Assembly: GCA_023259115.1 (NCBI GenBank)
Contig: JAHFQW010000002.1
Coordinates: forward strand, 84,392 to 145,897
Length of the DNA: 61,506 bases
Source of the DNA: an archaeon
GTDB taxonomy: Archaea > Nanobdellota > Nanobdellia > Woesearchaeales > GW2011-AR9
Direction: 5' to 3'
The position numbers were made by a program, and so were the translations under genes. Shown in pieces: positions 1 to 61,506 of the stretch. Below the pieces are notes generated by a model. That model made no database searches. It was not told the origin of the DNA and saw nothing but the letters and a program-made list of their open reading frames with translations. The stretch's first letter is position 1; each line of letters begins with the position of its first letter.

Positions 1-153
1 TCCAATATGAAGTTTTCTCTGGGGTTGTTCTGGCCGGATGAGTCGTATCTTTTATTGTATATTATGATTTTGATTTATCTCTGCATATTATTTTTTAAAT
101 ATGAGAGAAAAAAGGGATTGAGAGCAGCAGATATAGGGGGAGAGGGCATTTAA
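1..153 (+). CDS. C-terminal end of a membrane protein (partial)
   Basis: The first 50 codons of the window are open in frame 1 and end in TAA at 151-153. They encode a hydrophobic segment (about residues 18-34, rich in L, I, Y and F), then a positively charged tail (KYERKK). This is the usual end of a polytopic inner-membrane protein with a cytoplasmic C-terminus. In a glycan island the likely candidates are a polymerase, a flippase or a GT-C glycosyltransferase, but nothing in the fragment separates them. The start lies outside the window. Confidence 0.55.
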   Translation, partial: SNMKFSLGLFWPDESYLLLYIMILIYLCILFFKYERKKGLRAADIGGEGI

Positions 154-213
154 TTTGATTGGGACGTTTGAAAATTAGGCCTATCTTTAGATGAATTTTA
201 AAGTTTGATACAT

Positions 214-1530
214 ATGAAACCGCACATTACATTTATTCGTGATATATTAGTACAGTTTGATACAGTTGGAGTAGAGTATTGTTTGCTGCGCAATTATGAT
301 TTTGTAGTGGATGAGAAAATACCTAAAGAGAGTTTGGATATAGTTATTTCTGTGAAGAGTTTTGCTGAGGCGCAGCGTATTTTTTTAGCATGCGGATTTG
401 TGGAGCGCAGGCAGCAGTTTTCATTGAAACATCGAGCTTTTTTTAAGTTGGTTAATTTAGAGATGGTGAGTTTTGATGTGCAAGTGGGTGGCGTGTATTG
501 GAATGATATGCGCTATTTAGATGAAAGTGTGTTGGCACGTCGGATGAAGAAGCATTTTTTTTATACGTTATCAGATAATGATACGTTTGTGATGCTGGTG
601 GCACATTCTATTTTGGGGAAGCGGTATTTTAAAGAGAAGTATCAACGATTGTTGCGAGAACTTGTGGTGGATGAGAAGAAAGTTATTGCAGGGTTGTCTG
701 GCATATTTGGTAAGAAGAGGGGGAATGAGTTATTTTTACTGGCACGTAATGGACAGTGTTCTGAGGCTGCTATTTTGCCGTTAGTGTTGTTGTTTTTGGT
801 GAGAAAACCAAGACGATTTTTTACGTTTGGCGTGTTATTTTTTCGTTGGGTTGATTGGAAGAAACCATTGAGGCTTGCACCATTGATTAGCATTGTGGGA
901 CCAGATGGGGCGGGGAAATCGTCTATGGTTGGATATATTAATGAGTATTTGGAGAGGCAGGGGAGGGAGGTTCGCGTGGTGTATACAGGCAGAGGGAAAG
1001 GACATTTTTTGCCAATGAGTTGGTTGGGTCGACATTACAAGTGGGCGGAGATGAAGCGAGATGAACGCAGAGTTCGTTCTGCGGGGAAGATAGAGAAGCT
1101 GGAAGAGAGAGTGTTTGTGGGAGAGGTTTCGCTGATGCGTCGGGTATTGTACACATTGATGGCGCCAGTGTTTGCAATGGATTTGTATTTACGGTATGTG
1201 TTTTATATCCTACCCTCACGGATGGGCAGAAGAATTGTGATTACAGATCGTTATGGCACAGATATCATGTTGATGAGGCATGTGCCACTTGTGTTGAAGA
1301 AGGTTCTATATTGGTGCTTTCCTAGACCAAATCTGAAAATTTATTTGTATAATACGGCGGAGGTGTTGCATGTACGACGACCGCGAGAACCGATACCAGA
1401 ACTACAGAGGCAACTTGCGTTGTTTGATCGGTTTGAGTATGATTTGCGGTTTATGACACAGAGTGAGAAAGAAGATAGGGAGAGGGTTGTGGTGTTTGTG
1501 TTTACCTATCTATTGCGGGAGTGGTATTGA
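214..1530 (+). CDS. Nucleotidyltransferase-like / thymidylate-kinase-like fusion protein
   Basis: Two-domain protein. Residues 1-190 resemble the degenerate nucleotidyltransferase fold often found in glycan clusters (an SLDIVI strand, then helices). Residues about 223-438 are a P-loop kinase of the thymidylate-kinase class: Walker A GPDGAGKSS near residue 229 and a DRYGTD motif near 343. The substrate is unknown; a phosphorylated sugar or nucleotide is only a guess. I chose ATG 214 over an in-frame TTG at 205. A second protein with the same domain order lies at 58926-60305, near the other end of the window, with a different sequence. The next gene follows on the same strand after about 60 nt. 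Confidence 0.7.
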   Translation: MKPHITFIRDILVQFDTVGVEYCLLRNYDFVVDEKIPKESLDIVISVKSFAEAQRIFLACGFVERRQQFSLKHRAFFKLVNLEMVSFDVQVGGVYWNDMRYLDESVLARRMKKHFFYTLSDNDTFVMLVAHSILGKRYFKEKYQRLLRELVVDEKKVIAGLSGIFGKKRGNELFLLARNGQCSEAAILPLVLLFLVRKPRRFFTFGVLFFRWVDWKKPLRLAPLISIVGPDGAGKSSMVGYINEYLERQGREVRVVYTGRGKGHFLPMSWLGRHYKWAEMKRDERRVRSAGKIEKLEERVFVGEVSLMRRVLYTLMAPVFAMDLYLRYVFYILPSRMGRRIVITDRYGTDIMLMRHVPLVLKKVLYWCFPRPNLKIYLYNTAEVLHVRRPREPIPELQRQLALFDRFEYDLRFMTQSEKEDRERVVVFVFTYLLREWY

Positions 1531-1588
1531 GGAAGTTTTGGTTCTGTGCTGTGTATTATGGTTTGGTTAGTTGTTTTTGAGAGGGCAA

Positions 1589-2755
1589 ATGTTTAAATAT
1601 ATGTCTCAAAAAATGAAGGTTATGGCTATTAAATTAGAAGTGGGGATTGGGTTACAAACAGAAGTGTTACAAGTTCAGGATGATATGGATTTGTTACGTT
1701 TAATGCTTGATGATTGTAAAAGAGGTCCGCAGTTATATCAACCAACAAATTATTGGGCAGTGTATAAAGGTTTATTTCTTCCTGAATTACTTAAATTGGG
1801 ATTACATGATTTTCGTCGGCGGGAAAATTCGGTTCTCTCTAGTTTTGGGGCGACGGATTTAATGCCACGTTCTATTGATTTGTATGCTAAGCCTTGGTTG
1901 AATAATCAATATACTCGAAAAATTCCTGTGTATCCTTGGGTTTTAAAGTGGATGAATAATAGGTTTAACGGTTTTGTGGGAAATCAAGAGAGGTATGGTA
2001 TTGCACTTTATGATTTAAAAAAAGCGATGTATGATTATGCCATATCATTAGGAAAAAAAGCAGGGGCCAAGTTACCTGAAGCGTTTTCTGTGTCACTTTT
2101 TGGAAATCCAGAGGACATTTTAGAAGTTGAAGGGAGGTATTATACTCCTTCAATATTGAGTTATTATTTGAGGTATGTTTATTGCTGTAATTTTATTGAT
2201 TTTAAGAAAGTGAAAGTGATGGTGGAATTAGGATGCGGTTCGGGGAAACAAATTGAGGTGCTTAAAAAATTGTATCCCAAAATGAGTTTTGTGTTATTTG
2301 ATATTCTACCACAGTTGTATGTGTGCGAACAATACTTAAAAATGGTGTTTCCTGGGGATGTGGTTTCTTTTAGGGATACAAGAGAATTTGAGAAGATTGT
2401 GCCGGAAACGGGGAAAATTTATATTATGGGGACGGCTAAATTTCCTCTGATTAGAGCGATGAATGTTGATTTGTTCTGGAATGCGGCGAGTTTTCAGGAA
2501 ATGGAACCGGAAATTGTGCTTAATTATTTATCTATTGTGAACGGATGTGCGGGGCATGTATTTTTGCAAGAGAAGATGAAAGGCAAAGGTGTGTCTAGAG
2601 TTAAAGGAAGGCAGGGTGTTTTAGAGCGTACGACACTTGAGCATTATAAACAAGGATTAACGAATTTTACATTGGTTGATATTTCGGCATCGGCACAGAA
2701 GATTGGTATTATGCCTGAATATAGTGATAGTTTTTGGAGGAGAAAGAAGCGATAA
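1589..2755 (+). CDS. Putative sugar O-methyltransferase (TIGR04371-like)
   Basis: A 389-residue protein with an N-terminal helical region and a class I SAM-binding motif, VELGCGSG, near residue 212. An acidic residue follows the next strand (VLFDI). The overall layout (GNPEDILEV...YYTPS before the SAM motif, then NAASFQEM) matches the family called putative sugar O-methyltransferase in polysaccharide loci. It would methylate a hydroxyl on a nucleotide sugar or glycan. I chose ATG 1589 because it has a GAGAGGGC ribosome site just upstream; an in-frame TTG lies at 1571. A member of the frequently co-occurring TIGR04372 glycosyltransferase family is at 15167. Confidence 0.72.
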   Translation: MFKYMSQKMKVMAIKLEVGIGLQTEVLQVQDDMDLLRLMLDDCKRGPQLYQPTNYWAVYKGLFLPELLKLGLHDFRRRENSVLSSFGATDLMPRSIDLYAKPWLNNQYTRKIPVYPWVLKWMNNRFNGFVGNQERYGIALYDLKKAMYDYAISLGKKAGAKLPEAFSVSLFGNPEDILEVEGRYYTPSILSYYLRYVYCCNFIDFKKVKVMVELGCGSGKQIEVLKKLYPKMSFVLFDILPQLYVCEQYLKMVFPGDVVSFRDTREFEKIVPETGKIYIMGTAKFPLIRAMNVDLFWNAASFQEMEPEIVLNYLSIVNGCAGHVFLQEKMKGKGVSRVKGRQGVLERTTLEHYKQGLTNFTLVDISASAQKIGIMPEYSDSFWRRKKR

Positions 2756-2808
2756 TGTTGATGTCTTTAGAGAAGTTTGATTAATTTTTAGGTTCTATTT
2801 TTTACTTC

Positions 2809-3894
2809 TTATTGATATATTTTGAGGAATTCTTGGGCGATTTTGGGTGTGGCAAATTCTCGGCTTTTGTGATATGCTGCGTCTATCATGTTTTGGTTAG
2901 GTGTTGTGAGGGTTGTGTTGATGGATTCTGCTAAATTAGGAATATTGTTTGGTTGGGTGAAGTAAATGAGATCATTGGCAATTTCACGCAGTTCGGGAAG
3001 ATCGGATGTGACCACGTGAGTTTTACAGGCCATGGCTTCTAGGAGGCAGGAGGGGTTGCCTTCGGTTCCGATGAGGTTGATATACGGAAGAGGGATTATA
3101 TCTGACATGGCAACGTAGTCTTGGATGGGAATATCCTGGAAGAGAAATTCGATGTGTTGGTTGAGGTTGAGGCTTTTGACAAGTTGTTGTTGGCTTGGAA
3201 TATTGCGGTAGCGTGGAGCGATGAGGAGTTTGGTGTTGGGATGGGTTTTGAGAATGGTGGGCATGGCTTGTATGAGATTATGTATACCTTTATTTTCCCA
3301 CATGCCACCATAGTAGAAGAGGATTTTTTGGTTTTGGTAGTGGTATTTTTTTTTTAGTGAGGATTTTGATTGAGGGTGGAATTTGTTGGTGTCAATGGGG
3401 GAGTGGATGAGGCGGATTTTTTCGAGGTTTATGTTGTGTAATTTATTTTTGTAGATTATTGTTGGAACGGTGATGATATCCATTAAGTTGAGTAGGAAGG
3501 TTCCAGAAGTGCTTATTTTACTTTTGGAGTAGGATTTTAGGGTGTGAATGATTTTGGCGTTTTTGGTGAAGAGTTTGGTGAGGTAGAGACTAATTGAGAA
3601 GAGAGGGACGGCGCTAAAACCGTGAATGATGTCAAATTTGAGATTTTGTTGTGTTTGTATTTTTTTTATGGCAAGGGCATAGGTGAAAATTTTACTGCCA
3701 GGGAAAGAACGATAGGGACGATAGATGGTGATGTTGTTTTGTTGTTCGATTTTATTTGTTGTGGGGGTGCGTTCGGTGATGATGACCACATGATGGCCTT
3801 GGTTTTGGAGCTCGTTGGCAATAGCGGTGATGGTGATTCGGGCGGATTCTTTTTTGTTGTGCAATGAGCCGGAAGAGCAGAGGGCGATGTTCAT
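2809..3894 (-). CDS. Glycosyltransferase family 4 (GT-B)
   Basis: A 361-residue GT-B transferase. The N-terminal Rossmann half begins MNIALCSSGS with a nucleotide-fold strand. The C-terminal half has the family E-x7-E region (EGNPSCLLEAMACK, about residues 281-294) used to bind the donor NDP-sugar. It probably adds a hexose to the lipid-linked glycan at the cytoplasmic face. An upstream in-frame start at 4005 would add 37 hydrophobic residues, but the ATG at 3894 gives the normal family start and has an A+T box (ATTTAAAT, about 3910-3918) at the right distance. It is divergent from the heptose fusion gene. Confidence 0.82.
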   Translation of the reverse strand: MNIALCSSGSLHNKKESARITITAIANELQNQGHHVVIITERTPTTNKIEQQNNITIYRPYRSFPGSKIFTYALAIKKIQTQQNLKFDIIHGFSAVPLFSISLYLTKLFTKNAKIIHTLKSYSKSKISTSGTFLLNLMDIITVPTIIYKNKLHNINLEKIRLIHSPIDTNKFHPQSKSSLKKKYHYQNQKILFYYGGMWENKGIHNLIQAMPTILKTHPNTKLLIAPRYRNIPSQQQLVKSLNLNQHIEFLFQDIPIQDYVAMSDIIPLPYINLIGTEGNPSCLLEAMACKTHVVTSDLPELREIANDLIYFTQPNNIPNLAESINTTLTTPNQNMIDAAYHKSREFATPKIAQEFLKIYQ

Positions 3895-4009
3895 TTGGGT
3901 ATTTGTAGAGGAGGGGGATTTAAATGTTCTTAAACTGAGAGATAGATTTGAAATAAGAAAAAGATACACCAGAAGAAAATATGGGGAAGTGTAACGGTTG
4001 AGCATAAGG

Positions 4010-4018
4010 TTTTTAAAG
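4010..4018 (+). promoter_or_regulatory. TATA-like box of the HldE-C/GmhB gene
   Basis: TTTTTAAAG is centred 26 nt before ATG 4040, the distance expected for a leaderless archaeal transcript. This supports ATG 4040 over the TTG at 3998. Confidence 0.5.
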
Positions 4019-4039
4019 AGGCTTCTAGGGTTTTATTTG

Positions 4040-5107
4040 ATGATTGTTGCTCCTGTATCAGAATTTTTTTCTAGGAAAGTTGTTGATTTGAATATGTTAT
4101 GTGGGATAATTCCGGAGTTGAAAGAGAAGAATAAGACTATTGGGTTATGTCATGGAGGGTTTGATTTGTTACATCCTGGGCATATTAAACATTTTGAGTC
4201 GGCTCATCAATTTTGTGATGTGCTGGTTGTGTCGGTGACGTCAGATAAGTTTGTTGCGGGCCGCAAAGGGGATGGACGGCCGGTGTTTTCTGAGCAGTTG
4301 CGAGCGTATAGTATTGCGGCATTATCCAGTGTGGATTATGTGGTGATTACGGATTTTGCGAGAGCGGTGGATGTGATTGAATTATTGAAGCCGTCATTTT
4401 ATATCAAAGGGCCTGATTTTATGGGGAAGAGTACGCCGGGGATTACGTTGGAGCGAGAAGCGATTAGTCGAGTGGGGGGGGAGATGAAGTATACAACGGA
4501 TGTGAAGTTGTCGACATCAGAGATTATTTCGTATATCAAAAATGAATTGGATCGGAAAGAGGTGCTTGTGGTGTTAGATCGTGATGGAACGTTGATTGAA
4601 CATTCTTGCGATTTTTTTGGAAAGCAAGAGAATTGGCGTGAGGAGCTGCAGTTGATTATGCCGGTTGTGAGTGCGGTTACGTATTTGCAGACAAAATATA
4701 ATGCCACGGTGATTGTTGCGTCAAATCAGGCGGGAGTGGCGCGAGGGCTTTATGATTGTTCACGTGTAGAGGAGATTCATCAATATTTAGATGGATTGTT
4801 GAAAAAGCAAGGGGTTACGATTCAGAGTTGGAAATACTCTCCTGATGTTGATACACGATATGCAGAGGAGATGAGAGGCAAGATTGATTTTATACCTGCA
4901 TTTGTGAAAGATGAAACTTCCCGCAAGCCGGGGGTGGGCATGGTTTTGGATGCGCTGCAAGAGTTGGGTCGTAGACGAGAGGAGTTTAGTTCTGTTGTTG
5001 TATTTGGGGACCAGAGCGAAGATGAGGGACTTGCGGTGAATTTGCATGCGTTGTTTATTGATGTGAAGGGGAAGACGTTTGAGGAGATGAAGAAGGAGTT
5101 GGCTTGA
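4040..5107 (+). CDS. Bifunctional heptose-phosphate nucleotidyltransferase / heptose-bisphosphate phosphatase (HldE C-domain + GmhB)
   Basis: Fusion of two heptose enzymes. Residues about 15-165 form the HldE (RfaE) domain II nucleotidyltransferase, with the signature GGFDLLHPGH near residue 40 that contains the HxGH-type nucleotide-binding motif. Residues about 174-355 are a GmhB/histidinol-phosphatase-type HAD: DRDGT nucleophile loop, a VASNQAG motif and a GDQSED metal motif. Known chemistry: GmhB removes the 7-phosphate of heptose-1,7-bisphosphate, then the transferase makes NDP-heptose. The preceding and following steps are in the fusion at 5957-7576. The nucleotide (ADP, GDP or CDP) cannot be read from sequence. 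A run of eight G lies at 4474-4481. Confidence 0.85.
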   Translation: MIVAPVSEFFSRKVVDLNMLCGIIPELKEKNKTIGLCHGGFDLLHPGHIKHFESAHQFCDVLVVSVTSDKFVAGRKGDGRPVFSEQLRAYSIAALSSVDYVVITDFARAVDVIELLKPSFYIKGPDFMGKSTPGITLEREAISRVGGEMKYTTDVKLSTSEIISYIKNELDRKEVLVVLDRDGTLIEHSCDFFGKQENWREELQLIMPVVSAVTYLQTKYNATVIVASNQAGVARGLYDCSRVEEIHQYLDGLLKKQGVTIQSWKYSPDVDTRYAEEMRGKIDFIPAFVKDETSRKPGVGMVLDALQELGRRREEFSSVVVFGDQSEDEGLAVNLHALFIDVKGKTFEEMKKELA

Positions 5108-5255
5108 AGATGCAAGTGTTTATAGCAAGGACCAGAAACATTGAGAAATGCAGCGGTAAATTGCTGCCAATGATCATATGTTGGATTTTTTAAAGATTAC
5201 ATCTCTAGAACTACTTTTTCATCGTATTTTTAAAAGGTTTTGAGAGTGGAAGTTT

Positions 5256-5933
5256 ATGGCATTGTTAAATAATATTAAAGCGGTTATTTATGACTTAGAT
5301 GGGACAATTATTAATACAGAACGATTACATCAAGAAGCATGGGAATTGACGTCTATTCGATTTAATCTAGGTTTTTCGGGAGACGAGTTGTATTTGGCAT
5401 CTAAAGGGATTAGTAGTAAGAAGACGTTAGAAAATATGTTGCCTCAAGATCGTTATGATATTATTGCGGAGGTAGCTGAGAGAAAGTTTAGGTATTTTAT
5501 GGAAATAATTGAAAGTAGTACAATCGATTTTTTACCTGGGTTTATGGAGACATTTGAAACGTTACGGAGATATGATTTAAAGCTGGGAATATGTACATCT
5601 GCTCGCAAAGAAAATGTGGAGGTGTTGCAACGAAATAAAAATTCTGAAATATCTAGTGTGTTGGATTATTTGAATGGGAAAGTGGCATGGCAGGAGATGT
5701 TTAATGAAGGTAAGCCTGCGGCGGAGCCGTTGCTTATGGCATTGAGTATGGTGGATGCTGATGCAACTGATACGATATATATTGGTGATGGGTTTGCGGA
5801 TTATCAATGTGCGCAATATGCAGCAGTAAAAGAGTTTGTCTATTTTTGGGATGGAGTGTGTGCAGTAGAGTCAAGAATTCCTGATACGATTACACGAATG
5901 AGTGATCATCGAGAGTTGTTGAAATTATTGTAA
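5256..5933 (+). CDS. HAD superfamily hydrolase or mutase (beta-phosphoglucomutase-like)
   Basis: A 225-residue HAD subfamily IA protein. The DLDGT nucleophile motif is near residue 14 and is followed by a small helical cap. It also has a CTSA motif II, a GKPAAEP lysine motif and a GDGFADYQCA metal-binding motif. It sits between the two heptose fusion genes, so a phosphosugar phosphatase or phosphomutase acting on heptose intermediates is plausible but unproved. The 147-bp gap upstream holds an imperfect hairpin (GCAGC 5150-5154 with GCTGC 5163-5167, extended by CATTG/CAATG) and an A+T box (TTTTTAAAAGG near 5227). Confidence 0.75.
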   Translation: MALLNNIKAVIYDLDGTIINTERLHQEAWELTSIRFNLGFSGDELYLASKGISSKKTLENMLPQDRYDIIAEVAERKFRYFMEIIESSTIDFLPGFMETFETLRRYDLKLGICTSARKENVEVLQRNKNSEISSVLDYLNGKVAWQEMFNEGKPAAEPLLMALSMVDADATDTIYIGDGFADYQCAQYAAVKEFVYFWDGVCAVESRIPDTITRMSDHRELLKLL

Positions 5934-5956
5934 TTGTTTAATGTAGATAGAACGGT

Positions 5957-7576
5957 TTACGCAACTCTTTTGGCATAGGTTTCACCGACATTGCTACTAT
6001 TATTTAATGCATTTGTAACGAGACGTTTGACGCAGTGGTTTAAGACGAGATGATGGATGTCCTCTGCGACTTCCATGTCGTTGATTGTTGCATGGATGGA
6101 GAGATGAGCTATGTCTTTGATTTTTCCTCCTTTATAGCCGCAGATGGCGATGGTTTTGGCACCCATACTGTTAGCGTAGTCCATGGCTTTGACGACGTTG
6201 GCGGAATTTCCGCTACCGGAGATGCCGATGACGAGGTCGTCTTTTTTGAGGAAATTTTTGAGTTGTTCGATAAAAATATCATCGTAGGAGATGTCATTGG
6301 CAATGGCCATTAATGCGGGGAGATTGTCACTTAAACAAGTGGCTTTGAAGCGTTTGTCTAAACCGTAGGATACGCCTTTGATCAAATCTCCGCAGAAGTG
6401 TGAAGCAGTTGCAGCACTTCCTCCGTTGCCAAAGACGTAGATGTTACGTTCGTTATGATAGGTTTCCAGAAGCAGGCGAACGAATTGATCGATATGTTCG
6501 ATGTTGATGTTGTTGAGCGTATCATTGACCGATGTGAGATAATTTTTGATCTCTACTTTGTATATATCTTTGATGAAATTGAGGAGTGATTCTTTTGTTA
6601 TACTTTCTTTGTTTCCCATGATATTGACAGCGAGAGCACCGGCACAGTTGCCGATGAATGGAATGAGTTGAGTATCAGCTTTGAGATATGATAAGAGAGA
6701 AGTTATGGAAAAGACAGCGTCTCCTGCACCTATTGTATCTTTCACCGAAGTGGAGAGGATAGGGGCTTTAGTGAGAATACTATTTTGGATAAAAGCACTG
6801 CCTTCTTTTCCAAGGGTTACGAGCATACTTTTCTTATTTATTTTTTGGTGCACTTCTTCTATACATTGTTGGGTGTTCTCAAAGCGTTTAGAGAAAGGCA
6901 GGCGCAGTTCTGATTCATCCATGGTGATGAAATCATATTTGTTGTAATTAGTGAAGTAGTTGAAACCCATATTTGAACTATTAGATTGGACGTTTAATGC
7001 GAGAAATTTTGCTTTGTCTTCAATGGTTCGACGTAGAGAGTCGTTGAGGAAGCCGTGGCCGAAATCGGCAACAATGATGAGGTCATATTTTGGAAGTTCT
7101 TGGTTAAGAAATGAGGTGATTTCTTGGGCGAGTTCTGGTTTAATGGGGTAATCATTCATGTATTCAATTTTAAAGAGTTTGGATTTTTTGTACGCATCAA
7201 CGTAGCGGCGTTTGACAATGGTGGGTGAGTCTTTTTTGATGAAGTGTTTGAGCTCAATATTTTTGGCAAGATGTTTGGTGACAAGGTCGAGCTGGGTCTC
7301 TTGTTCTCCTAGAAGGGTTACAAGTTTGATGTTTTTGACAAAACTGCTGACGTGATTGGCAATAGCAAGAATGCCGCCTGCATAGGTTTCTTGTTCTTTG
7401 AATTCGGTAGAAAGGATAGGATCTTTTATGGCACGACCTTTGAGTTTGACAAATGTGTATTGGTCAAGAATGGTGTCGCCAATGATGAGAACGTTGAGGT
7501 CTTTTAGTTCATTGAGAAGCGCGTCAATTGATTTGAGATCGTAGGTTGCTTGAATTTTTTTGATATATTGTTCCAT
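5957..7576 (-). CDS. Bifunctional heptose-7-phosphate kinase / sedoheptulose-7-phosphate isomerase (HldE N-domain + GmhA)
   Basis: A 539-residue fusion. Residues about 1-325 are a PfkB-family kinase like HldE domain I: NVLIIGDTILDQY at the start, a YAGG substrate motif, and the DTIGAGDAVF catalytic motif near residue 280. Residues about 345-535 are a SIS-domain sedoheptulose-7-phosphate isomerase like GmhA: FGNGGSAATASHF, GISGSGNS, and a C-terminal EDIHH that carries the catalytic-region histidines. Known pathway: GmhA makes heptose-7-phosphate and the kinase makes the 1,7-bisphosphate. In Enterobacteria GmhA is a separate protein and HldE is fused differently. It faces the HldE-C/GmhB gene in convergent orientation, with the HAD gene between. 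Confidence 0.87.
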   Translation of the reverse strand: MEQYIKKIQATYDLKSIDALLNELKDLNVLIIGDTILDQYTFVKLKGRAIKDPILSTEFKEQETYAGGILAIANHVSSFVKNIKLVTLLGEQETQLDLVTKHLAKNIELKHFIKKDSPTIVKRRYVDAYKKSKLFKIEYMNDYPIKPELAQEITSFLNQELPKYDLIIVADFGHGFLNDSLRRTIEDKAKFLALNVQSNSSNMGFNYFTNYNKYDFITMDESELRLPFSKRFENTQQCIEEVHQKINKKSMLVTLGKEGSAFIQNSILTKAPILSTSVKDTIGAGDAVFSITSLLSYLKADTQLIPFIGNCAGALAVNIMGNKESITKESLLNFIKDIYKVEIKNYLTSVNDTLNNINIEHIDQFVRLLLETYHNERNIYVFGNGGSAATASHFCGDLIKGVSYGLDKRFKATCLSDNLPALMAIANDISYDDIFIEQLKNFLKKDDLVIGISGSGNSANVVKAMDYANSMGAKTIAICGYKGGKIKDIAHLSIHATINDMEVAEDIHHLVLNHCVKRLVTNALNNSSNVGETYAKRVA

Positions 7577-7700
7577 CTTGAGTAAACCACACTTTTTTAG
7601 GATATTTATCTTATTTTTTATAGATTCGAATTTGCTTTTTTATTTCTTATCTTTAACTTTTAGCTTCTTTTTATCGTGGAGGGGGGTTTAAGAACTTTAC

Positions 7701-9734
7701 TCAACTAGATTCTGGGTTCTGAGGGCGTTTTTTTTGATATATTTCACCATAATTCTCTATAGTGTCTGATGTCCATTCTTTTGATTTTGATTTATTTTCT
7801 AGGAATGGTTTGATATGATAAATATAGCGGGGGTAACTTTCTGTTCCTAAGCTGGGTTTATCACTTTCTAGCTGGGAGCTTACTAATATTATATCAAGAC
7901 GACTTAATTTTTTCTCTGTTTCTCCAGAGGGATCGATAAAAGGGGGTAAACCCCATATTTGGTATATGTTTTCTAGTTTAACATTGGTAAACGCCATAAT
8001 CCAGGTATTTTCACGTGCCAAGACTTTGCTATTTTCCTGCAAATATTTCGTTAATTGAGGGTAGGCATCAACCATGCTCATTGGTTCTTGTCCAGATAAA
8101 AAAGCTTGGTTCTGGGATATTGCTTTGAATTGGTTTACGGTTCCAGAAGGATATTGTATTGTTGATATTAATAATAGAGTGCTGAGGAGTACAACAAAAG
8201 GTATTCCTCTTTGGGAGATTTTTTGTGTTTTGGTGAGAATATGTTCTTGTTTATCTTTTATTTTTGTATTTGTTTTTTTGAGATGTATTTTTATTTTTTT
8301 ATTAAATATTATCACGATTATGCCTATCATGATCAATAGTATGTCTATTAAGAAAATTTGTCTGAGGATGAATGAGGGCAATTCTTTTTGGGGTAATATT
8401 ATGTTGTTAATGAGGTGGGGTGTAGCAAATATTCCTAATAGTATAGAGAGAAGTCCTATTCCTATCATTTTGAAATTAAAGTTATGGTTCTGTTCTGTTG
8501 ATTTTTTTCCTGTATTTATTTTTTCTGTATTTCTCATTCTTTTTTTTATCCAATACTGTGTCACAATACTGAAACCGCTAGGAGTATAGATTAGCATGAG
8601 AAAAGCTATTGGTAGTAACGTCACAAGATAGCGAGAATGGTTAAATGTGGTGAGTGTTAGAACACCTAGGGCGCTAGCGGTTCCAATAAGTATGGATAAT
8701 AAGTGTGAATAATTTTGGTCTTGCTTTAATTTTTCTATCAAACCAATAAAACCAAAAAGGGGAAAGAGAAAGAATAATAAACTTATAGGTCCAAGATAAG
8801 CGCCACTTACTAAAAATCCGGGAACTTGTAATCCGGAGCCGAGGTTGGTGATGAGATTTCTAAAAACGGTTTCAGGACTTTTTAGGATTGCTTGAATTGT
8901 AGTTGTTGCTCCGTTATAAGCTTTGGGAGCTGCAAGATACCAATCTTGGTAGACCCATTCTGATTCGGGAAACGTTCTTCGGACATAGCGTTCAGTTCCC
9001 AGTTGAAAAAATGCCATGTCTAGAGGACTGTTGAGGGGGATGGGGGCGTAGGTGGGATTGATGAGCATATGGTTATGGTCTGGTCTCGTGACGGGAGTTA
9101 TAATCATAAGTAGGGGCAGCAGGAGGAGAATTAATTGGAAGGCCATAACTGCTTTATATTGGAAAGATTTTGTAAGGCTGTTGGGTGCAGGAGAATTAGG
9201 GACCTGTCTTTTTTCTATATACGTTCCGATAATATGTCCTATGAGAAATAAGAGATATACTGTATGACAAAGGGCAGCGGAGAGCAACGTTGGCGGTAAA
9301 TATCCTTGATTCCGCCAGCTGTTTTTTGTAGGTATGAAATATAAGCAGACAAATCCTACGCCCCAGAGTGCGCCACTGGGTTCGATGGTGGCTAAATGGG
9401 GAATCCAGGCAATAGTTAAGAGCAAGGCATATGATTTGCGCATATAGTTTTTGAGGAGGAGGTAGATGGCTATATACACGAAAAGATGGGTTATCCAGTA
9501 TTCTACCATGATGGATAGGGGGAACTTAATTAGTGAGAAAGGGATAAGGTAGGTTACGTAGAGCGGCCCCATGGTGTAGCTGGGAAATTCACCTGTCTCT
9601 TTGAGAATTCTTGCGGCAGCCCATTTATTCCAGCTTTCTACGCTAGGTTCCCAGTGTCGAGGGGTTAAGATGAAGAGGGATAGACTGAGGAGAAGAAGTA
9701 TGAAGATTATTTCGAGTATCTTTTTTGGTTGCAT
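7701..9734 (-). CDS. Polytopic membrane protein, probable GT-C glycosyltransferase
   Basis: A 677-residue protein with about a dozen hydrophobic segments. The first (residues 7-24) is followed by an acidic external loop (PSVESWNKWAA), then repeated TM pairs up to about residue 520. A soluble C-terminal domain of about 150 residues follows. This architecture fits GT-C enzymes that use polyprenyl-phosphate sugars on the outer face, but I see no decisive DxD or other signature motif. A Lys/Asn-rich cytoplasmic stretch separates the last TM groups. It starts at ATG 9734, divergent from the methyltransferase at 9879. Confidence 0.6.
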   Translation of the reverse strand: MQPKKILEIIFILLLLSLSLFILTPRHWEPSVESWNKWAAARILKETGEFPSYTMGPLYVTYLIPFSLIKFPLSIMVEYWITHLFVYIAIYLLLKNYMRKSYALLLTIAWIPHLATIEPSGALWGVGFVCLYFIPTKNSWRNQGYLPPTLLSAALCHTVYLLFLIGHIIGTYIEKRQVPNSPAPNSLTKSFQYKAVMAFQLILLLLPLLMIITPVTRPDHNHMLINPTYAPIPLNSPLDMAFFQLGTERYVRRTFPESEWVYQDWYLAAPKAYNGATTTIQAILKSPETVFRNLITNLGSGLQVPGFLVSGAYLGPISLLFFLFPLFGFIGLIEKLKQDQNYSHLLSILIGTASALGVLTLTTFNHSRYLVTLLPIAFLMLIYTPSGFSIVTQYWIKKRMRNTEKINTGKKSTEQNHNFNFKMIGIGLLSILLGIFATPHLINNIILPQKELPSFILRQIFLIDILLIMIGIIVIIFNKKIKIHLKKTNTKIKDKQEHILTKTQKISQRGIPFVVLLSTLLLISTIQYPSGTVNQFKAISQNQAFLSGQEPMSMVDAYPQLTKYLQENSKVLARENTWIMAFTNVKLENIYQIWGLPPFIDPSGETEKKLSRLDIILVSSQLESDKPSLGTESYPRYIYHIKPFLENKSKSKEWTSDTIENYGEIYQKKRPQNPESS

Positions 9735-9878
9735 GTTTCTTTTTTTGATATAATTTTTATAAACGTTATGGAAGTGTGGGATGATTTCTCTTTTTTATGC
9801 TCTCATTTCTCTTCTTGTCATCTAGATTGCATAACATTTATATATGCTTATTTGGGGTGGAAAAGGGGTGTTATAACT

Positions 9879-10541
9879 ATGTTACAATTACTTAATTTTG
9901 TCAATCCATTGCATAAGAAAACGTCGAGAGATTATATTGCTCGAATGGTTGATCGCAAAGTGGAGTGTATGGGGGTTGCAAAGCAGTACGGGTTTGATTA
10001 CTGGGATGGTAATCGATCGTATGGATATGGCGGCTATAGGTATGATGGTCGCTGGTCGGTTGTGGCTAAAGCAATGATTGAGCACTATAAATTACCGCAA
10101 CATGCGAGAATTTTGGATGTGGGATGCGGCAAGGCGTTTTTGTTGTATGAGTTGAAGAAGTTATTACCAGATGCAACGATTGTGGGATCTGATATTTCTA
10201 AACATGGAATAGATGATGCACCAGAACCAGTTCGAGGAAATTTGTTTATTCATCGCGCACAAGATAAATATCCTTTTGCTGATAAAGAGTTTGATTTGGT
10301 GATTAGTATTACAACATTGCATAATTTGAAGATTTGGGATTTACAATTGGCACTGCAGGAGATGGAACGTGTTGGAAAAAATAAATATCTTTGTGTAGAG
10401 AGTTATCGTACTGATTTAGAGTTGTTTAATGTGCAATGCTGGGCGTTGACCTGTCAGGCATTTTTTTCCAAAGAGGAGTGGGAGTGGTTGTTTGGGCACT
10501 TTGGATATACGGGTGATTATGAGTTTATTTATTTTGAGTGA
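9879..10541 (+). CDS. Class I SAM-dependent methyltransferase
   Basis: A 220-residue protein. SAM motif I is ILDVGCGKAFLL near residue 77, followed by an acidic loop (GSDIS) and the post-motif FDLVISITTLHNL. The N-terminal NPLHKKTSRDYIARM and DYWDGNRSYGYGGY segments are typical of a methyltransferase family often found beside zinc alcohol dehydrogenases in LPS and capsule loci. I chose ATG 9879 because the 50 codons upstream are low-complexity and overlap the divergent promoter; a GGGGTG ribosome site precedes it. It appears to start an operon that runs to 16414. Confidence 0.78.
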   Translation: MLQLLNFVNPLHKKTSRDYIARMVDRKVECMGVAKQYGFDYWDGNRSYGYGGYRYDGRWSVVAKAMIEHYKLPQHARILDVGCGKAFLLYELKKLLPDATIVGSDISKHGIDDAPEPVRGNLFIHRAQDKYPFADKEFDLVISITTLHNLKIWDLQLALQEMERVGKNKYLCVESYRTDLELFNVQCWALTCQAFFSKEEWEWLFGHFGYTGDYEFIYFE

Positions 10542-10588
10542 GGTTCAGAAGAGTTATTTTGATTGTTTAAAGAGAGGGGAGAATTATT

Positions 10589-11623
10589 ATGAAAGCAGCA
10601 ATTTTAGTTGAACTCAATAAACCACTTGTGGTGGATGAGATTGAATTACCTTCTGTATTAGAGTATGGTCAGGTGCTGGTGAAGATTTATTATACGGGTA
10701 TTTGCGGGGCGCAGTTGAATGAGATGGAGGGTGTGAAAGGTCCAGATAAGTTTCTTCCGCATTTGCTGGGGCACGAAGGATCGGGAATTGTGCACAGAAT
10801 TGGAGCGGGAGTTTCTACGGTTAAAGAGGGGGATCATGTAGTATTACACTGGCGAGAGGGAGCAGGAATTAAATCAGCAACACCCACTTATTTATGGAAA
10901 GGTAACAAAGTGAATGCGGGATGGGTGACAACGTTTAATGAGTTTGCAGTGGTTTCCGAGAATCGCATTACGAAAATTCCTTCTGATTTTGATATGAAGC
11001 TGGCGCCGTTATTTGGCTGTGCGGTGACGACGGCGTTTGGCGTTATTCATAATGATGCGGGGTTGAAGTGCGGTGAATCTATTGTTATTTTTGGTTCAGG
11101 TGGCGTTGGGAGTGCGATTGCGCAAGCGGCGTCAATGACATCAGCTTGTCCGATTATTATGATTGATATCAATGATTTTAAATTAGAGCAGTCCAAATCG
11201 TTTGGTGCAATGGTGACGATTAATTCTCGTAGTGAGGATGTGACGGCACGGGTGTTGAGTATACTTCCTGGTGGTGCGGATGTGGTGGTGGATACGACCG
11301 GAATTAAAATAGTTCGGGAATTGGCGTATGAGTTGACCAGTAAAGAGGGACGTACGATTTTTGTGGGAGTGCCTCGAGCAGGTGAGAAAATTAGTATTGA
11401 TTCGTTTCCATTGCATTTTACGAAGCGTATTACGGGATCGCATGGAGGAGATACGCATCCGCAGTATGATATTCCAAGGCTGGTTAGGTTACATACTGCG
11501 GGGAAGTTGGGGTTGGAGAAGATGGTTACGCATACTTTTACGTTAGATCAGATAAATGAGGCGATTGCTCTCTTGCGAACTGGTGATGTTTTGCGTTGTG
11601 TTATTAAGATGAATCAGGATTGA
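10589..11623 (+). CDS. Zinc-type alcohol dehydrogenase (MDR superfamily)
   Basis: A 344-residue medium-chain dehydrogenase. Catalytic zinc ligands appear as Cys in TGICGAQ (about residue 38), His-Glu in GHEGSG (about 64) and Cys in FGCAVTT. The NAD-binding motif GSGGVGSAIAQ is near residue 170. The four-cysteine structural zinc lobe of classical ADHs is absent, as in several sugar-cluster members. It probably oxidises or reduces a sugar alcohol or a keto group. The start has a strong GAGAGGGGAG ribosome site 8-10 nt upstream. Confidence 0.8.
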   Translation: MKAAILVELNKPLVVDEIELPSVLEYGQVLVKIYYTGICGAQLNEMEGVKGPDKFLPHLLGHEGSGIVHRIGAGVSTVKEGDHVVLHWREGAGIKSATPTYLWKGNKVNAGWVTTFNEFAVVSENRITKIPSDFDMKLAPLFGCAVTTAFGVIHNDAGLKCGESIVIFGSGGVGSAIAQAASMTSACPIIMIDINDFKLEQSKSFGAMVTINSRSEDVTARVLSILPGGADVVVDTTGIKIVRELAYELTSKEGRTIFVGVPRAGEKISIDSFPLHFTKRITGSHGGDTHPQYDIPRLVRLHTAGKLGLEKMVTHTFTLDQINEAIALLRTGDVLRCVIKMNQD

Positions 11624-11663
11624 AATCAAATATCATTAAGAAGTAATGTAATTAAGAGAAAAT

Positions 11664-12554
11664 ATGATTAAGAGAATTGTTATTTTAGGACATACGGGAT
11701 TTATTGGTTCGCGTATTGAGAAATTTTTTTTTGGTAACTATTCATCCGTTGAGATTGTAGGAAAATCATTTCCTGATTTTAATTTAGTTGAGGATGCAGG
11801 TTTTTTAGAAGATTTTTTTGATTTAGAAACAGCGGTTATTATGTGTGCGGCGGTGAAAAAACAGTTGGGTGATTCACTTGAGAATTTTGAGAAGAATTTG
11901 ATAATGGTTGGCAATGTGTGCCGTGTTTTGGCGAAATGTCCAGTGGGGCGCTTCATTTATTTTAGTTCGGCGGCGGTGTATGGGGAGAGTGTGCAATATG
12001 ATTCTATTACAGAAAATACGATGATTCAGCCGCAGACGTTTTATGGCGCAGCGAAGTTTGCGTCGGAGAATATATTGCGAAAAACGGTTTCCCAAGGGCT
12101 TGTGATACTTCGGCCTCCTGTTATTTATGGTCCTGGAGATATGGCGGCGTATGGTCCATCTGGTTTTGTGCAGAGTGCGTTTGTGAATGGGGAGATTGTG
12201 CTGTGGGGGGATGGGAGTGAGATGCGAGAATTTATTTTTGTGGATGATTTAGTTGCGGTGGTTGAGAAGATGTTGTTTTCAGAATATCAAGGGGTGTTGA
12301 ATGTTGCGTCTGGTCAAAGTTATAGTTATCAGGAGATTTTGAAGTGTATTGAAGAGAAGACCAAACAATCTTTACGTTTGAGATCGAAAGAGCGAACACA
12401 ACCGCAAGTGAATCATTATTTTGATAATAGACAATTATTAGAGCTGTTGCCGGGATTTCGATTTACTTCTTTATCTGAAGGAGTGCAGAAGATGATTGAT
12501 GTTAGTCAGATTGTTGTTAGTCAAGAAGGTATCGTCCAAAGAGGAGGGGTTTGA
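11664..12554 (+). CDS. NAD-dependent epimerase/dehydratase (extended SDR)
   Basis: A 296-residue extended SDR. The cofactor motif is GHTGFIGS at residues 8-15. The catalytic Ser-Tyr-Lys set is in YFSSAAVYG and YGAAK (about residues 98-135). It ends with the substrate-binding C-terminal lobe usual for NDP-sugar epimerases and reductases (NVASGQSYSYQEI). The substrate is not predictable. Its TGA overlaps the ATG of the next gene (TGATG at 12552-12556), so the two are probably translated together. Confidence 0.8.
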   Translation: MIKRIVILGHTGFIGSRIEKFFFGNYSSVEIVGKSFPDFNLVEDAGFLEDFFDLETAVIMCAAVKKQLGDSLENFEKNLIMVGNVCRVLAKCPVGRFIYFSSAAVYGESVQYDSITENTMIQPQTFYGAAKFASENILRKTVSQGLVILRPPVIYGPGDMAAYGPSGFVQSAFVNGEIVLWGDGSEMREFIFVDDLVAVVEKMLFSEYQGVLNVASGQSYSYQEILKCIEEKTKQSLRLRSKERTQPQVNHYFDNRQLLELLPGFRFTSLSEGVQKMIDVSQIVVSQEGIVQRGGV

Positions 12555-14233
12555 TGCTAGGGAATTGTATTGTTTGTCGTGGACCAGTACTTTTACAGTT
12601 GGATTTTGGGTTACAGCCTGTGGTTAATAGATTTTTGGTTTCGGCGTCAGATTCGGAATATAAACATCCTCTGAAGATGGGGGTTTGTCAACAATGCGGG
12701 GTGTTGCAGCTTGTTGATCCATTTCCTCAAGAGGAGCTTGTGCCAAAAGTGAATTGGATTACATATAATGAGCCGGAAGGACATTTGGATGTGCTGGCAG
12801 AGAAGTTTAGTGCGATGTTGCCTGCGGGAGGGTTTGTGTTAGGAGTTAGTTTTAAAGATGATTCAACGCTGAGTCGATTGGAGAAGAGAGGTTTTGTAAC
12901 GCGGCGATTGGGTTTATTTTCTGATCTTGCAATTACGGAGCCAGGTGCGGGAGTGGAATCAATTCAGCGGCAGTTAACAGTTGTACGAGCTCGGGAGATT
13001 GCTCAAAAATATGGGAAAGCAGATGCGTTGATTGTTCGGCATATTTTAGAGCATGTGTATGATGTTGGGCAATTTCTGTTGGTATTGAAAGAGTTGCTCA
13101 AGCCGGAAGGGCATATGATTTTGGAAGTTCCTGATTGTTCACGGCAATTAGAGTTATTGGATTATTCGACGATTTGGGAAGAGCATACGATTTATTTTAC
13201 GCCAGAGACGTTTAAGAATTGTGTATTGATGCATGGTTTTTCTATTAAGATGTTTGAGGTTGTTTCTTCAGCGATTGAGGGGCCAATGATGGCGATTGTT
13301 CGATTGAATGAGGAAAAGGTTATACCGGATGGCAGTTTATTTTTTTCCAGCGTGGCTGCTGATGAAATTAAAAGAGCACAAATATTCTGTCGTTCGTTTG
13401 CTGAATTTAAAAAGAGTTTACAGTTTTTTTTTGCGGGAAAAACGATGAGTGTTTTTGGGGCAGGACATTGCGCGGCAAATATGATCAATATTTTTGAACT
13501 GCCAGTTTCTCGGGTTATTGATGATAATGCTCACAAGAGAGGGTTGTTTATGCCGGGATCGCGAGTGCCTATTTGCGGTTCGGATACTTTAAAGAATGGT
13601 GAGTTGTGTGTGCTTGGGGTGAATCCTTCTGTTGAGGCGAAGATTGCATCGCGTTTTCCAAAAGTGGTATTTCGTTCTTTTTGTCCTCTGGGAATTTATT
13701 CTCTGTATACTGATATTCATCCGCTGAAAGAGTTTTCTGATGAGGTGTATTATAAAGTTGGTTCGATGGTTTCATTGGATAAAGAAGCTATTGCGCAGAT
13801 GAAAGTTAAAGGACTTAAGAATGAGAGACAGCGCGTGAGAATTTGTACACATAACGATGTCACTAGTTCTGTGCATGAGATGATGATTGTGCATACACAA
13901 GGCACGTATGTGCGGCCGCATAAGCATATTCAAAAGTCGGAATCGTTTCATGTCATTGAAGGATGTGCGATCTTGGTTCTTTTTGATGAGGCAGGGAGTG
14001 TTGTTCGGATGATAGAGTTAGGAGATTATGCTTCAGGGAAGCAGTTTTATTATCGACTTGATGAGGATTATTATCATACGCTGCTAATTACTTCACCAAT
14101 TATTGTGTTTCATGAGACGACGAAGGGGCCGTTTAATCGGGATGAGACGGTGTTTCCAGTTTGGGCGCCGGAGGAGAAGGATATGCTTTTGGTGCAACGA
14201 TTTATGGGCGATTTGAAGAAGAGAGTTTTGTGA
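12554..14233 (+). CDS. Sugar methyltransferase-like protein fused to a WbuC-type cupin
   Basis: A 559-residue fusion. Residues 1-60 carry a zinc-binding pair (CIVC...CQQC) as in TylC3-type C-methyltransferases. Residues about 70-240 form the methyltransferase core with the RHILEHVYD signature, followed by the C-terminal Rossmann-like lobe (SVFGAGHCAAN). The usual glycine-rich SAM motif is replaced (FVLGVSFKDDS), so activity is uncertain. Residues about 400-559 are a WbuC-family cupin with HEMMIVHTQGTYVRPHKH metal ligands. The ATG has a GAGGAGG ribosome site. Confidence 0.75.
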   Translation: MLGNCIVCRGPVLLQLDFGLQPVVNRFLVSASDSEYKHPLKMGVCQQCGVLQLVDPFPQEELVPKVNWITYNEPEGHLDVLAEKFSAMLPAGGFVLGVSFKDDSTLSRLEKRGFVTRRLGLFSDLAITEPGAGVESIQRQLTVVRAREIAQKYGKADALIVRHILEHVYDVGQFLLVLKELLKPEGHMILEVPDCSRQLELLDYSTIWEEHTIYFTPETFKNCVLMHGFSIKMFEVVSSAIEGPMMAIVRLNEEKVIPDGSLFFSSVAADEIKRAQIFCRSFAEFKKSLQFFFAGKTMSVFGAGHCAANMINIFELPVSRVIDDNAHKRGLFMPGSRVPICGSDTLKNGELCVLGVNPSVEAKIASRFPKVVFRSFCPLGIYSLYTDIHPLKEFSDEVYYKVGSMVSLDKEAIAQMKVKGLKNERQRVRICTHNDVTSSVHEMMIVHTQGTYVRPHKHIQKSESFHVIEGCAILVLFDEAGSVVRMIELGDYASGKQFYYRLDEDYYHTLLITSPIIVFHETTKGPFNRDETVFPVWAPEEKDMLLVQRFMGDLKKRVL

Positions 14234-14255
14234 TGTTGTTGGGATTAGTGAGATT

Positions 14256-15173
14256 ATGAAATTTTTAATTATCGGGGCGTCGGGATTGGTAGGAAGTGCG
14301 GCGTTTCACACACTTAAGTCTATGGGGCATCATGTTGTAGGGACTGAGTCTAAAGCCAGAACTTCTGGATTAGAACACTTTGATTTATTTTGTGATGATA
14401 TTCCTGCAAAAGTGGATTTTTTATTGAATCTTTTTTCAGCGGATAATGAAGTTGTTCACATAGTGGTTTTTGCATTTGTGACGCAGATTGATACTTGTTT
14501 TATTGAAAAAGAGAAAAGTTATTTGATTAATGTTATTAAAATGAAAGAATTATTAAGTTATTTGAATAGTAAAAATTTAAACGCTTCGAGAGTGAGGATT
14601 ATTTTTATTTCGACAAGTTTTGTGTTTGATGGTAAACAAGGGTATTATGCCGAAGGTGCATTGAGAGATCCTATCTGTGAATATGGGAAGCATAAATTGA
14701 TGATAGAGGAGTATATTGAAAAAACGATACCTGGGGCATTGATTTTGCGTTTGGATAAGATGATGGGGGATGGAGGAGAAAGAAAAGATATGTTCTCGGA
14801 GTGGTATGTGTTGATGAATCAAGGGAGAGAGGTTGTTTGTATTGATGGGCAATTGTTTTCCCCTACGTATGTTGCTGATGCGGCAAGAGGATTAGTGCTT
14901 GCGTGTGAGAGAGATTTGAGTGGAGTATTTCATTTTGCGAACACGGAATTTTTTACACGAGAAGAGTTAGCTCGACAGTTTGCGTGGTATGGGGGATGGG
15001 ATGCTCACATTGTGACAAAAACACAAGAGGAGTTAGGGTTTTCTGATTTTAGGCCACTGAAGACGTATCTTGATTCGAGTAAGTTTATTGAGGCGACGGG
15101 TATGAGGTTTACGCCGATGAGGAAAGTGTTTGGATTGTTTTTTGAAAATATTAATAGAGGTAAAAAATGGTAG
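14256..15173 (+). CDS. RmlD-like sugar nucleotide reductase (SDR)
   Basis: A 305-residue extended SDR of the RmlD type. It starts MKFLIIGASGLVGSAAF and has ISTSFVFDGK, catalytic YGKHK and a LFSPTYVADAA segment typical of dTDP-4-dehydrorhamnose reductase relatives. It is clearly paralogous to the gene at 20145-21023; both share the SFVFDG/SAVYDG, EYG and FxRPxKxYLxSxKFIxAT patterns. The product would be a reduced NDP-sugar. It overlaps the next start by 7 nt. Confidence 0.77.
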   Translation: MKFLIIGASGLVGSAAFHTLKSMGHHVVGTESKARTSGLEHFDLFCDDIPAKVDFLLNLFSADNEVVHIVVFAFVTQIDTCFIEKEKSYLINVIKMKELLSYLNSKNLNASRVRIIFISTSFVFDGKQGYYAEGALRDPICEYGKHKLMIEEYIEKTIPGALILRLDKMMGDGGERKDMFSEWYVLMNQGREVVCIDGQLFSPTYVADAARGLVLACERDLSGVFHFANTEFFTREELARQFAWYGGWDAHIVTKTQEELGFSDFRPLKTYLDSSKFIEATGMRFTPMRKVFGLFFENINRGKKW

Positions 15174-16414
15174 ATACTTCATTTCAACAATTTGCTCGAA
15201 AAGCTTTGAAAAAAAAAATGACGGGATGGGCAATAGATATTGCTTTACTTCCTGTAGCAATTCCTTTACTAATTGTGAGATATGTATTTCGCATTAAATT
15301 TTTTCGCATTCACGGCAGCCGTTTTGGTCATTTAGCCATGCATAATGAAGTATTTTTGCGACGAGAGCAACTCGGTCTACTCAAAAAAAAAAGAGTAAAG
15401 TATATTGGTTTGGCTCCTTCTTCTGTGTGCAACCAGCGGCTGCTTGATATGTTTAAGAGAAAATTAACGATTATTCAATTCCCACAGCCAAGACTTATTA
15501 GGACTATCACTAAAATTATGTCGGAAAAGTCAATTTTGAGCAAATGGGATATTTTTGTTGTTCTTCCGTATGATGTTGGTTATTTTCCAGAATATAATCA
15601 AGCGAAACCAAGTATTGTGTTTACTTACTCTGATGAGAAAGAGGGGAAGGAATTATTAAACCGTATGGGTATTTTAGATAATAAGTGGTATATCTGTTTT
15701 CATGCTCGAGATTCTGCGTATGTGGGTTCGCTTCTCAAACGAGGAGATTCTCGGTATATTTATCGAAATAGTACCATTGAGAATTTCTTTAGTGCTGTTG
15801 ATTATATCACCAAACAGAATGGCTATGCTGTCAGAATGGGTTCAAAAGTGGGAGAAAAATTACCTGAGTGGAATAACCCCTACATTATTGATTATTCTTC
15901 TTCCTATCGAACTGAATTAGGAGATATGTATGTACCAGCAAAATGTAAATTTCTCATCGGCACAGGTTCGGGAATTGAATCTATTGCAAGTATATTTAAT
16001 ATCCCCACGATCAGGACCAATATGGTGCCTTTAAGCCCATTGATACCTCATTTTAAATTGAATCATTTTCCTCCAGGTAAGCATGATTTATTTATACCAA
16101 AGAAAATATGGTCTAAGGAAAAGAAGAGATTTCTGACGTTTAAAGAGGAGATAGAATTTGACACTCATTTTTCATTTGATGGTGTAGAGTATGAGAAAGC
16201 AGGATTGGTGCCTATGGAGAATACTCCCAAAGAATTATTAGCTTTGACAATTGAGATGAATCAAAGATTGGATGGTACATGGGTAGGAACAAAAGAAGAT
16301 GAAGAATTGCAACGGAGGTTTAAATCGCTTTTTGTACATGAGGGGAAACGCTATGAATTTTCGGCGAGAATTGGTGCAGTGTTTTTACGGGAAAATAAAC
16401 CGTTATTGGAGTGA
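15167..16414 (+). CDS. TIGR04372-like glycosyltransferase
   Basis: A 415-residue protein matching the layout of the TIGR04372 putative glycosyltransferase family: a short basic N-terminal hydrophobic segment (residues 22-44), SRFGHLAMHNE, CFHARDSAYV, and the GTGSGIESIASIF loop with PTIRTNMVPLS that resembles a GT-B donor site. Such proteins often accompany TIGR04371 methyltransferases, and one is present at 1589. The first codons contain a run of ten A (about 15209-15218), a possible slippage site. It is the last gene of the operon that starts near 9879. Confidence 0.75.
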   Translation: MVDTSFQQFARKALKKKMTGWAIDIALLPVAIPLLIVRYVFRIKFFRIHGSRFGHLAMHNEVFLRREQLGLLKKKRVKYIGLAPSSVCNQRLLDMFKRKLTIIQFPQPRLIRTITKIMSEKSILSKWDIFVVLPYDVGYFPEYNQAKPSIVFTYSDEKEGKELLNRMGILDNKWYICFHARDSAYVGSLLKRGDSRYIYRNSTIENFFSAVDYITKQNGYAVRMGSKVGEKLPEWNNPYIIDYSSSYRTELGDMYVPAKCKFLIGTGSGIESIASIFNIPTIRTNMVPLSPLIPHFKLNHFPPGKHDLFIPKKIWSKEKKRFLTFKEEIEFDTHFSFDGVEYEKAGLVPMENTPKELLALTIEMNQRLDGTWVGTKEDEELQRRFKSLFVHEGKRYEFSARIGAVFLRENKPLLE

Positions 16415-16443
16415 TGAATGGAGTGATGAAATGGCAAAATGGC

Positions 16444-16486
16444 AAAATGTTTATATAGAATTTGGGTAAAAATGTTTATATAGAAT
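16444..16486 (+). promoter_or_regulatory. Tandem duplicated TATA promoter
   Basis: An identical 18-bp sequence containing TTTATATAG occurs at 16444-16461 and again at 16469-16486. The second box is about 28 nt before ATG 16508, the leaderless distance; the first would add a 25-nt leader. Short tandem copies also precede it (ATGGCAAA twice). Confidence 0.6.
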
Positions 16487-16507
16487 GTGGAGAATATTAT
16501 ATTTACT

Positions 16508-18640
16508 ATGAAGAGGAAGATATTTTTTGCGGATTTAACGCATACGGGACGAGGAATACATGCACCAACATTTCCTCTAGGTATGGCGTATGTGGCAAGT
16601 TACGCTAAAGAGAATCTTGGGGATGATTTTGAGATTAAGATTTTTCGATTTCCCAACGATTTAACAAAAACAATCATCACAGAGATGCCGGATGTTCTTT
16701 GTTTTTCTAACTATTCTTGGAATTTTGAGCTGAGTTACAAAATAAGTAGTTTGGTGAAAGAGAGATATCCCCAGATTATTATTGTTTTTGGTGGGCCTAA
16801 TTTTCCCGTGCTACCTCAAGAGAGGGCAGAATTTTTATCTGGGCGACCAGCGATCGATTTCTATTTCCAAAACGAAGGGGAGATTGGTTGTACAGAGTTG
16901 GTCAAGAAATTACAAGAGTATAATTTTGATGTGGAAGCTCTTAAAAAGAATAAAGAATTAGTTACCAATGGGGTTTATCTTTCTGGGGAGGAACTTATTG
17001 AGGGGTCTTTTCAACGAATCAAAGATCCTAATGTGATCCCTTCACCGTATTTGAATGGGTTGATGGATGCTTTTTTTGAATTGCCTTTGATTCCGATGAT
17101 TGAAAGCACACGAGGATGTCCGTTTAGCTGCGCTTTTTGCGCGGATGGATTAATTTCCAAGAGCATGATTCATCGGTTTCATCCAGATAGAGTTCGAGAT
17201 GAATTGCACTATATTGCGGCGCGGGTGAAAAACGTTGATGAATTGATTATTACTGATTTAAATTTTGGCATGTACAAAGAAGATGTGGTTTTTGCCAATC
17301 ACATTGCGGACATTCAACAAAAATATAACTGGCCGGTTACGATCGGAGCATCACCAGGTAAGAATAATAAGCAGCAGGTGATGGAAGTGATTAAGATTCT
17401 AAAAGGATCGTTAATGGTGGGAGCGGCGATTCAGTCATCAGATGCTGAGGTATTAAAAAATATCAAGCGCAGTAATATTTCGTTAGAAGCATATCGCTGG
17501 TTTTTGGATTATAGCAATAGTATTTCCAAAGATGCCAGTACATTTACGGATACGATTTTAGCGTTGCCAGGAGATACCAAAGAGAAACATTTTGAGACAT
17601 TGCGTTTTGGCATTGATAATGGCGCAAGATCAATTAAGATGTTTCAGGCGATTCTGTTAAGCGGGACGGAAATGGCGACTCGTGAGATGCGTAATGAATT
17701 TAAGTATCTGACAAAATTTCGGGTTATTCCTGGTGGTGTTGGAACGTATCAATTTGATGATATATCTTTTTCGGTTGCGGAAATTGAAGAAATTATTGTA
17801 GGAAGCAAGGATATGCCTTTTGAGGATTATGTCTCGTGTCGAGTAATGGACTTGATAGTGGAGACGTTTTTTAATAATGCGTTATTTGAGGAAGTGTTTT
17901 GTGGGTTAAAGAAAATGAATCTTTCGGCGTTTGATTGTTTGTGCCACATTCATGAACATCCTGAATGGTACACATCTCAGATAAAGAAAATTATTGCTCA
18001 ATTTATAGATGATACCAGCAAGGATTTATATAATTCTTACACCGAAGCGGTGCAAGGTACATCCACACCAGATATTGTTGATAAATTTATAGCGGGGCAA
18101 TTAGGAATCAATGAATTATTAGTCCATAAAGCGGAGCTGTATCAAGAGATGGAAGAAATCGCAATGGTTCTTTTTCAAGCGGTGAGAAGGTATCTTTTGG
18201 AAAAAAATATGTTATCGCAGGATGTGGAAGATTATTTTAAACAATTGATTGATTTTACTGTTTGTTGTAAAAAGACATTTTATAACTGTGAAGAGATAAT
18301 CAAGTATGATTTTAACTATGATTTTAAATCTCTGGGGATGTTATACTTTGAAGTAGATCCGGCACAGGTTGTTCGCCGCGAGGAGCTTTATCATTTTATA
18401 TTTTATTATGATGATGCACAAAAGAAATATATTAAGAACACGTATGATTTATTCAGCAAGACACCAACGGGTTTAGGCAAGTTGTTTCAAAAAAGTAATA
18501 TGAAGAAAATGTACCGTCATTTTGATTACGCAGGAGAGCAGATGCAGGCTTTGAGTGAGAATACCCCTGCGGTTCAAAATATAGGTGCCGCGGATACGTC
18601 ACAAACCACTTCACAAATTAATCCACAAACAGGTTCATAA
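16508..18640 (+). CDS. B12-binding radical SAM protein
   Basis: A 710-residue enzyme. Residues about 1-170 form a cobalamin-binding-like Rossmann domain (PTFPLGMAYVASYA, IVFGGPNFP). The radical SAM motif CPFSCAFC is near residue 203 and the barrel runs to about 420. A long C-terminal region of unknown fold follows. Known family members do methylations on unactivated carbon and other radical chemistry; the substrate here is unknown but the context suggests a sugar. I chose ATG 16508, which a TATA box fits, over a GTG at 16487. The ferredoxin gene starts immediately after the stop. Confidence 0.8.
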   Translation: MKRKIFFADLTHTGRGIHAPTFPLGMAYVASYAKENLGDDFEIKIFRFPNDLTKTIITEMPDVLCFSNYSWNFELSYKISSLVKERYPQIIIVFGGPNFPVLPQERAEFLSGRPAIDFYFQNEGEIGCTELVKKLQEYNFDVEALKKNKELVTNGVYLSGEELIEGSFQRIKDPNVIPSPYLNGLMDAFFELPLIPMIESTRGCPFSCAFCADGLISKSMIHRFHPDRVRDELHYIAARVKNVDELIITDLNFGMYKEDVVFANHIADIQQKYNWPVTIGASPGKNNKQQVMEVIKILKGSLMVGAAIQSSDAEVLKNIKRSNISLEAYRWFLDYSNSISKDASTFTDTILALPGDTKEKHFETLRFGIDNGARSIKMFQAILLSGTEMATREMRNEFKYLTKFRVIPGGVGTYQFDDISFSVAEIEEIIVGSKDMPFEDYVSCRVMDLIVETFFNNALFEEVFCGLKKMNLSAFDCLCHIHEHPEWYTSQIKKIIAQFIDDTSKDLYNSYTEAVQGTSTPDIVDKFIAGQLGINELLVHKAELYQEMEEIAMVLFQAVRRYLLEKNMLSQDVEDYFKQLIDFTVCCKKTFYNCEEIIKYDFNYDFKSLGMLYFEVDPAQVVRREELYHFIFYYDDAQKKYIKNTYDLFSKTPTGLGKLFQKSNMKKMYRHFDYAGEQMQALSENTPAVQNIGAADTSQTTSQINPQTGS

Positions 18641-18880
18641 ATGGCACAAAAAGCATCAGTTGATAGAGATATTTGCATTGGGTGTAGCGTGTGTAGTGAA
18701 ACCTGTCCAAGCGTGTTTAAAGTAGGTGAGGATAGCAATCGGGGTAATGATTTTAAGAGTTTTACGAATGATAGTGTTGATCAGCAGCCCATTGCGGATA
18801 AAGTGCAGGAGGCGATTGATTCTTGTCCGGTGCAGTGTATCAGCTGGCAGGAGAAAGATGATGAACAGAAAGAGGAGTGA
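18641..18880 (+). CDS. Single-cluster ferredoxin
   Basis: A 79-residue ferredoxin with CIGCSVCSETCP near residue 12 and a second cysteine pair in SCPVQCI near residue 62. This layout suits one [4Fe-4S] cluster plus a possible disulfide, as in archaeal single-cluster ferredoxins. Its ATG directly abuts the TAA of the radical SAM gene, so the two are co-translated. I infer that it donates electrons for reductive SAM cleavage. Confidence 0.88.
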   Translation: MAQKASVDRDICIGCSVCSETCPSVFKVGEDSNRGNDFKSFTNDSVDQQPIADKVQEAIDSCPVQCISWQEKDDEQKEE

Positions 18881-18918
18881 ATATGTGTTTAGAGTGTTGA
18901 TTTAGCTTATGCTGCTTT

Positions 18919-19347
18919 TTAGTTGGGCATTAGGTTCCAAATGGGCTTCCAGACTTGACGTGGTTCGTCACGTTGGGTTACATGATGTGTGGCATAGAGC
19001 AAGGGAAATAGTGTATCTAGTTCTTCTTTGCTGCAGATTTTGACGTTTTCACGAGAGAAATGAACTTCATATCCTCGTTCTAAAATCCATTTTAAAAAGA
19101 GGAGATTCAATTTCCCATTATTGAAAAATTGTTTTAGGGTGAAGAAGATGATGCCGTCAATTTCTGGTTTTTGTTCTATTTTTGATTTTATGACGCTGTG
19201 GTTGTTCAGTGTTTTAAAATCTTCACCGTTGTAGAAAACTATTTTCCCTCCCAATCTCTTTGCCTGTTCGTTGGCAGCAAGGTGCTGCAGGGGCTGAGGA
19301 ACATATTTTACAAATGCGGTGTCTATCCATGAATAATAATTTTTCAT
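18919..19347 (-). CDS. Sporadic carbohydrate cluster protein (LIC12192-like)
   Basis: A 142-residue protein resembling the small family named 'sporadic carbohydrate cluster protein, LIC12192 family': a VPQPLQHLAANEQAKRLG start, a central IDGIIFFTLKQF strand and a C-terminal basic/aromatic tail. The biochemical role is not known. The family usually sits next to a specific 2-oxoglutarate oxygenase, and here that gene overlaps it by ATGA at 19344-19347, which supports the call. Confidence 0.72.
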   Translation of the reverse strand: MKNYYSWIDTAFVKYVPQPLQHLAANEQAKRLGGKIVFYNGEDFKTLNNHSVIKSKIEQKPEIDGIIFFTLKQFFNNGKLNLLFLKWILERGYEVHFSRENVKICSKEELDTLFPLLYATHHVTQRDEPRQVWKPIWNLMPN

Positions 19348-20129
19348 TTAGATGTCTCAGATGTTTCTTGGGCATAGGATTTTTTTTCATACTCAAAAGC
19401 AATTTTTGCTAATGGCGATAAACGAAGCATATCAAAGAATTCAATCAACCCTTTTGTACCGCAGGGAGAAAAAATATTTTTGTAGCGGATATTTAATGAC
19501 CAGCGTGTTTCATTTTCTACATTTACAGGTACACCGTGAATCAATCCTTGCCAGAAAAAGAGAGCTTTCCCGAATGGAATCTCAATACTTTGGCTATGTT
19601 GTTTGGCAAATGCGACAAATGCTTCGTAGTTTTCTCCGAGCAGTTCGATGGCTTTTTTAGAATGTGGAAGGGGGAGCAAGTACATGCTTTTTGTTTTATA
19701 TACATCCACAAGGGGCAGCCAGACAGTGATTTCAAATGGGGAATTGGCGGGCGAGTCTCGATGAAGCGCTTCCGCATTGGGATCGTGGGGCTGCTGGATT
19801 ACTAAGTTTGTCGTTTTTTGAGCAACAATATCGGGACCGATAAAATCGATGATGGTCTGAGGGAAGATTTCGTAGATGGTTTTTCCAACATCGAGATTTT
19901 GGGTGCAATAATTGATGATGGACATACGTTTTTCATTGAGTTCTGCACCTTCAAGATGGTAATTATGAAAATTGTTGAAAAATTCTTCTACATTATTGCC
20001 TTGGTATCCTATAACTTCTTTTGCTTTTTGAAAAATTTTTTCTCTTAATTCAGTGAGTTTGGAGATGTTTTCTACATCGATGATACAGAAGCCGTGTTCA
20101 AGAAAATTTTGTTCGTGTATGGTATTCAT
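19344..20129 (-). CDS. Sporadic carbohydrate cluster 2-oxoglutarate/Fe(II) oxygenase
   Basis: A 261-residue dioxygenase. The iron facial triad is visible as HRD in ALHRDSPANSP (about residue 120) and a distal His in LIHGVP (about 200). The 2-oxoglutarate arginine follows in ETRWSLNIRYKN. It matches the oxygenase of the 'sporadic carbohydrate cluster' set, whose reaction is not established; hydroxylation or oxidation of a sugar is inferred. It is translationally coupled to the LIC12192-like gene downstream. Confidence 0.78.
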   Translation of the reverse strand: MNTIHEQNFLEHGFCIIDVENISKLTELREKIFQKAKEVIGYQGNNVEEFFNNFHNYHLEGAELNEKRMSIINYCTQNLDVGKTIYEIFPQTIIDFIGPDIVAQKTTNLVIQQPHDPNAEALHRDSPANSPFEITVWLPLVDVYKTKSMYLLPLPHSKKAIELLGENYEAFVAFAKQHSQSIEIPFGKALFFWQGLIHGVPVNVENETRWSLNIRYKNIFSPCGTKGLIEFFDMLRLSPLAKIAFEYEKKSYAQETSETSK

Positions 20130-20144
20130 GAGAGTTGGTAATTA

Positions 20145-21023
20145 TTAACTTTGCACATTATCCTTAAATCGGGAAAATACTTTGGTCATGGGTGTAAATT
20201 TGTAGTTTGTGGCATTTATAAATTTTGTTGAATTGAGGTAGCTCTTTTGAGGACGTGGTTCTTTAAAATTAAGTTCTTGTTGTGTTTTCATCTGAATTTC
20301 GCAGGTTTCTCCCAATGCTTGGGCAAATTGTTGAGCTAAGTCGCGGCGGGAAAAAAATTCAGGGTTGGCGAGGTTGTAAGTGCCTTGGAGATTTTTGCGG
20401 CAGAGGATGAGAATGGCGTGAGCGATGTCTTGCACATCAGTAGGGGAAAATGTTTGGTCGAGGCATAAAATGGGCTTGTTCTGTTTTATAAGATTATACC
20501 ATTCGTTTAATGGATTTCTGTGGGCAGGCTGATCATCAAGGGCTTTATCTATGCGTACAATGATCGCTTGAGGAAAGTTTTTCTCGATGTACTTTTCCAC
20601 TTCTAATTTTTGTCTGCCGTATTCGGTTTGAGGATGGCGAACACTTTCTTCGTTGTAATTACCGGTTACTCCATCATAAACAGCACTGGTAGAGATGTAA
20701 ATTGGTGTACTTCCTAGAGCTCCTAAATCGTTTAATAATTGGATGGTACCGGTAACGTTGACACGGTAGCTTTTCTCTTTTTCTTGGAAACAGCGTTCCA
20801 CTTGAGAAAATGCGGCAAACACAATACTATATATTTTTTCGGTTTTTGTAAAGAAAGAGGATTCTATTACGTTATGGATACGATCTTGTGATAAATCAAA
20901 TGTTATGTGTTGCAGTGATGTAGAGGTGTGCTGCGTGCCCATAACGGTGTATCCTTGTGATTTTAAGTGGTTATAGCAGTGACTGCCTATATAGCCTGAG
21001 GCACCAATCACGATGAATTTCAT
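20145..21023 (-). CDS. RmlD-like sugar nucleotide reductase (SDR)
   Basis: A 292-residue SDR with MKFIVIGASGYIGSH, YISTSAVYDG, catalytic YGRQK and TFSPTDVQDIA. It is paralogous to 14256-15173, so one 4-keto-sugar reductase function may be duplicated for two sugars. It shares a short divergent promoter region (21024-21145) with the radical SAM gene: a box CTATATAAG (about 21044-21052 on the minus strand) lies near 25 nt from its ATG. It heads the three-gene minus-strand set ending at 18919. Confidence 0.77.
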   Translation of the reverse strand: MKFIVIGASGYIGSHCYNHLKSQGYTVMGTQHTSTSLQHITFDLSQDRIHNVIESSFFTKTEKIYSIVFAAFSQVERCFQEKEKSYRVNVTGTIQLLNDLGALGSTPIYISTSAVYDGVTGNYNEESVRHPQTEYGRQKLEVEKYIEKNFPQAIIVRIDKALDDQPAHRNPLNEWYNLIKQNKPILCLDQTFSPTDVQDIAHAILILCRKNLQGTYNLANPEFFSRRDLAQQFAQALGETCEIQMKTQQELNFKEPRPQKSYLNSTKFINATNYKFTPMTKVFSRFKDNVQS

Positions 21024-21145
21024 ATCTTTATAAATGCTTACGTTGCTTATATAGGTTTTATGGATTTTGGTTCGGATTTGTGTTGGGGACAGTTTTGTAT
21101 TGGAGAAAGTTTATAAATAAATCAAACTAAATGTACTAAGATATT

Positions 21146-22438
21146 ATGGCAGAACATATTGATTTACAAACAGAATTAAATCAGAAAATATCAGTTAGCT
21201 CTCATAATTTGCAGAGTAAATATAAATTATTGAATCATTTAGATAGAGTGCTGGAGTGGGAAAAAAACGGACTAACCTATCCTATTTTAGTTAATTTTAC
21301 GCTTACCAATAGTTGTAGTCATCGGTGTCCGTTATGTACTTCTCGAGATTTTTTGGATAAGAGGACGGTTTCATTTGAGGAGGCGAAAGATATCATTTTG
21401 CAGTTGAAAGAAGTAGGGGTGAAAGCGATTGGACTTGGCGGAGGGGGAGATCCGACGTGTCATCCACATCTCAAAGAAGTTATAGAATTTATCGGTCAGA
21501 ATGGCATGGAAGTTTCGCTTACCACAAATGGGCAATTATTGACAGATGGCATAATTGAGGCAGTGGTTAAGAATGGTACTTGGATACGCGTAAGCCTGGA
21601 TGCAGATGGACCGCAACTCTTTAAACGGATGCATGGCATGGAAGAAGAGGTGTTTCATTTGGTTGTGGGAAATATTGCTAAATTGGTTGAGGCAAGAAAA
21701 TTTTTTACGAGTGATGTTGTAATTGGGGTAACCTATTTAATTGGCGCGCATACGGTGGAAGGAGTGTATAATGCAGCGGCATTAGCAAAGAAATTAGGTG
21801 TTGATTATATCCGAATCCGGCCGTTTTTTACGTGGGATGATGCCAAAAAAGAGAAAGTTGAAAAAGAGAATGTGGAGAATCCTGAAGCAGAGAATGTAGA
21901 AAAAGCAAATGCACAAATTGTTCAAATGAACATTCCTGCGTCTATCAGTAAAAGGGATGGTATACAAAGAGTATTTCCACCAAAATCTGTACGTGAACCA
22001 AAATCTGAAGAAATTCTCCGAGAATTACAACGATGTAAAGAGTTGGAAGATGAACGATTTTCAGTATCTTATCCTGTAGATAGATTTCAAACAATTAGAG
22101 GAGAAAATCAAAGAGTTCATAAGATGTGTTATGTTCATCATTTTACTACAGTTATATCAGCAGATGCTAAGTTATATCCTTGTTGCATGTTAGAAGATAA
22201 TGCTAAATACTGTTTGGGTAATTTAAAAGAAAAGAGTTTCAAAGAGATTTGGCATTCAGATGAGAGGAAACAAGCATATAGCAAAATCAATTTTAAAGAT
22301 TGTCCTAATCCCTGTATGCTGGAAAAACACAATGAGTTACTTTGGGCAATAAAGCATGGTGAGTCTTCAGAAGAGATAAGTCTTAAAGAAGTGTTATATG
22401 CTGTGAAAGTACCACAAGCGCATGCTAATTTTTTATAG
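21146..22438 (+). CDS. Radical SAM protein with SPASM-like C-terminus
   Basis: A 430-residue protein. The radical SAM motif CSHRCPLC is near residue 52, followed by GLGGGGDPTCHP and SLTTNGQLL barrel elements. The C-terminal region contains CYVHHFTTVISADAKLYPCC and CPNPC, a cysteine pattern of SPASM/twitch auxiliary clusters. Such proteins include sugar-modifying oxidoreductases and peptide-modifying enzymes; the glycan context favours the first. A charged K/E/N-rich insert (about residues 230-250) interrupts the barrel. A TATA-like TTTATAAATA (about 21110-21119) lies upstream of the ATG. Confidence 0.8.
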   Translation: MAEHIDLQTELNQKISVSSHNLQSKYKLLNHLDRVLEWEKNGLTYPILVNFTLTNSCSHRCPLCTSRDFLDKRTVSFEEAKDIILQLKEVGVKAIGLGGGGDPTCHPHLKEVIEFIGQNGMEVSLTTNGQLLTDGIIEAVVKNGTWIRVSLDADGPQLFKRMHGMEEEVFHLVVGNIAKLVEARKFFTSDVVIGVTYLIGAHTVEGVYNAAALAKKLGVDYIRIRPFFTWDDAKKEKVEKENVENPEAENVEKANAQIVQMNIPASISKRDGIQRVFPPKSVREPKSEEILRELQRCKELEDERFSVSYPVDRFQTIRGENQRVHKMCYVHHFTTVISADAKLYPCCMLEDNAKYCLGNLKEKSFKEIWHSDERKQAYSKINFKDCPNPCMLEKHNELLWAIKHGESSEEISLKEVLYAVKVPQAHANFL

Positions 22439-22476
22439 GGAGACTTTAAAAAGAGGATTTAAAATAGGTTGGATTT

Positions 22477-23388
22477 ATGGGATTACCAATTACGAATCTG
22501 AGGGTGCTTTTAAGCGAGGCGGCAAGAAGACCTTTTCAAGGAAAAATTCTGACGTTAGGCCGACAGACGGTACATTTTGATGCACACACGCTGCGGCAAT
22601 TGGCGAAAGAGTATGGGGTGCATTTGAAGACACCTGTTAAAGTGATACCTCCGTTGGCACAGAAGTATGCGAAAAGAGGGTGCATGTCTGATGAGAATTT
22701 GTTTGAGGCATTAGGTTTTTCAGAGTTTGTGGCGTTAGATAATTCTAATTATGAGGGGGCGCATGTTCTTTTTGATTTAAATAATCCAGCACCGCCAAAA
22801 GAGCTGATTGGAGTGTTTGATGTGATTTTGGATAGCGGTACGCTTGAGCATTTGTTTCATGTTCCTAATGCGTTGAGTAATATGTTTCATATGCTGCGTC
22901 CCAATGGGAGAATTATTCAAATTTTGCCATCTTCAAATCATATGGATCATGGTTTTTATATGTTTTCCCCCACTTTCTTGTATGAGTATTATCAACAGAA
23001 TAATTTTGAGATAAATACCTCTCAATTATATCGTTCCACTCCTCTGCCGAGAATGGGGTGTAAGATATATAATTACAAGCCAGGAAGTTTGTATCATATC
23101 CAGCAAGGAGGATTAGATGATGGGGTGTATGGCATTATTAATATTGTAACCAAAAAAGCAAATTCTACTTGTACCAAAGTGCCGCAGCAAAAAGATTATC
23201 AAACGGCATGGAGAGGCGATAAATTGGGAGATGCGGTCAGTCCTAATGATTTATGGATTATAAATCTCTTTCGTTTACCACTTAAAAAATTGGCAAAAAG
23301 AGTGAAAGGGTTACATAAAGTGTATGTGCGGTCTTTTCGTAAAAAAGGACTGGGGTTGAAAGTGGAAAAAGAATTTAAAGAGTATTGA
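22477..23388 (+). CDS. Class I SAM-dependent methyltransferase-like protein
   Basis: A 303-residue protein with the Rossmann-type methyltransferase core: FVALDNSNYEGAHVLFDLN, then FDVILDSGTLEHLFHVPNAL and the MLRPNGRIIQILPSS strand usual for Methyltransf_11 and Methyltransf_23 relatives. Motif I is not a classical GxGxG, so substrate and activity are uncertain. The basic C-terminal tail (KKLAKRVKG...RKKGLG) might contact a membrane or glycolipid. It follows the radical SAM gene by 38 nt. The stop codon is the left edge of a palindromic element. Confidence 0.68.
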   Translation: MGLPITNLRVLLSEAARRPFQGKILTLGRQTVHFDAHTLRQLAKEYGVHLKTPVKVIPPLAQKYAKRGCMSDENLFEALGFSEFVALDNSNYEGAHVLFDLNNPAPPKELIGVFDVILDSGTLEHLFHVPNALSNMFHMLRPNGRIIQILPSSNHMDHGFYMFSPTFLYEYYQQNNFEINTSQLYRSTPLPRMGCKIYNYKPGSLYHIQQGGLDDGVYGIINIVTKKANSTCTKVPQQKDYQTAWRGDKLGDAVSPNDLWIINLFRLPLKKLAKRVKGLHKVYVRSFRKKGLGLKVEKEFKEY

Positions 23389-23551
23389 GAGGTTTGAATA
23401 ACCATCTAATATTCAATGAAAATGGAAAACATCATTTTCAAGAGTAAAAATCACATGAAATGTCCAAATATGCAAGTGATTTTTACTTGTCAAACTCCTC
23501 TAAGAAGTATTCTGAATAATTGATGAAAATAGGGATATTCAAAGTCCTCTA
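23387..23551 (+). repeat. Double-hairpin element, family A (copy with loop insert)
   Basis: Three-stem palindrome. Hairpin 1 is GAGAGGTTTGA (23387-23397) with TCAAACTCCTC (23490-23500). Hairpin 2 is CTGAATA (23512-23518) with TATTCAAAG (23536-23544). The left GAGG can also pair with the right CCTC (23545-23548). Hairpin 1's loop carries two further hairpins: TGAAAATG/CATTTTCA (23417-23440) and AGTAAAAATCAC/GTGATTTTTACT (23443-23487). The same insert is in the copies at 31442 and 50003 but absent from those at 25774, 48044 and 50022. Confidence 0.8.
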
Positions 23552-23606
23552 TTGAGATTACTGATTTATATTTTTACTCTAGATTGACTGTTTCTAAAAT
23601 CATAAC

Positions 23607-23620
23607 CTTTATAATATATC
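23607..23620 (+). promoter_or_regulatory. TATA-like box of the CDP-alcohol phosphotransferase gene
   Basis: CTTTATAATATATC lies about 25 nt before ATG 23637 with no ribosome site between, as in leaderless archaeal genes. Confidence 0.5.
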
Positions 23621-23636
23621 CTAAAATTTTTGAGTT

Positions 23637-24371
23637 ATGCCTACCATTGAAGAATTAGCACGAAAGTCTCCCAAGCCTTGCTGGAGTAAGGTCAATTATA
23701 TGTGGCATTATCTGGGCTTATATGTTGCTCGTCCTTTACTTACGACAAGTATAACCCCTAATCAGATTACGGTGTTTTGGATTTTCTTACAATTAATTGC
23801 TTCTGGGCTTATGTTAGGGGGTTATGGGTATCGTGTAGCGGGGATTCTTATTCTGAATATATTTGTTAATTTGCTGGATTACACTGATGGAAATGTTGCT
23901 CGAATTAAAAATTTAAAAACTTTTTTAGGTGAATATCTGGATCGACTAGGATTGTATACTGGAATGCCTTTATTTCTGTTAGTGTTAGGAATCGGCATGT
24001 ATATGAGACAGAATGATCCAATTAGTTTTTACATGGGGATTATCTGTTGTGTTGCTCTGCTATATGATAAACTTTTCAATGTAAATCCGGCATGGTACCC
24101 CGCTGAAAAAGTGGCAGACTTAAAGCAAGTTTACCTCAAATCATCTCTGGCTAACAAGAATTGGTACTCATATATGTCTGAAGTATTTCGCAAAACACAA
24201 CCATTTAATCTTCTTTTTTTTGGAATTATATTTGATCGGATTAGAATTACGTTAATAATTTATGCAATTATTTCTGTACTGGCTATGGGTAAAAAACTCT
24301 ATGAACAAATACGAGCGCTTCAACGAATAGATCGTAATAATAAACCGGAAGAAGTTAATATTTCATATTGA
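23637..24371 (+). CDS. CDP-alcohol phosphatidyltransferase family membrane protein
   Basis: A 244-residue integral membrane enzyme with about five to six hydrophobic segments. The CDP-alcohol phosphotransferase motif is visible as DYTDGNVAR followed by GEYLDRLG (about residues 81-103). The family consensus D-x2-DG-x2-AR-x8-G-x3-D-x3-D is complete except for the last aspartate, where the residue is Leu. That Asp is the proposed catalytic base in characterised members, so the reaction may differ or be lost. Known members join a CDP-activated lipid or polyol to an alcohol. Its position at the edge of the sulfation module suggests a lipid anchor or polyol-phosphate step. It is convergent with, and overlaps the end of, the next gene. 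Confidence 0.8.
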   Translation: MPTIEELARKSPKPCWSKVNYMWHYLGLYVARPLLTTSITPNQITVFWIFLQLIASGLMLGGYGYRVAGILILNIFVNLLDYTDGNVARIKNLKTFLGEYLDRLGLYTGMPLFLLVLGIGMYMRQNDPISFYMGIICCVALLYDKLFNVNPAWYPAEKVADLKQVYLKSSLANKNWYSYMSEVFRKTQPFNLLFFGIIFDRIRITLIIYAIISVLAMGKKLYEQIRALQRIDRNNKPEEVNISY

Positions 24372-25200
24372 GGTTTTTTTTATATTTCTGCACTAGGATA
24401 TCATGTATTAAGCCGTTTGATGCTAAAAGTCCATGTTCGTGATTAATTTGTTCTGTGTTGTATCGTAATTCTTGTCCTAACATATCAGTCATTTTACCTC
24501 CTGATTCGGTAATTAGGCAGTAGGCAGCACAACTATCCCAATGTTTAATTTTATTTGTGGTGGTAAAATAAAATTCTGCTTTTCCCCAGCAAATCTCTGC
24601 CACTTTAATGCCACAGCTACCTTTTTGAACAAAATTAGTTACGGCTAATTGTTGTAAGAATTTCTTCTCTTCTTCTCCTAAATGGTGCCTACTCATAACG
24701 GCTCGACAAGAGGATAGATTCAGAGTGGAATTAACGTGGAGGGAATGCCATCTCTCTCCATCGTGAACAAAGGCACCTCCACTCTTCTGCGCAACAAAAA
24801 GAATATCTGAAGAGGGACAATATACAATGCCTAATTCTGGAAGACCATCTACTACCAACGCAATCATAACTGAAAATTCTCCCGATTTATCAATAAAGTC
24901 TGCAGTGCCATCGAGTGGATCAACTACCCATACTTTTCTATGTTGTAGTCGGGAGAGGTTATCTTCTGATTCTTCAGAGAGAATAAGATAATTGTATTTT
25001 TGTAACATCTCACTTATTATTTTATTACTTTCCCTATCTGCTTCTGTTACAGGTTCTTTTCCGTCTTTAAAATTTACTGAGAAATCTCCTGAATATATTT
25101 TCAGTATGGCTTTTCCAGCTTTTTTTGCCGCTTTAACTGCGAGAATTGTTTCTGGCAGTGCTGATTTGAAAGGCAAATGAGAAAAATTGCGTTCACTCAT
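24355..25200 (-). CDS. cysQ: 3'(2'),5'-bisphosphate nucleotidase-like (CysQ/inositol monophosphatase family)
   Basis: A 281-residue phosphatase of the inositol monophosphatase fold. Metal ligands are in EPVTEADRESN, then SEES and the diagnostic VVDPLDGTADF (about residues 92-102). The C-terminal motif is HWDSCAAYCLITESGG. The neighbours are APS kinase (ATGA overlap at 25197-25200), ATP sulfurylase and a sulfotransferase, so the substrate is most likely PAP, the product of PAPS-dependent sulfation. Removing PAP relieves product inhibition. Inositol or fructose bisphosphate remains possible by sequence alone. Confidence 0.82.
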   Translation of the reverse strand: MSERNFSHLPFKSALPETILAVKAAKKAGKAILKIYSGDFSVNFKDGKEPVTEADRESNKIISEMLQKYNYLILSEESEDNLSRLQHRKVWVVDPLDGTADFIDKSGEFSVMIALVVDGLPELGIVYCPSSDILFVAQKSGGAFVHDGERWHSLHVNSTLNLSSCRAVMSRHHLGEEEKKFLQQLAVTNFVQKGSCGIKVAEICWGKAEFYFTTTNKIKHWDSCAAYCLITESGGKMTDMLGQELRYNTEQINHEHGLLASNGLIHDILVQKYKKNLNMKY

Positions 25201-25721
25201 AATGATTTCCTCTGTTGTTGTAAAAAATGCATTACCTTGCTGACACTCTCCATAAGAGATTCTTGAGAAGTATGTAGGGTCAAAGCAGGGTTTTCAGGAG
25301 GTTCATATGGATTTGATTCTGCAATTCCGATAAAATTAGTGATTTCTCCTTGCAATGCTTTACGATATAAGCTCTTTACGTCTTTTTCTATACATTTTTG
25401 GAGTGGGCAATCAATAAAAATTTCCAAAAAAGTATTTCCGATAATAGATTTAGCCATAATGCGATCTTCCCGATAAGGAGAAATTATCGGAACAAGGACA
25501 TAATCGGCGGGTGATACTTTTGCCAATTCGGCAATAAGGCGGTTATTAGTTCTGATGTCTTCCCGTGAAAAACCAAGATTGGAATGCAATTTTTCTCGGA
25601 TGGTATCCCCATCAAGTATTTCAACTGTTTTGCCTTTTGCTTTCAGTTGCTCTTGGAGAGCCAGAGCTATGGTTGTTTTTCCTGAGCCGCTGAGACCGGT
25701 GAACCAGAGGGTAGTAGTCAT
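25197..25721 (-). CDS. cysC: Adenylylsulfate (APS) kinase
   Basis: A 174-residue kinase. The Walker A motif GLSGSGKTT is near residue 9, followed by DGDTIREKLHSNLGFS (the APS-binding DGDxxR and GFS motifs) and the Ile-Ser-Pro-x-R lid segment. It phosphorylates APS to PAPS, the donor for sulfotransferases. The order on the minus strand is ATP sulfurylase fusion, PQ-loop protein, this kinase, then PAP phosphatase, the whole PAPS cycle in one direction. The length is that of a stand-alone bacterial or archaeal CysC. Confidence 0.92.
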   Translation of the reverse strand: MTTTLWFTGLSGSGKTTIALALQEQLKAKGKTVEILDGDTIREKLHSNLGFSREDIRTNNRLIAELAKVSPADYVLVPIISPYREDRIMAKSIIGNTFLEIFIDCPLQKCIEKDVKSLYRKALQGEITNFIGIAESNPYEPPENPALTLHTSQESLMESVSKVMHFLQQQRKSL

Positions 25722-25773
25722 GGGTGAGATTATTTAGAATACCTAATAAAAAGGTTGTGGTTTATGGTTTAAG

Positions 25774-26025
25774 TATAGAGGGGTTTGATTAACTATCTAA
25801 AATTTCTCAAACCTCTCTAAGAAGTATACCAACGAACCTAATTTTAAATTAAAATAGTTATGTTCGTTGTACAAGAAAACAAACAACGATTTGTTTTCTG
25901 TACAGAAAATAAGTTGTTTCTTATTTTCTTGTATATACAAAGGCACTAGCTATTTTTGGAATTAATTAGTGCCTTTGGTATACTTTGAATAATTGATGAA
26001 AATAGGGTTATTCAAAGTCCTCTAT
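25774..26025 (+). repeat. Double-hairpin element, family A, with a second nested element in its linker
   Basis: This fills a gap of more than 300 bp. The family A ends are TATAGAGG (25774-25781) and CCTCTAT (26019-26025). Hairpin 1 is GAGGGGTTTGA (25778-25788) with TCAAACCTCTC (25807-25817). Between hairpin 1 and the CTTTGAATAA hairpin lies an insert bounded by TACCAA and TTGGTA and flanked by TA on both sides. The insert contains CAACGAAC/GTTCGTTG, two hairpins with 6-nt loops (25874-25899, loop CAACGA; 25904-25929, loop TTGTTT) closed by TACAAG/CTTGTA, and CAAAGGCACTA/TAGTGCCTTTG (about 25938-25977). Confidence 0.8.
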
Positions 26026-26033
26026 GCTAGCTT

Positions 26034-26306
26034 TTAACTTTTCTTTTTTTGTTGGTGATAAATGGTATATAATATTAAGTATATTACGGTAGTGATAAGT
26101 GCTACAATATATTTGAAAATCAAAGGGAATTGATGAATTAACAGGGCGTAAGCCAGAGCAATCATATTTGCAATTAAAAAAATAATGAACATCATGAGGC
26201 TTACTCCACTAGTGTCTTTCATTTTTATAGTTCTGATCATTTGGGGTATAATCATTACGGAAAATAAGAATGTAGCTGTCCATCCTAATATTTGGGTGAA
26301 ATCCAT
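26034..26306 (-). CDS. PQ-loop / SemiSWEET-like small membrane transporter
   Basis: A 90-residue protein with three hydrophobic helices (about residues 5-25, 38-58 and 64-84) and the PQ motif MIIPQMIRTIKMKDTSGVS after the first. One triple-helix bundle is the SemiSWEET unit, which works as a dimer in sugar transport. The gene lies 1 nt downstream of the PK-ATP sulfurylase stop, within the sulfate-activation operon, so its cargo may relate to that module. This is inference only. Confidence 0.78.
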   Translation of the reverse strand: MDFTQILGWTATFLFSVMIIPQMIRTIKMKDTSGVSLMMFIIFLIANMIALAYALLIHQFPLIFKYIVALITTVIYLILYTIYHQQKKKS

Positions 26307-26307
26307 T

Positions 26308-28572
26308 TTATTCTTTTACAAAAACTTCTTCGTCTTTTTTAATCGCATCTACAATTATTTGAGCAATCTCTGGACGCATGAACCAACTAGGCGGCAATTC
26401 GCCACGTTCAAATATTTTTCGTGCTTGTGTGCCGCTGATTAATAGCTTATCCTCTTCCGGATGATGAGGAAACTCTTGTTCATGAAGATGTTGGCCTTGT
26501 TTTTGCGAGTAAAATATATTATCAAAGCGCACGGGTTTAATATCTAATTCAGGGAATCGGTCAAAGATATTATGTGAAGCTTTAGGATGATAGAAATTTC
26601 CAACACCGGTATGATCTCTGCCAACAATAAAATGGCTACAACCAAAATTCTGCCGACATAATGCGGTGAATAATGCCTCTCGAGGACCAGCGTAGCGAGA
26701 GTAGCTAGAAAAGGTGCCAAAGATAACTTTATTTTTGGGATAGAACTGTTTGTTCATGAGCTCATAGGATTTGATGATATATTTGGCGTTAAAGTCGCCA
26801 GTTTTTTTCTTTCCTACGACGGGATGTACAAATAAGCCATCACAATTCTCCATATCCATGGCTTTGAGTTGGATGAATTCGTGGCTACGATGGATAACAT
26901 TTCGAGTATGAAAGCCCACCACTTTTGCCCAACCGCGTTCTTCGAATAATCTTCGTGTTTGCTTAGGTGTCAATTCGTATTCTTTGAATTCATTTTTCAT
27001 GCGTTTGAGCAGCGTTATTTTTCCTGCAAGAAGTATAGGATGCATATTCATGACCATTCTAACTCCGGGATGTTCCAGGTTATCGGTTGCGTACATTTTT
27101 TGAACGGTTTCTATTTTATTAAATGTATATTTTTCAGAGAGAGATAAGAGGGCGATGGTTTCGTTTTGTTCATTGAGAAGAGCAATATCTTTTCCGATGG
27201 TCAACGTAGATGCTTTATCTTCAGGTACATCGAGAATGATCGGAAGAGGCCAGACGAGTCCATTTGCTAATCTTGTGCGGTCGAGTACGGATTGGAAATC
27301 TTCTTTGTTCATGAAACCTTCAATGGGACTATACGTTCCAATGGCGATTTGTTCCACATCTCGTTGGCGGTTTTCGTCAAGGGTGATGGCGGGTAGAGTT
27401 TGGAGATATTCGGCGGAGATGGTTTCTTTTGCGATGCTATCAATTAATTTTCCTCCATGTGGTTGGATAAGTGAGGAGAAGATATTGAAATCGAGGAGAT
27501 AATTCGTTTTTTCTAGTTTTTCTACAAATTTGTCTTCTTTATCTTGAAATTCCTCCACGTTGATGAGCTGGGCATGTTTGATGAGCTTGTTGAGCATATT
27601 GATACAGGCCATAGGATATTTTCCTATAGCAGTTTCTGCTGCTAAAGCCAAGCCTTCTGCGCCATCAACGATGGTATTAATCACATCATGCACTTCTGCT
27701 CTTGTGGGTTTTTTCTGAGTGATCATGGTTTCGAGTAGGTTAGTGGCGATAAAAACTCCCACACCATATTTTTTAGCTTTGTTAATGATGATTTTTTGGG
27801 TGAGAGGAATTTTTTCGATAGGTATTTCTTTACTCAGGTCGCCTCGATCGATGAGAAGATAATCTGATTTACGAATTATATCATTGAGATTTTCCAACGC
27901 ATCGATACATTCTATTTTAGAAATGATTTTCATGGTATTTTGGGTTACTCTGCGTACTTCATCTACGGCACTACCAGAACGCATGAATGACGCTGCAATA
28001 TATCCAATCCCATTTTCTAATCCGATGTGAATGGACTGGTGATCTTTTTCGGATAAAGTGGGGAGGGATAGTTTTTTGTTAGAAACGGAATCAATGATGA
28101 CGGCTTTATTTCTTCCTAGAACTCCACCGGTGATTGCTTTAGTAGTGATGTAGCCTTGTGATAAGGTGGAGGTGTCAGAGATGCGCAGAATGACGGTGTC
28201 AAAGTCAACGTGAATAAGATCACCAACTTCTAACTGGCCGATGATGGATAAAGGAGTGAGATTGATGTTTTTGTCATCCCCGGTAATTTTGGTGGAATGG
28301 ATTTTGATTTCTTCGTTATCTTCCAATTCGATGGTGTTGGTGGATAATTCTCCGGTGCGCACTTGCGATCCTTCGGTATCTATGACAAAGGGAATGTTTA
28401 CTTTCTTTGCTAGTTGTATTGCTTGGTTGAGGTAATCTAAATTTGAATGTGACATATTTACCCGGACGAAGTCCACGCCTTTGTCTTTTATCTTGCGTAG
28501 AGAATCTTCGGATAAAGTGGAAGGACCCAATGTGACTATAACTTTGACTTTAGCGCCACCTGTTTGATTCAT
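26308..28572 (-). CDS. sat: Pyruvate kinase-like domain fused to ATP sulfurylase
   Basis: A 754-residue fusion. Residues 1-375 follow pyruvate kinase through the N, B and A domains: VTLGPSTLS, VRVNMSHS, DTEGSQVRTG, the catalytic SKIE lysine, DRGDL metal site and ATNLLETM...KPTRAEV. The C-terminal regulatory domain is absent, and the conserved Lys of DTKG is Glu. Residues about 385-750 are a complete ATP sulfurylase: N-terminal FSPLxGFMN-like YSPIEGFMN, WPLPIILDV, the HTRNVIHRSHE active-site motif, GRDHTGVGNFY and ISGTQAR. The sulfurylase makes APS from ATP and sulfate for the adjacent APS kinase. Whether the kinase half is active is unknown; ATP regeneration would suit the context. Confidence 0.92.
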   Translation of the reverse strand: MNQTGGAKVKVIVTLGPSTLSEDSLRKIKDKGVDFVRVNMSHSNLDYLNQAIQLAKKVNIPFVIDTEGSQVRTGELSTNTIELEDNEEIKIHSTKITGDDKNINLTPLSIIGQLEVGDLIHVDFDTVILRISDTSTLSQGYITTKAITGGVLGRNKAVIIDSVSNKKLSLPTLSEKDHQSIHIGLENGIGYIAASFMRSGSAVDEVRRVTQNTMKIISKIECIDALENLNDIIRKSDYLLIDRGDLSKEIPIEKIPLTQKIIINKAKKYGVGVFIATNLLETMITQKKPTRAEVHDVINTIVDGAEGLALAAETAIGKYPMACINMLNKLIKHAQLINVEEFQDKEDKFVEKLEKTNYLLDFNIFSSLIQPHGGKLIDSIAKETISAEYLQTLPAITLDENRQRDVEQIAIGTYSPIEGFMNKEDFQSVLDRTRLANGLVWPLPIILDVPEDKASTLTIGKDIALLNEQNETIALLSLSEKYTFNKIETVQKMYATDNLEHPGVRMVMNMHPILLAGKITLLKRMKNEFKEYELTPKQTRRLFEERGWAKVVGFHTRNVIHRSHEFIQLKAMDMENCDGLFVHPVVGKKKTGDFNAKYIIKSYELMNKQFYPKNKVIFGTFSSYSRYAGPREALFTALCRQNFGCSHFIVGRDHTGVGNFYHPKASHNIFDRFPELDIKPVRFDNIFYSQKQGQHLHEQEFPHHPEEDKLLISGTQARKIFERGELPPSWFMRPEIAQIIVDAIKKDEEVFVKE

Positions 28573-28650
28573 GATGTTTTTTTGAAGTAGACTATTTAAA
28601 AAGGTTGTGATAGATAGGTGTAGTCAAATTGGCGTTTACTTTTTAATAAC

Positions 28651-28661
28651 TTTTATATAAG
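28651..28661 (+). promoter_or_regulatory. TATA-like box of the sulfotransferase gene
   Basis: TTTTATATAAG lies about 26 nt before ATG 28682. A separate A+T box (CTATTTAAAAAGG, 28591-28603) serves the divergent PK-ATP sulfurylase gene on the minus strand. Confidence 0.5.
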
Positions 28662-28681
28662 GCCCTATTTGTTTTAGAATT

Positions 28682-29587
28682 ATGACTGGTGTACTGCGTC
28701 AAAAATTATGGGGGAATAGAGTTTACCGCTATTTTTATTTTCAATGGATGGGTTTATATACTATTTTCTGCACCAAGAATGCGGTTGTTTCTTATCGAAA
28801 AAGCGGTCATACGTGGGTGAGGGTAATGCTCGCAAAAGTGCTTTCGTTGGCGTATGGAATTGAGAAATTAGACATGGACCTTGTCAAAATGGCGCGAGGC
28901 AGGCCGGATATTCCAAAAATAGCGATAGTGCATTCTTTAGGTTTAGGATGGGGTATTTATCCGATTGATTGGAGAAAATTAAAATTTACGAGTATTTATT
29001 CTCGTTCTGAAAAAGTAAAGATTGGACATTTGTTTAATAAAAAGAGAATGGTGTTTTTAGTTCGAGATCCACGAGATGTGGTTGTTTCTCTGTATTTTGA
29101 GTTGACGAAACGCCATTCGTTTTATAATGGGTCGTTGGAACAATTTATCAGAGAAAAGTATGCGCTGAAAAAGATAGTTAATTATATGAATTTGTGGTAC
29201 ATAGAAATGCAACGCCGGCCGCAACATTTTATGTTATTGCGCTATGAAGATATGCAAAAAGATACGGCCAGAGAATTACGGCGTGTCGTTGATTTTTTTG
29301 GATTGAAAAATGTGTCTGATGACATAATCATGAACGCTGTTGAATTTGGGTCTATAGGAAATATGCGCAAGTTAGAGACGCAGGATGCTTTTACAGATAG
29401 TCGTCTTCGCCCTCTCAACAAAAATGATACAGAGTCGTATAAAGTACGTAAAGGGAAAGTAGGAGGATATAAAGATTATTTAGGTGAAGAAGATATACAT
29501 TATATGGAAGAATATATCACTCTTCATTTACAAAAAGAATTTGGGTATGGTGCTATAGCGAAGGATACAAATAATTATACAACATAG
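28682..29587 (+). CDS. PAPS-dependent sulfotransferase
   Basis: A 301-residue soluble sulfotransferase. The 5'-phosphosulfate loop is SYRKSGHTWVRVML (about residues 38-51). The 3'-phosphate motif is FLVRDPRDVVVSLYF (about 121-135). The C-terminal RKGKVGGYKDYL corresponds to the RKGxxGDWK motif of cytosolic-type enzymes. It transfers sulfate from PAPS to an acceptor hydroxyl; the surrounding genes make a glycan acceptor most likely. It is divergent from the PAPS-making operon, with TATA boxes on both sides. Confidence 0.9.
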   Translation: MTGVLRQKLWGNRVYRYFYFQWMGLYTIFCTKNAVVSYRKSGHTWVRVMLAKVLSLAYGIEKLDMDLVKMARGRPDIPKIAIVHSLGLGWGIYPIDWRKLKFTSIYSRSEKVKIGHLFNKKRMVFLVRDPRDVVVSLYFELTKRHSFYNGSLEQFIREKYALKKIVNYMNLWYIEMQRRPQHFMLLRYEDMQKDTARELRRVVDFFGLKNVSDDIIMNAVEFGSIGNMRKLETQDAFTDSRLRPLNKNDTESYKVRKGKVGGYKDYLGEEDIHYMEEYITLHLQKEFGYGAIAKDTNNYTT

Positions 29588-29592
29588 TTATG

Positions 29593-30480
29593 TCATTCCA
29601 TATATCTTTTCCATACTTTATCTATTCCTTCTTCAAAAGTGGACATGGTGATACCTTCACCTCTTAATTTATCTATACATAATGTGGCATATTGTGCTCT
29701 GGCGGCTTTCCAGGGTAAGTCTTTACGTTGTACGGGATGGATGAGAGATTTATTGAACTGCCATTTTTCTGCGACAATTTGGGCCATGTCGTAGCAGGAG
29801 AGGGCTTGGGCGCCAGCAACATGGTAGATACCTTGGCATGATTTTTTGATGAGTTGGAGTGTGGCCTGGGCGAGGTCATCGATGAGAGTTATGGTGACGA
29901 TGTGATCGGTGGCAACGTTGACGGGGTTGCCTTGAGAGAGGTTTCTAATTAACCATGAAATAAATTTTGGGTTGTCTTTTTGGTCAGTATATTGCATGCA
30001 TGTTCGGATGATAAGGTGATGAGGGAGTGTTCTTACGATGTTCTCACCTTGGAGTTTTGTTTTGGCATAAAAGTTGATGGGGTCTGTGGGATCGTTTTCG
30101 CGGTAGTTCCCCGTTTTACCATCAAAGATGGCGTCAGTGGAATAGAATACCAGCAAGCGATTTTGGCAATGGTGTACGATATTTCTAACGCCCTCGACAT
30201 TTATTTGTATAGCGAGTTCATGGTCTGACTCACATAAATCCATATTAGCAAGGGCGGCTGTGAGAATAATTATGTGGGGATCGATTTTGTCTATGATTGT
30301 TTGTACTTGCTGAGGATTGGTAATATCTAGGGCAATGGTGTTATTGTTTTTTTGAGGAGCGGAATTATGGGTGCCAATCACTTTGTATTGGGGTGATTTG
30401 AGGGAGGAAGCAGAGAATACATGCATTAATTTTTGGCCAAGAAAGCCGCTGGCGCCAATGATCAACACTCTTTGTTTCAT
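29593..30480 (-). CDS. rfbD: dTDP-4-dehydrorhamnose reductase-like protein (RmlD family)
   Basis: A 295-residue SDR of the RmlD type: RVLIIGASGFLGQKLM, the diagnostic YSTDAIFDGKTGNY, catalytic YAKTK and a C-terminal VQRKDLPWKAARAQY region. It reduces the 4-keto group of an NDP-6-deoxysugar. With RmlA (31711) and the RmlC-like epimerase (34098) it supports a dTDP-6-deoxyhexose pathway. It is the closest of the three RmlD-like genes to canonical RmlD. It follows the GT2 gene on the same strand with a 30-nt gap. Confidence 0.8.
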   Translation of the reverse strand: MKQRVLIIGASGFLGQKLMHVFSASSLKSPQYKVIGTHNSAPQKNNNTIALDITNPQQVQTIIDKIDPHIIILTAALANMDLCESDHELAIQINVEGVRNIVHHCQNRLLVFYSTDAIFDGKTGNYRENDPTDPINFYAKTKLQGENIVRTLPHHLIIRTCMQYTDQKDNPKFISWLIRNLSQGNPVNVATDHIVTITLIDDLAQATLQLIKKSCQGIYHVAGAQALSCYDMAQIVAEKWQFNKSLIHPVQRKDLPWKAARAQYATLCIDKLRGEGITMSTFEEGIDKVWKRYME

Positions 30481-30510
30481 GTTTTTTATATTTTTCTTTT
30501 CATGTTATGT

Positions 30511-31314
30511 CTATTTTAAACTCTGGGTTCTTTTAAATATAGAAGAGGATATGCCTGATTTTGCGGCAAGGTAGAGGGTGATTACTTTTAGTACGCCAAG
30601 GCTGTAGAGGATACTGTTTTTTAAGGTTGAACCGCGTTTCCCCCCAGTGTAGATTGTTTCTACGGGGACTTGGGCGATTTTCAAATGGTGGTACTCGGCC
30701 TGAGCGATTATTTCAAAACTAAAGAGGAAGCCATTGGAATTAGCGGTGTAATTGATGTTTTCGAGTAGAGTTTTGCTGTAGACACGAAAGCCCTGGTGGA
30801 AGTCTTTGATATCGCTTTTTATGATGAGTTTGGGAAGAAGGTTTAAACCCATCAAAGGGATATATTTCCAGATGTACATGCCACTTTTGAGAGGGGTGCT
30901 ATTTCCGGCATAGCGATTACCAAGTACTAATTGAGCACCTTGATTTATTTGTTCTAGGGCGAGAGGGATTACAGATGCTTTGTATTCTCCATCGGGGTGG
31001 AGGTCAATGATGATATCTGCTCCGTGCTGTAATGCTAAGCCTAGTGCTCGTTTCATATTTCCACCATAGCCGAGGTTGATAGGGTTTTTATAGGAGTGAA
31101 TGCCTAATTTTTGGGCGAGTTCAAAGGTGTTGTCTTTGGAGGCGTCATCGACGAGGATGATGTCATCCACTAATCCTTTTGGGAAATTGCGATAGAATTC
31201 TTCTAGTGTGTTTGCGGCATTGAAAGCAATGAGAATGGCGATGATTTTTCGCGGGGTAGGTTTACTACCTGAGGGGTGATTTATTTCTTTTTGTGTGATT
31301 TTTGTACGAGTCAT
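30511..31314 (-). CDS. Glycosyltransferase family 2 (polyprenyl-phosphate glycosyltransferase-like)
   Basis: A 267-residue GT-A transferase: LIAFNAANTLEEF, then VDDASKDNT and the metal-binding DLHPDGEY. The NRYAGNSTPLKSGMYIWKY and DFHQGFRVYS segments match the DPM1/GtrB-like group that loads a sugar onto polyprenyl phosphate. It has at most a weak C-terminal hydrophobic stretch (YSLGVLKVITLYLAAKSG), so it is probably peripheral. Its product could feed the GT-C protein at 7701. Upstream is a 396-bp gene-free gap filled by a palindromic element. Confidence 0.83.
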   Translation of the reverse strand: MTRTKITQKEINHPSGSKPTPRKIIAILIAFNAANTLEEFYRNFPKGLVDDIILVDDASKDNTFELAQKLGIHSYKNPINLGYGGNMKRALGLALQHGADIIIDLHPDGEYKASVIPLALEQINQGAQLVLGNRYAGNSTPLKSGMYIWKYIPLMGLNLLPKLIIKSDIKDFHQGFRVYSKTLLENINYTANSNGFLFSFEIIAQAEYHHLKIAQVPVETIYTGGKRGSTLKNSILYSLGVLKVITLYLAAKSGISSSIFKRTQSLK

Positions 31315-31441
31315 TTTTTTAAAAGAGGATGGTTTCTTTAAATAACTTGCGGGTCGGAGTTAGCACCTCAAAGAGGAAGAAGGAATGGTTGGGTTAATAT
31401 AGATAACTGCGATGATTCATATACGACATTCCAAACAGTTT

Positions 31442-31710
31442 ACTATAGAGGGTTTTGATTAACCCTATAAAACTCAATGAAAATGGAAAATAACATTTTC
31501 AAGAGTAAAAATCACCTCAAGTGTTCAAATAGGCAAGTGATTTTTACTTGTCAAACCCCTCTAAGAAGGATACCAACGGACAGAAATAATAATATCAATA
31601 GTTCTGTCCGTTGTATCTACAAAAGTCCTAACTCTCATTATAAGAAATTAGGTCTTTTGGTAGACTTTGAATATTGATGAAATAACGGGTTATTCAAAGT
31701 CCTCTATAGT
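31442..31710 (+). repeat. Double-hairpin element, family A, with two nested inserts
   Basis: The outer stem is perfect: ACTATAGAGG (31442-31451) with CCTCTATAGT (31701-31710), ending exactly at the rfbA stop. Inside are GAGGGTTTTGA/TCAAACCCCTC (31448-31561) and a loop insert with TGAAAATG/CATTTTCA and AGTAAAAATCAC/GTGATTTTTACT (31478-31548). A linker insert is bounded by TACCAA/TTGGTA and flanked by GA on both sides. It contains CAACGGACAGAA/TTCTGTCCGTTG (31574-31613) and CAAAAGTCCTAA/TTAGGTCTTTTG (31620-31659). Hairpin 2 is GACTTTGAATA/TATTCAAAGTC (31663-31701). The remaining 130 bp of the gap (31315-31441) shows nothing clear. Confidence 0.82.
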
Positions 31711-32589
31711 TTATACATTATGTAAATCGCCATCGGCGATAGATTTTAAATAGCTTCCATAGGAGGTGTTATATTTGTTGGCAATTGCGTGGAGCTGTTC
31801 TTTGTTGATGAAGCCTTGGCGATAGCTTACTTCTTCTATACAGCCGACTTTGAGGCCTTGACGTTCTTCTACGGTTTTGATGAAGAGGCTGGCATCTATT
31901 AAAGAGTTGTGTGTGCCGGTGTCAAGCCAGGCATATCCTCGGCCTAATAATCTTACTTTGAGTTTGCCGCGACGTAGGTATTCTTTGTTGATATCGGTGA
32001 TTTCGATTTCGCCGCGATGAGAAGGTTTAATGTTGCGGGCGATGTCGAGCACGTCATTATCATAGAAATATAATCCTGTTGCGGCATAATTTGATTTTGG
32101 TTTTTGTGGTTTTTCTTCGATGGAGATGACGTTATGATTCTGATCGAATTCGACGACACCGTAGCGTTCGGGATCTTTAACATAGTAGCCAAAGATGGTT
32201 GCTCCGTTGTTGTCTTTCACCGTTTCTTGCAGATGGTGAGAGAAGCGATCGCCAAAGAAAATATTATCTCCTAATACTAACGCGACACTATCGCTGCCGA
32301 CAAAATCTCGGCCAATGATGAAGGCATCGGCGAGGCCGCGGGGAGTATCTTGCTGGGCGTATGCTAAACGGATGCCTAGTTGTTGGCCGTCGCCTAACAA
32401 TTGTTGGAATAAGGGTAGAGATTGAGGGGTTGAGATGATTAAGATTTCTTGGATGCCGGCGAGCATTAAGACGGAGAGAGGGTAATAAATCATGGGTTTG
32501 TCGTAGACGGGGAGAAGTTGTTTACTGACGCTGAGCGTAATAGGATAGAGACGAGTAGCATTGCCACCTGCGAGGATGATACCTTTCAT
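31711..32589 (-). CDS. rfbA: Glucose-1-phosphate thymidylyltransferase
   Basis: A 292-residue RmlA homologue at the normal family length. It has [18 protein letters not shown] (the usual GGSGTRL loop reads GGNATRL), [45 protein letters not shown] and [11 protein letters not shown]. It makes dTDP-glucose from dTTP and glucose-1-phosphate, the entry to all dTDP-deoxysugars in this cluster. A dedicated dTDP-glucose 4,6-dehydratase (RmlB) is not evident in the window; one of the SDRs or an outside gene must supply it. It is transcribed toward the family A element and the GT2 gene. Confidence 0.93.
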
Positions 32590-32695
32590 GTTTTATTTTG
32601 GTTTTTTCTCTTTTTTTTTCTGTGTGGTTATTTCTGTTTTTAATGATTTTGGTTTTAGAGAGGTGGTTTTTCTTTATATGGTTTTCTTTATAGAT

Positions 32696-33598
32696 CTATG
32701 ATTTTTCGGTGAATGTTGCATTTTTTAAACTGCCAACATAGATTTTTAAATTATCTTTTCGATTGATTTTTTCTATAGTTTGATAAAACACTTTTTCAGG
32801 AAGAAGGGAGAGCATTGTTGCGGCACCATCTCCACAGAAATTCCGGTTGCCTGGGCCAGTATGTTCGATGATAAATTCTGCGAGGTCTTTTTTATCAATC
32901 CCCATTATTTCATGCACTTCTTTTTTATTGAAGATTTGGGTGATGGTATCGTAGGAAAGATTAACATGGGCAAGGGAGCTGACCATGCCACTGTGACACG
33001 CGGTAAAATAGCCTTTTGCTGCAGGAATATTGGTTTTTCCTCTGGAGCTGAATACGCTAGTGGGCTTTACTGAATTTATTTTTGTTAGGTCTGTGAGGGA
33101 TAATTCTCTTGCTAATTTTTCGTATGTTTGGGATTGCCAATCTAATTTTTGGGTTGAGGGGGTATATACCATCATGCCTGCGGCGGCGGAATCAAGCATG
33201 CCACCAGAAATGAGGCCTTCTTTTCTGCGTTGGATGATGATTTTTTGATCTATTGTTTCAACGGCACAACCAATGGCGGAGGCGCGCATGGAATTTCGAA
33301 GTTGCGATGATAGTTTTTCTTCGGTATCAGATAGGGCGGGAAAAGCGAGGCTGGAATATACTTTGTATTCAGTTAAAATATAGTTTAGTTTGGTTTCTCG
33401 GGTGCGTGGATTGTAGCAAACGTTGAGAAGTGTTCCGAGGGGGGAAGAGCGGGTATAGCCACGTTCTTGCCAATCTTTGTCTATTTGCTGCTGATCTCTT
33501 GAGGAGATGGAAAGAGATTGAGCGGGGTTAAAGTCTATTGATAGGGTTAATTGTTCGATGCCGTTTTTGGGTGGGGTATAAAATTCAATGGTTTCCAT
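32696..33598 (-). CDS. Nudix-like hydrolase with degenerate Nudix box
   Basis: A 300-residue protein. A central region (IGCAVETIDQKIIIQRRKEG, then GGMLDSAAAGMM and KLARELSLT, about residues 108-170) resembles the Nudix fold found in larger eukaryote-type members, but the REUxEE core is reduced to RELSLT. The remainder, including a C-terminal HTGPGNRNFCGDGAATML segment, is not recognised. Catalytic competence is therefore doubtful. It stands alone between rfbA and the large palindromic gap, on the minus strand. Confidence 0.5.
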   Translation of the reverse strand: METIEFYTPPKNGIEQLTLSIDFNPAQSLSISSRDQQQIDKDWQERGYTRSSPLGTLLNVCYNPRTRETKLNYILTEYKVYSSLAFPALSDTEEKLSSQLRNSMRASAIGCAVETIDQKIIIQRRKEGLISGGMLDSAAAGMMVYTPSTQKLDWQSQTYEKLARELSLTDLTKINSVKPTSVFSSRGKTNIPAAKGYFTACHSGMVSSLAHVNLSYDTITQIFNKKEVHEIMGIDKKDLAEFIIEHTGPGNRNFCGDGAATMLSLLPEKVFYQTIEKINRKDNLKIYVGSLKNATFTEKS

Positions 33599-33682
33599 GG
33601 TATATTTACGATTTAGTTGAAAATTGGAGTTTATGTTTTATATCTGATAAATATCTAATAAAAATATGCTTGAAATTGCTTT

Positions 33683-34006
33683 ATAGTAATGGTGAATAAT
33701 TTTCGAATTCGAGTCACTGCGGTTCGTGATAAAGTCACTAGCGTTCCTCAAGTCACTGACGTTCGTGACTTGCTTATCAGCAAGTAATGTTGCTGATGCA
33801 ACACTTTGCTGAAGCAAAGCTTTGTTCACCATTACTAATACAAGAAAATGAGTAATGACTCATTTTCCACAAGACAAAACAGCGATTTTGTCTGTGCACA
33901 AATAGGATAGTTTTCCTATTTTGTGTGTACAGAAATGTGATAGCTTTCACATTTCTTGTAAGTAAATGTGTAGGTTAATATTCGATTATTTCACACATTT
34001 ACTATA
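33683..34006 (+). repeat. Composite palindromic region: mini-hairpin cluster plus four-hairpin array
   Basis: This fills a gene-free gap of about 500 bp. The outer arms are TATAGTAA near 33683 and TTTACTATA near 33998. Part 1 is closed by AGTAATGGTGAA (33685-33696) and TTCACCATTACT (33825-33836). It holds three 18-bp direct repeats starting AGTCACT (33712, 33733, 33751) and short hairpins at 33769-33784, 33789-33802 and 33804-33819. Part 2, closed by TACAAG/CTTGTA (33839-33960), has four hairpins with 6-nt loops: TAATGA, CAGCGA, TAGTTT and TAGCTT. Part 3 is AGTAAATGTGT/ACACATTTACT (33961-34003). Confidence 0.78.
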
Positions 34007-34063
34007 TAAACTATATGAATTACTGATTCTCACTTCAAATCATAAGATTTTTCTATCTTAAAG

Positions 34064-34072
34064 TTTATAAAT
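34064..34072 (+). promoter_or_regulatory. TATA-like box overlapping an upstream ATG of rfbC
   Basis: TTTATAAAT spans the in-frame ATG at 34071. The start of translation is therefore probably the ATG at 34098, about 30 nt downstream. Confidence 0.5.
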
Positions 34073-34097
34073 GGGTCCTATAACTTATCCTGTGATT

Positions 34098-34607
34098 ATG
34101 ACTCATATTAATATATCGGAAAAAGAGGGGGAAGTGATTGCGGTACAAACACCTTTGCAGGGAGTCTATTATAAGATACTAAAAGTGAATGCGGATTCTC
34201 GAGGGTATTTTATGGAAGTACTGCGAGATGATTGGGATGTGCTAGATAAGATGGAGCAGGTGTCGGTGTCGATTACGATGCCGGGGGTTATCAAAGCGTT
34301 TCATGTGCATGAGGAGCAAGATGAGATTTTACATATTTTAGATGGGATGGCACGGTTAGTGTTGTATGATTTGAGGCAGAATTCTTCAACAAAAGGTAAA
34401 CTGTTTGAAAAAGTTATCGGGCGTGATGTGGGTAAAGAGTTTATCTTCATTCCCAGAGGAGTGGCGCATGCTTATCAAGTATTGGGAACTGAGCCATTAC
34501 GCTCGCTCTATGTTGCTAATAAGGTGTATAATAAAGATAAGCCTGATCAAAAAAGTATACCCTATGATGATCCCACAATAGGGTTTGATTGGACGATAAA
34601 ATCGTGA
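34098..34607 (+). CDS. rfbC: dTDP-4-dehydrorhamnose 3,5-epimerase-like cupin (RmlC family)
   Basis: A 169-residue RmlC-type cupin. It has the N-terminal YYKILKVNADSRGYFMEVLRDD, catalytic-region AFHVHEEQDEILHILDGMARL, a proline-rich IPRGVAHAYQVL loop and the C-terminal DDPTIGFDW signature. Some of the canonical RGLHYQ segment is altered (VIKAFHVHEEQ), so it may be a 3-, 5- or 3,5-epimerase as in antibiotic deoxysugar loci (TylK type). I chose ATG 34098 because a TATA box occupies the upstream ATG. It is followed by the C-methyltransferase after 32 nt. Confidence 0.83.
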   Translation: MTHINISEKEGEVIAVQTPLQGVYYKILKVNADSRGYFMEVLRDDWDVLDKMEQVSVSITMPGVIKAFHVHEEQDEILHILDGMARLVLYDLRQNSSTKGKLFEKVIGRDVGKEFIFIPRGVAHAYQVLGTEPLRSLYVANKVYNKDKPDQKSIPYDDPTIGFDWTIKS

Positions 34608-34639
34608 TATGAAAAAAGATAGGGGGAAATGAGTTAACA

Positions 34640-35920
34640 ATGGCAGATGAAGAAAAGTGGGTTTATAAGAAAAGTTGTCGGATTTGTGATTCAACTGATT
34701 TAGTGAAATATTTTGACTTTGGACGTATGCCGCTTGTTGATTCTTTTATTGGAGCAGGAGAGCCAGGAGATATTCGAGTGCCACTCGAAGTGATGTTTTG
34801 CCAGAACTGTTTTCATTCGCAGTTAAGTGTCGTGGTTGATCCCAAAGTGCTTTTTTTTAATTATTTATATCATTCTTCTGTGTCTACTACGTATAGCTTG
34901 CATTGCGCGGCGATGGCGAGAGAATTAAAGAGTTTGTTTAGGAACAGAGCAAATAGAGAAAAATTGAAGAGTTTGGATATTGCGAGTAATGATGGCTGTT
35001 TGTTAAAGGAATTCAAAAAAGAGGGATACACGGTTATTGGAGTTGATCCGGCGGAAAATTTGTGCAAGATTGCGGAGGAAAATGGAATTGCGAGCATTGC
35101 TGATTTCTGGGGTCTTGATGCTGCGAAGAAGGCGGTGGCAAGAGTGGGAAAGTTAGATGTGATTACGGGGACAAATGTATTTGCGCATGTCGATGATTTA
35201 CATGTTTTTTTAGATGCGGTATATTATGCGCTCTCTGATGAGGGAGTGCTGGTTATTGAATTTCCTTACCTTCGGAATTTGATACAGGATACTGAATTTG
35301 ATACAATTTATCATGAACATCTTTCTTATTTTTTGGTGAAGCCTTTATTAACGTTGTTCTCTGGGCATAAGATGCATATTACGCATTTGTCTGATATGGA
35401 TATTCATGGAGGGACAATTCGAGTGTATGCAGTGAAAGATGGCAATACAACGATTCCTATTGATGTAACGTTACTGCAGAAGTATGTGGATAGAGAAGAA
35501 AAAGAGGGATTACATACGCTTACACCATATTTTAATTTGGAGAAAAATGCGCAACGCGTTAGAACAGACTTTTTGGAGAAATTGCGAGAGTTAGAAGTGC
35601 AAGGAAAGAAGGTGGCAGGATACGGCGCATCAGCGAAGGGGAATACGTTTATTAATTATTGTCATTTGGATAAAAGTGCTATTTCGTTCATTGTTGATGA
35701 TACGCCGCATAAGCAAGGTAGATTGTATGCGGGTACGAGAATTCCTATTGTTTCGAGAGAGTGGTTGAAGAAGGAGAGGCCAGATTATGTGGTAATTCTG
35801 CCGTGGAATTTTAAAAAAGAAATCATGAGACGAAATGAAGAGTATATTTTGGGGGGGGGGAAGTTCATGGTGGCAATTCCAAAACTGGAGATACTCTCAT
35901 TTGATGATAAAATAAAATAG
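34640..35920 (+). CDS. NDP-sugar C-methyltransferase (TylC3/NovU type)
   Basis: A 426-residue protein. The N-terminal zinc module is CRICDSTDLVKYFDFGRMPL plus CQNC. The methyltransferase core has LDIASNDGCLLKEF (SAM motif, about residue 113) and the family signature YHEHLSYF (about 223). The C-terminal Rossmann-like domain has GYGASAKGNTF. Characterised relatives methylate C3 of a 4-keto-2,6-dideoxysugar. It sits between the epimerase and the ketoreductase, in the order expected of a branched deoxysugar pathway. A run of ten G (35851-35860) near the 3' end, encoding GGG, is a possible slippage site. SD: AGGGGG. Confidence 0.88.
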   Translation: MADEEKWVYKKSCRICDSTDLVKYFDFGRMPLVDSFIGAGEPGDIRVPLEVMFCQNCFHSQLSVVVDPKVLFFNYLYHSSVSTTYSLHCAAMARELKSLFRNRANREKLKSLDIASNDGCLLKEFKKEGYTVIGVDPAENLCKIAEENGIASIADFWGLDAAKKAVARVGKLDVITGTNVFAHVDDLHVFLDAVYYALSDEGVLVIEFPYLRNLIQDTEFDTIYHEHLSYFLVKPLLTLFSGHKMHITHLSDMDIHGGTIRVYAVKDGNTTIPIDVTLLQKYVDREEKEGLHTLTPYFNLEKNAQRVRTDFLEKLRELEVQGKKVAGYGASAKGNTFINYCHLDKSAISFIVDDTPHKQGRLYAGTRIPIVSREWLKKERPDYVVILPWNFKKEIMRRNEEYILGGGKFMVAIPKLEILSFDDKIK

Positions 35921-35932
35921 GGATTAGTGCAT

Positions 35933-36970
35933 ATGAAATTGATTCGATTCGGAATATTAGGTTGTGCAAATATCGTCAATAGATCTGTTGGTTTTGCTCT
36001 GTTGGAGACGTCGTGTTGCAAGCTTGTGGCGATTGCTAGTCGAGATGTACATAAAGCAAAAGAGTTTGCGGTGCGGTTTCATTGTGAATATGAAGAGTCT
36101 TATGATGCTCTTTTACGTCGAGAGGATATCGATGCGGTGTATATTCCTCTTCCGGATGGATTACATAAAGAATGGGTGATTAAAGCGGCTCGTGCGGGGA
36201 AACATATTATTTGTGAGAAGTCGCTGGCAGAGAGTTATGATGCAGTGAAAGAGATGGTTTTAGTGTGCCGTTCTCAGGGGGTGCATTTGTTTGAGAATTT
36301 TATGGTGAATTATCATCCACAGCACCAGAGAGTTTTTTCTTTGATACAGAGTGGTGAGATTGGAAAAATGGTTTTATTTCAAGGGATGTTTGGTTGTCCA
36401 GGATTTGATGTAGGAAATATTCGCTATAGTAAATTGTTAGGCGGCGGGGCACTCAATGATATGGGAACATATCCGCTCTTTATGTCGAGAAAGTTGTTTG
36501 CGGCAGAGCCGGACGCTGTCACATGTACGTTAGAATTTAAGGGTGGTTCTTGTGAGGAGGGTTCTTGTAATGAGGTGGGAGTTAGTACTGATGCAGGAGT
36601 GGATGTGAGTGGGAGTGCGTTATTGGAATTTCCGAATCACAAGACGGCGTTGATTTCGTTTGGGTTTCATCAATTTTATCAGAACAATTATTCGATGTGG
36701 GGTAGCGAGGGATTAATTCGAGTGAATCGGGCGTATTCTATTCCGGCGGATATGAAGCCTGATGTTGAGCTGCAAAAGCAGGGGGGGAGTCAGAGAATTG
36801 AGGTGGATGCGGCCAATCATTTTGTGCTGTTGATTTCGGCATTTTGTGAGGCGATTGGCTCTGATATGAAACCTGATTATAGTCCTCTATTATTACAGGC
36901 AAGAGCAATGGAGGCGTTACGACGGTCGGCTCGAGAAGGCAGAACAGTTAGGTTGAGTGAGATAGAGTGA
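35933..36970 (+). CDS. Gfo/Idh/MocA family sugar oxidoreductase
   Basis: A 345-residue NAD(P)-dependent oxidoreductase. The Rossmann motif is FGILGCANIVNRSVG, followed by YIPLPDGLHKEWVIKAARAGKHIICEKSLA, which contains the catalytic EK(S/P) lysine near residue 95. The C-terminal alpha/beta domain has GGGALNDMGTYPL. KijD10-type relatives reduce the 3-keto group of dTDP-deoxysugars. It follows the C-methyltransferase by 12 nt. I chose ATG 35933 over a GTG at 35927. A run of seven G lies at 36781-36787. Confidence 0.86.
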   Translation: MKLIRFGILGCANIVNRSVGFALLETSCCKLVAIASRDVHKAKEFAVRFHCEYEESYDALLRREDIDAVYIPLPDGLHKEWVIKAARAGKHIICEKSLAESYDAVKEMVLVCRSQGVHLFENFMVNYHPQHQRVFSLIQSGEIGKMVLFQGMFGCPGFDVGNIRYSKLLGGGALNDMGTYPLFMSRKLFAAEPDAVTCTLEFKGGSCEEGSCNEVGVSTDAGVDVSGSALLEFPNHKTALISFGFHQFYQNNYSMWGSEGLIRVNRAYSIPADMKPDVELQKQGGSQRIEVDAANHFVLLISAFCEAIGSDMKPDYSPLLLQARAMEALRRSAREGRTVRLSEIE

Positions 36971-37019
36971 GTTATGGTCTAGAAAGAGAAGAAGGTTATT
37001 ATATTTATTCTTTACTTCA

Positions 37020-38036
37020 TTACAATATACGATTGTTCATTTTGATACTCTGGATGAGGGCATCAGATTCGATGAGATGTTTATACCATTCGACGGTTTT
37101 GGTGCGTTTGTCATCGGGATTTATTTTGGCGTTTTGCAGTGCGTCAAAGAGTTCGAGAGATGCTTCTTTAGGAGTGTAGTCCGGCTGGAATTTAAGAACG
37201 GTTTTAATTTTATCAAAATTGACTTGGTAGCTTCGATTGTCAGTTGAGCCGTACCATTCGTAATTGAATGGAATCTGTAGTGATTTGGCGATGAGTTCGG
37301 CGAGGGCAAAGATTTGATAGTTCTGGTCGTTAGATCCGACATTAAATATTTGGCCATTTATGATTTCAGATGGCGCTTCTATGACAGAGATAAAGGCTTT
37401 GCTGGTGTCTTTGACATGGACAAAAGGCCGCCATTGGTTGCCATCACGTAGAAGAGGGATTTTGCCCGTTTTGAAAAAGCCGAGGATCATGCCATTTATG
37501 GCTAAGTCAAAGCGTGTTCGGGGTGATAAACCATACACGGTTGCTTGTCGTAATACGGTTACACAAAAATTTTTGTCAGCGAGTGGTAAGACGTCATTTT
37601 CCCAGAGGATGTTGGCTTTGGCGTAGGTGGTGAGGGGATTTTTATCTGATTGTTCATCGAGCAGACCTTCTTGAAATCCGTAGACGCTACAGGAGGAGGC
37701 GAGGATGTATTTTTTCACACCATATTTTTTCCCTAGTTGAGCGATTCTTACGCGACCAAGGTGGTTTATTTCGAGGGTTTTTGATTGATCTAATTCTCCG
37801 GCTGGGTCGTTGGAGATGGCGGCCATATCAATGATAACATCAATACCTTGCATGATTGAGGGGTCTACCCATCTGACATCATCTTTAACGATTTCTATTT
37901 GCTGTTCTATGTCTTTTAATGATTCTGTGCCAAAGAAAAATCGATCTAGTACTCTTACTTCGTAGTTCTTTTTAAGTAGGGAACGTACCAGAGTAGAACC
38001 AATATACCCTGCACCACCTGTTACTAATACTTTCAT
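37020..38036 (-). CDS. NAD-dependent epimerase/dehydratase (SDR) lacking the YxxxK lysine
   Basis: A 338-residue extended SDR: MKVLVTGGAGYIGSTLV, MAAISNDPAGE, ASSCSVYG, and WRPFVHVKDTSKAF. It belongs to the same subgroup as 45506-46543 and the C-terminal half of 46608-48026 (all have an (S/G)NDPA- or GDPA-type motif). The catalytic tyrosine motif reads YAKAN, so the usual Lys at Tyr+4 is Asn and a Lys sits at +2. The reaction is uncertain. I chose ATG 38036; 35 upstream codons overlap a TATA-like TATATAAAT (about 38068-38076). Confidence 0.78.
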   Translation of the reverse strand: MKVLVTGGAGYIGSTLVRSLLKKNYEVRVLDRFFFGTESLKDIEQQIEIVKDDVRWVDPSIMQGIDVIIDMAAISNDPAGELDQSKTLEINHLGRVRIAQLGKKYGVKKYILASSCSVYGFQEGLLDEQSDKNPLTTYAKANILWENDVLPLADKNFCVTVLRQATVYGLSPRTRFDLAINGMILGFFKTGKIPLLRDGNQWRPFVHVKDTSKAFISVIEAPSEIINGQIFNVGSNDQNYQIFALAELIAKSLQIPFNYEWYGSTDNRSYQVNFDKIKTVLKFQPDYTPKEASLELFDALQNAKINPDDKRTKTVEWYKHLIESDALIQSIKMNNRIL

Positions 38037-38160
38037 AGTTAGTTTGTTTGGGACGAAGAGGGATATATAAATGTTGTTGAAGAGAGGTATATATTTGGTA
38101 AGCTTTGAATATCGAAGAAATAAGGCGTATTCTAATTTCAATATGAAAAGAATATTATAC

Positions 38161-38458
38161 GGGCGGCACTAATTAATCGAATATACTAAAAGCACGAAAT
38201 ATTCGTATACACAAAATGTGAAGAATATCACATTTGTGCACCAATAAAGTAGTTTCTTTATTGTGTGTTTATTCGTGCTTTTATACACAAAGCAAAGAAA
38301 CTACTTTGCTTGTGCACAAATGGAATTGCTATTCCATTTTGTGTATACAAAGGCACTAACTATTTCGTATGATTAATTAGTGCCTTTGGTATATTTTGTT
38401 AGTGCCGCCCTATATAAATACGGCTTTTATATGTTCGATAATTTACTGCCGTATCTAT
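38161..38458 (+). repeat. Double-hairpin element, family B, occupied by a nested five-hairpin insert
   Basis: The outer stem is GGGCGGCACTAA (38161-38172) with TTAGTGCCGCCC (38399-38410). The second hairpin is ATACGGC/GCCGTAT (38418-38454). Inside the outer loop is an insert bounded by TACTAA and TTGGTA and flanked by TA. It contains AAAAGCACGAA paired with TTCGTGCTTTT (38188-38282), four hairpins with 6-nt loops (38215-38234, 38242-38263, 38290-38311, 38318-38339; loops AGAATA, TAGTTT, AAACTA, TTGCTA) and CAAAGGCACTAA/TTAGTGCCTTTG (38348-38388). An empty copy is at 44347-44428. Confidence 0.85.
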
Positions 38459-38468
38459 AAAACGAAAA

Positions 38469-38477
38469 TTATATAAG
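38469..38477 (+). promoter_or_regulatory. TATA-like box of the 2,3-dehydratase gene
   Basis: TTATATAAG is centred 28 nt before ATG 38501 and directly follows the family B element. Confidence 0.5.
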
Positions 38478-38500
38478 TTTGGTCTTAAAATTTAAGATCC

Positions 38501-39286
38501 ATGACCGTTTTTGATGAGATTATTGGAGTGTTGCGTAAGAATGGATATGATGTGAATGCTGATACAGATGTCAGAGTAAGACAACTGTTGGAATGCTTGA
38601 GAGATGAGAATAGTTTTCATACTCTTTCTGAAGTTCAGACTTGGTTTGATGAACAACGACGAAATTGTAAGATGGAAGTATCTGAGATGCCTATTAATAA
38701 ATTACAAAAATGGGTTGTTGATCCAGAAACGGGCAATATAAGACATGAGACAGGGGAATTTTTTAGTGTGGTGGGTGTCAATATTGCTAATACGGTGAAT
38801 CGAGAAGTAGTTAGTGGTTGGACGCAACCGATTATTAAACAAGTGGAAGGAATACTTGGTATTTTATGTACAGATTTTAATGGCGTGCGGCATTATTTGA
38901 TTGATGCGAAAGCGGAACCAGGAAATATTCATAAGTTGCAGCTTTCTCCGACGCTTCAGTCAACGGTGAGTAATTTACGGCAGGCGCATGGGGGCAAGAA
39001 ACCAAAGTTTGCGGAATATTTTGAACATATTGATGACAAGGCGGTTGGTGAGGTGATTACTCCTGCAGGCAAAAAAGTAAAGGTATTGTATTCTCACTGG
39101 CTGGCGGAAGATGGGGGAAGGTTTTATCTTAAAGTGAATAAAAATATGCTGGTGCAGGTTGATGAATCGGAAGAGATTGTGGTTCCTACTAATTTTGTGT
39201 GGTTAACGATGTATCAGATTAAGCAACTGCTCAAGTATGATAATTTAGTGAGTCCGCATGTGAGAAGCATTATTGCGCATTTGTAA
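38501..39286 (+). CDS. NDP-hexose 2,3-dehydratase family protein (half-length)
   Basis: A 261-residue member of the dTDP-4-keto-6-deoxyglucose 2,3-dehydratase family. It has KLQKWVVDPETGNIRHETG, GWTQPIIKQVEGILG, YLIDAKAEPGNIHKLQLSPT and the SNLRQAHGG region. Actinomycete relatives (TylX3, DnmT) are about 450-480 residues, built of two such repeats; this one has a single repeat and so probably works as a dimer. The enzyme removes water across C2-C3 to give 2-deoxysugars. With the C-methyltransferase, ketoreductase, epimerase and RmlD-like genes it defines a 2,6-dideoxysugar route. Confidence 0.87.
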   Translation: MTVFDEIIGVLRKNGYDVNADTDVRVRQLLECLRDENSFHTLSEVQTWFDEQRRNCKMEVSEMPINKLQKWVVDPETGNIRHETGEFFSVVGVNIANTVNREVVSGWTQPIIKQVEGILGILCTDFNGVRHYLIDAKAEPGNIHKLQLSPTLQSTVSNLRQAHGGKKPKFAEYFEHIDDKAVGEVITPAGKKVKVLYSHWLAEDGGRFYLKVNKNMLVQVDESEEIVVPTNFVWLTMYQIKQLLKYDNLVSPHVRSIIAHL

Positions 39287-39352
39287 CATGGAATTAATCT
39301 AAAATATCAGAAAATCACAAATTATAAAAAGCAAACTCTCATTTCTATATCA

Positions 39353-39763
39353 ATGAAACCACCGATGCTTGTTACGGGAGCGATAATTATCAATTTAGAT
39401 AAAGTGTTATTGGTGAAGAGAGCTCGAGAGCCATTCAAAGGATATTGGAGTTTGATTGGGGGTGTAGGTGCGTTTGAAGAAACTTCTGATCCTCAAGAGG
39501 CGATTAAACTGGAAGTGTATGCAGATATTAAATGTGCTTTTAATCCTCAATTTTTCAAGTATAAAGCAGAAACATATTCGGAGTTTGATTTAAGGACAGT
39601 TGTTTTGTATTTTTATGGAAATATAAAAAGTAGTCCCCTCATAAATCAAGAATATGTTTTAGAGTATAAATGGGTTCCTCTTCCAGAAGCAGTTAAGATG
39701 AAGTTAGGGTTTGATCATCAAGATATTTTGAATGAGTTTTTAAAAAGTGGATTGAAATTGTAG
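39353..39763 (+). CDS. Nudix hydrolase-like protein
   Basis: A 136-residue protein with the Nudix fold: VTGAIIINLDKVLLVKRA, FKGYWSLIGGVGAFEETSDP and a terminal EYKWVPLPEA strand. The Nudix box is imperfect: after GGVGAFEE the expected REUxEE reads KLEVYADI, missing catalytic residues. GDP-mannose-hydrolase-like or inactive sensor roles are both possible. It starts at ATG 39353, with ATTATAAAAA about 27 nt upstream. It follows the 2,3-dehydratase by 66 nt with its own promoter. Confidence 0.7.
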   Translation: MKPPMLVTGAIIINLDKVLLVKRAREPFKGYWSLIGGVGAFEETSDPQEAIKLEVYADIKCAFNPQFFKYKAETYSEFDLRTVVLYFYGNIKSSPLINQEYVLEYKWVPLPEAVKMKLGFDHQDILNEFLKSGLKL

Positions 39764-39773
39764 TTAAGTTCAA

Positions 39774-40829
39774 TTTGAGAGCCCTCGCAAAAAGAGGTGT
39801 CCCCCAGTTGCTTCGCAACAGGTAGTCTAGACTTTGCCCAGAAATAAATTAAAGAAATTTTATTTTTTATATTTAGCTAGAGTAGTCCTAATGAATTCTA
39901 GAGCTGCAACATAATCTTTTTTAAATCCAGCTTCTGTTTCACTGAACCATTTTTCATCTGCTTTTTTTGTAGCTCTTAAGGAAATAAAACAATCCCTTTC
40001 TTTATCCCAATCAATTTCTTCCCCCCATTTGCTACCTATCTTTTTTTCTTTCCATCCTTGTCTAAGAGCATCAGAACTCCAATCATATGGGGGTCTATTA
40101 TCTTGTCTACACATTTCTTCAGGAGATATAGATTCATCTCGAACTCTTTGTATAGTTTCAGTTAATGTACCATAATCTCCATATGGTGCAAAACTTAAGA
40201 AAGAACCAATTTTTTCTCTAACACTTCCATCTAATTCTTGTGATCTTCCAAGTAAAATTGCATAATTAATTGCAGCATTCCATTGTTTTGAATCTTTTTC
40301 GGCATTTGAATCTTCAGGATATGCTTCAATCATTTTCCCAGATCCAAATCCATAATTATTCCAAATTTTTCTTGATAAATCTAAAAATTGAGCATATGCT
40401 CCGCCATGATGATTTCCAGAAGTGTTATAGACAAATGGAATTCCTTGTGCATCTACCATCTTTGCAAAATTTAATCCTGAATCAGAACTTGGTTCCTCAC
40501 CTTCTTGAGCTGGAAAAAATACATCCGTAACTACAGCATCATATCTATTTTGCCTCACTAAATTCTCTGCTTTTTGTAATGTACTAGCAAATGTAAAATT
40601 AATATTGACGTATTGTTCGCTAACTGATCTAGCATTTGCTAGATGTTTTACATTATCTTCCGTTATTAATATCTCTAATTTTTGTGTCATAAGATATTGT
40701 AAAATCTACTCATTTATAAAGATTTCTATCATTTTACTATTACTAAATGAGTATAAAATAAAAATAAAAGAGTACCCCCCTAAAGTATTGTTTGCTTTGC
40801 AGTATTGATAATAAGATCGGGCTCTCAAA
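39774..40829. repeat. 11-bp inverted repeat enclosing the receiver-like gene
   Basis: TTTGAGAGCCC (39774-39784) and GGGCTCTCAAA (40819-40829) are exact reverse complements and bracket the single gene 39860-40690. Just inside the left arm is GTTGC-TTC-GCAAC (about 39808-39820). Both arms are followed inward by a C5-C6 run (near 39801 and 40775). This could be the closing stem of an element that carries a gene, or chance. Confidence 0.4.
39860..40690 (-). CDS. Response-regulator receiver-like protein
   Basis: A 276-residue protein. The first 115 residues resemble a receiver domain: LEILITEDN (acidic pocket), DAVVTDVFFPAQ (phosphoacceptor Asp near residue 56) and PFVYNTSGNHHGG (the Ser/Thr strand). 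No obvious conserved lysine follows, and no DNA-binding or output domain is recognised in the remaining 160 residues. No histidine kinase is in the window. A TATA-like TTTATAAA (about 40713-40720) near 25 nt upstream is covered by a 9-bp hairpin, ACTCATTTA/TAAATGAGT (40708-40752), a possible control site. The gene is enclosed by an inverted repeat and has no glycan role I can see. Confidence 0.6.
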   Translation of the reverse strand: MTQKLEILITEDNVKHLANARSVSEQYVNINFTFASTLQKAENLVRQNRYDAVVTDVFFPAQEGEEPSSDSGLNFAKMVDAQGIPFVYNTSGNHHGGAYAQFLDLSRKIWNNYGFGSGKMIEAYPEDSNAEKDSKQWNAAINYAILLGRSQELDGSVREKIGSFLSFAPYGDYGTLTETIQRVRDESISPEEMCRQDNRPPYDWSSDALRQGWKEKKIGSKWGEEIDWDKERDCFISLRATKKADEKWFSETEAGFKKDYVAALEFIRTTLAKYKK

Positions 40830-40831
40830 CT

Positions 40832-40932
40832 TTGATTTTTTGCATTCGGCACAAGAAAATAAGCAAAGACTTATTTTTTGTGCAGAAATGAAATGGATTT
40901 TTCATTTCTTGCATCTTTGCACTAAAAATCAA
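40832..40932 (+). repeat. Double-hairpin element with 6-nt loops
   Basis: The closing stem is TTGATTTTT (40832-40840) with AAAAATCAA (40924-40932). Hairpin 1 is AAAATAAG/CTTATTTT (40856-40877) with loop CAAAGA. Hairpin 2 is AGAAATGAAA/TTTCATTTCT (40884-40909) with loop TGGATT. Junctions GCACAAG...TTGTGC and CTTGCA resemble those of the arrays at 25870 and 33839. It occupies most of the 300-bp gap 40691-40990. Confidence 0.75.
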
Positions 40933-40990
40933 TTGCTGATGGGAGAAACTAACAGGAATTTCCATACGTTTCCCCCCTCATTCTTCTCGT

Positions 40991-41467
40991 TCATGCTTTA
41001 TCTTTTTTTAAGCTGATGAATGCTGGACCAGTATAATTATACGCGGCTTGGGCAAATTGTTCGGTTTCTTTGCCGTCTTTGGGGAAGAAAGAATGGGTAT
41101 TTTTGAGCAGGCCCATGAGGACTTTGCCGTTTAATTCTGAGTGGGTTGGTCCTTGGGTAGGATAATCGGCGTAGCCAACTAATTTTACGTTGACGTTTTG
41201 CTGGTCGATATCTAATTTTACTTGTTCGAATGGCCGTTCAATGAGAAAAGGAGTTATGGTATAAACCCAAGGTTTAAGGCCTTCGAGAGCCATTCCTGCG
41301 GCGACACCAATCATACTTTGTTCGCAGATGCCTATGTTGATGAACCGCTCGGGAAATTTTGCTCTATATGTGTCAAAGACTTTATACCCTATGTCTCCGA
41401 CTAAGAGATAAATATCTTTATCTTGTTCTGCAAGTTGGGCAATGACTTCTCCAAATTTTTTTCTCAT
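40991..41467 (-). CDS. Transketolase-like subunit, pyrimidine-binding domain only
   Basis: A 158-residue protein covering only the transketolase PYR domain: VGDIGYKVFDTYRAKFPERFINIGICEQSMIGVAAGMA with the catalytic-type Glu in GICEQ, then TQGPTHSE. Ordinary C-terminal transketolase subunits are about 310 residues and include a further C-terminal domain that is absent here. It pairs with the PP-domain subunit directly upstream (41515). The pair could make sedoheptulose-7-phosphate for heptose synthesis, or transfer a ketol group to a sugar nucleotide. Confidence 0.8.
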   Translation of the reverse strand: MRKKFGEVIAQLAEQDKDIYLLVGDIGYKVFDTYRAKFPERFINIGICEQSMIGVAAGMALEGLKPWVYTITPFLIERPFEQVKLDIDQQNVNVKLVGYADYPTQGPTHSELNGKVLMGLLKNTHSFFPKDGKETEQFAQAAYNYTGPAFISLKKDKA

Positions 41468-41514
41468 GGTTTGTTCTCTTTAAATTAGGTTTTAATGTTG
41501 GTTCTGTTTTTTTA

Positions 41515-42270
41515 TTAATTTTGTTGTAATTCTGTATAGGCCATTGCTATTTCTTCATTTTTTGGCAGGCGGGAGTGCCATTTTGGGTCGTTTTCAAAGC
41601 AGCTGATACCTTTACCTTTGGTGGTGTGAGCGAGAATAACGGAGGGTTTTTCTGAGGAGGTGTTGTTTAAAGCGTGAGTGAGTTCGGAAAAGGAATGGCC
41701 GTTTACTTCTTGGACGTGCCAGTTAAATGCCTGCCATTTTTGAGCGAGGTTGTGAAGGGAGAGAGCGTCATCGATTCTGCTGAGGGCTTGAATTTTGTTA
41801 TAGTCTATGATGACGACGAGATTATTTAATTGATGATGTGCGGCGATGAGCATACTTTCCCATGTTGTGCCTTCTTGACATTCGCCATCAGACATGAGGA
41901 CATAAATTTTTCCAGGGGTGTGTTTGATTTTTCTGGCGAGAGCCATACCAGTGGAAATAGGCAGGCCGTGGCCTAAACTTCCAGTAGTGCAGTGGATGCC
42001 ATTTTTTGGATCGATTTCAGGATGGGTTCCAATATGGGGATTGTAGCCTTTTTCACGTAATACTAAATAGTAGGGGAATGAGGAGTGTCCTTTACTTAAG
42101 ACGAATTTATCTTCGGGTTTAAGAATTACTTCATAGATGGTGAGAAGGATTTCAATTAAAGAGAGGCTTCCACCAATGTGGGCTTCTTTATGTTCGAGAC
42201 AGAGATCTACGAATTCTTTGCGCAGTTTTTTTGCTTTTTTTTCCAGATGGTCGTATTGATTGCTGTTCAT
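41515..42270 (-). CDS. Transketolase, N-terminal (thiamine-pyrophosphate-binding) subunit
   Basis: A 251-residue subunit with the transketolase PP domain: LEHKEAHIGGSLSLIEIL, LSKGHSS, TGSLGHGLPISTGMA and the TPP/Mg motif SDGECQEG...VVIIDYN. The split into two genes is usual in archaea. I chose ATG 42270; an in-frame GTG at 42291 lies about 25 nt from a TATA-like ATTATATAAAG (42311-42321), so the longer form is possible. The partner subunit follows after 47 nt. A link to the heptose fusions (through sedoheptulose-7-phosphate) is inference. Confidence 0.85.
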   Translation of the reverse strand: MNSNQYDHLEKKAKKLRKEFVDLCLEHKEAHIGGSLSLIEILLTIYEVILKPEDKFVLSKGHSSFPYYLVLREKGYNPHIGTHPEIDPKNGIHCTTGSLGHGLPISTGMALARKIKHTPGKIYVLMSDGECQEGTTWESMLIAAHHQLNNLVVIIDYNKIQALSRIDDALSLHNLAQKWQAFNWHVQEVNGHSFSELTHALNNTSSEKPSVILAHTTKGKGISCFENDPKWHSRLPKNEEIAMAYTELQQN

Positions 42271-42339
42271 GTTATATTTGATTACTCTCACTTTTAGTTA
42301 AAATGTTTGCTTTATATAATTTATGTAAGAGTTATTACT

Positions 42340-44139
42340 CTATGTGTTAGTGTATATCTGCGGATTACATTCTTGAATGTGGTTGAGCATTTGTTGTGCT
42401 TTTTCAAGCTGGATTTCTTTTGTTTTTTCTTCTGCGGGGTGATTTGCGAAATTGCGTCTTGATTGATGCTCGGGTACGAATTCGTTGAGGATGATGAGGC
42501 ACCAGATCAATCCTACAAGCGGGTAGATGATTTGGAGTCGTTGGTTTGTTTTGGGGTTGTTGAGATGGGAGAGGATATTTGTGGAAAATATTTTTTTGTT
42601 TGTTTCATTTAATTGCATGGCAGGATGGAGCAGAAAATCAGAAATAGTTTTCAGAGGGTCATCGATGCCAAAATATTCAAAATCGAGAAAGATCATGGGT
42701 TCTTGTTTTGTTTGAGAATTGCCGGTGTGTAGATTGAGGGTGCGTAGCGCGTTGTGGAAACCAAAATCACAGGGACTGAGGATTTTTTCTGGACATGGTG
42801 TGTTGAGGGTTAGTTGTTGTTCTGTGAGGAGACTTTTTGTTTTGGTGAGGGTTTTCTCTAGCTGGGGCAGAAATTGATGTGTGAGGAAGTGATGGAGTTT
42901 GTGTTGAATTGCGGTGTGGTTAGGGGTTTGGTTGAGGTGCTGCAATCGGCGATGAATTATGTTGATGTAGTCTTGTGTGGTGAAACAGGCATCAGAGGCG
43001 TTGGTGAATGGTGTAGGTGAGGATTGTCTTGTTTTATTTATCTGTTTGAGAAAAGAGGCGGCAGCATCTATGTCGCTTTCGGTTATTTCTTCTGGGGTGA
43101 TTTTTGTTCCTTCAATGAATGTGTAGAGAGCGATTTTGGGCTGGTTGGTTGTTACGGGAGAAGATTTAATGATTGGTTTGGGAATTGTTCTGATGCCTTG
43201 TTCCCAGAGATAGGAGAGGGAGGTGAATTCGGTTTCAAGGCGATTACGTTGATCGTTTGGGTGTGAGTAATACACTTTTAGGAGATATTTTTGAGGTTTG
43301 GTATTTCTGTTTTTTGTGGTTAAGAGATAGACTTGGTTGTTTTTTCCTCCTTCGATTCTGTTGAGGGTGATGGTTTCTTGGGGTATTTCTGTTTTGTTTA
43401 ATAGTTCTTGAGCAGATTTTTTGATATGATCTTCTTTTTTTCTTTCTTCTTTTTCCTGCTCTATTCCTGCGGTTATTATTTCTGAGATTTCTTGGAAAGA
43501 GGATGCAATATGTAGGTTGTTGAGAGGATTAGGCATACTCTTTGTGTTATTGTGTTTAGGCGTATTCTCTGTGTTATTATTTTTATTTTGGGGATTTTTA
43601 TTAAAATGGGGGTTGTAGAGGATTTTTTTTGTTTCTTTTGGGAAGGTAGGGAATTGGAAGGTTTCTTCTAGGTCGTCTATAAAGTGGGTGCAGTTGAGGA
43701 TCTTGATGCGGGCAATTTTTTGTTCTTGTGTTGGTTCAAAGTAAATTTGTTGTGTGGTTAGTCCTGTTTGTGTGTTGAATAGTTTTTGTTCTGCCATCCA
43801 GTTTAAAGCAGCTTTTTGGAGATCTGTTCCTGTTTTGTATAAGTTGGAGTATTTTGTTTTATGGCTGATGATGTAATAGGGAATGTTTTGTTGATGGCAG
43901 AGTTGGAAGAATTCTTGTATGCCTGGGTTAAGTATGGCGTGAGAAATGAAGTCGCCGTAGGCTTGTGCTTGGATTTCTTGCCATTTGAGATCGCCATTAG
44001 GGAGTTTGCGGATGGTATCTCTGATGTCTTTTTTGTTTTGGTTAGTTGCGGGGGGGATGAATGATTTTTGAAGAGCGAGAGAATAGATTAGTTGGTCGTA
44101 GTTGATGATGGTGTTGTCGAAGTCGATGCCGATTATCAT
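42340..44139 (-). CDS. HAD-like hydrolase fused to an aminoglycoside-phosphotransferase-fold kinase
   Basis: A 599-residue fusion. Residues 1-200 are HAD-like: IIGIDFDNTIINYD (nucleophile Asp), YYIISHKT (motif II) and CTHFIDDLEETF (metal motif). An Asn/Lys/Thr-rich linker follows. Residues about 245-590 have the APH/choline-kinase fold: YLLKVYYS lysine, ALYTFIEGT hinge, LSPCDFGFHNAL catalytic loop (Cys replaces the usual His of HxDxxxxN) and IFLDFEYFG metal motif. A phosphatase and a kinase in one chain suggest phosphate exchange on a sugar. It is the first gene of a minus-strand run into the transketolase pair. Confidence 0.77.
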   Translation of the reverse strand: MIIGIDFDNTIINYDQLIYSLALQKSFIPPATNQNKKDIRDTIRKLPNGDLKWQEIQAQAYGDFISHAILNPGIQEFFQLCHQQNIPYYIISHKTKYSNLYKTGTDLQKAALNWMAEQKLFNTQTGLTTQQIYFEPTQEQKIARIKILNCTHFIDDLEETFQFPTFPKETKKILYNPHFNKNPQNKNNNTENTPKHNNTKSMPNPLNNLHIASSFQEISEIITAGIEQEKEERKKEDHIKKSAQELLNKTEIPQETITLNRIEGGKNNQVYLLTTKNRNTKPQKYLLKVYYSHPNDQRNRLETEFTSLSYLWEQGIRTIPKPIIKSSPVTTNQPKIALYTFIEGTKITPEEITESDIDAAASFLKQINKTRQSSPTPFTNASDACFTTQDYINIIHRRLQHLNQTPNHTAIQHKLHHFLTHQFLPQLEKTLTKTKSLLTEQQLTLNTPCPEKILSPCDFGFHNALRTLNLHTGNSQTKQEPMIFLDFEYFGIDDPLKTISDFLLHPAMQLNETNKKIFSTNILSHLNNPKTNQRLQIIYPLVGLIWCLIILNEFVPEHQSRRNFANHPAEEKTKEIQLEKAQQMLNHIQECNPQIYTNT

Positions 44140-44209
44140 GTTTTTTATTATTTCTTTTCTGTTTCTTTTTTGGTTGATTTATTTTTTTTTGAATGCGGGA
44201 TGTTGCTTT

Positions 44210-44304
44210 ATAGATAATTCTGTGGGTTATACTACATTTTGTACAGAATTATCTAATAAGACAATTCTGAATAGTTGTCATATCAGTAACAGAATTGTCT
44301 ATAT
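44210..44304 (+). repeat. Double-hairpin element (AATTCTGT pair)
   Basis: Two related hairpins in tandem: AGATAATTCTGT/ACAGAATTATCT (44212-44254, 19-nt loop) and AGACAATTCTG/CAGAATTGTCT (44259-44300, 20-nt loop). TTTATAG and CTATATAAA ends suggest a closing stem. It shares the 44140-44488 gap with the family B element. Confidence 0.7.
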
Positions 44305-44344
44305 AAACATTGTCGAACGGTGTTAGGGGGTTCTTTCTCTATAC

Positions 44345-44432
44345 GTGCGGCACTAATTAATCAAATATTTTGTTAGTGCCGCCCTATATATATACGGCTT
44401 TTATATGTTCGATAATTTACTGCCGTATCTAT
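44345..44432 (+). repeat. Double-hairpin element, family B (empty copy)
   Basis: Hairpin 1 is GCGGCACTAA (44347-44356) with TTAGTGCCGC (44373-44382), loop TTAATCAAATATTTTG. Hairpin 2 is ATACGGC (44392-44398) with GCCGTAT (44422-44428). The right 60 bp differs at one base from 38399-38458. The short loop shows the pre-insertion state of the copy at 38161. Confidence 0.85.
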
Positions 44433-44456
44433 AAATAGGAAGGTATTTTTAATAAG

Positions 44457-44466
44457 CTTTAAATAG
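44457..44466 (+). promoter_or_regulatory. TATA-like box of the SDR gene at 44489
   Basis: CTTTAAATAG is about 28 nt before ATG 44489 and follows the family B element, as at 38469. Confidence 0.45.
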
Positions 44467-44488
44467 GGCGGTTTTGTGTGGAAAATGT

Positions 44489-45484
44489 ATGAATAAAGCA
44501 ATTGTGACAGGGGGAGCGGGGTTTATTGGTTCGCATATGGTGGAGTTATTGCTTGAGCAGGGATTTGAGGTTATTGTGCTTGATGATTTGTCCAATGGGC
44601 AGTTAGATAATGTGGAACTGTTTAAGGATAATTCTAATTATAAGTTTTATCAGGTTGATTTGGCGCAGCCGTTTGATGATGCGATGTTTGCGGGTGTTAC
44701 GTATGTGTTTCACATGGCGGCGTTGGCGGATATTGTGCCATCCATTGAAGAACCGGTGAAGTATCATACTGCAAATGTGACGGGAACGATTCGGGTTTTG
44801 GAGGCGTGTCGGAAGTATGGGGTGAAGAAGTTGGTCTATAGTGCGTCTTCATCATGTTATGGGATTCCGGAGAGGTATCCAACGGATGAGAATGCGGATA
44901 TACGGCCAGAATATCCGTATGCGTTTGCGAAATATGTGGCGGAAGAGTATGTTCTGTTTTGGCACAAGTTGTATAAGCTGCCGGTTATCTGTTTGAGGTA
45001 TTTTAATGTGTATGGAACGAGAGCGCGAACAAATGGAACATATGGGGCGGTGTTTAAAGTATTTTTATCACAGAAGTTACATGGCAAGCCGTTGACGATT
45101 GTGGGTGATGGTGAACAGACGAGGGATTTTACGTATGTGACAGATGTTGCTCGAGCGAATTTGATGGCGGCGGAGTCGGTATTGAATGGGGAGATACTTA
45201 ATGTTGGGACGGGGAGACCACAGTCGGTAAATTATTTGGCGGAGTTGATTGTGGGAAAAGATGGCGCAAAAGTGTATATCCCAAAACGACCTGGGGAACC
45301 GGATTCGACGCATGCGGATATCACACGAGCACGAAAGTTGCTGAATTGGGAACCAAGAGTTTCGTTTGAAGAGGGTGTTAGAATAATGCTTAAGAATATT
45401 GACTATTGGGAGAGCGCACCGGTGTGGGATAAGGAGTCAATTGAGAAAGCAACTAAATCGTGGTTTACGTATTTATCAAAGTGA
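44489..45484 (+). CDS. UDP-glucose 4-epimerase-like SDR
   Basis: A 331-residue extended SDR: MNKAIVTGGAGFIGSHMVE, VDLAQPFDD, SASSSCYG, catalytic YAFAK, and LRYFNVYGTRARTNGTYGAVF, typical of the GalE/WbpP group of UDP-sugar 4-epimerases. The FNVYG...RDFTYVTD pattern is the normal substrate-binding lobe. Substrate (UDP-Glc, UDP-GlcNAc or uronic acid) cannot be fixed from sequence. I chose ATG 44489; an upstream TTG at 44474 would add five residues and lies inside the expected leader. Confidence 0.86.
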   Translation: MNKAIVTGGAGFIGSHMVELLLEQGFEVIVLDDLSNGQLDNVELFKDNSNYKFYQVDLAQPFDDAMFAGVTYVFHMAALADIVPSIEEPVKYHTANVTGTIRVLEACRKYGVKKLVYSASSSCYGIPERYPTDENADIRPEYPYAFAKYVAEEYVLFWHKLYKLPVICLRYFNVYGTRARTNGTYGAVFKVFLSQKLHGKPLTIVGDGEQTRDFTYVTDVARANLMAAESVLNGEILNVGTGRPQSVNYLAELIVGKDGAKVYIPKRPGEPDSTHADITRARKLLNWEPRVSFEEGVRIMLKNIDYWESAPVWDKESIEKATKSWFTYLSK

Positions 45485-45505
45485 ACAGTTTAGGAGGATG
45501 TGAGT

Positions 45506-46543
45506 ATGATGACAGAGATTAAATTTAATAAAGATATCAAGAGAATACTGGTTACAGGAGGAGCAGGATATGTTGGTTCGGTACTTGTGCCAAATTTAGT
45601 GCGGGCGGGTTATGCGGTAACGGTACTTGATATGTTTTGGTTTTGGAATTCTGTGGAAGAGTATGCAACAACATTGGGGATTGAGAGTAATACGCAGTTG
45701 ATTCTTGTTAAAGGAGATTTGCGTAATACGAGTGATGTGTTACGGGCGCTGCAGGGTGTGGATACGGTGATTCATTTGGCGTGTATTTCAAATGATCCGA
45801 GTTCGGATTTGAATCGTGATTTTACGCATGCGGTTAATTATGATGGGTCGTTGAATGTGATTGATTTATCAAAAGCGTATGGGGTGACGCGATTTATTTA
45901 TGCATCTTCGAGCAGTGTGTATGGGGTGAAGAGTGAGCCAAAAGTAACAGAGGATTTGGTGCTTGAACCTTTGACGCAGTATTCCCAATTAAAAGTAGAG
46001 ATTGAACATTATTTATTGCATCGATTGGATGATACTTTTCAAGGGGTTATTATACGTCCTTCGACGGTATGTGGCTATTCACCGCGTCAACGATTAGATG
46101 TGGTGGTAAATATCTTGACAAATTTGGCGTTTAATAAAGGGAAGATTACGCTCTTTGGCGGGGATCAGCTGAGACCAAATATTCATATTACGGATATGGT
46201 GAATTTATATGAGTTTTTATTGCAGGTGCCTATTGAGAATATTAATCGTAGAGTGTATAATGTTGGGGATGAAAATTTGACGGTTACGCAGATTGCAGAA
46301 CTTGTGCGAGAGGTTGTGGGAAAAGTGGATGTGGAAGTAAAAGAAACGAATGATCCTCGTTCATATCGGGTGTGTTCGGATAAAATTAAAGAGGAGATTG
46401 GTTTTATGTCAACACATACTGTTCGAGAAGCGATTGTTGATTTGGTGAAGGCTTTTAAAGAGGGAAAATTGCCTACGGTTGATGAGGAGAAGTATGTTAA
46501 TATGAAGAGGATGAAAAGGTTATTGGAGAGAGGGGATGCGTAG
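45506..46543 (+). CDS. NAD-dependent epimerase/dehydratase (extended SDR)
   Basis: A 345-residue SDR: RILVTGGAGYVGSVLV, LACISNDPSSD, ASSSSVYG, catalytic YSQLK, and LRPNIHITDMVNLY. It belongs with 37020-38036 and the SDR half of 46608-48026 in a subgroup common in LPS loci whose reaction is not firmly known. It may provide the 4,6-dehydratase or heptose epimerase activity otherwise missing here (inference). GGAGG at 45493-45497 is a good ribosome site for ATG 45506. It lies 21 nt after the 4-epimerase gene. Confidence 0.83.
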   Translation: MMTEIKFNKDIKRILVTGGAGYVGSVLVPNLVRAGYAVTVLDMFWFWNSVEEYATTLGIESNTQLILVKGDLRNTSDVLRALQGVDTVIHLACISNDPSSDLNRDFTHAVNYDGSLNVIDLSKAYGVTRFIYASSSSVYGVKSEPKVTEDLVLEPLTQYSQLKVEIEHYLLHRLDDTFQGVIIRPSTVCGYSPRQRLDVVVNILTNLAFNKGKITLFGGDQLRPNIHITDMVNLYEFLLQVPIENINRRVYNVGDENLTVTQIAELVREVVGKVDVEVKETNDPRSYRVCSDKIKEEIGFMSTHTVREAIVDLVKAFKEGKLPTVDEEKYVNMKRMKRLLERGDA

Positions 46544-46569
46544 GTCCATTCTTATGTTTTTGTTGTTGA

Positions 46570-46604
46570 TATTTTTTTGATTTTGCTTTTTCTTATTGTT
46601 ACTT
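46570..46604 (+). terminator. T-rich terminator-like stretch
   Basis: Runs of five to seven T (ATATTTTTTTGATTTTGC, then TTTTTC) follow the stop of the plus-strand SDR gene, before the convergent minus-strand gene. Archaeal transcription often stops at such T-runs without a hairpin. Confidence 0.35.
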
Positions 46605-46607
46605 AGG

Positions 46608-48026
46608 TTAATTTTTCTTTAATGTTTGTTCATACCATTTGTCGTTGTAATAGATTGAATTAGTGTAATTGTCATAGTTTCCTTGCTGTAGGGAGGTGGC
46701 AATTTCAGTGATGCCGTCTTGGAGGGTGAGAGAGGGGAGGAAGGCAAGCTGAGTGTTAATTTTTGAGAAGTCGACTTTGTAGTTGCGTTTATCAATATTT
46801 TTTTCTTGGATGACAACGTCTGATGCGGGGTAGAGTGTTTTAATGTGCTCACCAATATGGTTAATGGTGTAGTTGTGCTGATTGCCACCTACGTTGAATA
46901 TTTCACATTTGACTTTTTCTAGTGGCGCTTCGATGATGGCGGTGATGGCACGGGAGAGATCCGCGACGTGAATTAATGGACGCCATTGATCGCCACCAAA
47001 GATGGTTATTTTTCCCTCTTTTATGGCTTTTAGAGTGAGGGTATTGACGACGAGATCAAAGCGCATTCGGGGTGATTGGCCAAAGACGGTGGCGAAGCGT
47101 AGGATAGTGGGGGAGAAGATGCCATCGGCGAGTCCGAGGATGGTGCGTTCTGATTCTAGTTTCATACGGGCATATAACGATAATGGGTTGGTGGTTGATT
47201 TTTCATGGAGAAGTTCTTCATCTATGGTGGAACCGTAGACGCTGCAAGATGAGGCGTAGATGAAGCGATTTATTTGAAAATGTTTACAGGCAGTGGCAAT
47301 GATGGATGTTGAGAGGTAATTGATTTGTTGAGTGGCGGCGGGATCTATGGCACAGGCGGGATCACCAACGATTTCGGCGAGGTGCACAACAGTGTCAACT
47401 TGTTGGATGGCTTTGATGATGTCTTCTACATGGCTGACATCCCCTGGGATGATTGTGAGGTGAGGATTAGTTTTGATGGATTCAAGGGGTGAGGGGCCGA
47501 ATATGAATTTGTCAAGTACGGTTACATTATAGCCTTTCTCTAGCAGTTGTCTTGTAAGAACGGAACCGATATAGCCCGCGCCGCCAGTTATGAGAATGCG
47601 TTTTTGTTTCATGCTTAATTCGATTTTTTGTTGAGATGTTTCTATTTTTGAGAAAAGAGAGGAAGTGTTTCTTGTGATATTCATGATTTCTTCTTTCAAG
47701 AGGATGTCTTGGATTTTTTTTTCTTCGTCTAGTACAGGGAGATGGTTGAGGTTAGGTTTTTGTGTTATGATGTCTGTGACGTTTTGGGGTGTGTAATTTG
47801 TGTTGAGGGTGGTGGGATTTTTGTTCATGAGCTCTTCTATGCTTGTTGTGAGGCTGATACCTTTGATGATGGCGCGGCGGATATCTCCATCTGTCACTAA
47901 TCCCATGAATTTTTTTTGAGAATCAACGACTAGAGCAATGCCATGGCCGTTGTGGTCTATTTTTTGCATGACTTGTTTGAGTGAGTCATTTTGATGTACG
48001 AGGAAGAGTTCTATATTTTTTTTCAT
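46608..48026 (-). CDS. CBS-domain pair fused to an SDR epimerase/dehydratase
   Basis: A 472-residue fusion. Residues 1-115 hold two CBS motifs (GIALVVDSQKKFMGLVTDGDIRRA and HLPVLDEEKKIQDIL), a pattern also seen ahead of nucleotidyltransferases in sugar clusters. Residues about 140-460 are an extended SDR: RILITGGAGYIGSVLT, LAEIVGDPACA, ASSCSVYG, catalytic YARMK and WRPLIHVADLS. CBS pairs usually bind adenosine nucleotides, so the SDR may be regulated by energy charge or SAM (inference). The CBS-SDR order is unusual. It is close to 37020-38036 in the SDR half. Confidence 0.83.
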   Translation of the reverse strand: MKKNIELFLVHQNDSLKQVMQKIDHNGHGIALVVDSQKKFMGLVTDGDIRRAIIKGISLTTSIEELMNKNPTTLNTNYTPQNVTDIITQKPNLNHLPVLDEEKKIQDILLKEEIMNITRNTSSLFSKIETSQQKIELSMKQKRILITGGAGYIGSVLTRQLLEKGYNVTVLDKFIFGPSPLESIKTNPHLTIIPGDVSHVEDIIKAIQQVDTVVHLAEIVGDPACAIDPAATQQINYLSTSIIATACKHFQINRFIYASSCSVYGSTIDEELLHEKSTTNPLSLYARMKLESERTILGLADGIFSPTILRFATVFGQSPRMRFDLVVNTLTLKAIKEGKITIFGGDQWRPLIHVADLSRAITAIIEAPLEKVKCEIFNVGGNQHNYTINHIGEHIKTLYPASDVVIQEKNIDKRNYKVDFSKINTQLAFLPSLTLQDGITEIATSLQQGNYDNYTNSIYYNDKWYEQTLKKN

Positions 48027-48043
48027 AGGTTTATGTTTTATGT

Positions 48044-48138
48044 TTAGAGGAGTTTGAATAACTATATCTAATTTGTCAAACTCCTCTAAGAAGAACTTTG
48101 AAATTGATGAAATAATGGATTATTCAAAGTTCTCTTTA
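48044..48138 (+). repeat. Double-hairpin element, family A (minimal copy)
   Basis: Hairpin 1 is TTAGAGGAGTTTGA (48044-48057) with TCAAACTCCTCTAA (48076-48089), perfect over 14 bp. Hairpin 2 is GAACTTTGAA (48093-48102) with TTCAAAGTTC (48123-48132). No inserts are present. Confidence 0.82.
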
Positions 48139-48180
48139 GATTTATTTTTTTATTTTAGTTCTTTTTTGATGTTTGTGCTT

Positions 48181-48232
48181 TTGGTAGACTTTGAATATTG
48201 ATTATTATATGACTTATTCAAAGTCCTCTATA
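48181..48232 (+). repeat. Partial family A element (right end only)
   Basis: TTGGTA-GA-CTTTGAATA at 48181-48197 with TATTCAAAGTC (48215-48225), then CTCTATA. This matches the right end of the copy at 31442, including the TTGGTA insert boundary, without a left half. It is a truncated relic. Confidence 0.65.
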
Positions 48233-48246
48233 TTATTTTATTTTTT

Positions 48247-49881
48247 TTATTTCTCTGTTGCAAAAAATTCTTGGATACTATGCGTGAGATATTCTAATTC
48301 TTCTGAACTCAGGGAGGGGTACAGAGGGATATTGAGCACTCTATCTGAGAGTGATTCGGTTTTAGGAAGATCACCTTGTTTGTACTGATATGCTTTTCGA
48401 TAGATGGTTTTGAGGTGGACGGGGTTGAAGTAGACTTTACTCATGATCTGCTTTTGAGTGAGATAGGTTTGCAGTTGGTCTCTGAGGATTTTATTAGGCA
48501 GGGTAAGGGTGTACATTTGGTAGACGGAGTAATGGTTGGGCAATTCGGTTGGGAGATGAAGTTCTTTTATGTGGGAGAGTTTTTCTGTGATGAATTTAGC
48601 GTGCTTTCTTCTGAGATTTATTACGAGGGGCATTTTTTCTAGTTGGGATAATCCGAGAGCGGCAATAATTGTGGGCATACGGAAGTTGTAGCCCACTTGG
48701 ATATAATCGTTATCTCCGACATGGGAGAAGTAATCTTGTGTTTCTTCGACTCGGCCATGCGAACGAATGAGTTTAGATTTTTCGTAGATCTCTTGTGAGT
48801 CTGTGACGATAATGCCGCCTTCGCCGGTGGCGAGGACTTTGTTTTGACAGAAGCTGAACATGGCGGCGTGGCCATATGAGCCGATGGGTTTATTATTTAT
48901 TTTTGAGCCTAAAGATTCGGCAGCGTCATCGATTAAGAAGAGGTTATGTTTGTCTGCAATAGCGCGTAATTTTTCGATGTCGCGTGAGGGAAAGCCACCG
49001 TAATGCAGGGGGATGATGGCAATGGTTTTGGGGGTGATGCGAGATTCTACATCTTGCGCGTCAAGACCGAACGTATCTGGTTCGGATTCGGCGAAAATGG
49101 GAATACCACCGGCGAGAACAACGGCGTTGGCGGTTGCAATAAATGTGAATGAGGGGATGATGACTTCTCTGTCTTTTATGTTGTATGCGAGTAGAAGGCT
49201 GTGTAAGGCTGATGTGCCTGAGTTAAAGGCGAGGGCAAATTTTGTGTTGACGAGTTTGGCGATGGCTTGTTCGAATTGTTCGATCTCAGGTCCGAGAGCC
49301 CAATAGGTTCCACGGCGAAGAACTTTGGCAACGGCTTCTACATCTGCTTCGTCAGAATAGGTTTTGAATAATGAGATTTTCCAGGGATTTTTTTGGTTTT
49401 GTGATTTTTGGTCTTGTGATTCTTGTGATGTTTGTTCGAGGTGTTTTTCTGAGAATACGGGGGTTAGTTTTTTTATTTCTGTTTTTATTTCTAATTTTAT
49501 TTTAGCAGGATTACCGGAGGCAATGGAGTTATCTGGGATGTTGGTGTTTACACATGAATATGGTTCGATGATGGCATTTTCACCGATGATAACTCCGGGC
49601 ATAATGGTGCAATGGCTTCCTATATACGCATTTTTTTTGATGAGGACTTTGCCTTTTTGTTCTGTGTCTTGAAGGGTGTGGTACGAATAAATAGAACAGT
49701 GGCTATCAATTTGCACCTGTTCTTGAATCTCTACTTCGTGTTTGGCGTTGATGTAGGTGAATGCGCCGATGCTGGTGTTGGGCTTGAGAATTATGTTTTG
49801 GGGATGATGTATCATCCAATTCCATTTGGTCAATTTTCCGTTCTCTAGTAGAGGGGGTTGCCACGTCTCAAATCCAGCCAT
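48247..49881 (-). CDS. Sugar acyltransferase (left-handed beta-helix) fused to DegT/DnrJ/EryC1 aminotransferase
   Basis: A 544-residue fusion. Residues about 1-135 form hexapeptide repeats (NTSIGAFTYINAK, DSHCSIYSYHT, NAYIGSHCTIMPGVIIGENA) like FdtC-type sugar N-acetyltransferases. After a Gln/Ser linker, residues about 165-540 are a PLP aminotransferase: FNSGTSALHSLLLA, LIDDAAESLGS and the Schiff-base loop SFCQNKVLATGEGG. In known pathways (dTDP-Fuc3NAc, dTDP-Qui3NAc) these two steps act one after the other on a 3- or 4-keto-6-deoxysugar. The adjacent N-formyltransferase offers an alternative acylation of the same amino sugar. Confidence 0.87.
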   Translation of the reverse strand: MAGFETWQPPLLENGKLTKWNWMIHHPQNIILKPNTSIGAFTYINAKHEVEIQEQVQIDSHCSIYSYHTLQDTEQKGKVLIKKNAYIGSHCTIMPGVIIGENAIIEPYSCVNTNIPDNSIASGNPAKIKLEIKTEIKKLTPVFSEKHLEQTSQESQDQKSQNQKNPWKISLFKTYSDEADVEAVAKVLRRGTYWALGPEIEQFEQAIAKLVNTKFALAFNSGTSALHSLLLAYNIKDREVIIPSFTFIATANAVVLAGGIPIFAESEPDTFGLDAQDVESRITPKTIAIIPLHYGGFPSRDIEKLRAIADKHNLFLIDDAAESLGSKINNKPIGSYGHAAMFSFCQNKVLATGEGGIIVTDSQEIYEKSKLIRSHGRVEETQDYFSHVGDNDYIQVGYNFRMPTIIAALGLSQLEKMPLVINLRRKHAKFITEKLSHIKELHLPTELPNHYSVYQMYTLTLPNKILRDQLQTYLTQKQIMSKVYFNPVHLKTIYRKAYQYKQGDLPKTESLSDRVLNIPLYPSLSSEELEYLTHSIQEFFATEK

Positions 49882-49958
49882 TTTTATCAGATGATGGCTG
49901 AATTGATGGTTTTTAAAGGTTGTTAATTTTGGTTCTGGAGATAAAAATGCTGCTATAG

Positions 49959-49998
49959 TGAAATTCGCAAGAAATTGAACAAAATGTTGCGAATTTCA
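49959..49998 (+). repeat. Perfect 12-bp hairpin
   Basis: TGAAATTCGCAA (49959-49970) with TTGCGAATTTCA (49987-49998), 16-nt loop. It borders the left side of the nested family A pair. A matching right-side hairpin, AAATTGC/GCAATTT, is at 50264-50298. Confidence 0.65.
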
Positions 49999-50002
49999 AT
50001 AT

Positions 50003-50262
50003 ATAAATGAGTTTGAATAACTATAGAGGGGTTTGATTAACCATCTAAAATTTCTCAAACCCCTCTAAGAAGTACTTTGAATAATTGATCAAATTAGGGT
50101 TATTCAAAGTCCTCTATATTCGATTCAATGAAAATGCAAAAACCATTTTCAAGAGTAAAAATCACATCAAGTGTTCAAATAGGCAAGTGATTTTTACTTG
50201 TCAAACTCATTTAAGAAGAACTTTGAATTGATAAAATAAAATGTTATTCAAAGTTCTCTATA
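50003..50262 (+). repeat. Family A element interrupted by a second complete family A element
   Basis: Outer copy: AAATGAGTTTGA (50005-50016) with TCAAACTCATTT (50201-50212) and GAACTTTGAA (50218-50227) with TTCAAAGTTC (50247-50256). It carries the TGAAAATG and AGTAAAAATCAC hairpins (50129-50198). Inner minimal copy, 50022-50118: TAGAGGGGTTTGA/TCAAACCCCTCTA and ACTTTGAATAA/TTATTCAAAGT, closed by TATAGAGG/CCTCTATA. Removing the inner copy with one TATA leaves a 23-nt loop start equal in length to that of the copies at 23387 and 31442. Confidence 0.85.
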
Positions 50263-50311
50263 AAAATTGCTAAGAATGTTCGATTTCTATGGCAATTTAC
50301 TATATGAAGAT

Positions 50312-50956
50312 TTACTCTTGTAGTACAAATTTTTTTCCACCAATCTCTATGAATGGCTGATCTTTTGCTCCAGGGAAATAGGTGGCTTGAATTCGAAGGG
50401 AGATTTCTTCTTGGCTCATGTTTTTGTCGATTCGACAGAGTTCAACTAAATCTTTTCTTTTGTAGGGTTGTCTGAGCCAATGGAGGTCTGATACGGGAAG
50501 AGGTTGATTATTTTTGATAAGATTCGTGATTTCGTAGAATAATTGGATCATGTTGTCCATGGTGCGATTTTTGAGTGTGTATACGGTATCTTGAGGGTAC
50601 AGGGGGAAGAATTTTACATCAATGATATTGCCTGTGTCTACTTTAGTGGCCATATGGTGGCAGGTGGCGCCGTATTGGGTTTGTTTGTCGTAAATGGCGA
50701 AGTTATAACAGCCGGTGCCGGGATATTTTGGGGGGGCGGGGTGGAAGTTGATGGCGTATTTTGCTTTGGTTAAGATGCTCTCAGGGATTATCCACGGAGA
50801 GAGAAAAGAGATGAGGTAATCACAGCTGTCTTCTATATTTGGCAAGGGGTCGGTATTTTCTCCTTCTATGATTTGGTAGTTGGTGAAGTTTGCTTTGATG
50901 TGGTCTTGGGCAAGTTTGCAGTAATCCGTTTTTTTGGAGAGTAGTACGATTTTCAT
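50312..50956 (-). CDS. Sugar N-formyltransferase (formyl-THF dependent)
   Basis: A 214-residue formyltransferase domain. The catalytic Asn-His pair is in INFHPAPPKYPGTG (about residues 89-102), the Asp in HHMATKVDTGNII, and YDKQTQYGAT lies between. Relatives such as QdtF, WlaRD and VioF transfer formyl from N10-formyl-THF to a dTDP-amino sugar. It lies beside the aminotransferase fusion (substrate) and, divergently, three folate one-carbon genes (cofactor). A C7 run on the coding strand (50730-50736) falls inside the catalytic loop codons and could slip. A TATA-like TATTTAAAT is about 27 nt upstream. Confidence 0.85.
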   Translation of the reverse strand: MKIVLLSKKTDYCKLAQDHIKANFTNYQIIEGENTDPLPNIEDSCDYLISFLSPWIIPESILTKAKYAINFHPAPPKYPGTGCYNFAIYDKQTQYGATCHHMATKVDTGNIIDVKFFPLYPQDTVYTLKNRTMDNMIQLFYEITNLIKNNQPLPVSDLHWLRQPYKRKDLVELCRIDKNMSQEEISLRIQATYFPGAKDQPFIEIGGKKFVLQE

Positions 50957-51103
50957 GGGATGATTAGTTGCGTTTTGGCTATTTAAATATTGTTAATGGT
51001 GATTCTTTTTGGTTTGTTTTGGTGATTTTGTTCTTTTTTTTTGATTTTTTTGATTTATAGTACTTTATTATGATTGCAGAATATTTATAAAGCGTTTTTT
51101 GAT

Positions 51104-51109
51104 GAGGTG
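51104..51109 (+). promoter_or_regulatory. Ribosome binding site deciding the start at 51114
   Basis: GAGGTG is 4 nt before ATG 51114, while the upstream candidates (TTG 51099, ATG 51102) have none. A TATA-like ATTTATAAAG lies at 51083-51092. Confidence 0.5.
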
Positions 51110-51113
51110 TTGT

Positions 51114-51737
51114 ATGTTGGATGTGAAGCAGAAGTTGGATGAGAAGAGTATGTTTGGTGAGAAAAAAGAGTTGAGGGAGAGATTTTTGAAAAAGAGAGAT
51201 TCTTTAGAAAATGATGAAGTGGTTACAATGAGTGCTAAAGTGTTTAATAATTTGATGCATTCTTCTGAGTTTATTTCGGCTAACACTATTTTGTTTTATT
51301 ATGCTCATAAAAATGAGGTTGATCTTCTGAGAGGAATACGATTTGCATTAGCTCATAATCAAAGAGTATTATTGCCCAGAATTGATGACCGAGATGAAAA
51401 AATTAAATTATATTTGCATGAAGTTAGAAATTTGGAATATGAGCTGGAGAGAGGCCGCTATGGAATTATGCAACCCAGAGAAGAATGTGCAGAGGTTTCT
51501 GTGGATGAGGTGGATGTTTTTCTGATTCCGGGAATTGTGTTTGATGTTTCTGGCAGGCGATTAGGATATGGTTATGGATATTATGATCGGCTTTTAGCAC
51601 GTGTTGCGAGGGGGAAACAGTGTGTTATTGGTGTTGCGTATCAGTGGCAGGTGTTGGAGAAGATTCATGGTGAGGAACATGATGTGCAAGTTGATTTTAT
51701 TCTCACGGAAAAGGGATTGATGAAGTGCGGGGTGTGA
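51114..51737 (+). CDS. 5-formyltetrahydrofolate cyclo-ligase
   Basis: A 207-residue enzyme. The N-terminal KKELRERFLKKRDSL is basic. The diagnostic PGIVFDVSGRRLGYGYGYYDRLL (two halves at about residues 140-162) binds ATP and folate. It returns 5-formyl-THF to 5,10-methenyl-THF, using ATP. 5-formyl-THF arises by a side reaction of SHMT, whose gene follows after 4 nt. With FolD this makes a closed formyl-folate loop next to the sugar N-formyltransferase. The start is set by the GAGGTG site. Confidence 0.9.
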   Translation: MLDVKQKLDEKSMFGEKKELRERFLKKRDSLENDEVVTMSAKVFNNLMHSSEFISANTILFYYAHKNEVDLLRGIRFALAHNQRVLLPRIDDRDEKIKLYLHEVRNLEYELERGRYGIMQPREECAEVSVDEVDVFLIPGIVFDVSGRRLGYGYGYYDRLLARVARGKQCVIGVAYQWQVLEKIHGEEHDVQVDFILTEKGLMKCGV

Positions 51738-51741
51738 TTAA

Positions 51742-53070
51742 ATGGTTTATGCTATGCAAAAGACTATCGGTTTACAAGGAGATGCGCAGATGCAGGCGTT
51801 ATTGGTAAGAGAGCTGCGTCGTCAACAGCAGACGTTACAGATGATTCCTTCAGAGAATTATGCGAGTGCAGATGTGTTGCGAGCGAATGGCTCGGTTTTG
51901 AGTAATAAGTATGCTGAGGGGTATGCAGGTAAGAGGTATTATCAAGGAAATGAGGTTGTTGATGAGATTGAGGAAGTGGCGATTGCTCGTGCGAAAAAAT
52001 TGTTTGGTGCGCAGCATGTGAATGTGCAGCCGTATTCGGGAAGCCCGGCAAATATGGCGGTGTATCATGCGTTATTGAAACCGGGTGAGAAGATTTTAGG
52101 GATGAAGTTGAGTATGGGTGGGCATTTGACGCATGGGCATGGTGTAAATTTTTCTTCCAGATATTTTAAAGCAGTGCAGTATGATGTAGATGAGAAAACA
52201 GGATTACTTGATTTTGAGGCACTTAGGAAAATTGCACTTAAAGAGAAACCACAAATCATAGTATCTGGGGCGACGGCGTATCCGCGAATGATTGATTTTA
52301 AAGCGTTTGATGAGATTGCGCAAGAAGTGGGGGCTTATTCTTTTGCGGATATATCACACATTGCGGGATTGGTTGTGGGCGGGGTGCATAAAAGTCCGCT
52401 GCCGTTTACGGATGTGGTGATGTCAACAACACATAAGACGTTACGCGGGCCACGGGGAGCGATGTTGATGTGTAAGAATGAAGATGGAGTGGTGGTTATT
52501 CCTGAGGGAGTGGATGAGAAAGAGAGGTTTAAGTTGAAAGATTTAGCGCGTAAGATTGATTCGGCGGTTTTTCCGGGATTACAAGGAGGGCCGCATATGC
52601 AATCTATTGCGGCGAAAGCGGTGGCGTTTCACGAAGCACTGCAGCCGGAGTTTAAGAGTTATGCAATCCAAGTTGTGCGTAATGCGAAAGTGTTGGCATT
52701 GGTGTTAATGGAACATGGTATCAAAGTTGTGACAGAGGGAACGGATACTCATTTAGTATTGGTGGATCTTAGACCACAGGGGAAGAGTGTAGGTCGAGAG
52801 GCGGCGGTTGCTTTAGAACGAGCAGGGATTGTTGCTAATGCGAATACGGTGCCTTTTGATACCGCGTCACCGTTTATGCCTTCAGGATTGCGTTTAGGAA
52901 CGCCCGCGCTTACGACTAGAGGGATGAGAGAGAGTGAGATGAAAGAGATCGGCGGATGGATTTCTGCGATTCTTTTAGATCTGAAGAATACAGAGTTGCA
53001 GTTGAGAGTGAGAGCTTGTGTGGAAGAGTTATGTGCACGATTTCCGATTTACACAGAATTGGAAGAGTGA
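51742..53070 (+). CDS. glyA: Serine hydroxymethyltransferase
   Basis: A 442-residue SHMT of normal length: IPSENYASADVL, KYAEGYAGKRYYQG, ISHIAGLVVGG and the PLP lysine motif MSTTHKTLRGPRGA (about residue 234), followed by FPGLQGGPH. It makes 5,10-methylene-THF and glycine from serine. Some archaea use tetrahydromethanopterin instead; the presence of FolD and the cyclo-ligase argues for true folate here. It starts 4 nt after the cyclo-ligase stop, in one operon. Confidence 0.95.
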   Translation: MVYAMQKTIGLQGDAQMQALLVRELRRQQQTLQMIPSENYASADVLRANGSVLSNKYAEGYAGKRYYQGNEVVDEIEEVAIARAKKLFGAQHVNVQPYSGSPANMAVYHALLKPGEKILGMKLSMGGHLTHGHGVNFSSRYFKAVQYDVDEKTGLLDFEALRKIALKEKPQIIVSGATAYPRMIDFKAFDEIAQEVGAYSFADISHIAGLVVGGVHKSPLPFTDVVMSTTHKTLRGPRGAMLMCKNEDGVVVIPEGVDEKERFKLKDLARKIDSAVFPGLQGGPHMQSIAAKAVAFHEALQPEFKSYAIQVVRNAKVLALVLMEHGIKVVTEGTDTHLVLVDLRPQGKSVGREAAVALERAGIVANANTVPFDTASPFMPSGLRLGTPALTTRGMRESEMKEIGGWISAILLDLKNTELQLRVRACVEELCARFPIYTELEE

Positions 53071-53127
53071 AGCATTAACAGTATTACTAGGATAAACTAT
53101 TTATCACATTGATAAAATATTAATCAA

Positions 53128-53985
53128 ATGAAATCGGTTGAATTACCTACAGAAAAGTTACTTGATGGGAAAAATGTAGCGGATGCTCTTTTGTTAGACT
53201 TGGCGAAGAAAGTTAAGAAGTTGGGATGTTCACCTGTTTTATCTATTGTTCTGTGTGGTGATGATGCGGCATCGAAGATGTATGTTACGATGAAGCAGAA
53301 ACGGGCGAAGGAAATTGGGGTTATTGCGGAGGTTTATGAATTTCCCGCTGATGTTTTAGAATCTGATTTATTGGCAAAAATACAGTGGCTGAATGGGCAT
53401 GCTGATGGGATTATTGTACAACTGCCGTTGCCAAAACATCTTGATGTACAAAAAGTGCTGGATAGTATTTCTCCAGATAAAGATGTTGATGGGTTAACTT
53501 CGTTTAATTTAGGAAAAATTGCTCGGGGAAATGAATTGTGCGCTCCCGCGACGCCAAAAGGGATTATACGGTTACTTGAGCATTATAGAGTTGCGTTTTC
53601 TGGTGCGAGAATTGTGATTGTAAATCATAGTCCGTTGATTGGCAAACCACTTTCTTGGATGTTGTTGAATCGAGGGGCGACGGTGATTGTCTGTAATGAG
53701 TTTACACGAAATTTGTCTGAGCATACTCTTTCTGCAGATATTGTGGTTAGTGCAGTAGGACGTGCGGGGTTGATTGATGGTTCTATGCTTTCCGAAGGAG
53801 TTGTGGTGGTGGATGCGGGAATTACCAAAGTGGATGGCAAAGTGAGAGGGGATGTTGAGGTGGATTCAGTTTTGGAGAAGGCGAGGTTTATCACGCCGGT
53901 TCCGGGTGGAGTTGGGCCAATGACGATTGCGATGCTGTTGGAAACGCTCGTTGAGTTGAAGATACAACAGATGAGAGAAAGATAG
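53128..53985 (+). CDS. folD: Methylene-THF dehydrogenase / methenyl-THF cyclohydrolase
   Basis: A 285-residue FolD: SKMYVTMKQKRAKEIGV (catalytic Tyr and Lys), IIVQLPLPKHLD, DKDVDGLTSFNLGKI and TPVPGGVGPMTIAMLL. Two canonical spots differ: PCTP reads PATP, and the cofactor-site GRS reads NHS, which may alter NAD(P) preference. It produces N10-formyl-THF, the donor for the sugar N-formyltransferase at 50312. It follows glyA by 57 nt. Confidence 0.93.
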   Translation: MKSVELPTEKLLDGKNVADALLLDLAKKVKKLGCSPVLSIVLCGDDAASKMYVTMKQKRAKEIGVIAEVYEFPADVLESDLLAKIQWLNGHADGIIVQLPLPKHLDVQKVLDSISPDKDVDGLTSFNLGKIARGNELCAPATPKGIIRLLEHYRVAFSGARIVIVNHSPLIGKPLSWMLLNRGATVIVCNEFTRNLSEHTLSADIVVSAVGRAGLIDGSMLSEGVVVVDAGITKVDGKVRGDVEVDSVLEKARFITPVPGGVGPMTIAMLLETLVELKIQQMRER

Positions 53986-54051
53986 TTTTGTTCTTCCATA
54001 ATGCTTATAAATGGTTACAGGGACTAGAAGAAAGGGATTTATAGTCGATAT

Positions 54052-54079
54052 TATAGGGGGTTATTCAAAGTCCCCTATA
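54052..54079 (+). repeat. Deletion relic of a family A element
   Basis: TATAGGGG (54052-54059) and CCCCTATA (54072-54079) enclose only GTTATTCAAAGT, the right arm of hairpin 2. The left hairpin and linker are missing. Confidence 0.65.
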
Positions 54080-54107
54080 GCTATTTACTCTATTTGAGGT
54101 TTTGGTT

Positions 54108-56297
54108 ATGACAATTACGGTTACGGGAAAAGGAGATTTCGCACGTTTGCAGCGTTTTTCAAATGGGGATTTTACAAGTTATGAGTTATATATCCCGGCT
54201 ATTGATGAGTTGGTTTTTCAGAGTGCGCGAACTCTGCCTGATTCTGTGAACATTGTGTCGATTCATACGCCGAGTTTGATTTTAGTGAATGGAAAATCAT
54301 ATCCTTTTGATTTGGGGCAGGTTGATCCGATTGGTAGTGTTGCGGTTGAGGCACTACGACAGACAATTGAGCTGGCAAAACAGGTAGGAGCAAGAGTGGT
54401 TGTGGTGCATGGAGCAAGTCATAATACGTTTTTGGAGTCAAGTGAAGAGGGTTTGCAGCGCGTGGCACATCGTGTTCGTTCGCTTATTGATTTGGCGAGT
54501 AAGCAGGGGGTTACTCTTTGTTTTGAGACGGATGTGCTGTGGCATAATTTGTTTTACAGCAGACGAGCGTTGTTGGCACGCAGAGAAGATTTTGTGTATT
54601 TTAAGAAGCTGCTGCCGCAAGTTAAGATTACGGCGGATTTTGAACATTTGAGTTTGACATATCATTTTGAACAGTTTGTGGCGCATTGCGGAGGAGAGGG
54701 GGAGTTTTTGAAGATGTATTCGGAGGTTGCACAGCGTAAGTTTGAAGTTGATTGTCAAGAGTATATCAAGAAGAATTTCTCGTTGTTGCAACAGGGGTTT
54801 AAAGAGTATTTGTCGTTATTTTTTGATACGTTTCGAGATTGTATTGAACATATTCATATTAATGGATCGGATCCGTGCAATTATTTATTTAATCCGAAAA
54901 CATCACTGCCTTTTTTAGGTGAACATTTGGCGCTGGGGTTAGTTGAGGGAGAGATTTCAGATAAGTTTGATTATACGCATATCTGTTCTTTATTGAATTC
55001 TTTGCCGGTGGAGAAACAGATTTATGCGGTACTGGAGATTTGGTGTCTGGATAAGGATGTTTTTCTTAGAAAGTCTTTGGATTCAAAGCGTTTTTTGGAA
55101 CATACTCTTAGCACCACTTCACATAAAATAAATGAACAAGAGGGAAATATTATGAATACGTTAACAAATACTACAAATAATAAAAATACTACGCATTCAA
55201 CAAATACTAATGATAGTTTAACAGCTCATTCTATTTTTATTCGAGGCAGAGAAATTAAAGATTTTGGACGGCCATTTATTATTGCGGAAATTGGTATGAA
55301 TCACAATGGAGATGTGGCGCTGGCAAAGAACATAATTGATGCGGCAAAAGAGGCAGGGGCGGATTGCGCGAAGTTTCAATCTTGGACGAAATCTAGTTTA
55401 TTTTCACGTAAGGTGTATGAAGGGAATGCGGGACTGGAGAAAGATATTGATGTATATAGTTTTGGCGCAGGTAATGTACTTGAGACGTATAGAGAACTTA
55501 AACGTTATTGTGACCAGATTGGAATTATTTTTTCAACGAGTGTGTTTAATGAGGTGGAAGCGGATTTTTTTTTGGATGAGTTGAATATGGATTTTGTGAA
55601 AATTGCGTCGATGGATTTGAATAATTTTCCCTTCTTGGAATATGTGGCAAAGAAGAATAAGCCGATGATTTTATCTACGGGATTGTCAACATTACCAGAG
55701 ATTGCGGAAGCGGTGCAGGTGATTACAAAATATAATACGCAATTGGTGATTTTACATTGTTTATCTGTCTATCCGGATGCGGCGCAGGGATTGGGTGCGG
55801 GAGTTGCAGGTGAGGAAAAAGGTGTGGGTATTAATTTGAATAATATTGAGATGTTACGCACTAATTTTGGTTGTCCGGTAGGTTTTTCGGATAATGCGCC
55901 AGGGGTTTATATGCCACTAGGTGCGGCGGCAAAAGGGGCGTGTGTGATTGAGAAGCATTTTACAATTGATAAGAATATGGCGGGATGGGATCATACGATT
56001 TCTGCCGATGTAGAAGATATGAAGATAATTGTGGAAGGGTCGCGATTGATTAGTGCGGGGTTAGGAAGGCATCAGCGCGTGCTATCACAGAAAGAGATGA
56101 ATATGCGTTCTGTGTTTCGACGCAGTGTTGTGCTGCGTCATGATTTGCCGGCAGGACAGGTGTTGAAACGAGAAGATTTAGATTTTAAACGTCCGGGTAC
56201 GGGAATTGAGCCAAAGCATTGGACGTTTTTAGTGGGCAGGGCGCTGAGAGTTAATTTGAAGAAAGATGATATGCTAAAAGTTGAGGATTTGGTTTGA
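54108..56297 (+). CDS. neuB: TIM-barrel (xylose-isomerase-like) domain fused to NeuB nonulosonic acid synthase
   Basis: A 729-residue fusion. Residues about 1-330 look like an AP-endonuclease-2/xylose-isomerase TIM barrel (VVVVHGASH, LCFETDVLW, ITADFEHL, HIHINGSD, VLEIW). After an Asn/Thr-rich linker (about 350-375), residues about 380-660 are NeuB: FIIAEIGMNHNGD, AGADCAKFQSW, KIASMDL, STGLSTLPEI and EKHFTIDKNMAGWDH. The C-terminal SAF/antifreeze-like domain is RRSVVLRHDLPAGQVLKRED. NeuB condenses a ManNAc-type sugar with phosphoenolpyruvate. A GAGGG site before ATG 55152, just ahead of the linker, could give a separate NeuB. The start has TTTGAGGT upstream. No NeuC is visible. Confidence 0.88.
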   Translation: MTITVTGKGDFARLQRFSNGDFTSYELYIPAIDELVFQSARTLPDSVNIVSIHTPSLILVNGKSYPFDLGQVDPIGSVAVEALRQTIELAKQVGARVVVVHGASHNTFLESSEEGLQRVAHRVRSLIDLASKQGVTLCFETDVLWHNLFYSRRALLARREDFVYFKKLLPQVKITADFEHLSLTYHFEQFVAHCGGEGEFLKMYSEVAQRKFEVDCQEYIKKNFSLLQQGFKEYLSLFFDTFRDCIEHIHINGSDPCNYLFNPKTSLPFLGEHLALGLVEGEISDKFDYTHICSLLNSLPVEKQIYAVLEIWCLDKDVFLRKSLDSKRFLEHTLSTTSHKINEQEGNIMNTLTNTTNNKNTTHSTNTNDSLTAHSIFIRGREIKDFGRPFIIAEIGMNHNGDVALAKNIIDAAKEAGADCAKFQSWTKSSLFSRKVYEGNAGLEKDIDVYSFGAGNVLETYRELKRYCDQIGIIFSTSVFNEVEADFFLDELNMDFVKIASMDLNNFPFLEYVAKKNKPMILSTGLSTLPEIAEAVQVITKYNTQLVILHCLSVYPDAAQGLGAGVAGEEKGVGINLNNIEMLRTNFGCPVGFSDNAPGVYMPLGAAAKGACVIEKHFTIDKNMAGWDHTISADVEDMKIIVEGSRLISAGLGRHQRVLSQKEMNMRSVFRRSVVLRHDLPAGQVLKREDLDFKRPGTGIEPKHWTFLVGRALRVNLKKDDMLKVEDLV

Positions 56298-56325
56298 TAC
56301 CTATGAAGAGGTTTCTTTTTTCATT

Positions 56326-57039
56326 ATGATTCAAGGTAGGCGAGTTTTAGTGTACATTCCGGCGCGAAGCGGGTCTAAGGGGATTATTGATAAGAATATT
56401 GTTGATGTGGCGGGAAAGCCGTTGATGGCGTATACGATTGAGGCGGCGCGAGGAAGTGCGTATGTTGATGAGGTTATTGTTTCTACTGATTCTGCGTTGT
56501 ATGCAGATATTGCAAAGCGGTATGGGGCGGATGTGCCTTTTTTACGTCCCGCAGAATTGGCAACGGATACTTCTCCAGAAATGGATACGACGATGCATTT
56601 GATGAGTTGGCTTGAGGGGGAAGGTTGTGCGAAATATGGACTGTTTGATATTATTATACGTTTACAGGTGACTTCACCGTTGCGTACGACAGCGGATATT
56701 GATGGGGCGTTGGAATTATTTATCGAAAAAGGGGCGGATTCGGTGATTAGTGTGTTTGAGTGTCCGGTGACGCCGTTGTGGATGAATACGTTGCCTGAGA
56801 ATAGATGTATGAAGAATTTTATTTCGGCAGAGATTAGACAGAAAAATAGGCAGGAATTGCCACAATATTATCAATTGAATGGGGCGATTTTTGCGGCTGA
56901 TTGGAATTTTATGAAATCTACAAGAGGATGGTATGGGGAGAAGACGTATGCGTATATTATGTCTAAAGAACATTCGGTTGATGTGGATGATATGTTGGAT
57001 TTGGAATTTGCGCGGTTTTTGATGGAGAAGAGTGAGTGA
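56326..57039 (+). CDS. neuA: CMP-nonulosonic acid cytidylyltransferase (NeuA-like)
   Basis: A 237-residue cytidylyltransferase: VLVYIPARSGSKGIIDKNI (CTP-binding), TIEAARGS, STDSALYADIAKRYGADVPFLRP, LQVTSPLRTTADID and VDVDDMLDLEFA at the end. It activates the NeuB product to a CMP-sugar. I chose ATG 56326; an upstream TTG start at 56281 would overlap the neuB stop. Whether the sugar is sialic, legionaminic or pseudaminic acid cannot be told. Confidence 0.92.
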   Translation: MIQGRRVLVYIPARSGSKGIIDKNIVDVAGKPLMAYTIEAARGSAYVDEVIVSTDSALYADIAKRYGADVPFLRPAELATDTSPEMDTTMHLMSWLEGEGCAKYGLFDIIIRLQVTSPLRTTADIDGALELFIEKGADSVISVFECPVTPLWMNTLPENRCMKNFISAEIRQKNRQELPQYYQLNGAIFAADWNFMKSTRGWYGEKTYAYIMSKEHSVDVDDMLDLEFARFLMEKSE

Positions 57040-57047
57040 GGTTAATT

Positions 57048-57087
57048 TTGGTTTTTATTTTGATTATTATTCTTTTTTTTATTATTT
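57048..57087 (+). terminator. T-rich terminator-like stretch after neuA
   Basis: Consecutive T4-T7 runs between the neuA stop and the convergent minus-strand gene, as expected for archaeal factor-independent termination. Confidence 0.35.
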
Positions 57088-58929
57088 TTACTTTAATTTT
57101 TTATCATTTAGTTGTTTATTTTTCTTATCTATTGTTTCTATCTCTTTATAGATATATCTCACAATTCTCTCTGATGCTTTTCCGTCTATTTTGTAACATA
57201 ATTCTTTGATAAATGCGTTGGCTTGTTGTTGTTTTGGATCTTGTATGAGGAGATTTTGGATGAGGGGGGCGAGAGGTTGGTTATATTTGACAATGGTTGT
57301 GGCGCCGCTGTTGATGATGAGGCCGTTGGTGGGGTTATGCTTGTCAAATAAATCGATGGTGAGAGTGGGTTTACCCATAATCATTGCTTCTAAGGCAACG
57401 GTTGAGCCAAAGGTGATTACTAAGTTACAGTTGCGTATGAGTTGGTAATGAGTATGGCGATCGGTATCACAGCTGATGATGCTTGTGAGTTGGAGCTGTT
57501 GTATGATTTTTTGATATTCTTCTAGATTTCTTTCGCGGGGGTGGAGTTTGAGGTTGATTTTTTTGGTTATGGTTTTGAGTTGGGTTAGGATAGATGTTAC
57601 ACGTTCGAAATATTGGTCTTTGGTGAGAAAGCGGTCTTCGATGAAGGGGGAGGTGGCGAGAAGGATGGTTTTTGATTCATAGGGCTCAAGAGGTTGATTT
57701 GATTTTTCGTTATTAATTGAGTTGTTATTCGAATTATTTGTGTAGTTTGAGATAGGGTCTGTGTATTTTGCAATTTCATCAAAGATGATGGGCCCGGTTA
57801 TGTTGATGTTTTTTTTGTTAACGCCTAGATTTGTGAGTTCTGTGATATATTTTTTTCCAAAGATGGCAAATTTGACGTTATCAGGGGTGTCAATGGTTGG
57901 CAGTGTGCCTAAACCGATGCCATGTTGGATGATGAATACAGGAATATTTTGGGATTTCGCGGCGGCGATGAGGCATTTTTCAAAGATGTTATTTTGGGAG
58001 GTGAGAACAATAGATCTTATTTGTTCTTGCAGGATGATTTTTTTATAGGTGAAGTACCATTTTGCAACAAGGTAGATGAATTCTTGCGAGTAGAGTAAAT
58101 TTAGGTGGTATTTAATCTGAGGATAATACTCTATGTTATTGCCACTTTTATTATTTATTTCTGTATAATTGGTGAGGGCTTGTTCTTTTTGTTGCGGAGT
58201 GATGGTTTGCCAGTGCTGGGCAAGTGAGAGGGAGATATCTTTTGCTTTCTGATGGATCTGTGGATCATAGTAGCTGTAGATGGTGTTATTTTTTTGATAT
58301 ATTTTTTTGATTGATAGACGAGAGATTGGATCGACCACGAGAAGAAAAGGGCGGTATTTCTGGTCTTTTTTTATTTTTTGAACGATTTGGTTTATACGAA
58401 ATATGTTGTTATCCTCACCGAGGTGATTGGTGAAGGTGAGGAAGAGAACTTTTGATGCGTTTTCGTTTTGTATTTTGTTTTGTGGTTGAGTTTGTAGTTG
58501 GTTTTGTAATTGCTCTTGTTGTTGAGGTGTGTTTTCTATTGGGGGTGTATTTTCTTTCTCTTTATTTTTTTTGGTTATTTTTTCTTTGAGTTTGTCGTTA
58601 AGCAGGAGGTATTTTTTAAATGAGGCAAGAGCGATGGTGATTTTTTTTTGGTTTATGATTTTTTTTTGATGAATGTCGTTTATGGTTAGGAATGGTTGAG
58701 GGAGGAGGCTACTATAAATTATGGGGCGATAAAACCAACTCAGAGGATTATTTTCGATTTGGAATATGGCATCTAAGGGAGAGGTGTTTTGTACTCTTTG
58801 GGACCAGTCGCAGAGAAATAGTTTTAGTCCTTCTAATGTTGCCTCTTTTTTCCCGGTGATTTCTTGATTTCTATTTTGATTTATCTTGATTTTTATTATT
58901 TTTATTTTATTTTGTTTTATTTTCTTCAT
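57088..58929 (-). CDS. GT-B fold glycosyltransferase, capsule/CDP-polyol transferase-like
   Basis: A 613-residue protein. The N-terminal 150 residues are K/N/Q-rich with low complexity (NKIKIIKIKINQN; NQLQTQPQNKIQ). The C-terminal half (about 280-600) has a GT-B layout: FIIQHGIGLGT, NINITGPIIFDEI, INLKLHPRE and LVITFGSTVALEAMIMGKPT. This resembles the UDP-GlcNAc-2-epimerase-like and CDP-glycerol/capsule transferase groups. An in-frame ATG at 58944 exists, but ATG 58929 overlaps the upstream stop as ATGA and has a GGAGAAAG site. The neighbouring neuA makes a nonulosonic acid transferase a possible role (inference). Confidence 0.7.
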   Translation of the reverse strand: MKKIKQNKIKIIKIKINQNRNQEITGKKEATLEGLKLFLCDWSQRVQNTSPLDAIFQIENNPLSWFYRPIIYSSLLPQPFLTINDIHQKKIINQKKITIALASFKKYLLLNDKLKEKITKKNKEKENTPPIENTPQQQEQLQNQLQTQPQNKIQNENASKVLFLTFTNHLGEDNNIFRINQIVQKIKKDQKYRPFLLVVDPISRLSIKKIYQKNNTIYSYYDPQIHQKAKDISLSLAQHWQTITPQQKEQALTNYTEINNKSGNNIEYYPQIKYHLNLLYSQEFIYLVAKWYFTYKKIILQEQIRSIVLTSQNNIFEKCLIAAAKSQNIPVFIIQHGIGLGTLPTIDTPDNVKFAIFGKKYITELTNLGVNKKNINITGPIIFDEIAKYTDPISNYTNNSNNNSINNEKSNQPLEPYESKTILLATSPFIEDRFLTKDQYFERVTSILTQLKTITKKINLKLHPRERNLEEYQKIIQQLQLTSIISCDTDRHTHYQLIRNCNLVITFGSTVALEAMIMGKPTLTIDLFDKHNPTNGLIINSGATTIVKYNQPLAPLIQNLLIQDPKQQQANAFIKELCYKIDGKASERIVRYIYKEIETIDKKNKQLNDKKLK

Positions 58930-60305
58930 ACTAACTTTCTCCATGTGTCTTGAATTATGTTTTTTGTGCAGATTGTTATGTCTTGGTTTGTGTCTATGAT
59001 TTTACATCTAAGAAAATTGGAGAGGGCGTGGTAATTCTTTCTTTGTTGTTGTACATATTCTAGTGGCAAGAGAGTTCGTTCTATTGATGAGATTTGGCTA
59101 TGATTTTTGTCTGTTTTTGTTCTTGTTTGGAGGGATTTTTCGTCAACGTCTAGCACATAGGTGAAATGGGGTTTGGGAAAGAGTTTGAGTAATGGTTTTA
59201 TTATGATGCTATTTTTGGCATAGGGATATTGCCCGTAGATGTCATAAAAATAGCGATCGCAGATGACGAGCTGGTTCTTTTTTATTAGAGGAAGAATTTC
59301 TGTTCTGTAGCGATAGTAGAATTCAAAGAAGAGGTAGATAAAGAGGATTTCTTGTGTGAGACTGAATAAGGGGATTTTTTTTTGATGGAGGTTTATTGCT
59401 TGAAATGTTTTGGTGTTGTTTTTTTTGAGCAGATGAGAGAGGAGTGAGGTGAGGGGGAAGGTTGGTTTCCAGCCAAAATAGTAGTAGGATTGTTTGATTC
59501 CAAGGTGGGAGGTGGAAGGTTGATAGTGTTCAAGTAGTTTACGAGTGAGCGTACTTTTGCCTGAGCCATTGACGCCAATTAAAGCTATTAGGAGGCCTTT
59601 TTGGTTGAATGTGAGTGGGCGAAGCGCTCTTTTTATTAGTTTTGTAGTAAAGTACACTGCGGTTTTTGGTTCGTTGAGCAGTTTATTTGTCCAGAGGGCG
59701 ATAATTTGAATAAGGTTTAGAGGATGTTTTTTTTCTCTGTTTTGGATAATTGTTTCAAATGCTTTTCTCCAGTGGTTTTTTTTGATTTGTTGGTTGATGT
59801 AGTTATGATTTAATTTTGGGCTGGTTATTTGGTCTAAGTATATTTTTTCTTTTTCTGTGATTTTGAAGTTTTCAAAGAGTATATGGGCGGAGTGGATAAG
59901 AATGCTGTCTTCAATACGGGGGATTATAATTAATGGATTTACTTTTTTGGCATTTTGAAATAGTGGGTGTTTGTTGAGCGCAATTAGGCCGTGCCAGGCG
60001 ACTTCGCGATGAAGATGGATGGAGTAGAGGATGTTGTTGTAAAAACCGCAGTACATGGTTTTGTATTTTTCGATGGATTCAGGGAGGCGGAGGACGAAAT
60101 CATGTTGCTTGAGGAGTTGGGCGGCGGTATGGTACTCTTGGTCTGTTTCAAAGAGGATGTCGAGATTTTTGTTTTGGCCTTGGAAAATGTGATCGCACTT
60201 AAAGAGGAGGTAGTGGAGATTATGATTGTGAAATAGTTGCAAGATGTACATTATCCCGTCTGGGGTTTGCTGGTAGGATGGTTGAAGGGTCATGTTTTTT
60301 TTCAT
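58926..60305 (-). CDS. Nucleotidyltransferase-like / thymidylate-kinase-like fusion protein
   Basis: A 459-residue protein with the same two-part design as 214-1530. An N-terminal degenerate nucleotidyltransferase (YLLFKCDHIF, NLDILFETD; about residues 1-210) precedes a P-loop kinase: Walker A LIGVNGSGKST (about 243), VICDRYFYD (about 344) and a C-terminal lid. It is followed by the GT-B gene with ATGA overlap and preceded by a GT4 with ATGA overlap at 60302-60305, so it is part of one translationally coupled operon. Its function is unknown. Confidence 0.72.
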   Translation of the reverse strand: MKKNMTLQPSYQQTPDGIMYILQLFHNHNLHYLLFKCDHIFQGQNKNLDILFETDQEYHTAAQLLKQHDFVLRLPESIEKYKTMYCGFYNNILYSIHLHREVAWHGLIALNKHPLFQNAKKVNPLIIIPRIEDSILIHSAHILFENFKITEKEKIYLDQITSPKLNHNYINQQIKKNHWRKAFETIIQNREKKHPLNLIQIIALWTNKLLNEPKTAVYFTTKLIKRALRPLTFNQKGLLIALIGVNGSGKSTLTRKLLEHYQPSTSHLGIKQSYYYFGWKPTFPLTSLLSHLLKKNNTKTFQAINLHQKKIPLFSLTQEILFIYLFFEFYYRYRTEILPLIKKNQLVICDRYFYDIYGQYPYAKNSIIIKPLLKLFPKPHFTYVLDVDEKSLQTRTKTDKNHSQISSIERTLLPLEYVQQQRKNYHALSNFLRCKIIDTNQDITICTKNIIQDTWRKLV

Positions 60306-61405
60306 TCTGAAATCTCTTGGTATATCTTTTCATATTTTTGGAGGAATATTTCTTGGGAGAAGAGGGATTGGGCGGTAGGTTGACAATTTTTTTGCAGTGC
60401 GGGGTATTTTTTTTGCAGGAGGGCTATGGCATAACTGAGGTGTTGCGGTGAAGGATCAAATGAGAGGCCAGAGGGTTTTTTGGGTGAGGAGATTAGACTT
60501 GCGATTTCGGTTTTGGTTGAGGTGAGTACGGGTTTTCCGGCGGCAAGTGATTCGATTGCGGAGTTTGGTATCATTTTGAGGAAGTCGTCTTGTATGGTGT
60601 AGGGGATGATTGTGCAATGAACTTTGGCATAGAGGGCATTCATGTCAGTGAGGATTTCGTTGTGGAGGATGATGTTTGTGATATGATTTTTTTGCAGAAG
60701 AGATTGCATGTGGTGGTAGACTTCATTGCTGCTACGCCAGGCGAGCAGGAATTGGATGTGAGGAAGTTGTTTTGCGGTTTCCATTAAGAGGTTGATGCCG
60801 CGTTTTTCAAAGTCGGTGGTGCGGGTGGGACAACTAGCGTAGAGAATGGTGAAGGGCTGATGTTTTGGAGGAGATTGGTAGGTGAAGGAGTTGAGGTTGA
60901 CGGGTGGGTAGATGAGTTCGATGTGTTGTTCTGGGATGTTGAGTGAGAGGAGTTGTTGTTTTTGGTGGTTGGTTTCAACGATTATTTTTTTTATTTTTTT
61001 GAGTTGTGTGAGGCGGGTTTTTATTTTTTTGAGGTTGCAGGATGCGGCGGCGGTGAGAAGGGTGTTTGATTTGGGAAGGAGAGTAAGATAGGGGAGATCG
61101 CCGAGCGAGGTGTAGATATGATTGATTTTGCTTTTTTTACTTTGGTTGTAGGCGAGGGGGAAGAGGAGAGGGTAGAGAGCGAAGTGGTGTGAGGTTATTT
61201 GTTGGTTTTTTTGGATGTTGCGCAGGCCATCGAGATGGAGGTCGTAGATGTGGGTTGTGTAATGTGGTTGTTGTGCAAAGTGAGTTGCGAGGAGTTGGAC
61301 TTCTTTGGAGATGGCTTCATAGGTTGGGCGGTAGCGTTGGACGTAGTAGGTGATGGTTAGGTTTGGTGAGGGGATGGTATTTGTAGATTTGTTTGTTTGA
61401 TTCAT
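60302..61405 (-). CDS. Glycosyltransferase family 4 (GT-B)
   Basis: A 367-residue GT-B transferase: TITYYVQRYRPTYEAISKEV, YPPVNLNSF, LYASCPTRTTDFEKRGINLL and the donor-site segment PNSAIESLAAGKPVLTS (about 289-305). It has no signal or TM segment. Codons are very A/C-rich on the coding strand, in line with the neighbouring minus-strand genes. It is coupled by ATGA to the kinase fusion downstream. Confidence 0.82.
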   Translation of the reverse strand: MNQTNKSTNTIPSPNLTITYYVQRYRPTYEAISKEVQLLATHFAQQPHYTTHIYDLHLDGLRNIQKNQQITSHHFALYPLLFPLAYNQSKKSKINHIYTSLGDLPYLTLLPKSNTLLTAAASCNLKKIKTRLTQLKKIKKIIVETNHQKQQLLSLNIPEQHIELIYPPVNLNSFTYQSPPKHQPFTILYASCPTRTTDFEKRGINLLMETAKQLPHIQFLLAWRSSNEVYHHMQSLLQKNHITNIILHNEILTDMNALYAKVHCTIIPYTIQDDFLKMIPNSAIESLAAGKPVLTSTKTEIASLISSPKKPSGLSFDPSPQHLSYAIALLQKKYPALQKNCQPTAQSLFSQEIFLQKYEKIYQEISE

Positions 61406-61448
61406 TTTTTTATTTTCTTTTTTTAATCTGTTTTTAAGGATATTTTTG

Positions 61449-61506
61449 TTATTTTTTTTGGGCGAGGACGATCCATTCGTAGGGTTGAGTGGTGGGGATT
61501 TTTTCG
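61449..61506 (-). CDS. C-terminal end of an unidentified protein (partial)
   Basis: On the minus strand the last 18 codons of an open frame end at TAA (61449-61451). The residues end PYEWIVLAQKK, a tail seen in many class I methyltransferases, but the fragment is too short to assign. It is the gene upstream of the GT4 in the same operon, with a 43-nt gap. Confidence 0.45.
   Translation of the reverse strand, partial: EKIPTTQPYEWIVLAQKK

Follow-up and report, generated by a model that had tools for sequence, protein, structure and literature searches.

Few biological reactions are as uphill as sulfate activation, and its known drivers are pyrophosphatase or GTP hydrolysis. The equilibrium of ATP sulfurylase (Sat) is very unfavourable, APS kinase releases ADP, and in CysDN a GTPase working with ATP sulfurylase brings an extra energy input to APS synthesis. 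Sat-pyrophosphatase is a precedent for fusing Sat with a driving enzyme (PMC2275785, PMC2705460), and human PAPSS1 in vitro yielded practically no PAPS without regeneration by pyruvate kinase (PK) and PEP (PMC9885120). We analyzed a 61,506-nucleotide stretch of DNA from an archaeon of the Woesearchaeales (hereafter, the window), for which an initial annotation had proposed that PK and Sat are joined in one open reading frame within a PAPS operon. The two enzymes are indeed encoded by a single frame of 754 codons, running from ATG to stop on the minus strand (which the annotation had not stated), with the PK N, A and B domains followed by a complete Sat. The features of the gene are as follows.

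26308..28572, minus strand: PK-Sat fusion gene, 754 aa (single open frame; Pfam and NCBIfam domains)
27568..28551, minus strand: PK barrel with the N, A and B domains, residues 8-335, lacking the C domain (PF00224 at 8-323; aligned with E. coli PykF and further PKs)
28357..28380, minus strand: DTEGSQVR loop, residues 65-72, DTKGPEIR in PykF, with K68E, P70S and E71Q (PykF alignment)
27838..27849, minus strand: DRGD motif, residues 242-245, with Asp242 for the Ala of the VARGD signature (alignment)
27472..27567, minus strand: linker between the two halves, residues 336-367, of low conservation (none of its 32 columns reaches 95%; lower pLDDT)
27001..27468, minus strand: Sat N-terminal PUA_2 domain, residues 369-524 (Pfam PF14306)
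26347..26982, minus strand: ATP sulfurylase catalytic domain, residues 531-742 (Pfam PF01747; Foldseek to 8a8d)
26899..26910, minus strand: HTRN (QXRN) motif, residues 555-558, Gln to His (alignment)

Pfam matches were PK at residues 8-323 (5.1e-71; profile positions 3-327 of 328; 239.9 bits against a cut-off of 30), PUA_2 (2.5e-48) and ATP-sulfurylase (2.5e-77). With these near-complete domains and both NCBIfam Sat cut-offs passed (TIGR00339, 360.8 against 322.95; NF003166, 445.8 against 387), the Sat half is complete, as had been claimed. The PK half scored 278.6 bits against the equivalog TIGR01064, below its cut-off of 306.4, which is expected for a full-length PK model because the C domain is missing. 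The reported loss of this domain also held: Pfam found no PK_C in the window fusion, nor in any of the 50 fusions scanned, and the usual PK tetramer therefore cannot form in the usual way. No pyrophosphatase domain was among the Pfam matches on the chain, and APS kinase is encoded by a separate gene nearby. An AlphaFold2 model built with an alignment of 50 fusions had a mean pLDDT of 92.7 and a pTM of 0.87; in Foldseek comparisons its Sat half matched the M. thermolithotrophicus ATP sulfurylase (8a8d, target-normalised TM 0.94) and its PK half matched PKM2 and E. coli PykF.

Alignment to PykF agreed with the residues first reported for the PK half, i.e., the catalytic Lys219, RGD (243-245) and ATNLLETM are kept and DTKG is changed to DTEG. 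The window PK retains the PykF catalytic residues R32, N34, D66, R73, K220, E222, G245, D246 and T278, and 76 of 78 complete fusions have all ten PK catalytic positions intact (nine of ten in the other two), so that the PK half looks catalytically alive. Other positions have changed throughout the family: in PykF numbering, Glu71 is Gln, Ala243 is Asp and Gln279 is Asn in 84 of 84 fusions, Gly248 is Ser in 83 of 84 and Lys68 is Glu in 79 of 84. The window PK fits neither the K+-dependent signature (T113/K114/E117/T120, rabbit numbering) nor the K+-independent one (L113/Q114/K117), as it keeps T113 and T120 and has K114 replaced by E and E117 by Q. Such joint changes near the active site could point to a regulatory sensor, a PK-like domain that binds PEP or nucleotides and gates Sat or APS kinase without catalysis, for which the APS-kinase-like domain of fungal Sat is a precedent (PMC3779200, PMC2275785). 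We consider this unlikely, since the conservation of Lys220, Glu222, Asp246, Arg73 and Thr278 in essentially all 78 proteins would be unexpected for a pure sensor, and the fungal domain is, by contrast, regulatory rather than catalytic.

A scan of GTDB contigs with an alignment of the PK part alone yielded 80 loci from named genomes, 77 of which encode PK and Sat in one frame; these loci were partly selected via the D and S at the DRGD-region motif, which was part of the search seed. After removal of duplicates there were 83 non-identical fusions, comprising 70 PK-Sat and 13 PK-Sat-APS kinase proteins, and in a single protein from a Patescibacterium (UBA2135; L087:224-1825) PK is linked directly to APS kinase, with no Sat. 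The archaeal range covers Woesearchaeota, Pacearchaeota and Micrarchaeota, and the bacterial range Patescibacteria, Chloroflexota, Omnitrophota, NC10, Planctomycetota, Latescibacterota, Ignavibacteriota, Bacteroidota, Elusimicrobiota, Myxococcota, Gemmatimonadota, Actinomycetota and Pseudomonadota (including rhizobia). Flavobacterium sp. Leaf82, Mesorhizobium amorphae, Salsipaludibacter albus and Sinorhizobium saheli are cultured isolates with the fusion. Closer to the window, the fusion occurs in three genomes of the same family (G007, G017 and G031) and is cut by a contig end in a fourth (G023); G044, of the same order, has a 913-aa PK-Sat-APS kinase, and another family of the same class has the fusion in G095, G310, G322 and G338. 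Apart from the truncated G023 protein, these are full-length homologues from independent genomes, with 49-66% identity. The domain pair is thus widespread rather than an oddity of one genome. A frameshift or assembly error joining two genes, named at the outset as the way in which the fusion could prove false, is so improbable that we regard it as ruled out, given the same architecture in independent genomes, cultured isolates among them.

In a maximum-likelihood tree computed without the diagnostic columns, all fused PKs, together with the PK-APS kinase and a lone 359-aa PK from L094, formed one clade (100/96) apart from ordinary PKs; support for this clade was 100/100 in a further tree. Of 13 fusion-bearing bacterial genomes, 12 had another PK match (a full-length ordinary PK in 11, a fragment in the twelfth), and the fusion PK is therefore not the housekeeping PK there. 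In the archaeal family, most members that lack Sat also lack any PK, which indicates that PK goes with the sulfate module and not with glycolysis. The window's genome (1.57 Mb, 96% complete) encodes no PK besides that of the fusion; enolase and a full PPDK are present. Within the enolase matches of G017, G007, G031, G310 and G322, TAG or TAA codons appeared in frame, which could reflect match overrun or recoding. The window's genome on its own would suit a passenger or scaffold arising from a chance fusion, or a sole glycolytic PK that happened to join Sat. However, the fusion is conserved across many phyla, with highly conserved domains and a poorly conserved linker, other genomes with it also hold an ordinary PK, most archaeal relatives without Sat lack PK, and unfused PK genes adjoin Sat in five genomes, all of which makes such an accidental origin very improbable.

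The genes around the fusion bear out the PAPS-operon setting that the initial annotation had proposed: APS kinase and sulfotransferase genes adjoin it, as does one for a phosphatase resembling CysQ.

26034..26306, minus strand: small PQ-loop membrane protein, the following gene of the operon, starting 1 base past the stop of the fusion (Pfam PF04193)
25197..25721, minus strand: APS kinase (Pfam PF01583, 1.5e-49)
24355..25200, minus strand: inositol monophosphatase-family protein, overlapping the APS kinase gene by 4 bases (Pfam PF00459)
28682..29587, plus strand: sulfotransferase, divergent from the fusion (Pfam PF00685, 3.2e-24)
28573..28681, no strand assigned: divergent intergenic region of 109 bases (read by eye)

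The inositol monophosphatase-family neighbor is probably a CysQ-like PAP phosphatase, judging from its context. Two TATA-like candidate boxes were seen by eye in the intergenic region, about 25 nt before each ATG (28592-28599 for the minus-strand gene and 28652-28659 for the plus-strand gene). Sugar-nucleotide and glycosyltransferase genes surround the cluster. CDP-alcohol phosphatidyltransferase-like genes recur near sulfate-activation genes, in the window (23637-24371) and in L014, L016, L019, L084 and L107, and an APS kinase fused to an inositol-monophosphatase (CysQ-like) domain is encoded at L053:13242-14564.

Among 127 neighbor proteins of the fusions, the leading Pfam families were Sulfotransfer_1 (n = 14), APS_kinase (n = 12) and Sulfotransfer_3 (n = 12), which argues that the fusion serves PAPS supply for sulfation; this is also the most likely role of the module in the window. 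Assimilatory reduction was considered as the purpose of the module and rejected, as neither the window's genome (where the match was marginal, below the cut-off) nor most fused archaea have a strong PAPS reductase match. Strong matches are present in G007 and G023, and one adjoins a bacterial fusion (L105). A search for one pyrophosphatase family, PF00719, found no member in the window's genome.

The Sat half of the window fusion has the motifs HTRN, HRSH and GRDH, in which the RN of QXRN/RNP, HxxH and GRDH are kept. The Gln of QXRN, which in the ATP sulfurylase of A. vinosum contacts the sulfate group (PMC3779200), is replaced by His in 76 of 83 fusions, whereas most unfused Sats have Gln. 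In five fusions, all proteobacterial (Thauera L102, Magnetococcales L111, Rhodospirillales L115 and L143, and the gammaproteobacterium L128), the RNP, HxxH and GRD motifs of Sat are largely destroyed and the PK motifs are perfect. Each of their genomes has another Sat, or CysD in Thauera, and all five fusions still adjoin APS kinase or sulfotransferase, with no APS kinase gene in the fetched flanks of L102 and L128. In the Anaerolineales locus L068, an intact PK-Sat adjoins a degenerate-Sat-APS kinase protein (L068:2828-4519), possibly its scaffold partner. Given the decayed Sats beside perfect PKs, Sat domains seem able to serve as a scaffold, and the PK active site seems indispensable to the module.

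We favor, with somewhat better than even confidence, a PEP-fuelled PAPS synthase in which PK would locally regenerate ATP from the ADP of APS kinase. Sat would convert ATP and sulfate to APS and PPi, and APS kinase (the nearby gene in the window, fused in relatives) would convert APS and ATP to PAPS and ADP. The PK without its C domain would then re-phosphorylate ADP with PEP, keeping ADP low and ATP high at the complex so that PAPS formation runs forward, and PAPS would feed the adjacent sulfotransferase as the CysQ-like phosphatase clears PAP. ATP regeneration from PEP is favored because of the ADP release by APS kinase, the unfavourable Sat equilibrium, the need of PAPSS1 for such regeneration in vitro and the Sat-pyrophosphatase precedent. 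The architecture shared by 83 proteins, the single PK clade, the intact PK residues, the triple and PK-APS kinase fusions and the neighboring genes are all consistent with it, as are the separate ordinary PKs of bacteria and the way in which PK appears to accompany the sulfate module in archaea. The fusion itself, its conservation, its intact PK catalytic residues and its PAPS and sulfotransferase neighborhood are direct observations; we infer from them the PEP:ADP activity, any direct coupling or channelling, and the CysQ identity.

Several features fit this PEP-fuelled reading less well. A243D, Q279N, E71Q and K68E are not obviously needed by a plain ATP regenerator, PK_C is absent, genomes with an ordinary PK still keep the fusion PK, and the flanks of L102 and L128 lack an APS kinase gene. 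In the five fusions with a degenerate Sat, coupling to Sat itself cannot be the reason for keeping PK. The initial annotation had suggested that a linked PK could regenerate ATP or consume PEP to pull sulfate activation. An ATP-regenerating role driven by PEP stands as the best reading of the retained PK residues and the PAPSS1 precedent (PMC9885120), and a simple pull on ATP sulfurylase does not. As PK is kept more strictly than Sat, and one PK-APS kinase exists without Sat, the link would be to PAPS supply as a whole, and the tie of PK is probably to the ADP-releasing APS kinase step.

One of the changed positions marks sulfate-linked PKs beyond the fusions. All sulfate-linked PKs examined have Asp in place of the Ala before RGD, as does none of 87 unlinked PKs (25 of a first set, 60 fetched for this comparison and two mini-PKs), and by alignment this residue (Asp242 in the window fusion) adjoins the PEP-binding RGD. 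Asp243 (PykF numbering) is present in five unfused PKs with genes beside Sat (G091, G279, G316, G421 and G432) and in a 232-aa mini-PK beside the APS kinase-Sat of G360, whereas the ordinary PKs read from fusion-bearing bacterial genomes all have Ala. When the linked PKs are restricted to those from searches that were not seeded with the motif, 18 have Asp against 0 of the 87 unlinked PKs, although these sequences are related and the p-value overstates the evidence. Three unfused Sat-linked PKs are HTH-PK-PK_C proteins, with a weak Pfam HTH match in the one scanned; such PKs, with an N-terminal HTH-like region, PK, PK_C and the Asp marker, lie in operons with Sat and APS kinase (L046:9649-11346, L047:7894-9573 and L050:8024-9730). 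A PK barrel with a C-terminal part of ~230 aa, seemingly membrane-spanning and without a Pfam match, is divergent from a standalone Sat at L049:12517-14199. Mini-PKs (~200-250 aa) are encoded in many DPANN genomes (L063:4128-4811, L064:7950-8645 and L195-L209); they are barrels without B and C domains, in which the Lys, Glu, RGD and Thr positions are kept and the Asp66-Arg73 loop is lost.

The main rival to the PEP-fuelled reading is a reprogrammed PK, in which the phosphoryl-transfer machinery would act on another substrate or PEP cleavage would be coupled directly to sulfate activation, much as GTP hydrolysis by CysN is coupled to CysD; its chief support is the Asp marker and the persistence of this PK alongside dead Sats. 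The presence of Asp in the fusions, the HTH-PK-PK_C proteins, G091 and the G360 mini-PK, the invariant Gln279 to Asn and Glu71 to Gln changes in all fusions, and the retention of the PK despite an ordinary PK in the genome and despite Sat decay in some lineages speak for it. Against it, no classic catalytic residue of PK for PEP, Mg2+ or phosphate has been lost, some crenarchaeal PKs of the K+-independent branch likewise have Gln where PykF has Glu71 (117 in rabbit numbering; PMC4374775), and the D and S were partly selected by the seed. The unfused sulfate-linked PKs grouped apart from the fusions in the free tree (100/99), but a single Asp clade was not rejected by the AU test (p-AU 0.23 and 0.26), and we therefore do not claim convergence. 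On balance we hold a reprogrammed PK to be a possible but doubtful explanation. We propose, equally tentatively, that the sulfate-linked PKs may be an Asp-marked class of their own with a reprogrammed PEP-dependent step of sulfate activation in place of ordinary ATP regeneration, in which the Sat half may become a scaffold.

If the PEP-fuelled reading is true, PEP would be a third energy source for sulfate activation and could help to account for the ability of small-genome archaea and Patescibacteria to afford sulfated products. For the production of sulfated compounds, the fusion would also provide a PAPS enzyme that is self-regenerating and ready to use, and the diagnostic Asp would make PK function predictable from sequence. 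The PK-Sat fusion is apparently both widespread and undescribed, although its sequences are presumably already in public protein databases under automatic names. In agreement with the annotation, which knew of no described example, a literature search covering few subscription journals found papers on the separate enzymes only and none that describes a PK fused with Sat or with APS kinase, and the main text of a catalogue of metabolic fusions does not mention PK-Sat.

Compared with known systems, the fusion is closest in linkage to the bifunctional PAPS synthases (PAPSS and the Aquifex Sat-APS kinase), which supply PAPS for sulfation and share the Sat-APS kinase connection of the triple-fusion relatives; it differs in its additional N-terminal PK barrel and, in the window, in having APS kinase as a separate gene. 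The Sat-pyrophosphatase of diatoms, oomycetes and haptophytes (PMC2275785, PMC2705460) likewise joins Sat to a supposed driving enzyme, but there PPi is hydrolysed, whereas PK-Sat has no pyrophosphatase domain and would regenerate ATP from PEP. The proteins of CysDN are unrelated to PK-Sat and use GTP where PEP is proposed here. Ordinary PKs (E. coli PykF, 2e28) share the fold and all catalytic residues at about 30-37% identity, whereas the fusion PK lacks the C domain and carries Ala to Asp before RGD, Gln279 to Asn, Glu71 to Gln and Lys68 to Glu. Engineered PAPS cascades with PK/PEP regeneration (PMC9885120) use the same enzymes, mixed in vitro as separate proteins assembled by chemists, in contrast to the natural fusion described here.
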